DNA of 64,000 bases from Pyrenophora tritici-repentis (taxonomy: Eukaryota > Ascomycota > Dothideomycetes > Pleosporales > Pleosporaceae), in contig NC_089390.1 of the NCBI RefSeq assembly GCF_003171515.1, positions 3,100,001-3,164,000 of the forward strand, given 5' to 3'. The translations under genes and the position numbers were made by a program. Under the pieces are notes generated by a model that ran no database searches, was not told the origin of the DNA, and saw only the letters and a program-made list of their open reading frames with translations. This document shows, piece by piece, positions 1-64,000 of the stretch. Position 1 is the stretch's first letter, and the number at the start of each line of letters is the position of its first letter.

Positions 1-31
1 TCAACTCGCGCACTACTAACGCACTGAACAG

Positions 32-378
32 ATGGCGTCTCCGATGTGGTCCTTTGGGGCTATGCCGAAAACGGCGTCGGCATGATTGTAGGATGTGTCG
101 CTACCCTCCGCCCCCTCTTGCAACGCGTCCTCAGACTTGGAAGCAGTGGTAGCTCGAATCCAAACCATCAAACACCCAAGGCAGGCTATGTGAGACGACC
201 AGCTGTCAAGAGCCATCTGAGTGGAAGGGATGAGGAGTGGGTTGCCCTAGAGGATGGCCAAATGGTAAACATGGTCCAGGGTCGGAGCACCTCTGGAAGT
301 GAAGAGCACATATTGCCTATGAATGGTACCGGTATCCATGTTACTAGTACGGTGGAGCAGAGGTCCAGTGCTATTTGA
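32..378 (+). CDS. C-terminal exon of a rhodopsin-like fungal integral membrane protein (partial)
   Basis: The window opens inside an intron: a CTAAC branch site and an AG at 30-31 precede an exon that stays open to TGA at 376-378. Its start, with the segments VVLWGYAENGVGMIVG and CVATLRPLL, resembles the last transmembrane helix of the large fungal family with a rhodopsin-like seven-helix domain (often annotated 'integral membrane protein', related to PTH11/SAT-type proteins). That helix is followed by a hydrophilic Ser/Gly-rich cytosolic tail of about 80 residues, as is usual in the family. Function in this family is mostly unknown; some members are receptor-like. The other helices lie left of the window, so the assignment rests on the last helix only. 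The exon is phase 2 at its start. Confidence 0.65.
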
Positions 379-1753
379 GGGAAGAGAATGCTGGGTTCTC
401 CGCGTATGTGTCGATGCGAAACGATAATAGGTCAGAGCCAACATTGCATGTATAGAAATAAGAAAAACCAAGTCAATGTCCACTTCTCGTCGCACTCCTT
501 CAAATCATCGATCTACGATCCAGATGGTTGCGCTTATCGTCCATGCAACTAAAAGGATTTGCAAACTTGGACAGGGAGGTGTCTCCTGAGGCTGACTAGC
601 CAATCATGATACAATCCAACTGATCATCGCTACAAACGATAAAATGTGGGAACTTCCCCAAGGAGAAGCGATACGAGACTTTTTCAGTTCTTGCAATGAC
701 GAGCAACCTGTAACTTTGAAGTGAGGCGGAATACTATAGGCTTCGGGATATGTGTGCCGGCACTATTCAGGCGGCTGGACGTTGCGCAACGCTCCGAGTT
801 TTGCCGAGCGTCCCGGAGGCCAGGGCTAGCCCTAGGCCTAAAACAAATTTAGAGGGCTTACGTCACAGCGACGGGATCCTTGCTTGTCGTGTGACGGCTT
901 GTTTGTGCTTCGCGACTTTACAGTACATACGACAACGTTCTTCTTGTTTTGCGGGTGGACTTGCTCAGTGTCTGTAATTTCTTCTTCGGAGATAATGCCT
1001 TTGCAAAGTGTGTTTTAAAATAGACAATTGCATCCCTCAGCCTGTTAGGGTTGGAGGCGCTGGTTGCTGGCTTCGAGGCAGGTACCTTGCCGAGTGATCT
1101 TGTTACCTACCTTGGTACTTATGATAGGGTGTCTTGGGTCTGAGCATGCCAAAACTGCATGAGTCGTTCCAGCGAGCAATGAGCAGTCATGGGTGTTGAG
1201 ACTAGGCAGCAGAAGGGTGGAAGGTTTGCCCTTGCGCTTATTGATTACAACCACAGACATTGGGCACTTGAAGTTACCTCCCTAGGTACTTTAATGACCA
1301 CACCGCGAACTTTCAATGAATACGCCCCTCTAGCGCCCCTCTAGCGTGTGCAATGAGGTTCTGGAGAGCTTTACTCCTCTATGGAGCTAATAACAAGTGT
1401 TCACATTCGGCGGACGTCCATCACCTTCACCATCTGGGCATTCGAGAAACACCTGTGCTACTGACGAGCGATGACAGCATCGAACGAAGTTCTTCTTGCT
1501 TCTAAGCGAGGTTCAGCTGGGACGTAACTAAATGTGAGCTTCTCCGCATGGAGCCAATCCCGCCCTGCATTACGCTTGCATATAGTATAGTCCTAGCACG
1601 CTGTTGCCTAATGTTTGTGTCGCAGCAAATCCTGGCCTTTGCTTCTGTTCATAGTACTTAAACCATACGAATAGCCATTGATTCTCATCAACATTTTCAA
1701 TTCACATCCAATACAGCTGCCGGCTATCCTTCAAGAACGCCAACTGATTCGTA
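379..1753. other. Intergenic region, no gene seen
   Basis: Both strands are interrupted by stops and no spliced model gives a recognisable protein. It holds the 3' flank of the membrane protein and the promoter of the reverse-transcriptase gene. A small direct duplication of GCGCCCCTCTA lies near 1325-1350. I see nothing else. Confidence 0.6.
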
Positions 1754-4700
1754 ATGGCATCTGCATCAGGTAGCGTGTTCGGTGAGACGCTTCATACAAT
1801 CACCACCACCAAACTTGAGGAGCTCGCAAAGCAACGCGTTGCCTTTGAAGAAGAGTACTCTGCGCTACTCGACTCCATAAAAGCAGAACCAGATCCACTC
1901 AAGCGTGTAGGCCTCTTACTTGATGGCTCGAAAATATGTCTTGGCATTCGGACGGACAATAAGGGAACCAAAGATGGCCGGACCAGCCGTGTAATTATCA
2001 ACCGATCCCGCAATATTCGCCTTGAGACCGATATTAGGAACCTTGATCGTTTCATTGAGCAAGCTCGCTTCGACCCCTCCGTCTCATTAAAAGTCATCGC
2101 GGACTGGGAAAAGACGCTGCTCCAATATCTTTCAGTTCAGTCTACGAAGTTTCAGTACGCGGACCTCTATGGCAAGCTCGTCACCGAATGGCTTTCTTCC
2201 GATAAGACCACGGGTGGGGATGCTGATGTTGAAATGACGGGGAGTTTTGAGGAAATACCCGGTGCAAAGAAGCTTGCTTCACGTGTCGAGTGGGAGAAGG
2301 ATGTCTTCCAGGCGGCTGGTGTAGATGAGCAAGAACTACATTCGTACCTCCAAGAGCTATTTGTAGTAAACAAGAAAGCGGGAACAGCAGCAATCCGTGA
2401 CCTACGTCAGAAAGTGGTCGAGTTTGAGAACAATTTCAACGACTCAGCGCAGTTTAACCAGTTTACTCTGCGCGAAGCAATCCAAGGGCTCCAAAACTCT
2501 GATCTTCTCTCGAATGAGAAGCGAGAGACTTTGAGAGACTTTCTTAGTAATGGTATGTGTTTGTGCCATGAAGAAGGAACGCAAATTTGACAGACTTCTT
2601 AGATGTGATCCTGCTGGAACTCTGCGACATCCTCAACATACGAATGACAGCTCTCGGCCGCTGGACTTGGGGTGCTGAAGTTCTACTAGAAGAACGAAGG
2701 AAGATCAACGGAGAGTTCTCCATCCATTTTGATTCCGATCTTCTCCAGGCAATCTTCTTGCATCACATTGGCGTAAAGTGGTAGGTTGCAACGCCTCGAG
2801 CTTCAAGGATAGAACTGACAACAACACTTGATTAGGTCTGTATTCTTCAAATCAGCATTCTCAGCCATGCATAAACACGAGGCTTGGACACGGAACGCCA
2901 CTGAGATTCCAAAAACCGACCGCATCCGGCGCTCGTATTTCTTGGGCGACCAAGGTACCAAGGTCGCCGCGAGTCTCGAACAGAGGCGCAAAAGTAGGCA
3001 TCATGCCCGATACTTCGCACACCAATTGTTGGACTTTGAAACCCAGCAAATCGAGACAGAAGAAGGTGAAGAAGAAGCCGAGTATGGTGATTATGTCGTC
3101 AAGAAGCGTAGGATGGCAGGTCAAGCCCCAGCCATTGCTATGGTATCTTCGATGCCAGGGCGCCCCAAGCAGACTGCAAGAAAATCTACTGGTGGCAAAG
3201 CACCCAGGAAACAACTTGCCTCTAGGGCCATGAGATACAGCGCGCAAGAGGATCTGCATCTGCATGAGGATATAGGGACGGATGAAGACGAAGAAGATGA
3301 GGATGATGAAGATGAAGAGTACGATTATGAAGACGACATGTACCGCCATGAATCGAAAAAACCAATGGAAGCGAAGCAAAGCCTACTTCACCTTTTATCC
3401 ACCGAAGTTATCGTCAACACACGGCTGCATGGGGAACTTACTTGTTTCCGTACGATTTTCGACTCCTGGAACTCTCTTCTGCCCCATGAGACGATTTTGA
3501 CGGTCCTCAGCTTTCTTGGTATCTCGGACAGGTGGACAAAGTTCTTTGCGCGTTACCTCCATGCACCGTTGAAGTTTGCAGATGACCCATCTTCTGAGCC
3601 GCGTTTGCGCCGTCGAGGCATGCCTGGCTCCCACACACTAAGTGATACGTTGGGCGAGACCGTACTTTTCTGCCTGGACTTTGCTGTAAATCAGGCTACT
3701 CATGGAGTGGATCTTTACCGCATTGGTGATGATGTCTGGTTTTGGAACAAGGACTACGATACCTGCACAAACGCCTGGGCCAGCGTTCTCAACTTCACGG
3801 AAATTATGGGGGTTAAGGTAGGTCTCTATCCAGTCTTTCCTCTGGGTGTTACACTAACAGCTATTCTAGTTGGATGAGAAGAAGACCGGCAGCATGCGTA
3901 TCTCGCACATTGATGAGAAGACCATCGATGACCGCCTACCAGAAGGCGAGATTCGTTGGGGTTTCTTGCAGCTCGACCCGAAGAGCGGTAGGTTCGAGAT
4001 TGACCAAAAGATGGTCGACGGCCATGTAGAAGAGCTGCGCACACAGCTACAGGGCAAATCCAAGAGTGTGATCGACTACATCCAAGCCTGGGTAAGTGGT
4101 CCAAAAATCTATTAGGTTTGGAAAAGGAGTAGACTAATTTTGTATAACAGAATTCATATGCTGCGACTTTCTTCAGCTCTAATTTCGGCAAGGCCGCCAA
4201 CTGTTTCGGCCGTGAACATGTGGACAAAATGCTCGCTACCCATCGTCACATCCAGGACAGCATCTTTCCCAAAAGCAGCATTGTACAACACCTCAAGGAC
4301 ATGATCGAACAGCGCTTCTCCGTGAAGGGTGTTCCTGATGGGTTTCTCTTCTTTCCAGTTGAGCTCGGCGGTCTGGAACTCAAGTCTCCGTTTGTGGGCC
4401 TTCTACAAACCCGGGAATCGGTGGAAGAGGATCCCTTCCAACTCATTGACAGATACAAAGAAGATGAACGCGATGACTACAATGCTGCCAAGCGCATATT
4501 CGACAGGGGTACACGCGCTAACAAACATCGCATTGAAGATACGAACTGGAAGCCTAGCGATTCTGAGGCTTTCTTCTCCTTTGAGGAGTTCACCAAATAC
4601 CGCGAAGCATTTGCTAGCGTAGGCAAGGCAAACCTGGTGAGCACATACAAGGAGTTGCTGAAGCTTCCCCGAGAGAAGCCTATCGATGCAAGCGCGGATG

Positions 4701-4915
4701 TCCAGTTTGCGTTGGCTCGACTGTCCGGCAACACCAACTTGCGGGGCATTCTTACGCACTGGGGTTCCATGGAGGCTTACTGGAAATGGATTGCTCAGAT
4801 GTATGGCCCCGAGATGATCAACATGTTTGGTGGTCTCAACGCTGTCGACTTTGGATTGCTTCCTATCGGCATGGTCTCCATGTTCAGACAGAGGCGTACT
4901 AAGTGGCAAGGTTGA
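1754..4915 (+). CDS. rvt: Cellular reverse transcriptase-related protein (rvt family) with embedded histone H3 tail
   Basis: My model has exons 1754-2552, 2594-2780, 2836-3817, 3870-4091 and 4151-4915, giving 984 residues. The N-terminus is coiled-coil-like (about residues 15-45). The middle carries polymerase palm motifs: a motif A-like FDSWNSLLPHETI (around 536-548), motif B GMPGSHTLS (590-598), motif C LYRIGDDVWFW with the Asp pair at 627/628, and, across intron 3, motif D GVKLDEKKTGS and a motif E-like WGFL. A later FPVELGGLELKSP resembles the thumb region. Length, N-terminal coiled coil and a long acidic insertion just before motif A fit the single-copy domesticated rvt genes of fungi, which are known to polymerise nucleotides but whose cell role is unclear. 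The insertion (about 403-503) contains a KKRR basic cluster, a histone H3 tail copy (438-465) and an Asp/Glu run (473-497). The expected motif A Asp may be Ile536. Intron 1 is only 41 bp. No retroelement flanks are visible. Confidence 0.82.
3161..3244 (+). other. Histone H3 N-terminal tail copy inside the reverse-transcriptase gene
   Basis: In frame within exon 3, residues 438-465 match histone H3 residues 2-29 at 24 of 28 positions, including an unbroken run KQTARKSTGGKAPRKQLAS equal to H3 K4-S22. Differences are T3 to P, K23 to R, A25 to M and K27 to Y. H3 positions K4, K9, K14 and K18 are therefore kept while K23 and K27 are lost. A KKRR cluster lies about 25 residues upstream and a very acidic run begins about 8 residues downstream. 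The match to H3 is read directly from the sequence against the universally conserved tail; any functional mimicry is inference. Confidence 0.93.
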
Positions 4916-6485
4916 GCACCAGGACAGAGCAGGAGTTCTGATTGAGGAGGCTGACTGCAGGTAATATGGCGGTATCGTGGGTGGGCGGAAGTGAGTGATT
5001 TGAACTAGCAGTAGCAGCAGGACAGAAATTGAACACATGGAGAGACGGCCCAATCGAGTAGGTTATGTATGCTGGGTTATGATTCAAATGGACTCATGAC
5101 GACGCAATTGCTGCCCTAGGTGAAACGATGCCATCACTGCACCTGGGTGACATGGCATACTTGACGATGACCGTGTGGGTAAAACCCGCTACTCTAATTT
5201 CTAATCGTCGTATGTGGCGCCTACAGTAGCTTTTGTATATTAGGGTGTCAAGTATTTCATGTCACCCAGGTGACTGCGTGATGTTTGGATCATGGAAGCA
5301 TGCGCGACTAAAGGCTTTCTTTTGCAGTGTTATCCTAGTCAGAGCAATAACCATTGGGGCCCAAAACAAGAAAGCTCGAACAGTGCAATTTTGGGCATTT
5401 GTCGAACGCATGTCAGGCACCATGCTGTTTTTAGCACAGTCCGGTCGAATGTCAATATGTCAGCCCACTAGTTGACAGGTGTATCCTCGCATGTTCGTGC
5501 AAGTTCTTTGCCATGCGGCACAACTCGACCAATAAGATACGACTCACGTGATGCTGCAGGTAGAACCCCTACAAAACGACAGAACCAGGCTTCGTCATCG
5601 AGCGCTGGTTGCCGAGTTGGCAGCGTGTAGCGCAAAACTTGGAAGGAAAGCTAGAAAAGCAAACTGATGGGTAGGGCTGAGATAGCGCCGCCATCCGAAT
5701 CGAGGCAATATGTGGTGCATGGGAGTACAGTCACAGTTGTGTAAGACAGACGAAAAAGGCATTGTGGTCAAGGTTCGGAGGCGGCCGGTGAGGGGCTGTG
5801 CTGAGTAACCAGATGGCAGTAGCAAGAAGCGTCTCTAACGCGGCGGCCGGCGAGCAATCTGCAATGGGGGTTTGAAAGACGCAGCAGATGATGAGATGCG
5901 ATCCTGCATGTGGTCTCATGTGTCTGCAAGTCGTTGGGCGCAGCAGCTGGTGAGGGAAGATTCGGCCTCGGCGGCCTGACACCCATCAAGCAGGCATCAA
6001 TGACATCATAAGCATGCCCTGTGCCCTAAAGACAGCGTCCACCCCAGGCTCAAGCAAACGGTAATATCTACGCCACCCCACCTGCACCGAGATAGATCCT
6101 TGGGTCCCAAGACCATTGGACAGTCATCAGCCCTGGAGAGTTGCAGCAGCCTGTTACGTTAAATAGAGCCCATCGCCTGCCTTCCCCGCCCCCTCGACAC
6201 ATTCCCCTACCCACCTTGTCCCGTCATTCGCAGGCACTCTTCATTCTTCATTGCGACAGCCCACTGAGCATATCACTTGCGCCACCAGCCAAGTAAAGGC
6301 AGTATTTAATAGCGGACCTTCCGGTATGTGTGCCTGCAACGTCATCTCTCTTTTCCTCGTGCCTTGACTAACGACGTCGCACAGAAAACCCGGACCAGAC
6401 ACGGCATTCTTCCCCTAGGATAGGACAGGGCCTTTACTTTTGAGAGCAACATATTCTTGACCCACTGCGGGTACAACACACGACC
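4916..6485. other. Intergenic region with MITE and promoter of the DUF3824 gene
   Basis: This stretch separates the reverse-transcriptase stop codon from the next ATG. It contains the inverted-repeat element at 5140-5272. Close to the downstream gene a 5'UTR intron is likely at 6323-6384, with donor GTATGT, branch sequence TGACTAAC and acceptor CACAG. No other coding signal is convincing. Confidence 0.55.
5140..5272. mobile_element. MITE-like element, copy 1
   Basis: A 133-bp segment is bounded by terminal inverted repeats beginning CACCTGGGTGACATG; 24 of the first 26 bases pair with the other end. It is flanked on both sides by ACTG, a probable 4-bp target-site duplication. It has no coding capacity, as expected of a miniature inverted-repeat transposable element. 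A diverged full-length relative lies at 56363-56494 with its own different 4-bp duplication. I cannot name the transposase superfamily and no autonomous partner is in the window. Confidence 0.8.
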
Positions 6486-8252
6486 ATGTCTGAGTACAGC
6501 TATGCCCCTCGGCACCGAACCCGGGAGCCCGAGTATGTGACCGAGACGACGTACATTGAGCGCGGCGGCCGTGGAGGCGGGGCACGAGATCTCGTCTACC
6601 GCCCCGCAGCACGTGAGGACAGCATTGAAGAGATCACCCGCGACTTCCCTCCCGGTGCCGAGTATAGGCAAACCAAGTACCGCGAAGAGTATGCGCCTCC
6701 CCGCCGCACCCGCTCGGTGAACCGAAGCTACGACGACTCCGACTCCTATGACCGCCCTCGCCGACGGGACCGCGACCGTTATGACGACGACTATTCCTCC
6801 GTCTACACTGAGCGCCCCAAGCCATCCCGCCGCAAGTCCATTGTCGAGCAAGTCAAGGATTTCGGCGAGTCAGCAGGCCTAGGAGGAATCATCGGCGCAG
6901 TCACTGGTCACAACCGTGATCGCTCTCGCTCCCGCTCTCGCTACCGTCGAGACGACCGTGGATATGATAGCGACAAGTACGGCTATCAAGACGACCGCCG
7001 AAGCCGCTATGGATCCAGGTCGCGCAGCCGCAGCCGAGGAGGACGCAAGTCGGAGAAGTGGGAGCAGGCTGCCAAAGCCGCCATAGTTGCCGGTGCCGTC
7101 GAGGCCTTCCGCAGCCGCAAGGAAGCCGGCCCATGGACTGGTGCCAAGGGCCAGCGTATCGCCACTGCCGCTCTCGGTGCTGCTGGTATCGACGGTCTCA
7201 TTGACAGGGACCCCGGCAAGCATGAGAAGCGACACGTCGCTGAATCCGCCCTGGGTGGTCTTATGGCTTCGCGCCTAGCCAACGGTTCCCGTTCCCGCTC
7301 TCGTGCTCGTGGCCGTGACGATTCCAGGTCTCGCTCCCGCTCCCGTTCCCGAGCTAGGTCCAGGTCCAGGTCCATCTTCGGACGCTCTCGTTCCCGTGGA
7401 CGCTCTCGCTCTGCCTCGGAGGATGGAGGTAAGGGCGGACTCGCCAAGGTAGCCGGAACCGGAGCTGTCCTCGCAGCAGGCAAGGCCCTTTACGACCGCG
7501 TCCGTTCCAAGTCTCGCTCCCGACGCGAGAGGTCCCGCTCTTCTAGTGCCGACAGCTACGTACCATCTCGCAAGGGCAACCGCCGCTCGTACAGTCGAGG
7601 CCGCGGTATGGACGACCAGTATTCCGAAGCCCCTTCCAGGACTAACCCAGATCGCAGACTAGCGGCGCCCGTCGGTGCAGGTGCAGGTGCTTTAGCAGCA
7701 CGGGGCGGAGGAGATGAGCGGAGTCGACGGAGCAGTAACACTGATTCCGAGTCGTCTACTGATATGGAGGAAAAGCGCAAGAAGTTACGAGGTAAGGAAT
7801 TCCTCACTGCGGGTCTAGCCACTGTGGCCACCATCCACGCGGCACACGGAGTCTACTCTTCCATGGTTGCTTCAGAGAAACGGCGCAAGCTTGTTGGCGA
7901 GGGCGAAATGTCACCTGAAGAAGCGCGCAAGCGCAAATCAAAGAACATGCTTCAAGACGCCGCTGCTGTGGGTATCGCTGCCCTTGGTATCAAGTCGGCC
8001 TACTCTGAATGGAAAGAGATGAATGAACAACGTCATAGTGTGAAAGAGCTTGAGAGTCGCCGCCGCAAGAGGAGAAAGCTCCGTGAACGACGGGAGAAGG
8101 AGGCTCGCATGAATGCTCTAGGAAACAATGGACAAGGCGCTAATCCGTACGCATATCCTGTAGCTGCCAACCAGTCTTACCCTACGTCCTATGCGGATGC
8201 GAATCCGTACGGTAGCTCGGTGCCTCCGCCACCCATGGGTGCGAGGTACTAG
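6486..8252 (+). CDS. DUF3824-type RS-rich fungal protein
   Basis: This is a single-exon gene of 588 residues starting at the first ATG after the probable 5'UTR intron. It is very rich in Arg, Ser, Asp and Tyr, with many SR dipeptides. Low-complexity segments alternate with three Gly/Ala-rich, glycine-zipper-like hydrophobic patches: GLGGIIGAVTG (about 129-139), the AAIVAGAVEAF...GAAGIDGLIDRDP region (about 198-245) and LAKVAGTGAVLAAGKALYDR (about 320-339). A conserved-looking helical C-terminal part (about 430-550) precedes a Pro/Tyr-rich tail. This layout is that of fungal proteins annotated with DUF3824; their biochemical role is not established. The repetitive CGC/TCC codon use makes long reading frames on the opposite strand, which I regard as shadows. 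Confidence 0.85.
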   Translation: MSEYSYAPRHRTREPEYVTETTYIERGGRGGGARDLVYRPAAREDSIEEITRDFPPGAEYRQTKYREEYAPPRRTRSVNRSYDDSDSYDRPRRRDRDRYDDDYSSVYTERPKPSRRKSIVEQVKDFGESAGLGGIIGAVTGHNRDRSRSRSRYRRDDRGYDSDKYGYQDDRRSRYGSRSRSRSRGGRKSEKWEQAAKAAIVAGAVEAFRSRKEAGPWTGAKGQRIATAALGAAGIDGLIDRDPGKHEKRHVAESALGGLMASRLANGSRSRSRARGRDDSRSRSRSRSRARSRSRSIFGRSRSRGRSRSASEDGGKGGLAKVAGTGAVLAAGKALYDRVRSKSRSRRERSRSSSADSYVPSRKGNRRSYSRGRGMDDQYSEAPSRTNPDRRLAAPVGAGAGALAARGGGDERSRRSSNTDSESSTDMEEKRKKLRGKEFLTAGLATVATIHAAHGVYSSMVASEKRRKLVGEGEMSPEEARKRKSKNMLQDAAAVGIAALGIKSAYSEWKEMNEQRHSVKELESRRRKRRKLRERREKEARMNALGNNGQGANPYAYPVAANQSYPTSYADANPYGSSVPPPPMGARY

Positions 8253-9620
8253 ATGCTTTCCCCCGGCTCCATCTTTTCCTTTAATACTCCACACGGCCTT
8301 GGGATTTGTGTCTTGTGTGTGGTCGGAGACATTGTTACATACCTCTTGTATTTTTTGATTGGGAAGTTTTTTTTGGAGAAGAGAAAAGGCAAATGTCATG
8401 ATTTCTTTGAACTTGCATTCCCTTTGCCTGCTTAGTGTGTTTTTGTTTGTTTTCAATGACTGAGTTGACGGAGTGGATGGCACATTGGATATTGCGCTTG
8501 GAGTCTTCTGGCTCGACAATGATTCAACGACTTAACGAACAATATAGATGAATGAGAAACGGTAGTCTTTATATACATGCTTTTCCTTTGTTTGGGAGCT
8601 GTGACGTAGTGCCCTGGCATGCGAAAACCGAGCCATCTTCGCGCCTCTGCTCTACATGTACACTCACTAATCATGTAATTTTGTTTAGTTTATGTATTTG
8701 CATATCGTATACATGGGCATTTCGTCTAGGCTCATTCAATGAGAGACCATATTCCTTTGGTATAGCATCAAGCGCGTAAAGAGAACACTATTAATCTACC
8801 ATGCTTGTGAATTTCGACCATGCCTTCCATCGCCCACTTTCAGTTCAAGACTTCAAAAGATTAAATCCATAAAGCAAATTTTTTAAGGCATGTCCTGAAC
8901 TTTTACATCATCCACTTGCAATCCAAAGGCTTCAAAAGATCAACTCCAAGAAGTATATGCTGCGCGACACATCAACAAGCTTTACATCACTTGTTTTCGA
9001 GGAGACGCTTCAAAAGACCACCAGCATGAAAGCACATGTTGCGTGACAGACATATCCCGGAAACTCCAAGAAACAACCTTTACCAAGCGCCCGCTGCGTG
9101 GCATGTCCTCAATCCCTACATGACTTACTCTTCAACCGAGACTTTCAAAATAGACATACAGCATGACACGTTCTCAAGCCTTATATCATCGACTTTAAAA
9201 ACGCATCTACGCCCTCAGCCGAGAAACATCGACAATTTCTCCGCCATGTACCGTATCAAAGCGACAAACCTGTCGCCTCTGGTCCCGCAGATGATGTACA
9301 TGCAGCACGACGGATTCTCAAGCCTTACATCACTCACAGCACATATGCAGTACGCATTTTCTTTTAAAGCTGAATTAATTTTGTCATGTATCGAGCTATG
9401 CATCTAGCGAAGAGGAAATCGCCATAGGTGTACATGTCCACCAGTATGTAGGGCATGTACAATGTGTGTAGACGCCGGGGTATAGAACGCCAGAGACCGA
9501 GACCGAGAACTTTCTCCAAAACTCCATGAGTGTTACCATTATGTATCAAGCGATGTCATCGGTACGAGAGTCTGACAAGGGTTGCGGGTGTGTAGAGTAG
9601 TCAACGGGATAGCGGGTAGG
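8253..9620. other. Intergenic region with degenerate tandem repeats
   Basis: This lies between the convergent 3' ends of the DUF3824 gene and the F-box-like gene. The first about 500 bases are T-rich 3' flank. From about 8795 the sequence becomes a decayed minisatellite, described separately. I see no gene. Confidence 0.55.
8795..9350. repeat. Degenerate minisatellite, period about 78-79 bp
   Basis: The motif CTTCAAAAGA recurs at 8851, 8930 and 9008, that is at spacings of 79 and 78 bases. Looser versions follow near 9142 and 9193. Companion motifs recur in the same order: a TTACATCA(C/T) block (about 8902, 8982, 9325, weaker at 9113 and 9181) and a GCGTGACA-like block (about 8962, 9040, 9095, 9160). 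The right-hand units are irregular in length and strongly diverged. The repeat produces a spurious reading frame at 9036-9407 with a recurring QHD-FSSL pattern; I do not annotate it as a protein. Confidence 0.6.
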
Positions 9621-11218
9621 CTACTCCTCGTCATCGAAGACTGGCTTGTCAACGGCCCATAGCATGAATGGTCCACTCTTGTCCATCTTATTCGTCGTTA
9701 GTACATACTAATACGAGGATGATCGTAGGAATAACTTACGTTTTTGCCGTTCTCATCGTTCACGAGCCAAGCCCGACCAAGGATCATACGACCACCAGGA
9801 ACGACTACACCCTCATAGGCCCAGAGTCCCTTGTCTTTGTCACAGTTCTTGTAGTCACTAGATGTATGCTGCATCATTGTGATGCGCTGCCAACCAGGAA
9901 GACCGCCTTGTGGAGGCAACGGGTTGAGCCATCCAAGGATCTTGTACTTGCCGTTAGACTCTTCTCCACTGCCAGCGAAGTGAATGCTGCTGCAGTTCTT
10001 CTGTGGTTCGTAAGGGCCGGAAGTCTTGAGGCCTCGTTTGGCACGTGTATCGTTCTCGATCGATTGCAGATGGTTCTCGAACTCGATGGGCCAATCCAGC
10101 TTCTGACCGCTTGGGAGGATGCTCTTTTTTGCGAAATTGAGCTCAAGCGCCTGGCGTGTTTAGTAAAATGTACGACGATGATATCGTGTGCTTTATACCT
10201 GAAGGCGAGCCATGTCAACGCCCTGGTCATAGTTTTCCCCGCTCAGATCTCCTCGGCGCACTGCATGATAGTCTTGGTAGGTCAGATACGAGTACGTGCC
10301 CCTCCAGTTGTTGCACAATGGCTGTACGCCTTGGGTGATGGGTCCGCGCCAAGCTGAGGGCTTTTCCTCTTCATCCAATGCCTCGATAACGTCGTATAGC
10401 GTATCCATGTATCGATTCTTCATCTGGTGGCGCCAAAAGTTCATGCAGTGAAGAAACCACTGTAGGTCTGCCTTCTTATGGTCCGAGTCAAAGATTTCGC
10501 GGGACGTGTGGTGTTTATACACGACGAACTGGATCTCTGGGAAGGCGAATACCCTCTGCGTGAGGCCTTTGATGCCGAAGATGAGTTGGAAGGACACAAT
10601 CTTGGTGGCTGCTAATTTCTCGTCGACAGAGACAGGTCCGCGGCCCGTAGGCAACGGGGCCCGCCTGTTGTCGTTGATGAAGCGCGATTTGAGCAGGAAG
10701 TCTCTCAGGCGGGCTTGGTTCTTGGAGTGGTGAACTCCGCACTCGTCGACTTCTGTTTCACCTTGGAAAGACTCTGTGCTTTTTTAGATAATTTTCCATC
10801 TTGTGAGGAATTGTACTTACCCATGATCAGGTCCTGCAATTTGCTCACGGCCGCGACTTCGAGCTCAGTTCCACCGTAGAAGAAGTCGATGTGAATGCCG
10901 AGACGGAAGAGCTGCGACCTCTCCTGGTACAGTTTGGCTATGTTCTCTAAGGACATGCTAACCTCCCTGTAGTCGTACTTATTGCGCAATTTGGTACGCC
11001 AGAAGGTACCGTAGTCTCCGTCAATGATGTTCTTGGTGGCGGCACCGGCTGCCCGAAACGACACGAGGTCTTCGTCGTCTTCGATCTCAAGAGCGATCAT
11101 CTTCTTGATCTAGCAAGATTGTCAGTGTGGGGGGATCCTATGCGAGTCTATCCCCACGTACCTCCATCGGCATTTCCTGCAGGCCTATGCCCGCAGGTTG
11201 GCCTTGATTGGTCGCCAT
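9621..11218 (-). CDS. F-box-like domain protein of unknown function
   Basis: Five exons on the minus strand: 11218-11162, 11109-10821, 10773-10199, 10150-9740 and 9686-9621, giving 465 residues; all introns are 47-53 bp with GT/AG ends. The N-terminus, with LQEMPMEIKKMIALEI and then DDEDLVSFRAAG, resembles an F-box: a Leu-Pro-x-Glu start, an amphipathic helix and an aspartate-rich turn before a conserved Leu/Phe/Arg. If correct, the protein would be a substrate adaptor of an SCF ubiquitin ligase. The rest matches no family I can name; it contains a patch YSYLTYQDYHAVRRGDLSGE and a Gly/Trp-rich C-terminal part (WLNPLPPQGGLPGWQRI, WAYEGVVVPGGRMILGRAW) that looks like a folded beta-rich domain. 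The F-box reading is moderate; the gene model is stronger. Confidence 0.75.
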
Positions 11219-12264
11219 GACAAATTCTATGTCTGTAGGGTTGTTGTCAGCAATAGGTCTTTCTCCTTCAGCGCGGTAGTTAGTGAGGTCTCGGCAAGCG
11301 GTCGAAACGAGAGTGTGTTGTTGTTGTGAGACGAAGGACTGGCTGTATGCGAAGGTATCTGTGAGTGAGACACTCGCAGAACGCGCTAGTAAAAGAGAAT
11401 TTCCACGAGCTTCTATTGTGCGATGAAAGTGAGGATAAGTGGAGCGACCGATTTCCTTTTTGGGCCTCGCAAGTCGAGGTGAAAGTGAGGTGCTGCCTAT
11501 CATGCAGCGCCGCACAGTCCCTTAGATTCACATATATCATTCATGCTGTGACATTTTAGGTCGCTCTCTAAAAATGGCAATCTCTAATGACGTGCGTTTT
11601 GATCTATGATGTTCCCAAGGGCGGCGGTGAATGTGAGGTGCAAACGACGGCACTGGCCGAGTATGCGTTTGCAGTAAGAAGCAACACTTAACAAAGTATC
11701 ATTTTCACGCAACACAAAAGTATAGATTGTGATTTTGTTGTTGTATACATGATCGATGTTGGAAATCGGAAGGCTGAGGTAGAAGATATTGGCCGTAACC
11801 ACGGCCGTGATCATTTGTTATCCACGTGGGCGAATGTGCGCCTAACAATACTACTTGTTGTATAAGCTTTGCTGTTCTTATCCTATGTCATATCTATCCA
11901 AAACAATTACATGTATATCAGCATGGGAAGACATAGCAAGAATGTGGTTGTCTTCGAAATCTCAAATGGGCATCAGTGGGCTATGATTTCTCGATTGTAC
12001 GCATATAGTAGACAGTCGGGCTTTTCTGTATGTCCTCAATGAAACCAAGATGCCTGCAGTGTGAATGTCAGATATCGGTATGGTTCTTATAGAGCACCTA
12101 GTAAACTACTGAAAACATTGCTAATTTCGACTTGATGATTGCATGTACAGAAAATGTTTCAGCTACCAATGGTAACTCTGCACCTTGTCCAGCTGCCAGC
12201 AAGGCGCATCTTGATAATTAATTGTAGCATACACGATATGCAGCACCTAACGCAATCACAATCA
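11219..12264. other. Intergenic region, no gene seen
   Basis: This contains the promoter of the F-box-like gene (right of 11218) and the 3' flank of the AA12 gene. No spliced or unspliced frame is convincing. Confidence 0.55.
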
Positions 12265-13841
12265 TTAAAGCAGTGCAACCACTACAGCTACACCCACAAC
12301 CCAATAACCACCACTCCCCATAGTCTTCTGAATTGCAGCATGTGAAGTCTTGCTCGGCGAAGGTACGCTTCCAGATATCGTTGAACTTGGAATCTCCTTA
12401 GCAGTCGAGGCCTCGCTCACGTCTGCCACACCACTCCCATCCTCTTTCGTGATGACGAAGATTTCCCCAGTCGAGTCAGAACTCATGAACAAACGGCCTT
12501 GAGCATCCCATGCAAGGCCCACGGGACGGAAGCAGGAGCCAGGACAGGCAGAGAGATTAAGATTGGATACAATATCGATGGCGGCAGTGGTGCTGTTTGC
12601 CGGCGCAACAGGCGAGCCTTTGCCGTCGAATTGCACAAGGCTGAGTTTGTAGCCTATAGGGTCTTCACGATTCCTACAAAAAGGTCAGCATGGGGTCTTG
12701 GGCAGGGACGAGGGGTGGCTACCAAGATCCATGCATCGTCACCCACGCAGCGGTTCCGTTAGAGTTGAACTTGATATCAAGAGGAGCCATATGGGCATTG
12801 AACGTGATTCTGGGAGCAATATAGTCATCCCGGCAAAGAGTGTCGTTGACAGTTGCATTTTGATCTCCGATGGCAAATTGCTCTCCAGTTGTTCCACTAT
12901 AGTCTGGGATCTCCGAGACGTTCCATGCTGTAAAGCAAGAGGGGTAACCATAGTTGCCGCCTTCGACATCGCTGCGAGTCCCATTTAAGTAGCCATGGAA
13001 GTTCATCTCTTCTCCAGGATTGTTCTCGTTGATGAGTCTTCCACCTCGCATGATGTTATCCACGCTGTTCTCGACAGAGTAGATACCACCTGATATGGGG
13101 TGTTCAGCTATGCCTACAGAATTCCTGAGTCCCCACCCGAGCAACAGTCCGCTTGAGGCATGGTCATATGCCGAGTTCGTAATGTTGCTAGTGTTAAAAG
13201 CCTTGATAGTCGATACTCCAGTGGTCAAATCTAAAGTCTGGAGATCGATATTTCCTACACTGCCACGGGAGACAAGTAGCATACCAGGAACTTTCTGAGA
13301 CATGAGGAGAGTACGTGTGGTGTGACCTTCTTTATCCCCCATACCCTTAATGATGTCCCGAGAATCAGATGTAGTCCTGCCCTGCGAAGCATCGTAGTCC
13401 CAGGCATACACGTTGCTATGGGTTGATGCATACAACGTCCTACCATCCTGAGATAATGCAATACCATGGTTCAGCTGTTGCCAGTCAAATACCGCTCATT
13501 GAACAAAACCACACGATGCAACTCACAGAGTCATCCTGGACTACTCTTTGCACGTTGCCCTCGACCCTTACACAGGTACTATTACCGGATAGCCTCAACC
13601 TGCTAATCCCGTGTCCCTGCTCAACCACCAGTAACCCACCTTCCCGATCGAACACAATGCTGCGAGGATCCCTTAGGCCAGCAGCCACAATCTCGGCACG
13701 GAACCCCGGCGCAACTAAAGGAGCACCATTGTGTGGGGCAATATAGCTCGTGCATGTCGGGGCTGCAGTTTGCTGCGCTTTGGCCCTCACGACGACGGAA
13801 AACGCGCTCAATCCTGCTGCAAATAAGTGTTTCAGAGCCAT
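12265..13841 (-). CDS. Secreted, probably GPI-anchored AA12/sorbosone-dehydrogenase-like quinoprotein
   Basis: Exons 13841-13527, 13474-12723 and 12673-12265 give 491 residues. A signal peptide is visible at the N-terminus (MALKHLFAAG followed by a hydrophobic stretch and AKAQQ). The mature part has the repeating pattern of a six-bladed propeller of the glucose/L-sorbosone dehydrogenase type: GFRAEIVAAGLRDPRSIVFD, LLVVEQGHGISRL, NHGIALSQDGRTLYAS, LLLGWGLRNSVGIAEHP, NPGEEMNFHG, APRITFNAHMAPLDIKF and RPVGLAWDAQGRLFMSSDSTGEI. Fungal members related to PQQ-dependent pyranose dehydrogenases form CAZy family AA12. No attached cytochrome or cellulose-binding module is seen. A Ser/Thr/Pro-rich linker and a short hydrophobic end (YWVVGVAVVVALL) suggest a GPI signal. 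Substrate and cofactor are inferred from the family. Several NxT/S sites are present. Confidence 0.82.
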
Positions 13842-16800
13842 GGGGAAATGACGTGAGAATCAGTCGTGTACGCAGATGGATTCGAGCAATGAGCCGCTGC
13901 CGACGAGGACCCAGACCGTGGCTAGCGAGGATGGGGAAAATGGGGAAATACGAGTCGGTTATATAAGGTACACAGATCAAGTTTACTTGACGCGCCGCGA
14001 CTTCGTATTCGCGTGCCCTTGTAGACAGCCCGTGGGAAAAAAGAGGCTTGATTTCGAACGTTTTTTTGAGCGTTCGCTAGAGTCGATGTGTAGTAAACCA
14101 CAACCAGAGAAGGACGAGCAAAATATATCATTCATGTACCCCTCTTTTCGGGACGCATAGTTGCCACTTGATGGTTCCTTGATGTCGTAGTGGCGCATTC
14201 CTGGTGTTGCTTGGCTTGCGCTTTCCAAGCCCCAACGCACGTCATGGAACCCTCATCAATCGATCAACTCCTGCCAAACCATCGCGGTCTCAAGTACGAC
14301 GTTGCACAGTGAATAATTGTGATGCCGTTAGGTCCACTTGTCTCCACGTGATGTGCATCGTCCGCTCTGATAGCCCTATAGCTGAACGGCTTATGTTTCA
14401 TACAGAGAGGGTAGCTCATACGATCATGACCATAACGTATGTTACTAGTCAGCAAACTACTAAACTAACTTTTCTCAACTCCACTTCGCACTTACACGAA
14501 TCTCACCGCTCTCGTTGCCTGTACTTACTCTTGTGGTGCAGTGCAGTAGGTAAACGCTTCGAGGTGCGAGTGTGAACGGAGTGTCCGGGCTGCATCCGCT
14601 TGAGGACTCCACTATCTTCCACACTATGCTATCCAGCCCTAATCCGCAGGCAATCATGAGGCTTTGAGGTGCCCCATAGGAATCTGCTATACATGTAGTT
14701 TCTGCAGATGTCACGAAGAAGACTAGTGCAATCTCGGAGCAACCGCTCATTGTGACTAGGACTGTGATTGAAATTATATGGGTTTAGGATGTGATGACCT
14801 CAATTGTAGAATTCCTGAAATCACAATGAGACTATTTGTATGTACAAGCGATACGAGATCATCAGACTGGGCTTACATTAAAGTCAACCATTCTGCCTGG
14901 TGGTCAACGGCTGAACTCTACAAGCGTTGAAAACGGTCAACGCTATACAGGTGGTAATCTCTATGCCATCTGCAGCAGTAGTACTGAGCTAGTGAGACGT
15001 CAGTCAAGTCAATGTCTACATTAGCCATGCCAGCGGGAGTGCCATAGTTGCTTCATATAACAAATTCCTCAGAGCCAAACCTATCGAGCGCTGGAGTATT
15101 GGCATTGCTATATCGTCACGCTCCAACGTCTGGTGACTGTGAGTAACTTGCTTCTGGGTCATCAAAAAGTCGCTGATGCAAATGGTTAATGACTGGATTA
15201 TCGTCACTGATGCCCTTCGGCATAAGTGACAAGATACCGAGCTATAGTGTACCGGCATTACAGATGAAATCTCGGACTAACGGGTCGATGATTAGGGCTC
15301 CCAACGACGAGTACGAGTCCATGAGACAACCAGCCGTCATGAGCCATCGCCACAGGAAACTAATCACCGAAAGCTACCGGCGTGAAATGGAACGAACCAT
15401 ACAACTACCGGACTGCATCTCATATTGTTCCTACCACTCAGCGATGCCAACGCAATGTCACCGCCACAACGATTAGCGGCGATGCGAAGCCCGTCATCGA
15501 TACGCGTTGCCCAAGACAAAATAACGGACTTCCAATGCCGATCCAGCATCCAGACCGCGCGCAGGCTCTTATCGAAAGCGCTGACAGTCCCCCCAATATC
15601 GAGCCTTGACCCATGGTCACTGGGCGCAGACGAGCAATCCCCGAATGAAGTGAGGCAAGTTAGCGGACCAAAGACTTAGCACCAGCCATCTCTTCACAAA
15701 CAGACCCAAAAAATCTGGTAAGCCATTCCATCGATGGACCAAAAAAGCCGGGGGATGGACGGAGTACCACAACAACCTCTGGGTGAACTGTGCTGTGCAG
15801 AAAATTGCTAGTGCCAATGGGGGCAGAGATTGGCACAGCTGCACGCACGTCGCACATTAGCTTCGGCTTTCCGGCTATACAGCGACATGCCGACGCGCTG
15901 CCCTGCTTTTGCTTGCTTTTCCAAGATTTTGTCAATCCTGGCATTATTTAGTAGAAAATTTGATATGAAATACTTTCCTTACAGTAGGTAGAGCGAGGGC
16001 GGAGTTGTGCAAACATCCTTCTGTCGCTTGGTCTGTCTGCACTCTATGACGTTGTTAATCAACAATTCTTCTCGCTCTACTTAAACAAGTATAGTAAACA
16101 AACGCACGTCTTTCGCTCTCCACAACTGACTCGGGCAGGGCCGAAAGCGAGAGCGGGGCGGGCGGCTATACACACCGGCACGTGATAGCTACTGTATGGA
16201 GATCAGGTTTTCGCGGATGTAAACAGTATGCACGGGCGATCATAACACCGCTAGAATATACTGCATCTCGGGTGGATAAGGGATGGTGGATGGAAATGCT
16301 ATGCATATGCATGAAATTTGTGTCTTGGGACCACAGTATCTGGCTTTGCGACAACGGCTCGGAAGCTATGGTAGTTTCATGAATACTATTCGGACCACGC
16401 ACTATACCGCCGTTTGCAGTAATCGTCGGCCCCACGGCTGTTACCACAAGGTTGCTCGTGGTTGTCATGGACCACGTAATGGCCTGGACCGTCGTCGGCC
16501 GATCCAGAGGTAAACAACACGGACATCACGTTGGACCAAGAAGACCCAGTTGTTAAGATATGTTGAAAGATTTCTGTATTCGCGTCTTGAGACACCGATC
16601 GTGCGGCCGTCATATATCGATGCTGTGGATTTTTTTTGAGAGAGAGGTTCCGATGGCGATTCAAGATACCAAAGATCAAGACCAATCGGAAAGAAACTGA
16701 CTGAAAGAGACCCAACCCGCTTTTTGTACATGATCAAAAAAAGCGGCTTGCTAATTGCGCCGTATGCCCTCCTCTTCGGAAGTATTATATGCTCGCTGGC

Positions 16801-17202
16801 CACAAAGGAAACCCCTTTATCCTCGATGCGCCATAATCTTCGATTAAACAAAACATATGCATGCTTCATGCCGTGCTCTTCGTCTCGCGTGTGACCTCTT
16901 TTACCGCGTGGATCGTGGCCGGGAAATGCTGTAAACTATGCAAAAGGAAATCGCAAATGCTGTGTCGCTCAAATGCAGTACTGTGCCTGACCTAGTAGTC
17001 GACGGCAGCGTAATTAATACAGGGTGATAGGTGATCAGGTCCGTGTGGGGCTCCGTGGTCGCTCGAACCTTTTGATCCAAGGGAGATATCAGAAGAAACG
17101 TGTGTTTCTCCGCCCAAGTTTTGACCCTGATAAGAGTGGCCAGCACCAAGTGAATGCTATGTTTATTTCAACATGCTCGTTGCGTCGTTGTAGTTTGTGA
17201 GT
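13842..17202. other. Gene-poor 3.4-kb intergenic region
   Basis: The left edge is the promoter of the AA12 gene and the right edge the 3' flank of the disordered-protein gene. A minus-strand frame at 14475-14750 begins with ATG and would end at a GTAAGT, giving a peptide of about 74 residues with five cysteines, but it lacks a clear signal peptide and I do not call it. No transposase, tRNA or repeat is visible. The region could hold unrecognised effector-like genes or simply be spacer. Confidence 0.5.
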
Positions 17203-20200
17203 TTACATGACCGTCATGAGTTTCATCTGAGCAGCAAGGTCTGCATCCGATTGGAAGTTCCTGCTGTATGGTGGCTCCTCGTGCATTGGACTTGCACTGG
17301 GGCTTGAGTACAAGCCCTCAACATCTCTAATGGTCTCTTTGACTTTGTGTGTCAATGTGCTGACATATGGCACAATACGCCGTAAAGTCGCTGTGTCGAA
17401 TGGAACCTTCTTCGAAGGTGTGGGTGGGACATCCAGGATCGCTTCATGTGTGCTCCTCCTTTTCTGGAGCGCCTCAATCACCGATCGTGCTTTGGCTTCT
17501 GAGTCCTTGCGCGGCCTCGTCACGATAGCCTTCGGATCTCTAGTTGCAGAAGCGTTGTCAATCTTTGATTTGAGTGGTAGCGGAGAAGACTGTGGGGCAA
17601 AAATGTCGTCGTTTGGTGGAAGAATCGATTTTCTCCCTGTGTGCTTGATGGTGTCTTCCGTCAATTTGCCCCTCCCTCGGCCATGGCTGGGGCTAGGCGA
17701 AGGTTCCTCAAAGGCATCTGCATCGAAGCCAGGAGACGAAGGAGGTGAGTCGTGAGCAACGCCGCCGTGGTCGGCTTCCTGATCGGCAAGGTCTATCATC
17801 GCATCGACCTCTTCCCACATGCTAGACTGCGAATCTTGTACTATGCCAAGCGCGACCGCGCGTACCTTGTGCTCTTTAAGCTCTTCAATCAGGAGGCCCC
17901 ATTCGCGCAGAAGACTGATATTGGCCAGGACATTGTTTTGTTGTTCTTGAATGCTCTTTGGTACCACCATGGCTGTGGGGTTGCTAGGAGGACTGTCGCT
18001 TTCTGCGACAGGATCCTCGTTCAATTCGGAAAAGTCAAAGTCGTCATTCCAATCTTCGGTGACTCCCTTACTTCCTACACCCCAGGTGCCGAACTTGTTG
18101 GTGACCACGGTGCTACGCTTACCAGTCAGATCCGGGACCACGGGTACACTCTGACTTCGAGCGTGTAACCCGCTAGGTGCTCTGCGACCAACAGAACGAC
18201 TACATCTGCGGTCTGCATCCTTCTTGCCGTGCACTGTCCGCGGCCGTGGTGGTGTGTGGGCGCCACAGTTCTTGTCTGCGATTTGCTGCTCGGACCAATC
18301 GAAGATGCTGCTGCGAGCATCCCGGTCGCCATATTCTGCTGTGAGATGCTGTGGAGTGGTGGGCTTGGAATTAGGGCCGGTTGCGCGATGGTGTGGGTGG
18401 TGTGGCAGCAGCGATACCGGCGTGGTCGCATGACTGACTGTTGGATAATCAACCCAAGGATCAGTAACATCGGCCTCCTCTAATGACCACCTACTGCTGT
18501 CGTCGTCGTGGCCTGCTCCCGAATCCCATTCCAAAGTGCCAAGCGAGAGCGGCTTGGGCATGCTCGAGGGGGACGACGGTATCGTGCTAGGAAACAGCGG
18601 CGCGCTATGCATTCGCCCACAGCTGGGCGAATCCTGCAGCGAGCGCTGGGGTCGGACTGTCCGCACGGGCGTTGCGATGCTCTCCTCTTCCTCAGTGATG
18701 CTCTGTTGGCCGCCGACACCATTGATGGTATGGTCGCGGAACGAACCTGGCGGGAGTAAGTCGCGCAGGGCTGTAACTCTGACCTTGGAGGGGGGTGACT
18801 CGTCGAATATAGTCTCAATGCGAGGCCCACGGGCGCCGCTTGCCGTACTCCTTGTTGCGCCGGTGTGCAACGAATCATACAGCGTCTCGCTCTGTATATC
18901 TGCGTCGTCTTCGTCGCCTGAGCCTAGGCCGCGAACCTCATTATCAGAGGAGCCGACCAATGTCGAGGCTTGTTCGGAGGGGGCCATTGAGTGACGCGAA
19001 ACCCGAACGGCAGATTGCGCTAGAGTAGGGGATGGTGGCGTCTGATTGGCGCCGCCTAGTGCGGCTGAGGCTACGACCTCGCGCTGCTGAGGCATTGACG
19101 CCAAGGCCTCCACAGCAACGGTATCAGAATCCACAGAGCGGGACAAGCTTGTGGGCAGGGGCGGCGACACAGAGCCGCTATGGAGGGCATTGTGTGCGAA
19201 TCTCGTGTCGAGGGGGCCGGCCGATGTTGCAATCTCGCGTTTGGCAAACGCTGGTTCGGTGGCATCTTGTTGGTACTCCCCATAAGACGTGCTGTGCGGT
19301 CGCCTAGGCATGGTAGTAGGCGGTATGCGGGCAGAATAAGCCTGCTGGCTTGCCCGGCGTGAAAGCAAGGGCCTGGACGCTCGTGCTGCGAACTGCTTGG
19401 ATGAGGAAAGAAAGTTGGTAATGGAGAAGGAGCGCTTGGGTGGTTGAGATGCATCATCCAGGGGGGTTGTCGAGGAAGATGGCCAGCGGCGGGAATGCGA
19501 GGTTTCTCTGGAAGCAAGCACAGCTGACATGCTAAGCGGTGTCTCTGGTCTGCTCATGTAGAAGACACTATCGCCATCATCGGTTGTTGAGTCTTCAACG
19601 TCCTCTGTAGCTGCTGTAACCGACTTTGCGAGCAAAAGGGTGGGCAGGTGCTTCTCATCCGGAAATATCCTCCTAAACGCACTTGGCCGCCCCGAAGAAG
19701 CTCTTTTGGCTAATATTCGCTCCTTGGTGATCTTGGCTGTGAAGAATTGCGTGTATTCGGCCTCACTGTCGGTGCTCGCGCAGTAGTTTGACTCCTCAAT
19801 CGCTGGCTCTTTGGTGGTCCTCTGTGGTTGCGCATTGTGATTCTGTAGCGTCGCGGTGCGTTGATGACTGGTAGCCGGTCGACGGAATGCGGGTCGCAGA
19901 GTGCCAGAGCCTTGGACAGGCGCGTCGTGAGCCCCGCGTACCGAAGAAGCGCGCTTGACCAGTTTGTTTGGCGGCATGGGCGAAGAGGCGCGGTGGCCGA
20001 CCATGGGCACCGTGGAGCCGTCGTGGGAAAAGGCCATGGAGCCATTGGAGCAGGAGACGGCGGGGGACAAGGGGCCTGGACTGGGACTGGAGTTCCTGCT
20101 CGAGGAGTGGGATATGGAAGAAAGGCGCTTGATCCAAGATCCGCGTCGTGTCGAAGGGTGTCGGACGGTATCCCTGTCAGAAATGTCCTGGTCACTCGGG

Positions 20201-20743
20201 GCGTAAGCATGCATACTGGCTGCCAACTGCAAGGCTGCATCGTCGGTCGTCATTCTCCTTGCGATGCGGCGTTGGGAGCGTCCATCCTGGCTGGGCCTCG
20301 TCGCAAGGGATCCGCGCGAAACAGGCGCGGACGGTATGGGTCGACTAAAGTGCGGCGCGGTCGCGGTCACAGTCGCGGTCTGCACAGCAGTAGGCATTGA
20401 ATTGGCAGGCGGTTTGCGTGCCGGCGCGGCCTTTTTCTTGCTGGGGTGGGAGTTGAAGGGGGTTTCCCGTCCGAACGACAGGCCAACGGCGGATGCACCA
20501 ACGACAGTGGCAGTTGCACAGAGCTGTATCACAAGGGTCCGTCAGTCATGGCGTCTAGTACGACTTGTTATAAGTGAGGTATATGGATGTGAGACAGGCA
20601 AGGTGCGGCCGCTCTCGGCAGCAGACGCAGCAGAGGCGTCAACACATATCAAAACAAGCAAGAACGGCAACACAAGATGCAGTGCATGGCGGTCAGGACG
20701 AGGTTGAGAAAGGCAGGGGATTTACCGTTGGAACAGTTTTCAT
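17203..20743 (-). CDS. Large intrinsically disordered fungal protein, unknown function
   Basis: The main exon is 20523-17203. I add a tiny first exon, 20743-20726 (MKTVPT), because it ends at GTAAAT and joins in frame after a 202-bp intron to a hydrophobic segment (LCATATVVGASAVGLSFG), giving 1,112 residues; an unspliced start at 20532 is the alternative. Most of the protein is Ser/Pro/Arg-rich and predicted disordered by eye. Near the C-terminus are conserved-looking islands: NKFGTWGVGSKGVTEDW, followed by an acidic DDDFDFSEL patch, then helical ISLLREWGLLIEELKEHKVR with MWEEVDAMIDLADQEAD, and finally LRRIVPYVSTLTHKVKETIR. I do not recognise the family. The short N-terminal hydrophobic stretch could be a membrane anchor. 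The acidic WNDDFDF patch recalls Byr4/Bfa1-type proteins, but that is too weak to name it. Confidence 0.75.
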
Positions 20744-22789
20744 TCTCGTTGCGAACCAGGCCGCCGGGGAAAGGTCACTCGTCGAGGCGCTTGTGACGAC
20801 AAGTCGAGCATTATGGCATGTCAGAGTGCCAGAAGAACTACGGTCGCAAACAGCACGGGATGGTCGGTATCGGAATGGAGGGGCTCAATTCAGACGGTTG
20901 GAGAGACGTGGTGCATGGCAGAGCAGGGCGAAGGAAGGTCGGCACAGGCACCGCGACGGGCTGAGGCAGCGAGGTGGAGCTCTAGAGGAGCGGACGAGAG
21001 GCTGAAGAAATCCAGTGCTTGTTGCTTCTGGGATCTACTTACAGGGCTACCCAGCGCACTTGGGGTTAGCGAGATGTCGCCGATGAGGGCTGATAGCGGC
21101 ATGTCGAAACATAACACGGAGGCGACACAGACCCCATGCCTCACTTTGGACCGTCATAGCTTTGCGGACAGGCTGAGTGGGGACTGTGGGAGTGGGACAA
21201 GCCATGGACGCGGCCTGCGACACGCCCCGGGAGCAGGAGCAGAAGCAGGAGCAGGAGCAGGAGCGGCGTCCAGTACCATCGAGCCAGCAAAGGACCCGCT
21301 GCCGTGCTGCGCGGTATCACCACGTTGGCTGGCTGCAAAAGGCTTGCGGGCGTGGGACAAGGGCTAGCGCCGAGTAACAATCAACAGCAATCAGGGACAC
21401 TGGCCGCAGGCGCAAAGGCGGCTGCGCGCACCTCACGAACCCCTCGCCGTCAGAAGGCGGCCAAATATAGCGTACCAGACCCATCCCGGGCGCCCGTCAC
21501 TGCTGGGCGTGGGCTGGCCGCGACATGGCCTTGATTGGCACACAGCCGCTGAACTGCCTGGAGCGAGCCCTGCAACCGAGTGGAGATGTTTGCTGATCGT
21601 GAGTACGCAAGTGTCAACCGGCTTCTGTAGCTCACCCGTAGCAGCCCAGCCGTGGTTTGGTACCGAAAGCTTGCCGCCCCCCTCGCCAGCAGTAGTCGGT
21701 GCGGGTGTTTGTGCTCTGCAGAGATGATGGACATGGCCATGATCAACACCATCTGCTTTCTGCCATGGGACAACGCCTTCCCGGCTACTCCTGAGGCATA
21801 ACCTAAGCGGATATTGCATCTACTGCCTCGGCTGCTTCGGGCACCAATTGCGCTTCTGGACAAGCTATTCACGGCCCCAGATCCTTGATAGCCGAAACGC
21901 ACACCACGTCGACCCCGGTGCAGGCGTACTGTGAGCAGCGGAGCGGGAACATGGGTAGAGGATAGGACGGACGCTGGGCCACCAGATGCACTCCCATGGC
22001 AAGCTCACCGGTAGCTACCTAGGTATGCGCCTGTGTCCGTACTGTGACATACTGCACATGATGCCATTCACATTTCGCCGCCCAGAGAGGCATGTCCCAC
22101 TATGCCATCATGGCGTCCGTGGTTTACCATCTGTTGGATTCATGCGTATTGTTGATATCACGTGCGCACGCCTGTTCAACATCAACCTCAACACCAGAGC
22201 TTTGTAGAGCATGACCACTACTGCAACATTGCACCTCCTCATCATGGCTGTCGCCCTCCCCTTATGGCCTGCCGCCATACTTGCCGCCGCACCGTGCCCC
22301 AAGTCACCGTGTCGTGTCATCATCTCCCTCCTCCCGCGGCAGTACACGAATGCGAGTAACCGGTGCGATCCCGGAAGCACATCACCGCTCCAGCACCGCC
22401 AGGCGCATGGTGCAGATCCGCCCTCTCACTCTCGCAAATCCATACATGCACGACGGGTTGTTGTCGTGTTTGATTTTGATGGCTTGCCGCCGCCAGTCTT
22501 CCCATTGGCTGCCGCCCGCTTCTTCCAGAATCCACGCCAGGGCGCCACTCCACATTCGGCTTGCCCCCCATCAAATTGTTCCTTGCTGTCGACTTTCTGC
22601 CGTGCGACTGCAATAAGCAGAAACGCCCACCGAGCCGCTATTGTATCGGCTACACTTTAGCACCGATAGCATCATAGCAATCGATAGCAACATCTCCATT
22701 GACCTTTGCCTCACGCTTCCTTCGTCCACAAGCGACATCAGCATTGTGGGACAAGGCACCTGCCCAGCATCACCCGCCATCCCGCAACC
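20744..22789. promoter_or_regulatory. 2-kb divergent intergenic region between the disordered-protein gene and GCN20
   Basis: Both neighbours are transcribed away from this stretch, so it must hold both promoters. Its left half is GC-rich and includes the GCAGGA repeat. Long frames on either strand here are compositional. The start region of GCN20 is C/T-rich, as is common before fungal start codons. No specific factor site is claimed. Confidence 0.5.
21231..21266. repeat. GAGCAG/GCAGGA hexanucleotide microsatellite
   Basis: About six imperfect copies of a GAGCAG-type hexamer lie in the divergent intergenic region. One unit carries an A substitution (AGAAGC). Confidence 0.8.
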
Positions 22790-25146
22790 ATGGAATCCGA
22801 GATCAGAGCTCAGATCCCCAACATCGACCCCGTCTTGTCTGAGTATTCGGCGGGGTACTTGACCCATGCCGCCAGCCAGTTCACTTCCGATTCCGACCCA
22901 AATGCCCCTACCCCGCTTGAAGAAGCTGCTGCCACCGTGAGCGCACTGCTCTTGTCAGCCTCTGGCGACCTTTCAAGCCAGAACGAGACTACTATCCAAA
23001 ACCTTGTTGACAAGTTCGTTTCTCGGCTGAATGCAGCCAATGGCACAAATGGCGAACGCCGCCAGATGGCACCCTCAGCCAAGAAGCTTGACCAGGCTAT
23101 CCATGTGGGCTCTTCAAGGAACATCTCCTCCACGCTAGGTCTCGCGGGTGGCGCTGTTGACCTTGAATCTGCCAATACGCGTAAAGTCGAGTCCAGAGTC
23201 GACCGCAAGAAGCTTGAGAAAGCTGAACGTAAACTACGTGCCAAGCAAGATCGCAAAGAGTTTAAGAATGTTGAATATGAGGCTTCCCGTCTGCTCAACG
23301 AGCCTAATGAGGCACAGAGCTACGAAGAGTTCTACATGGCAGTCAACCCCCTGCAGTTGGGTGAGGCCAACACGAAGAGTAAGGATATCAAGATTGATAG
23401 CTTTGACCTCTCCATGCCCGGTCTACGTATCCTTACAGATAGTTCTTTAACCCTTGCATATGGCCGAAGATATGGTCTTGTTGGTCAGAACGGTATTGGT
23501 AAATCCACATTGCTTAGAGCTCTCGCTCGTCGTGAGGTTGCCATTCCCACACATATTTCGATTCTCCACGTGGAACAAGAAGTAAGTCAATGAAATACAC
23601 CTGTAGGTTCTGATAGCTGACTAGATAACTAGATTACCGGAGATGACACACCTGCACTTCAAGCTGTCTTGGATGCCGATGTTTGGCGCAAGCATCTGCT
23701 CAGGGAACAAGAGGTACGCCGTCAGGTGACTTATTTTGGATGGCAGCTAACTTTTCACAGAAAATCACAAAGGAGCTAGCTGACATCGAGGCAGAGCGTG
23801 CTACCATGGCAGACACATCTGCAGATGCCGCCAAGCTGGACGTGCAACGTGAGGGTCTTGACACTACGCTGAGCGATATTCACGCCAAGCTGGCCGAAAT
23901 GGAGTCGGACAAGGCCGAATCTAGGGCAGCCAGTATCCTTGCAGGTCTTGGTTTCTCGCAAGAGCGACAGCAATTTGCAACCAAGACCTTCTCTGGAGGT
24001 TGGAGGATGCGACTGGCACTTGCACGTGCCCTCTTCTGTGAACCTGATCTTCTGCTCCTCGATGAGCCGTCGAACATGTTGGACGTCCCCTCGATTACCT
24101 TTTTGGCAAACTACCTCCAGGACTACCCCAGTACAGTGCTCGTTGTATCCCACGACAGAGCCTTCCTGAACGAAGTCGCCACAGATATCATTCACCAGCA
24201 CTCTGAGCGACTGGACTACTACAAGGGTGGTAACTTTGACTCATTCTACGCGACGAAAGAAGAGCGCCGCAAGACAGCTGCTCGCGAGTATGAGAAACAA
24301 ATGGCTGAACGCGCACATTTACAGGCCTTCATCGACAAGTTCAGATACAATGCTGCCAAGTCATCCGAAGCTCAATCCAGGATCAAGAAACTGGAGAAGA
24401 TGCCCGTTTTGACAGCACCAGAGGCGGAATACTCTGTCCATTTCAAGTTCCCAGATGTGGAGAAGATGTCACCTCCTATCATCCAGATGAGTGGTGTCTC
24501 GTTCGGCTACAACAAGGACAACATCTTGCTGAGAAACGTGGACTTGGACGTACAGCTCGACTCCCGTATCGGTATTGTAGGCCCCAACGGTGCTGGTAAG
24601 ACGACAGCTTTGAAGCTACTCATCGGCGCGCTTTCACCTACTACGGGGTTGATCTCACAAAACCCGCGGTTACGCGTGGGCTTCTTCGCTCAACATCACG
24701 TGGATGCATTGGATCTGAATGACAGCGCCGTCGGCTTCATGTCGAAGAAGTACCATGGCAAGGCGGACGAAGAGTACCGCCGCCATCTTGGCGCTTTTGG
24801 TATCACCGGTATGACGGGTCTGCAGAAGATGGAACTGCTATCGGGAGGACAGAAGTCGCGTGTTGCCTTTGCCTGCCTGGCATTGACGAATCCGCACATT
24901 TTGGTACTCGACGAACCGTCCAATCACTTGGACATTGAAGCCATGGACGCACTTTCAGAAGCATTGAACAAGTTCCAGGGTGGTGTGCTCATGGTTAGTC
25001 ACGATGTTACCATGCTGCAGAACGTATGCACAAGTCTGTGGGTATGCGACAACGGGACGATCGAACACTTTGACGGAACGGTAAAGGACTACAAGCGACG
25101 CATCACAGCGCAAGCGAACGAGGCGGGTGTGGTAAAGAAGCACTAA
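22790..25146 (+). CDS. GCN20: ABC-F ATPase Gcn20 (translation regulator, Gcn2 pathway)
   Basis: Exons 22790-23581, 23633-23713 and 23761-25146 encode 752 residues, the usual length of Gcn20. There are two soluble ABC domains and no membrane segments: Walker A GQNGIGKST (about 232), signature FSGGWRMRLALARAL (about 367), Walker B LLLLDEPSNMLD (about 388), then Walker A GPNGAGKTT (about 566), signature LSGGQKSRVAFA (about 651) and Walker B ILVLDEPSNHLD (about 671). The N-terminal 200 residues, including the charged helix DRKKLEKAERKLRAKQDRKE, correspond to the region that in yeast binds Gcn1 and supports Gcn2 kinase activation on ribosomes during amino-acid starvation. The start ATG follows a C-rich leader and begins MESEIRAQIPNIDPVLSEY, typical of the family. 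High confidence in identity and splicing. Confidence 0.95.
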
Positions 25147-25477
25147 GAGACGGGCCGAACATGTGAAATAGCAAAGTCATGAACTTGTACATGGCATGTC
25201 AACAATATATTTGAATTCTCGGTCTTAATCCTCGGATTTGAGTCGAGATGTGACGACCACGTGCATTTTGAAGCTGCAATTGGTCGTTTTTCTAATGACA
25301 GGCGCTTCACAGTGCCTTTGTGTGGAAAGTTGGAAGGTACGCTAGGCCCAAAGAGGATGACTGGCCTCATCACCCAGGGCTCCGCGTTCACCGTACCTCA
25401 TCACACGCTCGACGTCTCCCAACACCACAACACAGCGAACGCTCCCTTGCCCTTCACTCCAAGCACCGCTCCGCCTA
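25147..25477. other. Short intergenic region, no gene seen
   Basis: This is the 3' flank of GCN20 and the presumed promoter and leader of the Whi2-like gene. Because the start of that gene is unsure, part of this stretch may be transcribed or coding. Confidence 0.4.
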
Positions 25478-27191
25478 ATGCGCTTAGCTGCCTCGTGGTC
25501 CCCACGCGCTCGAGTTTAATTGACCGCGGCCACTAGCGCGCTTGCCCCTTCGAGCTCCTCGTCCCATCCAGCACTCATAGCTACCGGCGCCTTGTCTCGC
25601 TCGCAGACCTCCAGTACAGACGGCTTGTCCGTAGCCACTCCTTTGCCTCCGACGTCCAGCCATCGCAGTTCCGCCCATCCACAGTACGCCGTCACAGCAC
25701 CTGCCAGCAGTACTGCGGCATTATCCACAGCCAGCGAATCACCCTATCCTCCTCCCTTCTCCTCTCTCTTCTTCCCTCCCGAGGACGCCGAGGATCAAAA
25801 CAAGCTCGGCGAGACCGCAGAAGACGAATCCCCGCCAGCATTCACATCAGCGCCTGCCTTTACCGAGTCATCGTCGTCTGCTGCCGCTGTAGCTGCAACC
25901 AAAGCTGCACTTCCGCGCGACAACAAGGACGGCTCCAGTAGCAAAGATCTTGACGACGGAGAACCACCGCCGCCCTACAGTGAAGGATTCAGCCCGCTCG
26001 AGTCGTTTACGTACGTGATGGCATCCGCAGGAGGTCCCGCGAGCATCATCACTCAGGTGTCACAAACAAGTGCAGGACCGCCCATCAACACACTTGGTGG
26101 CTCGGATGAGAACATCACTTTGGAGCTGAGGTACAACTATTTTCGGCCGCCCACAAAACTATGAAACTAACCTTGTCTGCAGAGGCACGCGATTTACTCT
26201 GTCGCGAGATGAGCTCCTTACGCTCCCCGAATTCGTCCTCCTTTCGCTCTTTCCCAATGGTCTACTCCCAGATGGGCACATGAACTCCTATCACGATGGA
26301 GATGTATACCCAGTCGACGTCGGTAACTCCACTTCTTCTTCCCCCTCTCCCCCCATGCACTTGACCCCAATAGCCAAGATCCTGTACCAGCTCTCCAACC
26401 CCGCATTATACTTATCTGACAATATGTATCCTTCACAGTATGATCCAAATTCCCTGCAGTATATGCTGGAGTTCTTCCGCACTGTAGCCCAGACCATTCC
26501 CGCGTCGCCACCTTCTCCGACCGCTTCCTCAGAGCACCCTACCGAAGCTGTGCCCATCGAGCCCATGCATGGCTCTGCCAGGGATATGCTGCAGGACCGC
26601 GCTGGCATAATCGTCCTCCGAGAGGATCTCGACTTCTACGCGATTCCGCCGCATCGTGACATTAGCCAGCCTGAGATGATTGAAGTTAAGCGAGCTGCAG
26701 GAGAGGCATTGCTGAGACAGGATGGCATCTTCTCCGGGCTCAGGAAGAGCGAGGAACCCGGAACCACCGAACAGCATCTCATTGAGATGTTGACCGCAGG
26801 GTAAGCACGCTACTGGAACAGTAAATGTTTACAGCTAACAATATGCAGCGGCTTCAACCACGATGATCGATGGGGTCATCGTGCCGGCGAGCCGAATAAA
26901 GCTGTCATCTGCAGCATCGCTCTCGCGCGCTTAAGGACGGATATCAAGGGCAACGATCTCGCTAACAGCAACGCTGTCGGAATGGCACAAAAGCTGCTGC
27001 TCTTCTGGAGGAAACCTGCTCGCCGCTGCTGGTGGGAGGGTGTCGAGCTCGAAAACGTCAGAGGCGTCGAGGGCAAGCTGAAGGTGTGGATAAGGAGAGT
27101 GTGGACACTTGAAATGGTATGTTTGCATCTTTAATTTCGTGAGTTTGAGCGTGGGCTAACATCAAGTCAGAGTGTCATTGGCCTACGCTAA
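25478..27191 (+). CDS. Whi2-like BTB/POZ-domain protein (stress response, phosphatase activator type)
   Basis: The firm part has exons up to 26130, then 26183-26318, 26439-26800, 26849-27116 and 27171-27191. The last exon adds SVIGLR and a stop. The signature block GTRFTLSRDELLTLPEFVLL, then SLFPNGLLPDG, DGDVYPVD and, across an intron, YDPNSLQYMLEFFR is the BTB/KCTD-like fold of fungal Whi2 proteins, which in yeast work with phosphatase Psr1 in stress signalling and low-amino-acid control of TORC1. The N-terminal about 200 residues are disordered and Ser/Ala/Pro-rich. The 5' end is uncertain: the long first frame has no ATG near its start. One solution is ATG 25478 with a 42-bp intron 25495-25536, giving 465 residues in frame; the donor GTGGTC is poor. 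The intron 26319-26438 has a weak donor GTCGGT but restores the conserved motif. Confidence 0.78.
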
Positions 27192-29387
27192 CCTTGGCAT
27201 TCCCATCCATTATAATATTTGTGGCGTTTCCATAACTTCGTCTGACGTTTCACTCGCGGCATCATTACCGCTGATGAAAAGCACCGGTCGGCTGATCGTT
27301 TCCTACTGTTCTTGATACCTCTTTCTACATTGGTCTATCATCACCTAGGGAGACAATAGGCAATGTTTCCCCGTCCATTCCATGCGTTGGCATCATAGGT
27401 TCTTACTTCTAGTGTTTTGGCGATAATCTATGGACAAAGACGTACATATGCTTTGTATAGCAGGAGCAGCAGACGGCCGCGATAAATTGTAATATCATTT
27501 TCCATATTTCGCGTTTTCTGTATCTTCTTTTACCAGTAATACCCGCATCAGCTTATTCATCTACTCTGTATCCTTCTATCCGTCTGTTACCTGTCGCAAT
27601 TCTCGTGCCCCCGCCCACAAATAAACTCCACTCATCTTCGTGGTACCGATCAAAAGCCATGGGCATCTTGTGTGGCGTCAGATAAACCTTCCGCGCGTAA
27701 AAGAGGAACCCCGCCTGTCGTGGCTGTTGAGCCTTGAGCAACCCCCCTGTCCCCCCTAACGTTTTGCAAAAGGAAATAAAGAGAAAAAGCCCACCTTGCG
27801 TCCGCGTCCGTGTCCACGTCCCACTTCCTCCGTCTCTCTTACCGGGTATCCGGGTCCACGACAGGTCCCACGACAGTTTCTCGCGCTGTGGACAGAGAGG
27901 CTGAACAACTTGAAACTTCCCCCCTTCCCCCCTTCCCCCGTTTTTTTGTTTCTGCACATACCCTCGTACCTGCATGTTGTATGCTGTACCTTGCGTGTGG
28001 AGAAAGGGAGGATGCAGCAGTATGCAGCAAGTAGCAGTAGCAGCATGTGAGGGTTGGGTTAGGTATAGTTCGTAGAGAGGTGGCTTGGAGGCGTTTTTTT
28101 AGGTCTGTGTGGATGTGGGTCCAATAGTTGATGGGGTCGTTTTGTGTAATGCATGGGTGAACAGAAGAAATATTGTCGTTTTCTCGTTTCTCGTTGTCGT
28201 TGGGCGGTTGGGCGGTCGTACGTGGGATCGTCGTCGGCGTCATGTTTTGAGTTGATCGACGACGGGTTGGGTTTGATCGACGAAAGAAAGGGTGTGGTTT
28301 GCTGATCCCCCAGCCCCTTCCCCTCCTTCGCGTAAGAAGAAAGAAAAGAAAACATGGGGTATGCTGGAACAAAGTTCTGGGGTCCATGGTAAGGTTCTCA
28401 GAATAGCCATTTCGCCTGCTGGTGGCGGTCTTGGGGGAAGTGGTCCAGTTTCACAACGATACCGTCTCTGCCATGCATATCGTATATCGTGCATTGGAAA
28501 GAAACGCCATTGTAACAAGCGGTTGCATGCAGTACTTTTTTTTTTACTTCGTCTCCCCACGTCGTACTCTGCACATTGACGTCTGCTCCGTTCCGTTAAA
28601 CTCTGCATACACACGCAAGGGAGGACGGCGTGTAACATTTGATTGAAACCCTAAGTGTCAACACGTTGCTACGCGTAGGCGATGACGGTCCGATGGGCCA
28701 TCCGTCTACGTGCATATGCTGAGCGGGAAGTATCTGAGGAGGCGTGCATGCATGCAGATGCTGTAACGTCCGATCCTATGCAAGGGAGTGGGACATGGCA
28801 TCTATTGACTCCATTTGTAGTGTAACAGGCGATATTCAGAGCAACCCGCCTGGTCATGTGTGGCGTATGCGTGTAATCCTGTACATGCACAACGGGCGAT
28901 AACGGTATCGTTTCATGTTGGAAGTACGTTGTCGATGTCATCATGTCGAGCATGACTGAAGAAGTATCTTACGCGTGTCGTCGCGACAATACAAGTGGGG
29001 GCAAGGGTATGTGTGGAGCCTGGAGGTCACAGTATCACAGATGGGAAGAGTGGTTGTTGACGTCGATGACGGGCATGGAGGCCTGTCATAACTGTTCATT
29101 CCACAGCTATCATTTAGATGGTAGACTGAAACTATTCTTACGTTGCATGGAGTAACGTAGTCTATCTCCTCATTATATCACACTCGTACAAAGGGTATCA
29201 TCTCGTCTCTTGACTATGGTTGAAAGGTCAAGTAGATGATGTGCAAACCAACGCCTTTTGAACGACCAAACCCCGCCAAGCCCCAGGCTCGATGCCATGC
29301 CGTTGAAGACAACTAACTTTTCGGAGTGGTATCATGCCAGTTCATAACGTCGTGTTGAAACTTCCCGAATGCTGGACAGTAAGAAAT
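27192..29387. other. 2.2-kb convergent intergenic region, no gene seen
   Basis: This lies between the 3' ends of the Whi2-like and S-adenosylhomocysteine hydrolase genes. It is notable for strand-asymmetric pyrimidine- or purine-rich tracts near 27730-28050 and 28290-28360, with runs such as CCCCTTCCCCCCTTCCCCC. Open frames here follow these tracts and look non-coding. An unusually long 3'UTR or a non-coding RNA is possible but not shown. Confidence 0.5.
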
Positions 29388-31314
<1,927 letters not shown>

Positions 31315-32794
31315 TCAAGTATAGTGAGGCACCTGGCCTTTATCTCCCTCAGTGCCCGCCACCAGTGGTGCAACGCCGTTATCGATTTTCTTGAGACCAG
31401 ACCTCTTGAAGTGTGGCTTCAGCGGCTCCCAGCTTTCTGCATTGTAGCCTTCCTGTATTTTCTGGCACGTTTTTAGGCCCCAGTCGGTTACACCAATCAT
31501 AAGGCAACTCTCAAACATGAAGGCCATACTACCTTCGCCCACCTTGTTGGGCTGTAGATGCACATTAGACGCTTTTTCGTGAGTAGCCGCGTCTGGGCCG
31601 TGGCCAGACATGACATTATGGAGAGATGCACCGGCAGGCTGGAAGCCACCGCCTGTCTTCGCATCATACTGGCCGCCGATTAGACCCATGAACTCAGACA
31701 TGGTGTTGCGGTGGTACCACGGAGGCCGGAATGTACCCTCGGCCACCAGCCAGCGCGGTGGGAAGATGACAAAGTCAGCTACTGCTGTACCTGGGTGGTC
31801 GGTTGGCGCAGTGAGGACGGTGAATATAGACGGGTCTGGGTGATCGAACGAGATGCTCCCTATTGTGTTGAAGCGGCCGAGATCATACTTGTACGGATAG
31901 TAGAGGCCATGCCATGCTACTACGTCGAAGGGTGTGTGCTTCTGCTTCGCAGCATAGAGATGGCCAGCAAACTTTGCGAGAATCTGCCACTCAGTTTCCG
32001 TGTCCTCGTCAAAATCGGCTACCGGCGCCTGGAAGTCTCGCGCGTTGGCCAGGCAATTGGAGCCTATAGGTCCCAGCTCGGGAAGGGTAAAGTGCCCTTG
32101 GTATAGCTCCAATATGTAACCCCGCACAGGGCCGTCAGGGAGGGTGACGCGGTATCTGATACCTCGTGGTATGACGCAGATCTCGTTTGGGCGCACCATG
32201 AGGCGACCCAGCTCCGTCTGTATATCAAGCACGCCATGCTGAGCCACGATCAGAAAGTCGCCATCGGCCGAGTAGAAGGCCTCGTTGGCTGCCATGTCCT
32301 TTCCCGCTGCGTAGATGTAGTATCCGACACCCGACTTCATTGTAGGGTTGCCGGCGCCAGCCACGAGGTGGAGGGCATGGACCCAGTCTACCGTCTCATC
32401 AAGGTCAAAAGGGTCCCATCGCAGCTGGTTTGGGATGTAGTGGATCTTCTCCCACGGCTTGTTTTCAGGGTTCGTGTTGAACGTCTTAGCCTCGCGAGGC
32501 TCGAAGTTGCTGTGACCACACGAAGGCAGGATACGATAGAGCCATGTTTGCTGGTTCTCGTGTCGCGGCGCTGTGAAGGCGGTTCCCGAGAGCTTCTCCG
32601 CGTAGAGGCCGTATGGCGGTTTTTGGGGCGAGTTGGCGCCAATCGGAAGCGCGCCCTCTATGGCTTCTGTCCTTGAGTATCATCAGCAGTAGGTCCCCGG
32701 GTGAGGAGGTCGTTATGAGGCCTTACTCATGGTACGAGCTGAACCCGTTCTGGTACCTGTACTTCTCCTTGAAGGCGAACTCAGTTATCGGCAT
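31315..32794 (-). CDS. hmgA: Homogentisate 1,2-dioxygenase
   Basis: Exons 32794-32727 and 32671-31315 give 474 residues. Only the acceptor after CTCAAG keeps frame; it yields [15 protein letters not shown], matching the family's start. This non-heme iron enzyme opens the ring of homogentisate to maleylacetoacetate in phenylalanine, tyrosine and phenylacetate breakdown. Visible landmarks: [15 protein letters not shown], the cupin core, [20 protein letters not shown], then [15 protein letters not shown], and [13 protein letters not shown], which together supply the His, Glu and His iron ligands known in the human enzyme. A branch site and acceptor (CTAACATACAG) lie directly upstream of the ATG, suggesting a 5'UTR intron. 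It is divergent from fumarylacetoacetase with 489 bp between start codons. Confidence 0.95.
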
Positions 32795-33283
32795 CCTGTA
32801 TGTTAGTTTAGACAAGATGGATCAATGTGCAAATGGCTTTGTTTGTAGACAAAAGAAGACGATGCACGGCTTCAATACCGTCTTCAATGCGTGCTAAATG
32901 TCTTACGATGCAGCGCTGGTCGGCCATGTTGTGCCTGCACAATGCGGTAATGCGCGGCTTCCCATTCCGTCGCAGAAGGCTTCACTTCGGCTTACCCCAC
33001 AGGTGGAGAGGGCAAATGACGGAACCGGTCCGCCTTCACCCTTCCGTCACAAGCCGATGGCGCTCCATCGCGCAACCTGCAACTAGGCCAGCATATGCAC
33101 GCTGCGGGGCCGAAAGTCCGACTCTGACATGGCAATCGTGACTATAGTAAACCCCAGTGGATATACTCCGACAGTAGAGCTGGAAGTCCTTTTGTACTTA
33201 TCTTGTGAGCCATCGGCATTGCCTCAAGATCTAATCACTGCAAGCTTCCCGAGGAGAAGATAAAACACCAAACTCGCACAATC
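32795..33283. promoter_or_regulatory. Shared divergent promoter of hmgA and fahA
   Basis: Only 489 bp separate the start codons of two consecutive pathway enzymes read in opposite directions, which suggests co-regulation from one control region, as known for this gene pair in Aspergillus. I do not claim particular factor sites. A probable hmgA 5'UTR intron ends at 32796 on the minus strand. Confidence 0.7.
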
Positions 33284-34646
33284 ATGGCCTCGTTGAAGTC
33301 CTGGTTCAGTATTCCGAGTGGCTCACATTTCTCATTGGCCAACATTCCGTTTGGCGTCATCTCAACACCCTCGTCCAAGACACCGCGCGTGGCAGTTGCC
33401 ATTGGAGAGCATGCTCTAGATCTCGAAGCCTTTGCTGCAAACAATGGCTTCTTGGGCTTGTCTACCATACAGCCACACCAAGCTGTCTTCTCGCAACCAT
33501 CGCTGAACGCCTTTGCAGCCCTCGGCCGCCCAATTCACTCTGTAGTTCGCAAGTACATCCAGACTGTCTTCTCCGAGGAAACTACGTATCCTGATGTGCT
33601 GAAAAACAATGCGGTACTCCAGAAGCAAGTCTTGATACCCCTCAAAGACATCAAAGCCCATTTGCCTTTCAAGATTGGCGACTACACCGATTTCTTCGTG
33701 GGCCTGAACCATGCCTACAACTGCGGTGTCATCTTCAGAGGCGCCCAGAATGCTTTGAATCCAAACTACAAGCATCTTCCAGTCGGTTACCATGGGCGAG
33801 CCTCTTCAATCGTGCCGTCTGGAACACCAATCCGGCGGCCCAATGGGCAGATACTACTCGACCCGACAGCGGAGAAGAAGGTGCCCACCTTCAGCCCCTG
33901 CAAGAAGCTTGACTTCGAGTTGGAGCTGGGGGCTTTTGTATGTGGCTCCAACGAACAAGGTGTCCCGATTCCAGTCGATCAAGCCGCGGCTAACTTGTTC
34001 GGTGTGGTGCTCATGAACGACTGGTCTGCAAGGGATGTTCAAGCATGGGAGTCGACACCGTTGGGGCCCTTCAATGCGAAGAATTTCGGGACGACCATCA
34101 GCACTTGGGTCGTCCTGGCGGACGCATTGGAACCATTCAAGACGAAGGGTATAGACAACGACATGGAAATTCTGCCTTACTTGAGAGAGAAGGAAGAGAA
34201 GACCGTGTACGACATCAATCTCGAGGTCAACCTTAAGAGTACGTCTCCCTTCACCGTAAGCTCCTTATCGGTTCTCAAGCTAACAGTTGTCAGCTTCCTC
34301 CGGTAATACAGCAACCGTGACAAAGACAAACGCACGACACCTCCTATGGTCTTTCCCGCAGATGTTAGCACATCATACTATCACGGGCTGCCCATTTCAA
34401 CCTGGAGATTTGTTAGGCTCTGGTACCATCAGCGGTACCTCTCCAGCTGAGTTTGGAAGTCTTCTCGAACAGAGTAGCAACGGAAAGATTTCTATTGTAG
34501 TAGGGGATAGTGAGAAGAGGACGTTCCTAGAGGACGGTGATCAGGTTACTATCCGAGGTGTATGTGGTACAGATGATCAGTCTCTGGTGGGCTTCGGAGA
34601 TTGTGTCGGTCGCATTGAACCTGCACTCACGTTGGGATTTGCCTAA
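33284..34646 (+). CDS. fahA: Fumarylacetoacetase
   Basis: Exons 33284-34238 and 34294-34646 encode 435 residues. The enzyme hydrolyses fumarylacetoacetate to fumarate and acetoacetate, the last step of tyrosine breakdown. Sequence landmarks are the metal and active-site blocks KIGDYTDFFVGLNHAYNCG (Asp ligand and catalytic His), YKHLPVGYHGRASSIVPSGT, FELELGAFV (two Glu ligands) and LMNDWSARDVQAWE (Asp ligand), then NARHLLWSFPQMLAHHTITG, CPFQPGDLLGSGTISG and GVCGTDDQSLVGFGDC at the C-terminus. The intron splits NLK-TSSGNT, as expected. It is paired with hmgA. Family assignment is secure. Confidence 0.96.
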
Positions 34647-35361
34647 AGTTTCTTTTTGTGTTCAACGAAGAGCGATAAACCCCACCATGTCACATAGAAG
34701 ATGCATGCTATAGTGGCCTGCAGCAGGTCTTCTCCATCGCTCCATGCTATCATGATTCGGCCTACCAGCCTCAAACCGAAGATATGACCGAAATCGCCCC
34801 TAACCAGTGATAAGAATGATATTCTTAAAACCGTCTCGACATTTGTGTAGGATACTGATCTTGGGAGGTGCTGTCGTAAAACGTGCAACTTCGTTCATCC
34901 ATATCCATGGATGACGGGCCAGGGATTTAGTCCACATCGCCATCACACGGGCCCTACGCGATGCGGTTAGCCGATGATTTAAGTTCATTGCGCGTATCTA
35001 CTTTGATACAGCTCTTGCGCTTGTGCTATCTACGTACATCATCGCGGCGCCTTGCATCACACCGCGGACCATTTCCGCTTTGAACAACCATGAACTGCTA
35101 GGTTTCGCAGTGAATAGTTCCGCCGTGAACGCCCCCCGCAGCGATGTAATTATTGAACGGATGTCAGCCGGTATCATTGTAGCCAGTCAGGCCGAGGATG
35201 ATGCTGCTGACCGCGACATGCGTGTGGTATAAAGTGCCACCCTGTGGGATACGAATATCAGCACTAGAAATGCACATCCTATGAGTGCTTTTGGCTACAA
35301 ATATCATCACAGGCTCTCCTTCTTTTCTGTACAACTTTCTTGTTTGCATTGAGTCTGAAAT
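34647..35361. promoter_or_regulatory. Promoter region of the P450 gene
   Basis: This lies between two plus-strand genes: fahA 3' flank at the left and P450 promoter at the right. No gene or repeat is visible. Confidence 0.5.
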
Positions 35362-37030
35362 ATGACTATTCCTGTTTACATCGCTGGTGTTGCCATCTTA
35401 GGCCTTGTCCTGTACAGGGTGCTTTATGGGACCGACAAACCACAAATAAAAGGACTACCAGAAATTCCAGGACTACCTTTGGTAGGGAGCCTACCTGAAC
35501 TTGGCGATTACCATGTAAAAGTGGCACAAGGATGGGCGAAGAAGTACGGACCTGTATTCCAGGTGCGAATGGGAAACAGGGTAAGTAGGAAGACTCAATC
35601 CGTGAGAGGCATCCCTCAGGAACACAGAAACTGAGCCAGGTATCTAGAGAATTGTAATTGCCAACTCATTCGATTCGATTCGACATCTCTGGATTACGAA
35701 TCAATCAGCCATGATCTCTCGACCCATGCTCCACACCTTCCACAAGGTCATTTCATCCTCACAAGGCTTCACTATCGGAACCTCTCCGTGGGATGAGTCT
35801 CTCAAGAACCGCCGTAGAGCTGCTGCCACAGCGCTCAACCGCCCTGCCGTGCAATCGTACATGCCACTCATCGACCTCGAGTCGACAGTCTCTATCAAGG
35901 AGCTACTGCAAGACAGCAAGAATGGAGAGCTCGATCTCGATCCCCGGGCATACTGGCAGCGATACGCCCTCAATACCTCCTTGACTCTAAATTATGGATA
36001 CAGAATCGATGGAAACAAAGACGCACCACTTTTGAAGGAGATTGTGGATGTTGAACGTGGGATTGGCAACTTCAGGTCGACAAGCAACAACTGGCAAGAC
36101 TATGTTCCGCTATTGAGACTGTTGCCCGGCACGAGCAATGAGGCCGAAAGTTTTCGAAAGAGGAGAGATGTATACATGGACCACTTACTTAGCACACTGC
36201 AGGAAAAGATGAAGAATGGAACGGATAAGCCATGTATTACCGGTAACATCATAAAAGATCCGGAAGCAAAGCTGAACCGCGGTACGCTCTCCCTCTTTTG
36301 TTATAGCATCAATGCTAATATACGACTAGATGAGATCACGTCCATCGGCCTGACCATGGTATCAGCGGGTCTGGACACTATACCAGCCAATATTATCATG
36401 GGAATCGCCTACCTTGCTTCACCAGCTGGTCAGAAGATCCAGCAACGTGCGTACAATGAGATTATGAAAGTGTACCCAAACAACGACGCCTGGGAGCAAT
36501 GCTTGTACGAAGAAAAACTCCCATACATCACTGCATTATACAAGGAGATCCTCCGATATTGGACTGTCCTTCCCATGTCTCTGCCTCGCGTATCGATACA
36601 AGACATCGAATGGAACGGTGTCGTCTTCCCAGCAGGCACAACTTTCTACATGAACGCATACGCTGCCAACTACGACGAGGAACACTTTGACAACCCTCAA
36701 GAGTTCAACCCAGAAAGGTATCTTAACGTAGCTGAGGGGGGTGGGACTTCGCATTACGGTTATGGGGCTGGATCGCGCATGTGCCTAGGCTCGCATCTTG
36801 CGAACCGCGAGCTGTTCACTGCGTTTGTTAGACTCATCTCTGCATTCGAATTCACACCGCCTGTCGACCCGCGAGATGAGCCGTACCTGGAGTGCTTGAA
36901 AGCAAATGCTCTGCCCAAAAGTCTCACCATGGAGCCCAAGTACTTCAAGGTTGGCTTCAAGCCTAGAAACAGGCAGTTGCTGGATCAATGGATCAAAGAG
37001 AGTGAAGAGAGGACCAAGGAACTAATGTAA
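35362..37030 (+). CDS. Cytochrome P450, CYP504-like (phenylacetate or hydroxyphenylacetate hydroxylase)
   Basis: Exons 35362-35580, 35648-36281 and 36330-37030 give 517 residues. An N-terminal membrane anchor (VYIAGVAILGLVLYRVLYG) is followed by the Pro-rich hinge GLPEIPGLPLVGSLPELG. The I-helix block is MVSAGLDTIPANI, the K-helix ExxR is in ALYKEILRYW, NPERYL follows, and the heme loop is YGYGAGSRMCLGSHLANREL with the Cys ligand at about residue 436. The overall pattern matches CYP504 enzymes such as Aspergillus PhacA (phenylacetate 2-hydroxylase) and PhacB (3-hydroxyphenylacetate 6-hydroxylase), which lead phenylacetate to homogentisate. Adjacency to homogentisate dioxygenase and fumarylacetoacetase supports that role. 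PhacA or PhacB cannot be told apart by eye. Confidence 0.88.
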
Positions 37031-37634
37031 TTACGCGGCGGGATGGAAACTGGTGTGAAACGAAACATTTGAACGGTTTAAGTATGGAGAGCGAACCTAG
37101 TGTTCCGGGAAGGTGCCATGTATGTCAGTGTAAATGAAATATATTTTACTGTGAAGTGTTTACAACCGTGATTTGGATGCGTAAAACCATGATGTTGCAG
37201 CTGTGATCACAATGTGTGTGAAGCCGTGTTTACTTATACAGAGTATGAGTCTGATGCTAAAGCCTTTACAGGTGTCATTCAGGCTACGAGGTGCGAGTAC
37301 ATCTTGCATCAAGTGAAGGTAGAGTCAGTACCTAGTGAAGATTAGTGTGGTCCCAGATGAAAGCAGGTCCTTCCTGATGTCTACTGAATTCACGAGCATA
37401 AGAAAGGCCATGCCAGAGAGCAAACGGTAAGTGCGCGCACTTTCCATTTCCTTACCCGGACGTATGTTATCATTGCGGCCCGAGCCACATGGTACAGTGA
37501 GCAAGCGCACCTGCCTCAGCGGCACTCACCACGAATAATCTTCGTCGTGTGCATAAACAAGCTCTTGTAAAACACCCAGAGCTCTCCTTGTTTTCAACCA
37601 GCAACTGTGCGTCAGCAACGATCGAACAAGCACC
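37031..37634. promoter_or_regulatory. Intergenic region before the MAPEG gene
   Basis: This holds the 3' flank of the P450 and the promoter of the MAPEG gene. No gene or tRNA is seen. Confidence 0.45.
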
Positions 37635-38231
37635 ATGTCTGTCTTTCCCAATGGCTACAATGCTTCGGTCTTGGTCATCCCCGCCTACTTCATCCGTACG
37701 TATTCTCCAGTCTCCAGTGAAGTTTCACGTGAGAGTCGCTGCCTAACTGGTTTTGCTATCTGCAGTCTCGTTCTTGCCTCATGCACTGGCCTTGTACGTT
37801 GCTACTCAGGGCAAGCTCCTCACCTGGGATAACCGTAATCCGCGCTCGAGCGACATGAAGGCCCAGCTGAAGCAGCGCATTCCTGCCAAGACATATGCAA
37901 CGTACGAGCGTCTGGAGGCGTGCCATGCCAACGGGATGGAGGTGAGGCTGAAAATGGCACGGAGTTCTCTGCCTCATGGACTAACGGTCGACAGAACCTT
38001 TCTCTTTTTCTCGGAGCGGTCGTCCTGGGCAACATGGCTGGGCTGGAGGAGGCTGAGCTCACGCAGTTTGTCGCCGCTTTCCTGGCTGTTCGGGTTGCGT
38101 ATACTATCGCCTACATGACAACTTCTACTCAGATGCCCACGCTCGCTCGCAGTGGACTCTGGATTACGGGCGTGTGGATGTGCTTCCGTACCATAATCCG
38201 GGCAGCGGCAGCCATGGACACCAAGGCTTAG
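37635..38231 (+). CDS. MAPEG-family membrane protein
   Basis: Exons 37635-37695, 37766-37941 and 37995-38231 give 157 residues with four hydrophobic segments: about 10-33 (LVIPAYFILSFLPHALALYV), about 80-98 (NLSLFLGAVVLGNMAGL), about 103-118 and about 133-147. The QRIPAKTYATYERLEACHANGMENL block in the first loop is the typical position of the conserved RAxxNxxE region of MAPEG proteins (microsomal glutathione transferases and eicosanoid enzymes), here in a fungal variant in which Asn is replaced by Glu-Ala-Cys-His. Glutathione-linked activity is therefore uncertain. It follows the aromatic catabolic genes on the same strand; whether it belongs with them is unknown. Confidence 0.8.
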
Positions 38232-39927
<1,696 letters not shown>

Positions 39928-40874
39928 GTTCAGCGAACGCGATACGTAATGTAGCGAGTCACGAAAATTGACAACAGTCTGTCCGGCCCAGACGTTCACC
40001 AACGCACGCTCCATCGTAGTGGCAGAGCCCAGCCATGACGCATCTTAACAACACTACGGCCCCATGAAATGTATTTGCATCGGTGTCAAATGTCAGATCG
40101 GATGGTGGAGCGGAGATGTTAATTTCTCTTCTCTTTTCACCATTGGAGTTTGTGTGAAGTACTATGACATTGCGTTTCTGGGATCGTTGAGAAAACAGTT
40201 CTCTGGTTGCTTTACATGGTACTATCAAATTTGAGCCTCTTTTTATACTCGATGGTCTTTGTAGGGGACTGTGTGATTTATTGTGCGTTTGTCAGTGACT
40301 TTGTTGGTTGTGCAACTGTGAAACTGTGAAACTGTGAAACTCGAAGAGGAACGTGATCAGCTTAGGCAGCCATCCGGTTCACACTCCGCTTTTGACGTGG
40401 CGGCCTAGTCGGTGGTGTAGCTCCAGACCCCAGACCTGGCGCCGTCTTCACACCTGAGCAGGCTATCCAAAGTCCGCGCCTCCCTCGGTAGATCACAACC
40501 AAGTCGAGAAATGCTCGGGATGACTTTTTTATCATGGGCTCATGCAGGGTGAAAGCAGGCCCGAAAGATCCGCAGGCCTCAATAAACCCTCAACCATGAC
40601 CATAATTGCACCTCATAATAAGGCTACCGGCACACAAGCATGTCATGGTTCAAGTTTCATTTTGCATACTACCACCATGCATGCGTACACATCGCCAATC
40701 ATAAAATATATCAAAAAAAAACGCCCAAACTCTCACGTCCAAACCCTTCATGCTACCTATGCAAGGCGAGAAAATGTTTACAGCTTGCTGTTCTAGTTGC
40801 TCCATATCAAATGGCGCCTCCCCATGTTTTGTTACCAGACAAGATTTCAATATCACAAGTTCAAGCTTTCATGT
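39928..40874. other. Convergent intergenic region, no gene seen
   Basis: This lies between the 3' ends of ARF1 and the Mob2-like gene. It contains the small AAACTGTG tandem repeat near 40313-40341 and an A-run near 40711. Nothing else is apparent. Confidence 0.5.
40313..40341. repeat. AAACTGTG octanucleotide tandem repeat
   Basis: About three and a half direct copies of an 8-base unit lie in the 3' intergenic region of ARF1. Confidence 0.85.
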
Positions 40875-42189
40875 TCAAGACGCAGAACCAGCAGGCGGTC
40901 CTCCCGAGCTCCTGGGAGGTACATTCTCCTTTGGTGCAGCTGCACCTCCAGTAATTGGCGGCAGCAAGCCCTTCTCAGCCCAGAGGTCGACGAGCGGCTG
41001 CATGGGCTCAATTTCCTTGTCGCCGATGAGGTTGAAGAGCTTGCCGACGTTGATGAAGTGAATGAAGCAAGTGTTGAGCTCCTTGTATGCGCTCACGTTC
41101 CAGAAGGGGTCCAGCCAGTGGCCGTGGTAAATATGGGCGTAGCATCGCATCATCTGACGGTAGATGCTCTTGATATCTCCCTCAAAAGTTTCGGGGAAGC
41201 CCGAGGATTTTCCGAGCCAGTCGCGTCCGGCGAGCTGCGAGGCGGGGGCGTTGATGTTGGTGGGTGGGAGGGGCTGCGGGGTGGCATTGGGTGTCATGGA
41301 ACCAGACGCATATGTCGATGCGCCAATGGAGACGGCTGTTGTGTCTGTAGGGAAGATGTTTGGATCGTTGATCTTGCCAACAATCCACTTCTGCACGAGG
41401 TTGATGTATTGGATTGCGGGAATCTTGATGGGCTTCTTGTTGTTGTCTAACCACGTGTATGTGTGACCACTGGCAGACATGGTAGGACAGACATCTGGGT
41501 TGCAGACGGGCTTGCTTGTCTTGTCATCTACTGTCTTGATGATTTCAATCATTTGCTCCAGCAGCCTGTACTGCTCGACAACTGGTCACATGCTCAGCTT
41601 GGGGCAATCAGATGCAGCATGTCGGACGCCTACCTTGATGTGCAAGCCATTCGCCTTCTTCAACAAGCTTCGGCTTTGCAGCCAAGGTCATAAAGTTGCC
41701 CTTGACAATCAGGTTGGAGTACTCTTCGCGGAAGAAGAAAGGCGGTCTGCGTGTCCCGGGCACGGACCCGTCCGGAGCACTTTCGAACGACATGGCCGAC
41801 GACAAGGCGGGGGAGTGAGGCATAGGTGGCTGTCCTTGCTGCTGCTGAGAAGTTGGTGAACTGGCGTATTGGGTTGTTGGTGATGGCGAGCCTCCTTTGC
41901 CTTGTCCTTGTTGGCCCTTGCTGGATCGTCCAGCTAATCCTTGGCGACTATTCGCGGAGTTGTTAGATGAGAAGACAGATGTAAGAGTGTCGAGGCGGCG
42001 AATTATAACACGGGGATACGGCACAGTGAAGCCGGCGCAACGTGCATATCACGAAGGGAAATCGTGAGACGCTATGCAGAAGAGGTATGAAACATATAGG
42101 GTGGCTGACTGGGGTGGAGGGAAGCGCGAGCATTTGAGGAAGGGCAGCATGTGCCAAGCAACTTACACGTTCGCGAAGAAAGAGGCCAT
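40875..42189 (-). CDS. Mob2-like kinase activator (Mob1/phocein family)
   Basis: Exons 42189-42167, 41947-41634 and 41581-40875 give 347 residues. The Mob fold is marked by FFFREEYSNLIVKGNF, EGEWLAHQVVEQYRLLEQ, the zinc-site cysteines in CNPDVCPTMSASGHTYTWLD and the histidines in YAHIYHGHWLDPFW. Mob proteins bind and activate NDR/LATS kinases. The sequence around the cysteines and a poorly conserved insertion of about 50 residues (TTAVSIGAS to GKSSGFPE) fit filamentous-fungal Mob2, partner of the Cbk1/COT1 kinase in polarity and hyphal growth, better than Mob1. A Gln/Ser/Pro-rich N-terminal part and a Pro/Gly tail are likely disordered. The first exon codes for only MASFFAN plus two bases before a 219-bp intron, so the extreme N-terminus is less certain. 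Confidence 0.82.
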
Positions 42190-42611
42190 GATTTGCGTTT
42201 CTGGCTATTCCGTGCGGGGGCTACGAGGTGGAGGCGTTCTATGCACCTAAAGAGGCCGGCTTCGAGGTACGCAAGAGGATAGAGGAGGAGGATGTTGGTG
42301 ATACGTCTCAAGCGGGCACGCTTTTTGGGCCCACTCTCCCAAGGGCTGCACCGAGAAGGGGCAGGGCGCTACTGCCGAATGTGGAGTAGCGCCCTTCATT
42401 GTTCTGGTCCATCACCAAAGTCCAAGGAAGCCATCTAATTGCCCTGGCGCGTCGCTTTTACCTTGACATTGTCGACACTGCCAATCACGGGACCACTGTG
42501 CGCTTGGTCGCGTCGCTGACATCTCCACACCACGCCACGACACGACACGACACGATACGACTACCGTGCTCGACCTACCAGCGCACAAGAAGCTCCACAT
42601 CTGCCGCGACC
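42190..42611. promoter_or_regulatory. Divergent promoter between Mob2-like gene and LEO1
   Basis: 422 bp separate the two start codons. A short CACGACACGACACGAC-type repeat sits near 42533-42559, just upstream of LEO1. The region must contain both promoters. Confidence 0.6.
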
Positions 42612-44047
42612 ATGTCTGACGCGGGACTCGACCCAGCACTTTCTGATGACGATGTCAATGGCCAGGCGACAACTGCTGGGGAGGCCGATGAGGGCACGCC
42701 GCTGAACACAGTCGAAGAGAATGGCCTCGACGACGACGATCTCTTTGGCGACGGCGACGTAGCAGACGATGCGCCCGCGTACGTCGCTATATATTGATTG
42801 CAATACCTGGTAGCCAACTGACGTGTTTTAGTGAGGAGAGCCGCAAGCTAGACGATGCCGAGCTTGATTCGGGCGACGATGAGGGACGGACAGACCGTGT
42901 CAGAGCACCAGAAGCTCTGGAGGAGACTGAGCAGCAGACGTTTGCGTATATGGACGCAGACCTCGCGCGACATGCCATTCCCGAGCCCACCGACAACGAG
43001 CTCTATCTGCTCAAAGTCCCGCGCTTTCTCTCATTCGAAGACAAGGCGTTTGATCACAAGACATTCCAACCGCCCACCACCGACCACCACTCCAAGGTTT
43101 CTGCCTCCGAACACTTCTCCGCCTATCACACTGCCATGACTACTGTCCGATGGCGGCGCTCGCCCTCTAACAATGCCCTTTTGCAGTCCAACGCGCGCAT
43201 TCTGAGGTGGTCAGACGGCTCCCTTACTCTCCAACTTGCGAGCGACCCAACCGTCCAATACGACATTGACGCAACCACCTTAGCCCCGCCGCAGATTAAC
43301 CCGAAGATACCTACGCCGACGGCTATCAAAGAGGACAAGAACGGTGCCAAGAAGAGTTCCAAGAAGGAGAGCTACACATACCTGGTCGCGCCATATGAGG
43401 AAGCAAACGTCATGCGTGTTACTAACAAGCTTACCGCACATCTCAGCGTTGTACCCGCCGCGAACACAAAAGACGCCGCCCTGGAAAAGTTACAGAATGA
43501 CCTTGCCAAGGTTGCGTCAAAGGGCCGCGACGAGGCCGACCAAGCCATATCCTTCATCAACGTGGACGAGGACCCAGAGCTCCGCCGCCAGCGCGAAGAA
43601 GCCACATTCAAAGAGAAGCAGCGACAACTGCGCGCCCGCGAGAAGCACGAAGCGCGCCAGGCCGAACGTGCAAATCGCACCATGGGTCGAACGGGCGGTC
43701 GCGGCGCAGGTGGTCTCGATATCGATGGACTGGAAGACCGTCCAGCCCGAAAACAACAAGCAAAGAAGGGAGGCTTACGGCGTGATTGGAGCGATGACGA
43801 AGACTACGGTGGTCCGAGAAGGAACCGCGAGGATGACTATGACGAGGAGGATGACTTCATCGCTGCTAGTGACGAGGAACCAGAGATCGTTGACGACGAC
43901 GATGACCCAGATGAAGGCATCAGGGCCAGTCCGAAGAGGGGAAGGGGCGGTGCAGCAGCAGCAGCAGACGATGACGACGATGACGACGTTGTGGTCAGTC
44001 GTACGAAGCGGAGACGTGTGGTTGACGACGACGAAGATGAAGAGTAG
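42612..44047 (+). CDS. LEO1: Leo1, Paf1 transcription elongation complex subunit
   Basis: Exons 42612-42778 and 42832-44047 encode 460 residues. The order is typical: an acidic N-terminus (LSDDDVNG, DDDDLFGDGDVADD), the central Leo1 domain (LYLLKVPRFLSFEDKAF, TVRWRR, NARILRWSDGSLTLQL, VVPAANTKDAALEKLQNDLAK), then a charged coiled region (ATFKEKQRQLRAREKHEARQ) and an acidic/basic tail ending DDDEDEE. In the nucleus the Paf1 complex travels with RNA polymerase II and promotes histone H2B ubiquitination and H3K4/K36 methylation. Divergent from the Mob2-like gene. Confidence 0.92.
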
Positions 44048-44419
44048 GATTCACCATCTAGCACTGACAATTCAGACAAAGAAAAGACCCGATCTGGTGA
44101 TTGGGTGTTAGCATAGCCCGGAGTTTGATCTATCTTCACACATGTATCATCAACTAGTTTCATCATTTCGAAAAATGGACAAGTCCTATGCGGAGCCATT
44201 GACTATTTCACGTGCGCCTAAAACCATGACTGACTGCTGTAACGTCTTCTCACAAACACCATATTTCCTTGAATATCCGGTTATTCACTTACCTAATTCA
44301 CGCTAGTGCAATGCATGCTTGATTCGTGTATAGGCTACAAAGTGTTGAGTCACGTTTGCACGTCTTCACATCTTTATTGTACATCCTGTCAACTACTCCA
44401 TATCCAACAGTTTCCCAAA
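44048..44419. other. Short intergenic region, no gene seen
   Basis: This holds the 3' flank of LEO1 and the promoter of the following dehydrogenase gene. Nothing else is visible. Confidence 0.5.
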
Positions 44420-45469
44420 ATGAGTTTGCCCAAAGAACTACGACTAGGATGGATTGGTCTGGGATCAATGGGTCTCGCAATGGCAACCAACATGCAAAAC
44501 TACATAACCCAACAAATCCTCCCACCCCTAAAATACTGGAACCGCACTCTCTCTCGGGGCGACACGCTAAAAGTCAACGGTGCCGTCCCAAGTTCCTCTA
44601 TCGTGGATTTATTTCAACAGTGCGATATAATCTTCATCTCTGTAAGAAATTCATCATCCCTCGTCCCTACATGAAAACAGACAACATACCAACGCTACCA
44701 AAAGGTCAGCGACGACACCGTCCTCCAATCCATAGTAACCACACTCCTCGCCAGCAACCCTACTCTGGATGGCAAAATAATCCTAGACACCACCACCGTC
44801 CACCCGTCCACCTCATCATCCATAGTCCAGCAACTTTCAAAAGTAAAAGTAACATACCTCTCCTCCCCCGTCTTCGGGGCCACACCCCTTGCCGTATCCG
44901 GAAACCTCCTCATCGCCATCGCAGGTCCACCTACCGCCATTGACCTCGTCTCCCCCTTCCTAACCGGCGTGATAGCGCGCAGCGTAATACGAGTTGGCCC
45001 AGAGCCCTCACAAGCCCTACTGCTGAAAACAACGAGTAACTTGATTACCGCAGGTCTGATGATGTTGCTCAGTGAAGCGCATACATTGGCTGCTAGAACA
45101 GGGCTGCCGGCTGCGGTGCTGGAGGATCTTGTGGCGCAGAATTTCGGAGACTATGCGCTGGGTGTTAGTAAGAGGCTTACGGGTGGTGCGTATTATCCGC
45201 CCAAGGGAGAAGTGCCGACGTCGAGATTAGAGCTGGGAATTAAGGATGTAGGACATGGGGTGGGGATTGCGAGGGAGCAAGGGATGAGGTTGGGGATTGG
45301 GGAGATGTATCTTGAGGCAGCGGAGGAGGCTAGGAAGTATGGGGAAGACAAGGGCAGACGGTGTGATAGTAGTAGTGTATTCGGTGTTGTGAGGAGGAGG
45401 GCTGGATTGGAGTTTGCAACGGATATGGTCAAGGAACGGGATGGGGATGCGAAGAGTGAGAAAAAGTAA
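44420..45469 (+). CDS. 3-hydroxyisobutyrate dehydrogenase-like NAD(P)-binding protein
   Basis: Exons 44420-44641 and 44705-45469 give 328 residues. The N-terminal Rossmann motif LGWIGLGSMGLAMATNM binds NAD(P). DTTTVHPSTSS is the substrate-binding loop, PVFGATPLAVSGNLLIAIAG follows, and LLLKTTSNLITAGLMMLLSEA contains the catalytic Lys and the Asn of the beta-hydroxyacid dehydrogenase family. LELGIKDVGHGVGIAREQG is the C-terminal helical domain. The family includes 3-hydroxyisobutyrate, tartronate semialdehyde and related dehydrogenases; the true substrate cannot be read from sequence. The gene ends 144 bp from the converging threonine synthase gene. Confidence 0.85.
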
Positions 45470-45613
45470 GTGTGTTGGTATGGATTTGATACCCTCTATC
45501 TATGCATGTGTGCTTTCTCTCCGAATGCGGAGTCCCAAAGGAGATTGTTGATTATAGCCTTTTGATCCACGCCAAAGCGACGAAAACGTACTCTGATCCT
45601 TCCTCACCGTATA

Positions 45614-47362
45614 CTATGCACCATTTTCCGCGGCTTGTCGTTCTGCTTCTACTTCCGCAACAACAACCTTGCGTATGCCTTCAAAGCCTTCCGACTTCTT
45701 GACGTGGCTTACTCTACGTGGCTTGTCCTCGAGTCCCTTGAACTCAACAGGCAAGACCTTCTCATGGAAGTACTCCTTGTGCTCTGGGAGTGCGAGTTCT
45801 ACCGCATTCGCAAACTTGGCTGGGTGTGCCGTCGCAAGCGCGATATGATGTGTAGGTGGAGGCTTCGCTACCTCAACTGAACGAAGCGTTGCTGCAATGC
45901 CAATGGCAGAGTGGGGGTCCAGGACGTAGCTCTTTGATGACTCTGCGTTGAACACGTACTTGATGGTGTCGATGGTCTCCTCGTCGCTGACACGATACGA
46001 TACAAAGTCGGCCTGTGCTGCTTCCAGAATCTGCTTATCGACCGAAAAGCCGCCCTTTGACTTTAAGTCGTTGAGCCAATTCCGTACGTGGTCACCCGCC
46101 TGACTCCTTCGTTGTGATACTGCGTCAGAGTTTGAGCTGTATACATCGTACGACAGGAACCAGAGCAGTCTTTCAAAATTGGACGCCACAAGAACGTCCA
46201 TTGCCGGACTCAACGTTTCCTTGACTCCGCTCGCGTGTGCCTTGGCACCATCTTCGGGAATCCCGCCTTCAGCTTGCGCACCGTGCACAGCGTGCTTCTC
46301 GTACTTGCCGGATTCCCAGAAGCGTTGCAGAATGTCGTTTGCGTTTGTGGCTATGACCAGCTTCTCAACCGGCAGGCCCATGCGCTTTGCAAAGAAGCCG
46401 GCAAGAATATCGCCGAAGTTTCCCGTAGGTACGACGAAGCGAACAGCGGAGGCTGGGAGGAAAGACTCGCTCTTGACGAGGCTGAAGTAGGAGTAGAAAT
46501 AGTATGTGATCTGCGCAAGGATACGCGCCCAGTTGATGGAGTTTACGGCGGCGAGACGGTGCGTCCCGTTGATGTCTGGGTCGGCAAAGAGTTCTTTTAA
46601 AAAGTCCTGGATATGTTAGTAGGATTCCGTCATGATGTCCGATCTATGCATACCTGGCAATCGTCGAATGTGCCGTCCACGGCCAAGTTGTGCACATTGG
46701 CATCCATGACCGTCGTCATCTGCGCCTCCTGGATCGGGCTGACCTTGCCATGCGGGAACATGATAAAGACAGACACATCCTTCTTCCCACGTAGACCGTA
46801 GATGGCTGCTGAGCCGGTGTCACCACTTGTTGCGCCGATGACGGTCAGATGCTCCCTGTCTCGTCCGGTCTTGCCCTCATTCTTGCGGACGAGAAAGTAC
46901 TCGAACAGGTTACCCAAGAATTGCAACGCGACATCCTTGAAAGCGAATGTTGGTCCGTGGAACAACTCTAGCAAGTGTATGTTCTTCTTCGGGTCGAGCG
47001 GAACGGTGGGCGCAACGTCCTTGGCGCGGAATGTGGAGTAACTGCGATGAATGATGTCTTTGAGGTCTGCGGAGGGGATCTCGGACGATGAGATGTAGAG
47101 GGAGAAGATTTCGAATGCGAGGTCTTCGAACGAGAGGTCTTTCCACTTGGACGCCCAGTCGTCAGGCAGCGTAGGGATTTCTTCGGGGATGAAGAGGCCG
47201 CCGTCTGACGCCAGGCCCTTAAGAACAACGTCTTCGAAAGAGAACTGTACTGCGTCAGCATGTGATTGGCGTCTGTCGAGGCTTCAATGCGCCCGGTCTT
47301 CCTACATCATAAGATCCTCCCCGGGTACTCAGGTACCGTTGCGATGCTGTGTGCGAAGACAT
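45614..47362 (-). CDS. THR4: Threonine synthase
   Basis: Exons 47362-47306, 47244-46654 and 46606-45614 give 546 residues. The first intron was chosen because it restores the conserved start SQRYLSTRGGSYD-FSFEDVV. The enzyme converts O-phosphohomoserine to threonine with pyridoxal phosphate. Visible: GLASDGGLFIPEEIP, the PLP-lysine segment HGPTFAFKDVALQFLGN (Lys near residue 122), TVIGATSGDTGSAAIYG for phosphate binding, IMFPHGKVSPIQEAQM, FVVPTGNFGDILAGFFAKRMG and the C-terminal HHIALATAHPAKFANAVE. Its length and motif order are those of fungal Thr4. Confidence 0.95.
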
Positions 47363-49629
47363 GACGTGTACTGCTATCCAATATTATACGTGACAGCAAG
47401 TGATACCAAGGAATAGTGAGGCGTTGGTGTGTATCGACAACAACGTGAGGCAATGGTCCCCGTGGGGAAAATGTTATATAGTAAGCTCCGGGATCGCTCG
47501 TGACTCAAGTAACTACGTTTTTACCTCCCACAATCTAGCACACATTCACGTGGGCTTACACGCCTGCTTGTTGAACGGTAGCATCCTTACAAACTCATAC
47601 AGAATATCTGCCAACTGAATAAGATGATGAGGTCTTCAGCGCAGTGTTGGAGTCAATCGGAGTGCCGGACTCAACGGAGTGCTCTGCTGCTCCGCGAACA
47701 TCGGACCCCGCCAGGCCGCTGTTCCTGCATGCGGCGATGTCGGCCCTACACACGCCGTTCGTCCATGCTCGCGACTTGCAGTGACGCAAGTAGTCAGATG
47801 TAATAGAGTCGTTCTTGGGTTTCATGATCGAATGTCTCTAGCCACCTAGACATAGCATCACGGGTATCGTTCCCGAGTGATGACCTCAATATGCTAGGAA
47901 AAGAGACGAAGAGCATTGCATTTTAGCGCTAGTTAATTGATTTCCATGAAAGATACATGCCCAGGTGTGCCAGCATCGTAGCAAGAATATCTTAGTTTTA
48001 CTTTCGATTTTGGTTTTGGTGTTGTCGTTGCCGTGAGTCACTAGAGATAGACAAGACTTGGTGACATCCAGCAAGTCTGAGAACTTATAGCAACAACATG
48101 CATCAAGCCTTGTCTGCACATTGAATTGCGAGGGACCTTAGATTTGGACACGGCGGCCAAGATCCTCAGATAAAGTCCAAACGAAAGCTGATGTGTCCAT
48201 TCAACGAAATGAACCAGACATGTGCCAGAAGAGTACTATGACTTGATATTGCATACACGCCATGCCCATGGTAGAGGTAGTCGTACTTCAACGTATCATC
48301 GTAATGTGTGTGTAACGAAAGTACTGTGAGACCATACAGGCTACACAAAAGCGGAGGTTTAGTTGGGAGCTCCGTTACCGTGGAATCATACAGCCCAGTA
48401 TTACATACTCCGGTTGGCTGGTCAGTCTGGTACAAATCCACAAACCCACCTTGACAACCAAAATTCTGGATGAGTAGCCAATGCTGCATTTCTGCGCTCA
48501 GAGTATACATACTCGTCCGGTAAAATGTCGTGTTCAATCGGCAACTTTCTCAATCTTGTGAAAGTAAAGGTACGCCGAGGTCATTCAGGCTCCACCATCG
48601 GCGCAAGCAGCGTACCTCTTTGCGCCTCGAGCTTCGTGACATGCGTCATGGTGGTGATGTTGAAGTGGGACGTTCGCCGGTCCATACCATTCGAGACTCC
48701 AACAGCGCTGGATATCGGCGAGGCTCGTGATAGTCGTTGGACGTAGAGTACGATGAACACATTCAGGCTCTACTATGAGCCAGTCGATTTGTATCTTTTT
48801 AACATACCGTGGAGGCTTTCCACCATGTATGCCACGTATAATCCGATAATCCAAGCATTGCGACTACCGAATAAAGAACATGCTGAGCTTGAAAGCTGCC
48901 TGTAAACGCAATGATGTAGTGCACAACCACATGGCGCAGTGAATAACCACCTACTACGAGTTGTGCTCGGCGTACCGGTACCTGCCCGGCAGTACTGCGG
49001 GTCCGGTAGAACCCCGGAAGCAAATTTTCGCTGCCAACCGCACAGAGCCGCAAAGTTTGCACTTTTACGTCTGTGCGTCTAGCGTCTTGGCGCGCTCACA
49101 CTCGAGATAAAAGCTGCAGCGTCGCCGCCCCCAATTTCTCTTCTTCATACGATCATGCAAGTCCCCCCAGTCCCCCCTACATTTTACAGCCATGCTAACA
49201 GCGCGCAGACTTCATAGAATCATTTCTTTAGTATGCATCCTCTTCTGAGTTACTCTAAGTAGCCACAGAATCCTAATCCTGGTTGATGACTTTCAGCTTC
49301 GATATCCCGGAGTGAGGCCTTATTACGATTGCTTCGGCGAGCGTGGCGATGATCTTCAGCTGACTGGTTGCGACTTCGGTCGCACTGGAAGGCAGGATGT
49401 TGATGGCAATCTGACAGGCCTTTTTTTTTCATTAACCCTTCTGGCATGCCAGTCGGTTGAGGAAGAAATTTTCAACTTCAAATCCACCAAACGAGAACGC
49501 AGGGCATGAAACGTTCACGGTGACAAGCACGCGATCAATGGTTCTGCGGCCCCTTCATGATAGACGGTATCGATTTCTGTGTCTACATCTAATCGCACCT
49601 TGGTAGCATGGCTAACACTCGTGCGGCGC
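47363..49629. other. 2.3-kb intergenic region, no gene seen
   Basis: Left part: promoter of threonine synthase. Right part: 3' flank of the lysine acetyltransferase gene. Frames in between are short, frequently interrupted and unlike proteins. A T-run lies near 49421. No repeat, transposon or tRNA is recognised. Confidence 0.5.
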
Positions 49630-50873
49630 TCAACACCACACGTACTTTTCAATTCCAATCCACTCAATCTCGTCAGCAGCAGAACCATCATGCTCCGGAA
49701 ACCATTGCAGGCATGCGATGCTCTCAACATCCCTGTGGACGACCTGGACATCTGGGTCTAGCTTCTTAGCTGCGGCCAGCGCGACTGGCGTGGGTGCCCA
49801 CATCTCCACATGCTCCATCTTCCACGCCTGAGCCTCACGCTGCGCCATGGCCATCAAGGCGGCAATAGCAGCTTCTTGACCGTTGCCCGAACCATTAGCC
49901 ATGTCATTCGAAGAACCTTCTCCGCCATTGTCCTCAACGACCAACCGCAGAATGTGAAGTGTGTTGCCCTTTGTTTCAGCGGGGTTCGGGTTGTACCACA
50001 TGCGCGTCCAGTAACACCAAATGCGCTTGCCCTTCTCTGTACCGACAATTGCTCCCTTTATCTTCGGTCTCTTACCATGTAGCTCATTTCCCACAAACTC
50101 CTCGCGAGCGTGGTGCCATTGTATGGTCTCGAGATTGGGGATTAGAGCGACAGCCGTCTTGCTACCCTTTGGTCGCGACTTTAGGCTCTGCCGGAGAGAG
50201 GCGATGTCGGTACTGCAAAGCTCCTCCAAGTCTTCTGCGTACAATGGTCGGGCGACCGGTAGACAGCTTGTGTCCTGGGCTGTGGTGAGAGGGAGAGATA
50301 TGTGTGATGAGGTGAACGGCTCCCAACCAAAGCTTTTGTAAAATTTCTATTTCTGTTAGCAACAGGCAATAGTGCAGTAGGATTGCTCACTTTTCCAATG
50401 TCAGAGTATAGCACCGAGAACATGCACTCGAGCCCCTCCTCTGTCTGGTACGTTCTAATCACCTTTGATAGCTCCGTTATCATCCTCTGTGCATATCCGC
50501 GTTTCCGCAAATGGTTCGCGCAGTACACACTGCCAACACCATGACAGATGACTTCTTTGAGAACACCATTCTGCCACACAAGTGCCTTCTTCCGGTAGGT
50601 TTCGCAGCTTGCCAATGGTAGCCTTGTGCCGGACTTGGGGTCGAAAGGATTGTTGGGCAATGAGGTGTCCACCAACATCCAGTATGAGATCCCACCGTCG
50701 CGAGTCAAAGTGGTCTGGGCAAGGTGGGCTTCACGCCGAATATAGGCTGGGAGTGTGAGAGCGCCGCACCATTCGGCTCCATTGAGGTTGAATTGGATCT
50801 GCTTTTCGGCTTCGGTGGGATGAACAAGTGCCAGAGAAGGAGCATCGCCCTTTTTGAGCTCGGATATAGCCAT
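49630..50873 (-). CDS. Lyc1-like lysine N-acetyltransferase (GNAT)
   Basis: Exons 50873-50391 and 50346-49630 encode 399 residues; the intron is 44 bp and joins SDIGK to KFYKSFGWEPF. The N-terminal block NGAEWCGALTLPAYIRREAHL, then LTRDGGISYWMLVDT, GVGSVYCANHLRKRGYAQRMITEL (acetyl-CoA binding loop of the GNAT fold, with RKRGYA as the QxxGxG-like turn) and FSVLYSDIGKKFY matches the fungal family named after Yarrowia Lyc1, which acetylates free lysine in lysine catabolism. The C-terminal half carries the conserved Trp-rich segment IWCYWTRMWYNPNP and ends LQWFPEHDGSAADEIEWIGIEKYVWC. Substrate is inferred from the family. Confidence 0.85.
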
Positions 50874-52156
50874 GATTGCTGTCTGGAAATTGGACTTTGG
50901 TTGGGGTGCAGCGCCACTCTTGTAGAATTGACTTGTAGTTTAACACTTGTCGTAGGGCGTGGCGGACATATACTTGGCTTACGGTATTTCCAGATCAAGT
51001 AGTAAGGTCGATGCAATGAAGAGCAGAGAGTGGGTCAGGGCTACGTACGATAGTTAGTCCATGTCGCTTGCCAGTGATAAGAAACAGAGTAGGTATAGAA
51101 ATGCAGTCAATACCTACATCTCTTTGTTGTCTAACAGGCCCCTCGTTACTCCACCCTGCGAACTGCCCCGGTCTCTTATAGGTGACCCCGTCTCCCCACA
51201 AAGGCACTTCAGGACTACATCGCGACGGTCGCGGCCCGAGATATGCCGTGGGAAAGCGAGCAAGGTTTCAGGTGCTCACCATGCGTCATGTGCGGGTGTC
51301 CAACAGGCGAGTAGCCTCATATCATGCATGAGGCCAGGCAGCAAGGCACAACTTCCGCGTATCATGACCCACCCACTTCTCATGACCATCGGTAATGTTC
51401 CCAAGTGGCATATCACAACTGTTGTTTTTCTCCATAGCTGTGCGACGGGTGCGCAGGCCTCCGGGGTCGTGACAAACTGGTTAGTGGTGGATGAACGCTA
51501 GTTAGCGGAACCAACGAACTATCCCGTCGTTGTCGGCGAGACGCTCGTCTCCAGCCCTAAAAGCGGCCTAGCATTCCTTCGGCACGACATGCGGACTCTG
51601 TTCTGAAGGCTGACGGCTCTGCAGTTGGACTTTTGGTTGATATGTGGTGTTGTGGAACAGCTGCAGCTCCGCTCTCTCACTCACTGCGCGACGCCATTGC
51701 CCGTTCCGCACGCGGTTCCGACACGCGGGCTCACGCACTTTGTAACATACTCGTCGCCGTGACCTGCAGCACAACGCCACTGTCACTCCTGTCCTTTGCT
51801 CTGCTTCTTCTTCGACAGCTAGGATCCGCCGGTCCGTAAAAGCCCGCAGAGAGTAGACTGGGTGAGTGGACAAGGCTGCAACACGTGAATTGAGCTGGTC
51901 CGGTTCACGTCAACCCACGCGCTTGCGCGCCTTTTGTGGCCTTTCCACTTTTCCGTTTGGCCAACTAGATTCGTATTAATGTTTATTGCCTCCGTCGCAA
52001 CTGGCACACTCAACACCACTTACAGTCAATCGCTCTCAGTGCAGTCTCGACACAAAGTCCGTGGTCGCCATATTGCCAACACAGCCTTTCCACTGCCACG
52101 ACCCTGCACAACGCTCGACATCCCCTAAAAGAGTCAGCAGTAGTAAAGCCAATTCA
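50874..52156. promoter_or_regulatory. Divergent region between LYC1-like and RBR ligase genes
   Basis: Both neighbouring genes start from this 1.3 kb stretch, so it holds both promoters. Frames here are short and unlike known proteins. A C/A-rich leader precedes the ligase ATG. Confidence 0.5.
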
Positions 52157-55013
52157 ATGGCGCGACCTGGTATCAACATCGAGCATGAAGTCATCGATCT
52201 ACTCTCCGATAGTGAGTCTGAAGACGAGGGCTTCGCAAGGCATGAGCTAGACTTCTTCGACGCACAATCTGATGTAGACTTTGCGGATGAGTACCCAGAT
52301 CTGGAGGAGCCTCTAGGAAACCTTCACGCACAGTTATACGAACATGGCCACGAGTTGATCGATTTGACTGGTATTCCAGACATTGACGTCCCGCCATCGG
52401 ATCCTATTGTGGTAGATGATGATGAGCCACCGCAGCCGAATGCACAAGCGCCTGACTGGAATGACGCTGATGCATTGGTTACCGGGGCAGGTTGTTTACA
52501 GCTGGTTCTGAGTGTGTTGCCAGATATCTCAGCGGATTATGTCCTCCAGTTGATACATGAGAAGACGACAGACGCCACGCGAACAATGGCTCGATGTGAA
52601 CATCTTCTCACCGAAATCCTTGAGGGCGATCCATATCCCAAGGAATCGGAAGAGGCGAAGAGCAAGAAGAGAAAGAGGGACGATGAAGACGAGGACGCCT
52701 TAATCGACTATGAGACGGCTGAGCGTGACCCGGAGATTGGTGGGTACGAACATGACGCGTAAGTACCTATTTCCTGCAAGTATGCCATGCGAAATGCGTG
52801 ACTGGTTCGTCTTGTGGTCTAGCAGCGCAGCTGTTATTCAAGGTGTAACTTCAACTGTGCTTTCTAACACGTTGCTAAACGGCTGTCATGATGATAGTGT
52901 TTCGATAACAAGCCAGCGCGAGCCTACTCAGCAATACCGTAATAGCAGTAGTGCATCGCATAGTTAACCCATCACTTCTGCATTATTCTCTGCCCCTTGT
53001 CTTCCTACATGTACTGACATCGCCCTTTACAGAACAGAACTACTCAAAGACGAATTCCTCTTCGTGCCCGTGCGGCATCTTACAAACATCCTTGGAGAGC
53101 AAAAGACACTATTCAAAGCTTACGGAGTACTTGAAAAGCAAGTGCGCAACTACGGACGTGTTGCGAACAGCTTTCGTAAGAACGGAAAATCACGCAACAA
53201 GCGCGGCGTTGAGCTTGAGTTGATCAACCAAGGCAGCCAATTACCCAAAGAATTGCACGCAGCAAAGAAAAAGGTTGAACTAGAGACTGGTAAGTCCAAC
53301 GGCAAACATGATCTCAAGGTCCCATTAGTACTAATTCATGACAGCTAAACGCCGCAAGGCCCAAGAGGCAGAAGAGGCCGAGGAGGTCAATCTGCAACAA
53401 GCGCGAATGAACAACCAGATGGGCGAATGCGCATGCTGTTTCGATGATGTTCCTCTTAACCGCATGATCAGTTGTAATGGTGATACAGTTCACTTCTATT
53501 GCATGGAGTGTCCCCGCCGGCAGATCGAGACGCAACTTGGGGAATCCCGCTGCAGACCAAAATGTTTTGGAGTCGAGAACTGCAATGGAACGTTCTCACG
53601 GCGACAACTACAAGAGGTTCTGAGCGACAAGACGTTTGAGCGACTGGAGAATCTGCAGCAGCGGGAGGACCTTGCAGCCGCAGGTTTGGACTTTCTCTCT
53701 GAGTGCCCATTCTGCGATTTCAAAATGGAGTGCCTTCCGGTGGAGGTCGACAAGGAATTCCGTTGCCAGAATGCCAAGTGCGGTAAAACGAGCTGCCGAC
53801 TCTGCGAAAAAGAGTCTCACATCCCTCTCAGTTGCGAAGAATTCAAGAAGGATGGTCAGATCACCCTCCGACACATCGTTGAAGAGGCAATGTCTGCAGC
53901 TCTGATAAGACACTGCAACAAATGCAAGCACCCTTTCATCAAGGAACATGGGTGCAATAAGATGGCATGCACGCATTGCAGGAATATGCAGTGGTAAGTA
54001 TCCCCAAAACATATGTAAGCCCATTGACTGACTCAAAATCAGCTACGTCTGTTCGAAGAACGTGACCGACTACAACCACTTCGGTGATGTTCAGGCAGGA
54101 AAATGTCCTCTTCATGAGAATGTCGAAGACCGTCACGAACAGGAAGTCAAAAAAGCGGCTGAAGATGCCATGGCCAAAGTCCGCGCCGACAATCCAGGTC
54201 TATCTGATGCTGATCTGATGGTTAAAGTGTCAGATCGGGTCAAACAAGCAGAAGATGCACGTAAAGGTCAAGCTTTGGCTCAAGCACAGCGCTTCCCTTA
54301 TCACATGATTGGTGATGAGCTGAGACGCTTCCCTCTGCCTCCTCAGGCGGCGGGCGCGCCAGTTCAACCCCCACCAGCAGTTCAGTACGTACACCCCCGC
54401 CCAGCACCCATTCCGGCACCTGACCTTGGTTTCCCTTTCCATCCTTTCTATTTTCACCGCCCTGTCTATCCCGCTCGACCCGCCAACTATTTTGTTGCTG
54501 CTCCACTACTACGACAGCATCCGCAAGTCTTTCCCGGTCATTTGGCTGCGCCTTGCCCGCATTGTAATTTGTATCATCCACCTAACCACATTTGTTAGAC
54601 CTAGAGCCGCAGATGCTCTCTGGAACTTACTTCCCGGCGTGTTTGGCGCAGGACAAGCTAATCGTCGTCTTCCTGGCCGCCCAGACAATCCTGGGCCTGT
54701 AGAAGTGCAAGATTATGAGGCTCGACAACGTCCGCTTCGACTTCTGGATAACCAAGCTTATGAAATGCGGCTCGGGCTGATGAACATGGACCATATTCGG
54801 CATGAGGGTCTAGAAGCACTGGAAGCACAGCGGGCAGCACTAGAAGCACAGCGAGCACTTGGACTTCAACAACTACGAGTAGAACAGGCACTAGGTGTAC
54901 AAGAGGCAGCTCGTCAATTACAACTGGAGGCCAGGGTCGGGGTCGAGGCCCAAATGCTAGTCGAACGGGTGCGGCGAAGAGCTGCCCTTGCTACTAGGGC
55001 GCGTCGAAGGTAG
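52157..55013 (+). CDS. RNF216-like RBR E3 ubiquitin ligase with SUMO-interaction motifs
   Basis: Core exons are 52157-52758, 53033-53289, 53345-53993 and 54043 onward. Two SUMO-interaction motifs are visible: VIDLLSDSESEDE near residue 13 and ELIDLTG near 65. A RING1-like region begins with CACC (about 315), an IBR with CPFC (about 406), and RING2 with CNKC (about 476) includes HPFIKEHGCNKMACTHC, where the catalytic Cys should lie. This RING-IBR-RING order and the spacing resemble human RNF216/Triad3. Two ends are possible. If translation continues from exon 4 it stops at TAG 54596-54598 (687 residues, Cys/His-rich end). If an intron 54385-54598 is removed (donor GTACGT, branch CCTAACC, acceptor TTGTTAG), the frame runs on to 55013 (754 residues) with an Ala/Gln/Glu/Arg-rich helical tail. 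Intron 1 is long (274 bp). Confidence 0.85.
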
Positions 55014-55203
55014 TGTCTTCTATGTAACTCGCTACTATCTTCTCTTATTTTAGGATGTTCATGGGTTAGGCAGAACATGACACGTAGCGCATCATTAACG
55101 CAAAGGGTGAACATATGCACATGGGATCATCCACGAAGCGTTCTTGATACCCTTAGTCAGCATAATGATAATAGCCATTCCCATCTCCAAGAACGTTTGA
55201 GCA

Positions 55204-56220
55204 TTATTTCGTTGAGCTGGTAAAGCTTATCTTGGTACTGCTTCCTTTTCTACTTTCAAACTTGGCTTTGCCTTCTTCTACCCATGTCTCGAATCTGAGT
55301 ACACCAGCCTCTACACTACATATTGGTGTTACCCGGACACCGCCCAGATCGACTCCTTCCTTGCCTTTCTGTCGCCCTACTTCGACAGCCTCGTCCTCGT
55401 TTCTACCCATCTTCTGCAAGCTAGGTTGGGCTGGAATCCAGGGCTGTAGATGTCTAATCGGCGGATCAATGTTTCTCTCATCCTTGAGCTCCATACTAAT
55501 ATTGAACGAGCAACTCGGCGGTAGAGGAGCGAGGACTGATGTGCGATTAGTCAATGCAAGCAAAGCAGCGCGGAACTGCTCAGAGAGGTCGACATCGACA
55601 TATGAATCTAGTTCTTTTTCCCTTGGTTCTCTCATGACTCCGTCGTCATCCTCTTCGTTGTCCTCTTCTTCACACTCTTCGTGGTCCTCTTCTTCGTCCT
55701 CTTCTTCCTCCTCTTTGTTGTTCTTTTTGTTGTTCTCTTCGTTATTCTCTTCATCGCCCTCTTCGTCACCCTCTTTGTCGCCCTCTTTGTCGCCCTCTTC
55801 GTCACCTTCTTCGTCACCCTCTTCGTCATCAGATCCGTCGGGTGTTCCTTCGCCCTTCCACATAATCTCCATGTTCTGATCATCTTTATCGATGACCGGA
55901 AAAGTACTGACGTCGAACATATACCTCTCCATTATCCTGGCATTTACCATGGCGCCCTGCTTCCCCGCCTTGTAGTTGAATATCACAATGGCGAGCCTTG
56001 ACACGCTTCCATTCAAGAGCTCTTCGCGCACAGCAGTGACGGCATCGGCTATCCATTCACAAACGAGCGGGTGCCGCGATTGGTAGACGGGCGTGTTGTG
56101 GAAGCGTGAATGGACGAAGGAGGTGCGCGGGTAGATGGCGCGGAGATAGAGGAGCGTATGCGTGTAGGCTATGAGGAAGGTGGTGAAGTGATTCACGTTT
56201 TCGAAGTAGGTTGGCACCAT
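55204..56220 (-). CDS. REV7: Rev7/Mad2B HORMA protein with long acidic insertion
   Basis: This single exon of 338 residues starts at ATG 56220. The N-terminal part has the Rev7 pattern: a helix FTTFLIAYTHTLLYLRAIYP, then VYQSRHPLVCEWIADAV, SRLAIVIFN and MERYMFDVSTFPVI. Rev7 is the HORMA adaptor of translesion polymerase zeta and, in animals, of shieldin; it closes a C-terminal safety belt around Rev3-type ligands. The family is usually about 210-280 residues; here about 70 acidic residues (about 126-195), built on a GDEE/GDKE repeat, are inserted before the C-terminal part (LSEQFRAALLALTNRTSVLAPLPPSCSF to VRVTPICSVEAGVLRFETWVEEG). The neighbouring ligase gene converges, 190 bp away. Family call is strong; the insertion could be a species feature. 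Confidence 0.85.
   Translation of the reverse strand: MVPTYFENVNHFTTFLIAYTHTLLYLRAIYPRTSFVHSRFHNTPVYQSRHPLVCEWIADAVTAVREELLNGSVSRLAIVIFNYKAGKQGAMVNARIMERYMFDVSTFPVIDKDDQNMEIMWKGEGTPDGSDDEEGDEEGDEEGDKEGDKEGDEEGDEENNEENNKKNNKEEEEEDEEEDHEECEEEDNEEDDDGVMREPREKELDSYVDVDLSEQFRAALLALTNRTSVLAPLPPSCSFNISMELKDERNIDPPIRHLQPWIPAQPSLQKMGRNEDEAVEVGRQKGKEGVDLGGVRVTPICSVEAGVLRFETWVEEGKAKFESRKGSSTKISFTSSTK
55640..55842 (-). repeat. 12-bp-unit coding repeat (GDEE/GDKE) in Rev7
   Basis: On the plus strand the segment reads as imperfect repeats of CTCTTCGTCACC-like 12-mers, giving GDEE, GDKE and then EENNEENN and poly-Glu variants in the protein. No frame is broken, since units are multiples of three. Confidence 0.85.
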
Positions 56221-57032
56221 CACGGGTAGTATAGCTGTGTCACGCTATCACTGATTTGTATGCGCTTCGGTGCCTTGTACTGTGTTTCGTGAACTCGGTC
56301 GTGGTGACGATGACGCAGGCGCGTCTCGTCGCGTGTCAAGCGAGCTAGGCTATCGATAGTTGCACCTGGGCGACAGAACGTACTTGACAGCGACAGTGTA
56401 GGTAAATCCCAGGATTGTATCCCTAATAGGCATGTCTGGCGCCTACAACGATTCCTGTATACTAGGGTGTCAGGTATTCCATGTCACCCAGGTGGTTGCA
56501 TATCTCAAAGCCGGAAGCCGTACCAGAGTAGCTGATCGGTATCGCAGGTGTATCGCGTATGCAGTTCGGGTTGCCCCTGGCATTGTTGAGGATCACAGCG
56601 TGAGAGTGGTTGATGATTCTTGCTTGCTTACAACATGGGGCCGTCGCGCCTCCCACTGACCGGAAAAAAAGCAGCGTCCTTCATCTAGAAGAGGGGCGGC
56701 GTATAGTCATCGGCTGCCGCTTGCCTTACTGTAAAACAGCTGCCATTCCTACATCCATCTCCAATTGAAGCCTATACTGAGGATACTCAGCCGTCGTCGG
56801 TTGCGCATATTGCTTGCCTCAGTCAAAGCCTCCGCTTAGCCACCCCACTACCCAAAGGTGAAGTCGACGGAATTGCCCCGCATCTCCGGGCGCGTTCTTT
56901 TTCGCACGAGACAGATCGCTCAGCCGCACCCATCAACAAACGCGTCAACAATCGTATATTTCCTTTCCACCCGTGTTGGGTAGCGCTAGACGTGCCGACT
57001 AAGCTCTATACGCGCATGCCCCACGTTTGACC
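56221..57032. promoter_or_regulatory. Divergent region between REV7 and importin-9 genes, with MITE
   Basis: This 812-bp stretch holds both promoters. The MITE copy 2 starts 143 bp upstream of the REV7 ATG, so it lies in or next to that promoter. The half near importin-9 is C-rich and probably includes its leader. Confidence 0.6.
56363..56494. mobile_element. MITE-like element, copy 2
   Basis: A 132-bp segment begins CACCTGGGCGAC and ends GTCACCCAGGTG; 19 of 26 terminal bases pair. It is flanked by GTTG on both sides, a 4-bp duplication different from that of copy 1. Its inner part shares blocks with copy 1 in the same order, for example TGGCGCCTACA and TAGGGTGTCA, showing common descent rather than chance palindromes. 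It does not code for protein. Confidence 0.8.
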
Positions 57033-60000
57033 ATGGAGGACCAACTAGTCCAACTGTTGTCCGCAACCCAAACCGCTCAAGAGGATACCCGCAAGCAAGC
57101 TGAGCAGCAGCTTCTTTCACTCTATGGCCACCAGGAGCTTCCGTTAGGCCTCATTGGCATCGCCTGCCACGACAGCGTACCTCTCAACATCCGGCAGGCC
57201 GCCCTACTGTATCTGAAGAGTCTCGTACTGGCAGGATGGAGTGACAGCCTCGACGAATGGAAGGGACAGGCGCTGGTTACAGAGGAAAACAAGGCCATAT
57301 TACGGCAACAGCTGCTCGCTCTTGCTACAAGAGACGAGCTCGACCGTAAGCTCAAGGCCGCGGCCGGCCTCGTAGTTAGCAAGATTGCAATTGCCGATTA
57401 TCCCATCGAATGGCCCGAATTGCTCGAAACTCTCCTTACGCTGATACCCAACGCGACTGATGGCCAGCTACATGGCGCTCTCAGGCTCCTTGGCGAGCTG
57501 GTCGAGGATTCGTTCAACGAGACCACCTTCTTCAGCATAGCGCCTCAGATGATCAAGCAACTATACGATGTGGCCATCAATGACCAGAGGAAGCCGACGT
57601 TGAGGGCCTTGGCTTGCAAAGTTTTCCACGGCTGCTTCGATATACTAGAGATGGTGTTGGAGGATCACAAGGCCATGGTCAAGAATTTTGCCGACGAGGT
57701 GCTGAAAGACTGGATTCCCTTCTTCATCAATGTTCTGAATGCAAGGCTACCGGACCCGCCCTCTCTCGATGAGGAAGAACACGATGCGCCCAACGCTATA
57801 TTTTACAAAGGACAAATTGCCTTCAAGCTACAGGTAGTCAAGGTAGGTCGAGACGAATGCAACATGTCGTCTTTCGCAATACTAAGCATTTGACAGGTCC
57901 TTATGCGCATTCGCTCCGTCTTCCCTGCCATTCTCACACCGCAGAGTCTTATTCTCTTCCAAGCTACTTGGCAAGAGCTCTCCTTGCTCGAGTCGGCATA
58001 CTCGCTCATGTACATACAAGAGGACCGCCAAAGTAGACTGGAGGACGCCGACGGACTGCCATATACGCTGGACTTTCTCATCCTTGAGGAGCTTGACTTT
58101 ATGCAGGCCTGTCTGCGAGCACCTCCAGTTCGCGCACAACTCGAGCAGGAACTCCAAAACCAGACACCGGAGAACTCTTGGGTCACCCAGGTCATGAAGC
58201 TAGCCGTGGCGTATGCGCAAATCACAACCGAGGAGGAAGGGCTTTGGGATGTTGATGTAAATATCTTCCTCAGCGAGGAAACCAGTGTCACTGCCAACTA
58301 CACGCCTCGAACGGCGTGTGGTGATCTTGTTATCAAGCTTGGAGAGTGGCTCACAGAACCCACCGTCAATGGTCTGTTGACATACACAAGGGCGCTCTAC
58401 TCCGGGTCCGAGGGCTGGAAGGCCAAGGAAGCTGCGCTTTACGTTCTCAATCAGCTATTGGGCGACTTTCAGGATGTGGATAAGCAGATCGGGCCAGAGG
58501 CCGCCAGTGGCTACGTGGATTTCATTCGCTATGCTATGCAACAACCCGATGCATTCCTTCGAGCAAGAGGCTATCTTGTTGCTGGAAGCCTGACAAGAAC
58601 TTCCGGTGATGCTCTACAACAACTCGCTACATCTTTCCTTGAGGCCTCTCTACAGGCTATTCCATCCGATGAGTCGGACGTTGTGCAAGTTTCTTGCATT
58701 CGAGCTCTCCAATACTACCTCCAAGCCCTTCCACACGGAGTTACCCAACCTCTCCAAAGCCCCATCATCCTGGCTATCAGTAACTACCTCGCCGCTCAAG
58801 ATATGTCGGAACTCAATGACAGCGACGATCTGATGATCACCCTGGTCGAGACTCTCAGAGATGCTATTCTCATCGACACCCGTATTTGCATTACCGACAA
58901 CGGTCTTGATACTCTCTTCCGGGTTGCCAGTCATCAAGCTAATAACTTTCAACTAACAATGTTGGTCGTCGAGGCATTTGAAGAAGTAACAGAGACCATT
59001 GCGCGAATGGGTGGAGATGCATACGTCCAGCTGTGTGCGAGGGTCCTTCCGTCACTCACGGGTGCTTTCGACGTCGGCAGTTTGACTGAGGAGAATGCTC
59101 TCTGTAACTTTGCTGCAGATCTCCTTGCCGTTCTTGCTGAACATGGTCCAGAGCCGCTTCCTGCCGGCTTTGTCGCTACGACTATGCCGAAGCTTACGCG
59201 ACTTCTCTTGGGCTCTAGTGACGAAGAGTTGCTCAAGTCTGCCACGACTGCGGTGAAGAATATCATCTCGCATGATCACCAACAGCTCTTTGAATGGCGT
59301 GATGATACCGGTAAAGCGGGCCTTGAGGTTACCCTGTTCATTGTTTCCCGTCTGCTCTCTTCATGCAGTGACCATGCGGCGGGCGAAGTCGGTGCCCTTG
59401 CTGCCGAGGTAGTGGAGAAGGCCGGTCATGAGCGACTTGGACCATACTTGGAGCAGCTTCTGCGCAGTGTTGCAGTTCGTCTTGCTCAGGCAAAACAGGC
59501 ACAGTTCATCCAGAGTCTGACACTTGTGTTTGCGCGATTGAGTTTGAATCATGCTTCCGAAGTCGTAGACTTCCTAGCAAGTCAGGATATTGAAGGCCAG
59601 AATGGTCTGCAAGTCGTATTGGCGAAATGGCTCGAGAACTCGATCAACTTCGCCGGCTACGACGAGATTCGGCAAAAGTACGTAACGCTGTCTTTGGAAT
59701 TTGATGCAGCAGACCAAGCCGAGCTGCGTAGGCTTCTGGGGAGGCGGCCAGAGGAAGGATATCACTTGTTGAAATCCCTTCCACTGGTTACAGCAATCGT
59801 CAACGAATGACCACTGACATTTCTTCTAGTGTCATTGCCCTATCGAAACTATACGACTTAAAAGATCCTCGAGTTGCGCAGGTACAAGTTCAGGGTGACT
59901 TGATACCAAATACCGACGGCCGAATCATGACTAGGAGTCGTGCGAAAGCCAGTGAGTTTTGCCAGTCTTCTACAAAATTCCAGATCCTCCACAGTGATCT

Positions 60001-60468
60001 TCATGTTGTGGAGCATATTTGTAGGCCGCTGCGCCACCACTCAACGCAGTGCTGCGAATCCCGCTCGGGTTTATCCACACACTGACATTGAGATCAGATC
60101 CTGACAAATATACCATAGTGCCTGCACCCCTCAAGATCCTCAAGGTCCTTATTGTCGAGCTTCAATCAGCCTCAGGTGCACCCCTTGACGCCGCCGCTGC
60201 CGCCGAGCTTGCCGATGAGGCCTCAGACGACGGTGAATGGGAAGATGAACCAAATCCATTTGTCGACCTTGGAAGTGGCTTTAGTAGGGAACAACTTATG
60301 GCTTTCGCAGCGGAAGAGCCTGGAGGTAGCGGTCGTCAACGCGACGATGAGACACAGGGATTCTTGATCGATTTCTTCAAACGTGCTGCTACAACACAGG
60401 GCTTCCCCGAGGAATTCAATCAGCTCACCGAAGAGGAGCAGCAGCGCCTGCGAGACAGTGCTGCATAG
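57033..60468 (+). CDS. KAP114: Importin-9 / Kap114 family karyopherin
   Basis: Exons 57033-57842, 57897-59677, 59830-59951 and 60098-60468 give 1,027 residues, close to the family's usual about 1,000. The N-terminus has the importin-beta repeat start (TRKQAEQQLLSLYGHQELPLG, NIRQAALLYLKSLV). The body is HEAT-like helices. The third intron was chosen because it joins GYDEIRQ-N-VIALSKLYDL, as in the family. An acidic loop DEASDDGEWEDEP and FVDLGSGFSREQL precede the end. Importin-9 and yeast Kap114 carry histones H2A-H2B, TATA-binding protein and ribosomal proteins into the nucleus. The 152-bp intron stays open for 43 codons if retained, so a shorter product is possible. The last two introns are longer than most here. 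Confidence 0.92.
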
Positions 60469-60550
60469 TGTAAAGGGGATTCATGTGCATAGTCTTGCAG
60501 AATGTAACGCGGAAGTCATCAGGCTATAATAGATGGTTAATCAATCAATA

Positions 60551-61090
60551 TCAGCGCCCGCTTCGACGCGGACACGTTTTGGTATGGGGTCTCTCACCGT
60601 TGTACTTGGATAGATTGCAGCGAGGTGGAATAGTATTCATAAAGTGAAGAAAGTGGGACAAACCCTCGGCTTGTGAAATTGGGCCATACACTGGTGTATC
60701 ACGGTATGGAAAACAGATGAAGATGCCAAATCGAACTGTGAATGTTGTAGCGATTTCCGTTTTCCCCGTTGGAGAAACACTGGTTTTGTGGAGTTGTGCT
60801 AGTTCAGGGCTGAACTGGATAGGGTCTGGCATTACGTTGTCCATGGTTATGAAATTGCAGAGGGAGAAGTAGGTTTCTGGAACGTTTTTCGTGAATTTGC
60901 TCCAGGTGATTGGGGTGGGTGTGAAGGAGGGCGGCCATAGAGTGGTATTCTCTGTACATCATCGTGCGGTCAGATTCATGGGCGGCCGTCTTGGGGAAGG
61001 AGGTCTTTGAGGTATTGCATGGGAGGATGGTATCGAGGCGGAAGGTTTGGGTCAAAGCGGAGGAGGCGTAGGGATTGAGTGAGAGGACTT
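60551..61090 (-). pseudogene. Possible decayed gene of unknown family
   Basis: On the minus strand two protein-like stretches in different frames follow one another: one at about 61065-60990 containing LRFDPNLPPRYHPPMQYLKD, and one from about 60955 with ENTTLWPPSFTPTPITWSKF, NVPETYFSLCNFITMDNV and FTVRFGIFICFPYRDTP, running to a stop at 60551. Between them the joining frame is broken by TGA codons and no good splice pair is visible. I read this as a frameshifted or incompletely modelled gene. I do not recognise the family; a real multi-exon gene with weak splice sites is the alternative. Confidence 0.3.
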
Positions 61091-64000
61091 TAGCATAGTT
61101 GTGGATTATCAGAGGCCTGGCCACTTTCTACTGTCCTTTGACAATGGAATTACCAACAAAGATGCCAATATCTAACACCATGGTCCCCAGGATGAACAAT
61201 GGACATATTATGCGATTATGTAGGCAGCCCCTTGCTCATAGATGCCCGTTGATTGTGGATATGTTTGCAGCTCGTGCTAAGTGAGTTGCAGTCCTCGAAA
61301 TAAAGCAAAACGATGCGGAAGCTACACGAAACTTGTCAGCTTCTCAGCTGCACAAAGCAGGAGGTCACGAGCTGTATAACATGCTGACTACGCCCTTGCA
61401 TGTTGTGCAACCACACGACGCAATTCCTTTACAACCCCATGAGGCATAGTTCAATACAACGTCCTGTACGTAAGCCGCTTTAAAACCCCGAAGACACAAC
61501 GCTACTGCATGGCAACGCTTGAAATAGTAAACGACTAGAAGGGTGTTCGCATGCGCAGTGCATGCAGTTCACGTCCTAGGAATAAATGGATAAGGGATAG
61601 ATGGGCACATACGAGGGGTCTGTTTCGACGCTGCCGATACCGATGTCGATAGCGCATCCGTTGATGGAATCTGGAAGTGCTATCGAGAGAGGGGAAGATG
61701 ATGGGGCGCAAAATGGTTGATGGCGGGGTGATGGTATTGCAGGCGCTTATGCGAAGTGATAGCGCTGAGGACAAGACCAGCGGACAGGCACGTGGAGGAG
61801 CGATGGAACCTGTTTGATGGGTTGCTCCGGATCGAGATTTGGTGCGATGTTGCTAGTCGGGCTACTGGCAAGACTGATGCGTACTGGTAGGTACCCATGG
61901 TGGTGACGTATTTGACGCCGTGATGTTGCGAGTTGTGGTCTGAGGGTGTAATACTTGACGTTGGCAAGACGCCAACATGCATCTCAGTAATAACTTGCAC
62001 GTGGGCCGTCCTGCTTTGCCGAAGAACATGTGCAAATGTCGTCGCTTTTGGTGGACACGGCCAACGACGCCAGACGGAGAGTAAGTTGGCATTCACACTT
62101 TTGCAGCCCGAGCCCACCCTCCAGAGCAAAACAAGAGACACAGCTGACTGCGCCCACGACGGCCAAGACCGGGCCTCTCATTCGTCAATGTTGGGGAGTG
62201 GAAAGGCCATCGGGCGCATAGACGTGGCATGTCTCTGTCGGCCATGTCTACCCCTCCACACAAGCCCTCACCACACTGCAGCCAGCGCTTGCGTACCACA
62301 CAGGTGACTGAGAGGCTTCGGCGGATTCCGAAGAAGACAGGTAGGCGGAATCTCGATGCTCACACAGCATGAATGATGTGGCGGCATGGGCCGACGGCGA
62401 TGTTGTGACCAAAGTCTCCGACGTACCCCTCATGTCGATAATATGTATGGATAATAACATTTGCTTCGGTCCCAAGCAGCCAGGAAGATGGTTGGAAGTG
62501 GCCTCACGGTGACATAGGCAAAGGCGGTGGCGGTACTCGCCGAGTCCAAGTGCGGGGTACAATGCACGGGGTGGAGTTGCGAGGTGCAGGCGGGGCGCAC
62601 CTTTCGTCATGACGGCCGAGTTCGCTTCGCTTGCTTGGTTGAGGGAGTTGCCGGGGTGTGTGCGCAAAGACGACGGTTCATGCACCTTCGCACCGGCCAC
62701 GCGTTTCGAAACACCGACCAGTGCCAGTACCAACCGTGGTTGGGGGACGAGGCCCGTGTCGGAAGTCCAGGCTTGCATGAACTGCAGGTAGAGTGCGAGT
62801 GCAAGTGCAAGTGCAAAATCAAGTTCACGGGGTGTCAGTGTACCCCGGACCCGCTCCTGAGTGCGCTCCCATGGGATTTCAGGCAGAGCTGCCTATATAA
62901 GTACGGTACGTACTCGCCCATGGAGTGGTCGTAGCACCAGATACGACCCGCTGGGACGGAGTAGAGTCCTGAAGTAGACATGTTTGCTGGGTCCGCCCGC
63001 TGGAAGGTCATCTGCAAGCGTCGTGGGACCATGGCCAGGTACGTAGGTAGATATTGTACCTGCAAGCCTAGGCGATTTGCATAGTGAATGCACTCGACGC
63101 CAATGCCGTCTAACGGGCACACTCCAGCTGGTGACACGCGCCATGTTGCCCAGGTGCGCAGTAGCGGAAGCCCGTAGTCTCTGGAATTCGCCGTCAAGAC
63201 AGGTTGTGAAACCTCATGCCTCTCCGGGGGGGAGGCGGGGGCTGCTCGGTGCCTGTCGATCGCAAAACGCAATGATGCAGCCTGCGACATCAAACAAACT
63301 GCTGCCTGTCCACCGGGTAAGGATGCCCTGGACACGCGGCTGACAATATAACCGGCCCAGGGGACTGCGACGCCTCCTAATCTCCACGCCGCACCAAGCC
63401 AAGGGAGGAGGGAGAGGGGGAGGGAGGCTGAAATGGGCGGGAGCGGAAAGTAGAGCCGCATAGGTGGCCTCTGGAACCACTTTCTCTTGTCTCGCCGTAC
63501 GGACCGTTTAGCAGTCCGCTCATTCGTTATTGCTGCCCAACTTTGGTTGCGCCCAGCATCTTGCGAGACGAACATGTCATGTCCATTGTCGCAACACTCT
63601 ATCAACACGCTTTGAGCTGCTCTTGGGGAAAGTCTTCCTTTCCCCATGCCTCAGCCTTTACCACACAAGGCAACCACAAAACGGCCTGTGCACCACATGC
63701 TCCGGACTATCATGACCGCCATTTTTCGCGCACCCGGGTTAAAAGGGTACTGGTACGCTGATGCCATCGTACCGCCGGTATTGGCGTGGCCAGGTCTTTC
63801 CGCCACCGCCACTATCACGGGCAAAAAGCAAAAGCAAGCAAGCACTTTGCTTCTTTCGCCGCACATGCAGCAGACTTGTATGCGCAGCGCCTCTTCTATG
63901 GTAAGGCTGAGCAATAAGCAGACGCGGCCAATCATTTGGTGGCAACCGACCTGCAAGCGCTGGTTGGCTGTAACGCCTTCTGCTGATTCACAACATGACT
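61091..64000. other. About 2.9 kb without a convincing gene
   Basis: Several open frames exist, the longest on the minus strand at 62835-63647 (270 codons), but none has recognisable domains, clear splice sites or protein-like composition. A short imperfect GTGCAA/GTGCGA repeat lies at 62791-62816. The right end may be the promoter or leader of a gene outside the window. Confidence 0.45.
62791..62816. repeat. GTGCAA-type hexanucleotide repeat
   Basis: About four imperfect copies of GTGC(A/G)A occur in tandem in a non-coding context. Confidence 0.75.

Follow-up and report, generated by a model that had tools for sequence, protein, structure and literature searches.

Histone H3 tail-like sequence in loop 2a of the rvt gene of Pyrenophora tritici-repentis, apparently one of several cellular protein tails copied in this loop among fungi

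Introduction

The rvt genes described by Gladyshev and Arkhipova are intron-bearing genes for reverse transcriptase (RT)-like proteins in which motifs 2 and 3 are separated by an extensive insertion called loop 2a (PMC5718144). Two further papers present them as single-copy, stress-linked genes encoding a non-templated polymerase; RVT of N. crassa and its family are reported to polymerise NTPs without a template and to be induced by translation stress (PMC3520738, PMC10680173). No earlier report of tail mimicry in loop 2a was found in the available portions of the open-access literature searched, a set to which the 2011 founding rvt paper (PMC3251080) did not belong.

Several described systems come close to the case presented here. 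The host protein EZHIP (CXORF67) carries a disordered copy of the H3 tail with methionine at the lysine site; this methionine sits in the active site of PRC2, which an arginine in its place leaves uninhibited (PMC6513997). In fission yeast, H3K9M dominantly blocks and traps Clr4 (PMC5030085). Ribosome-inactivating proteins attach to the C-terminal tail of the ribosomal P-stalk, SDDDMGFGLFD (PMC3280276, PMC5086656), and P. tritici-repentis itself contains H3-like genes transduplicated by hAT elements (PMC3538342, PMC6710886).

The locus described here has in common with the rvt genes of Gladyshev and Arkhipova the introns, the RT-like product and loop 2a, and it differs from the other systems in several respects. 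EZHIP holds one short copy of the H3 K27 region acting against PRC2, whereas rvt loops hold sequence resembling several unrelated tails; the EZHIP methionine is K27M-like, whereas methionine in the rvt copies occurs mainly at H3 K18 and H4 K16 and seldom at K9 or K27. Clr4 trapping is a fungal precedent for a lysine-to-methionine change, but it involves an introduced mutation of the histone, whereas rvt carries its mimic in another protein. The P-stalk tail is a toxin docking site on the ribosome, while decoys of that tail within a polymerase loop are proposed here for rvt. Finally, the hAT-borne genes share both the species and the derivation from H3, but in the genome analysed here their matches to H3 begin at residue 45 and leave out the tail, which excludes them as the source of the segment in rvt.

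Results

The rvt gene of P. tritici-repentis lies on the forward strand of the window, the whole 64,000-nucleotide stretch of contig NC_089390.1 that was analysed, and consists of five exons and four introns with a product of 981 amino acids. Exon 1 (1754..2552) encodes the N-terminal helical region and is followed by exon 2 (2603..2780), exon 3 (2836..3817), in which loop 2a and the RT-like B and C motifs are encoded, exon 4 (3870..4091) and exon 5 with the stop codon (4151..4915). With exon 2 starting at 2603, after the acceptor CTTAG at 2602, the joined exons reproduce exactly the public P. tritici-repentis protein P0003 (981 amino acids). The DD pair at 3728..3733, within YRIGDDVW, is what we take to be motif C. 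The variable loop covers residues 408-499 (3080..3355), and along it lie a KKRR basic cluster (3101..3112), the H3 tail-like segment (3161..3244, residues 435-462) and an acidic run (3281..3337). Clusters of K and R resembling KKRR also occur in the loops of other relatives.

The segment translates as RPKQTARKSTGGKAPRKQLASRAMRYSA. Aligned with residues 2-29 of the native H3 after splicing, 24 of its 28 residues are identical, 19 of them consecutive (K4-S22). The four differences are T3P, K23R, A25M and K27Y; K4, the ARKS sequence around K9, K14 and K18 are retained. P0003 contains the identical stretch at residues 435-462, so that the segment is kept in the annotated protein model and not spliced out there. 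When P0003 was compared by phmmer with PDB sequences, the best 60 of 130 matches were all H3-family chains (best E 5.5e-6), including one labelled Cse4 and a few H3/CENP-A chimeras. A search of the 40.9-Mb genome with full-length H3, in which scores were given to the best candidates only, yielded 39 matches, among which the mimic (E 3.1e-6) was the sole one confined to the tail. The resemblance of this part of a non-histone protein to the H3 tail thus exceeds what chance would give.

At the nucleotide level the mimic and the native H3 exons agree at 59 of 84 bases, and a different synonymous codon is used at 13 of the 24 residues that they have in common, which excludes recent copying from H3 in the P. 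tritici-repentis genome. The native H3 intron splits the Q19 codon, a site that the mimic spans without an intron. A chimera of the assembly is excluded by the cluster to which P0003 belongs (8 member sequences, 14 contigs) together with the orthologue of P. teres, which matches H3 at 23 of 28 residues.

The AlphaFold model of rvt (95 sequences) had a mean pLDDT of 85.1 and a pTM of 0.86. Five segments fall below pLDDT 50, and the longest of them, residues 438-484, takes in most of the mimic and the first part of the acidic run; the loop precedes the palm strands, and the N-terminal helices fall within residues 3-148. The best 50 Foldseek hits comprised R2, LINE-1, DRT9, a group II intron RT, telomerase, Prp8/spliceosome entries and one viral RdRP, all at probability 1.00, yet with low whole-chain TM-scores (0.15-0.33 by query). 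With a poorer model of the homologue P0115, RTs again ranked at the top and some viral polymerases appeared as well, and a Pfam scan of four rvt homologues gave no family above the cut-off. Beside this gene the genome has one paralogue of 28% identity, and 94 other sequences from relatives are 46-90% identical to rvt. By the model and Foldseek, then, the protein has a predicted RT-like right-hand polymerase fold without transposon parts; the model adds an extensive loop inserted between motifs 2 and 3 and a helical N-terminal extension, and the gene is intron-bearing and, the paralogue aside, single-copy. The predicted fold and loop fit an rvt with loop 2a as described in PMC5718144. No bacterial, viral-contig or outgroup rvt was confirmed in two scans of genomes and one of viral contigs.

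Homologues were gathered in three protein searches by taking the best 120 of 593, 732 and 659 matches, and 234 distinct proteins were examined. A module was called wherever its local score exceeded the 99.9% level of shuffled loops. H3-tail-like sequence was found by this measure in 123 of the 234 loops, in five classes of Pezizomycotina: the Leotiomycetes (Bisporella, 25/28), the Eurotiomycetes (Pyrenula, 23/28), the Lecanoromycetes (Hypocenomyce, a partial copy), the Dothideomycetes and the Sordariomycetes. At least 24 of the 28 residues match H3 in 22 of the 234 loops, and 27 match in four (Paraphaeosphaeria sporulosa, P. minitans, Periconia digitata and Clonostachys byssicola). The P. tritici-repentis and P. 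teres copies differ at five of 28 residues, three of them lysine sites. Aligned with full-length H3, 115 of the 123 matches end by residue 38 and none of the 123 runs beyond residue 50. This spread among homologues excludes a single insertion of H3 in one lineage, and the mimic is, to judge from these loops, old and widespread in fungal rvt.

The preliminary description of this DNA had reported a 24/28 copy of the H3 tail too exact to be chance, lying in mid-exon between KKRR and acidic flanks, encoded by codons unlike those of an H3 gene, and had taken it for an old acquisition conserved at the protein level within a domesticated RT. All of this stands, with the mimic placed in an insertion predicted to be disordered and found again in many relatives, which runs counter to part of the refuting condition named in that description. 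Its H3 mimicry now has to be seen in a wider frame, since H3 is one of several tails copied in the same loop across fungi.

H4-tail-like sequence was scored in 47 of the 234 loops, 46 of them with RHR; the pattern G.GG[AV][KMRI]RHR[KRM][IVM] occurs in 31 loops, and 45 of the 47 matches end by residue 30 of full-length H4. Sequence like the N-terminus of Sub2 was scored in 26 of 234 loops, of which 16 are clear cases with [IV]DYSDE; an example is MMHDEDLIDYSDEE in P0121, to be set beside MSHEEDLIDYSDEE of the P. tritici-repentis Sub2. This piece of P0121 had no match among PDB sequences, and the putative Sub2 assignment rests on the organism's own Sub2 locus and the shuffle test. Sequence like the P-stalk C-terminus reached the score in 30 of 234 loops; 13 of these have an MGFGLFD-like core, and the remainder are largely acid runs. 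The core word is present in 14 loops altogether (for example EEYEDEADDDMGFGLFD in P0049), and in all 14 the copy stops at the final residue of full-length P2. Four of the 234 loops contain sequence like the Pol II CTD, and eight loops, with one marginal case, contain a motif of a glutamine-rich protein, presumably Som1/Flo8-like; Pfam returned no family for two pieces of that gene. Fifteen loops hold a GLFG nucleoporin-like module, which we regard as tentative; an own-genome search with one GLFG-type piece found nothing. Own-genome searches with two further loop pieces found nothing either, though one piece held GFGLFD, and such short-piece searches are weak evidence because that piece missed the native P genes. 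The native tails of P. tritici-repentis match the H3, H4, P-stalk, Sub2 and Som1-like modules.

With the 14 core P-stalk copies counted, six loops hold three kinds of module, 46 hold two, 112 hold one and 70 hold none. The P0043 loop combines H3, CTD and P-stalk pieces, and a PDB search with it gave, at E values between 0.011 and 6, mostly chains of P1, P0, P2 and the Pol II CTD, beside two entries of other kinds. For the P0184 loop the best 60 PDB rows were all H4, and the P0193 loop gave a weak H4 match (E 2.1) ranked below an unrelated esterase (E 0.097).

These modules are concentrated in the loop. Among 936 same-length segments taken elsewhere in the same proteins there was no H3, H4, Sub2, CTD or Som1-like match, and there were two P-stalk matches, both acidic. 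In 200 shuffles of the loops the main words appeared at means of 0-0.3 of 177 loops. Reversed references matched 8 (H3), 12 (H4), 6 (P-stalk) and 0 (Sub2) times, and 8 of 8 reversed-H3 and 11 of 12 reversed-H4 matches fell in loops that hold a forward copy. In an untargeted ranking of 6-mers from the first 177 loops, words of H3 and H4 came first and IDYSDE/DYSDEE and GFGLFD also ranked high; it lists acid runs, basic runs and lineage-specific words as well, and A, R, D, E, M and Q are abundant in the loops. Because varied tails occur in the loops and almost none in the control segments, loop 2a of fungal rvt is, by these comparisons of sequence, a mimicry hotspot.

Presence of the modules was mapped by parsimony on a midpoint-rooted FastTree tree of 870 core columns. 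The changes numbered 45 for H3, 21 for H4, 8 for the P-stalk, 18 for Sub2 and 4 for the CTD, against shuffled-label means of 78, 44, 14, 25 and 4, and for H3, H4, the P-stalk and Sub2 the count lay below that of all 100 label shuffles. The modules therefore cluster by descent, yet turn over much; the CTD, present in four loops, is excepted from the clustering. The loop outside the H3 part changes fast as well, with conservation of 0.92 in the core against 0.46-0.72 in the rest of the loop for close species. Over 304 pairs (62 loops) the core reached 0.70, the rest of the loop 0.36 and the H3 part 0.65, the last figure being inflated by selection of the loops for H3 similarity; the H3 part exceeded the rest of the loop in 289 of the 304.

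Conservation within the H3 copies was compared in the 63 loops with an ungapped copy matching at least 17 of 30 residues, the other 171 loops being left out. At the six lysine positions 58% of cells retain the native residue, against 89% at the four arginine positions and 80% at all others, and the mean numbers of parsimony changes are 21.2 per lysine site, 6.5 per arginine site and 10.5 per other site. Selection at 17 of 30 (63 of 234 loops) inflates H3 conservation as such and should not by itself put lysines below arginines. In number of changes, lysines differ from all other sites of residues 2-28 (Mann-Whitney p = 0.0005, with related sequences treated as separate rows). R8 is kept in 61 and R17 in 62 of the 63 loops, while the K18 site has K in 24, M in 20 and R in 14, and by parsimony M was gained or lost there 18 times.

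Among the 160 replacements at lysines 37 are by methionine, compared with 28 of 246 at the other sites (Fisher p = 0.002, related rows again counted separately), and arginine, at 50 of the 160, is commoner still. At the position of H4 K16, M is found in 28 of 49 loops. In K-majority columns beyond the loop, the ten most frequent replacements do not include M (177 sequences). Part of the lysine-to-methionine change may reflect composition, since methionine is enriched throughout the loops (4.1% vs 2.1%). K18 and H4 K16 are sites known mainly for acetylation, and changes of the K9M and K27M type trap methyltransferases. K9M and K27M were each found in only 2 of 63 loops, and the EZHIP-like feature of methionine at a methylated lysine is absent from the P. 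tritici-repentis copy, which keeps K9 and has Y at 27. Given the rarity of methionine at K9 and K27 and the excess of arginine over methionine, a single methyltransferase is unlikely to be the partner of the loop.

The proposal that the segment could be methylated or acetylated as chromatin is fares poorly here, as the lysines are the worst-kept positions of the H3 copy. Reading of K4 by PHD-type proteins, also suggested earlier, meets a further difficulty: such readers require a free H3 N-terminus, whereas the copy is internal, and the residue ahead of R2 is most often G (20 of 63 H3-copy loops). HP1-type reading of K9 or HAT-type reading could still take place in P. tritici-repentis, where K4, K9, K14 and K18 remain. 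Of the earlier reader interpretation, then, the real and old mimic survives, and its chromatin-like modification finds no support in the form proposed.

Discussion

We assign a probability of roughly 0.4 to the reading that loop 2a is a hypervariable display of protein tails serving as bait, the H3 copy of P. tritici-repentis being one instance. Under this proposal the disordered loop would be filled, emptied and refilled with close copies of the exposed tails of gene-expression proteins: the N-terminal tails of H3 and H4, the Pol II CTD, the N-terminus of Sub2, the C-terminus of the P-stalk and the glutamine-rich motif. The loop would preserve the docking residues of each tail and shed many of the modifiable lysines, so that it could bind tail-targeting factors without being processed. 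These factors may come from outside, as toxins or effectors, or may be tail-modifying enzymes of the cell itself, and binding might either titrate the factor or signal to the attached stress-induced, non-templated polymerase. In P. tritici-repentis the current bait would be the H3 tail. A decoy facing changing opponents would fit the choice of tails from chromatin to ribosome, the fast change of the loop and the induction of rvt by stress. Additionally, the lysine pattern speaks against chromatin-like modification and for a bait or pseudosubstrate that cannot be modified, because the scaffold of arginine, glycine, alanine and glutamine is kept while many of the modifiable lysines are lost.

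Several observations count against the bait reading. Seventy of the 234 loops have none of the six modules, the CTD pieces do not cluster on the tree, K9M and K27M are rare, and replacement of lysine by arginine (50) exceeds that by methionine (37). The more specific possibility that rvt is a stress-induced defence polymerase, with loop 2a as a multi-bait decoy that captures or senses foreign attackers of gene expression and is largely unmodifiable at its lysines, seems to us rather doubtful. Such a decoy would be a changing assortment of those tails of the cell that are attacked most (H3, H4, Pol II CTD, Sub2, the P-stalk and others). We know of no other domesticated polymerase with integrated decoys of several unrelated host tails.

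A recruitment hub, in which the cell's own readers and writers (chromodomains, HATs, kinases, export or translation factors) would anchor rvt, or control it, where chromatin, transcription, export or the ribosome is at work, widens the view taken in the preliminary description. The copied tails all come from the gene-expression path, the loop is predicted to be disordered, and K4, K14, K18 and the ARKS at K9 are still present in the P. tritici-repentis copy, all of which such a hub would accommodate. Set against this are the lysines, which are the least conserved positions and are swapped for R, M or other residues in many lineages, and the tails themselves, which differ by lineage and are hard to fit to one partner. 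We consider a hub unlikely.

Still less probable, in our judgement, is that the basic copy and the acidic run serve nuclear import or the binding of nucleic acid or histone chaperones, imitating a free histone beside the acid of its chaperone. The tails of H3 and H4 direct nuclear import and bind DNA, and the KKRR cluster, the acidic run after the copy, the retained arginines (R8 and R17) and RHR in nearly all H4-like loops (46 of 47) are consistent with such a role. However, the P-stalk, CTD, Sub2 and Som1-like modules are left unexplained by it, and plain basic sequence would do, yet the residue order is preserved.

The tails might also have been captured passively and be functionless, fragments of abundant mRNAs having been copied into the rvt gene, by the polymerase or by repair, and kept by a tolerant disordered loop. 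Passage of the H3 copy across the native intron site at the Q19 codon without an intron agrees with this, as does rapid turnover of the loop. We hold this origin to be improbable, since the copies are confined to tails (none of 123 H3 matches beyond residue 50, 14 of 14 P-stalk copies ending at the P2 terminus), lysines are replaced unlike other sites, and synonymous differences at 13 of 24 common codons indicate that the protein sequence was kept long after any copying. An artefact of chance or composition, to which the richness of the loops in A, R, D, E, M and Q, the many weak P-stalk matches that are mere acid runs and the reversed-reference matches might point, is negligible: shuffled loops hardly ever yield the words, the reversed H3 and H4 matches fall almost entirely in loops with forward copies, four loops match H3 at 27 of 28 residues, and for H3 and H4 it is already refuted.

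For the role of the rvt genes, the tail copies offer a concrete clue to the partners of the enzyme. They would also widen the known forms of molecular mimicry by one in which a cellular enzyme imitates several tails of its own cell with the lysines preferentially removed. If loop 2a is a decoy, it would be a fungal counterpart of the decoys integrated into plant immune receptors and of the antiviral RTs of bacteria.

Loop composition in fungal rvt homologues

In several fungal rvt homologues (P0153, P0162, P0148, P0023, P0024 and P0133), H3 and H4 pieces are joined or permuted inside a single loop, the variable disordered insertion of the protein. Among these loops, one example of fusion has H4 GAKRHRKIL followed directly by H3 LASKACRKSAPSTGG, while in an example of permutation the second half of H3 precedes the first. 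It is as if the pieces had been reshuffled within these loops.

GLFG-like words were observed in the loops of 15 homologues (P0005, P0007, P0021, P0051, P0056, P0058, P0059, P0067, P0070, P0105, P0190, P0193, P0212, P0226 and P0227). These words are reminiscent of FG nucleoporins, but a search of the P. tritici-repentis genome with one such loop piece returned no match. The NHALQDYQMQLMLLEQQNKKRLLMARQEQ motif is copied in the loops of P0198, P0209, P0042, P0214, P0223, P0216, P0236 and P0030, and in the P. tritici-repentis genome it belongs to a glutamine-rich protein encoded at locus L021.

Database gene models of the homologues P0022, P0164, P0180 and P0216 place extra Pfam domains next to rvt; these models have probably been joined to neighbouring genes.

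Related sequences in the P. tritici-repentis genome

The window's rvt protein has a cysteine upstream of IFDSWN (window ~3440-3470), at the position where RT motif A is expected to have its first aspartate.

Approximately 30 near-identical H3-like copies, matching H3 45-130, lie at loci L002-L008 and at further places in the genome. They resemble the H3-like genes transduplicated by hAT elements that are already known from P. tritici-repentis.

A second rvt-like gene, with 28% identity to rvt, was identified outside the window (L020:672-3542, corresponding to contig positions G000:C1:5243871-5246741) as a single unbroken frame of 956 aa. Its loop is a poly-proline stretch in which none of the tail modules, such as the H3 and H4 copies, was found above threshold. 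Where motif C would have its DD the sequence reads YDR, so the predicted protein may be catalytically dead.
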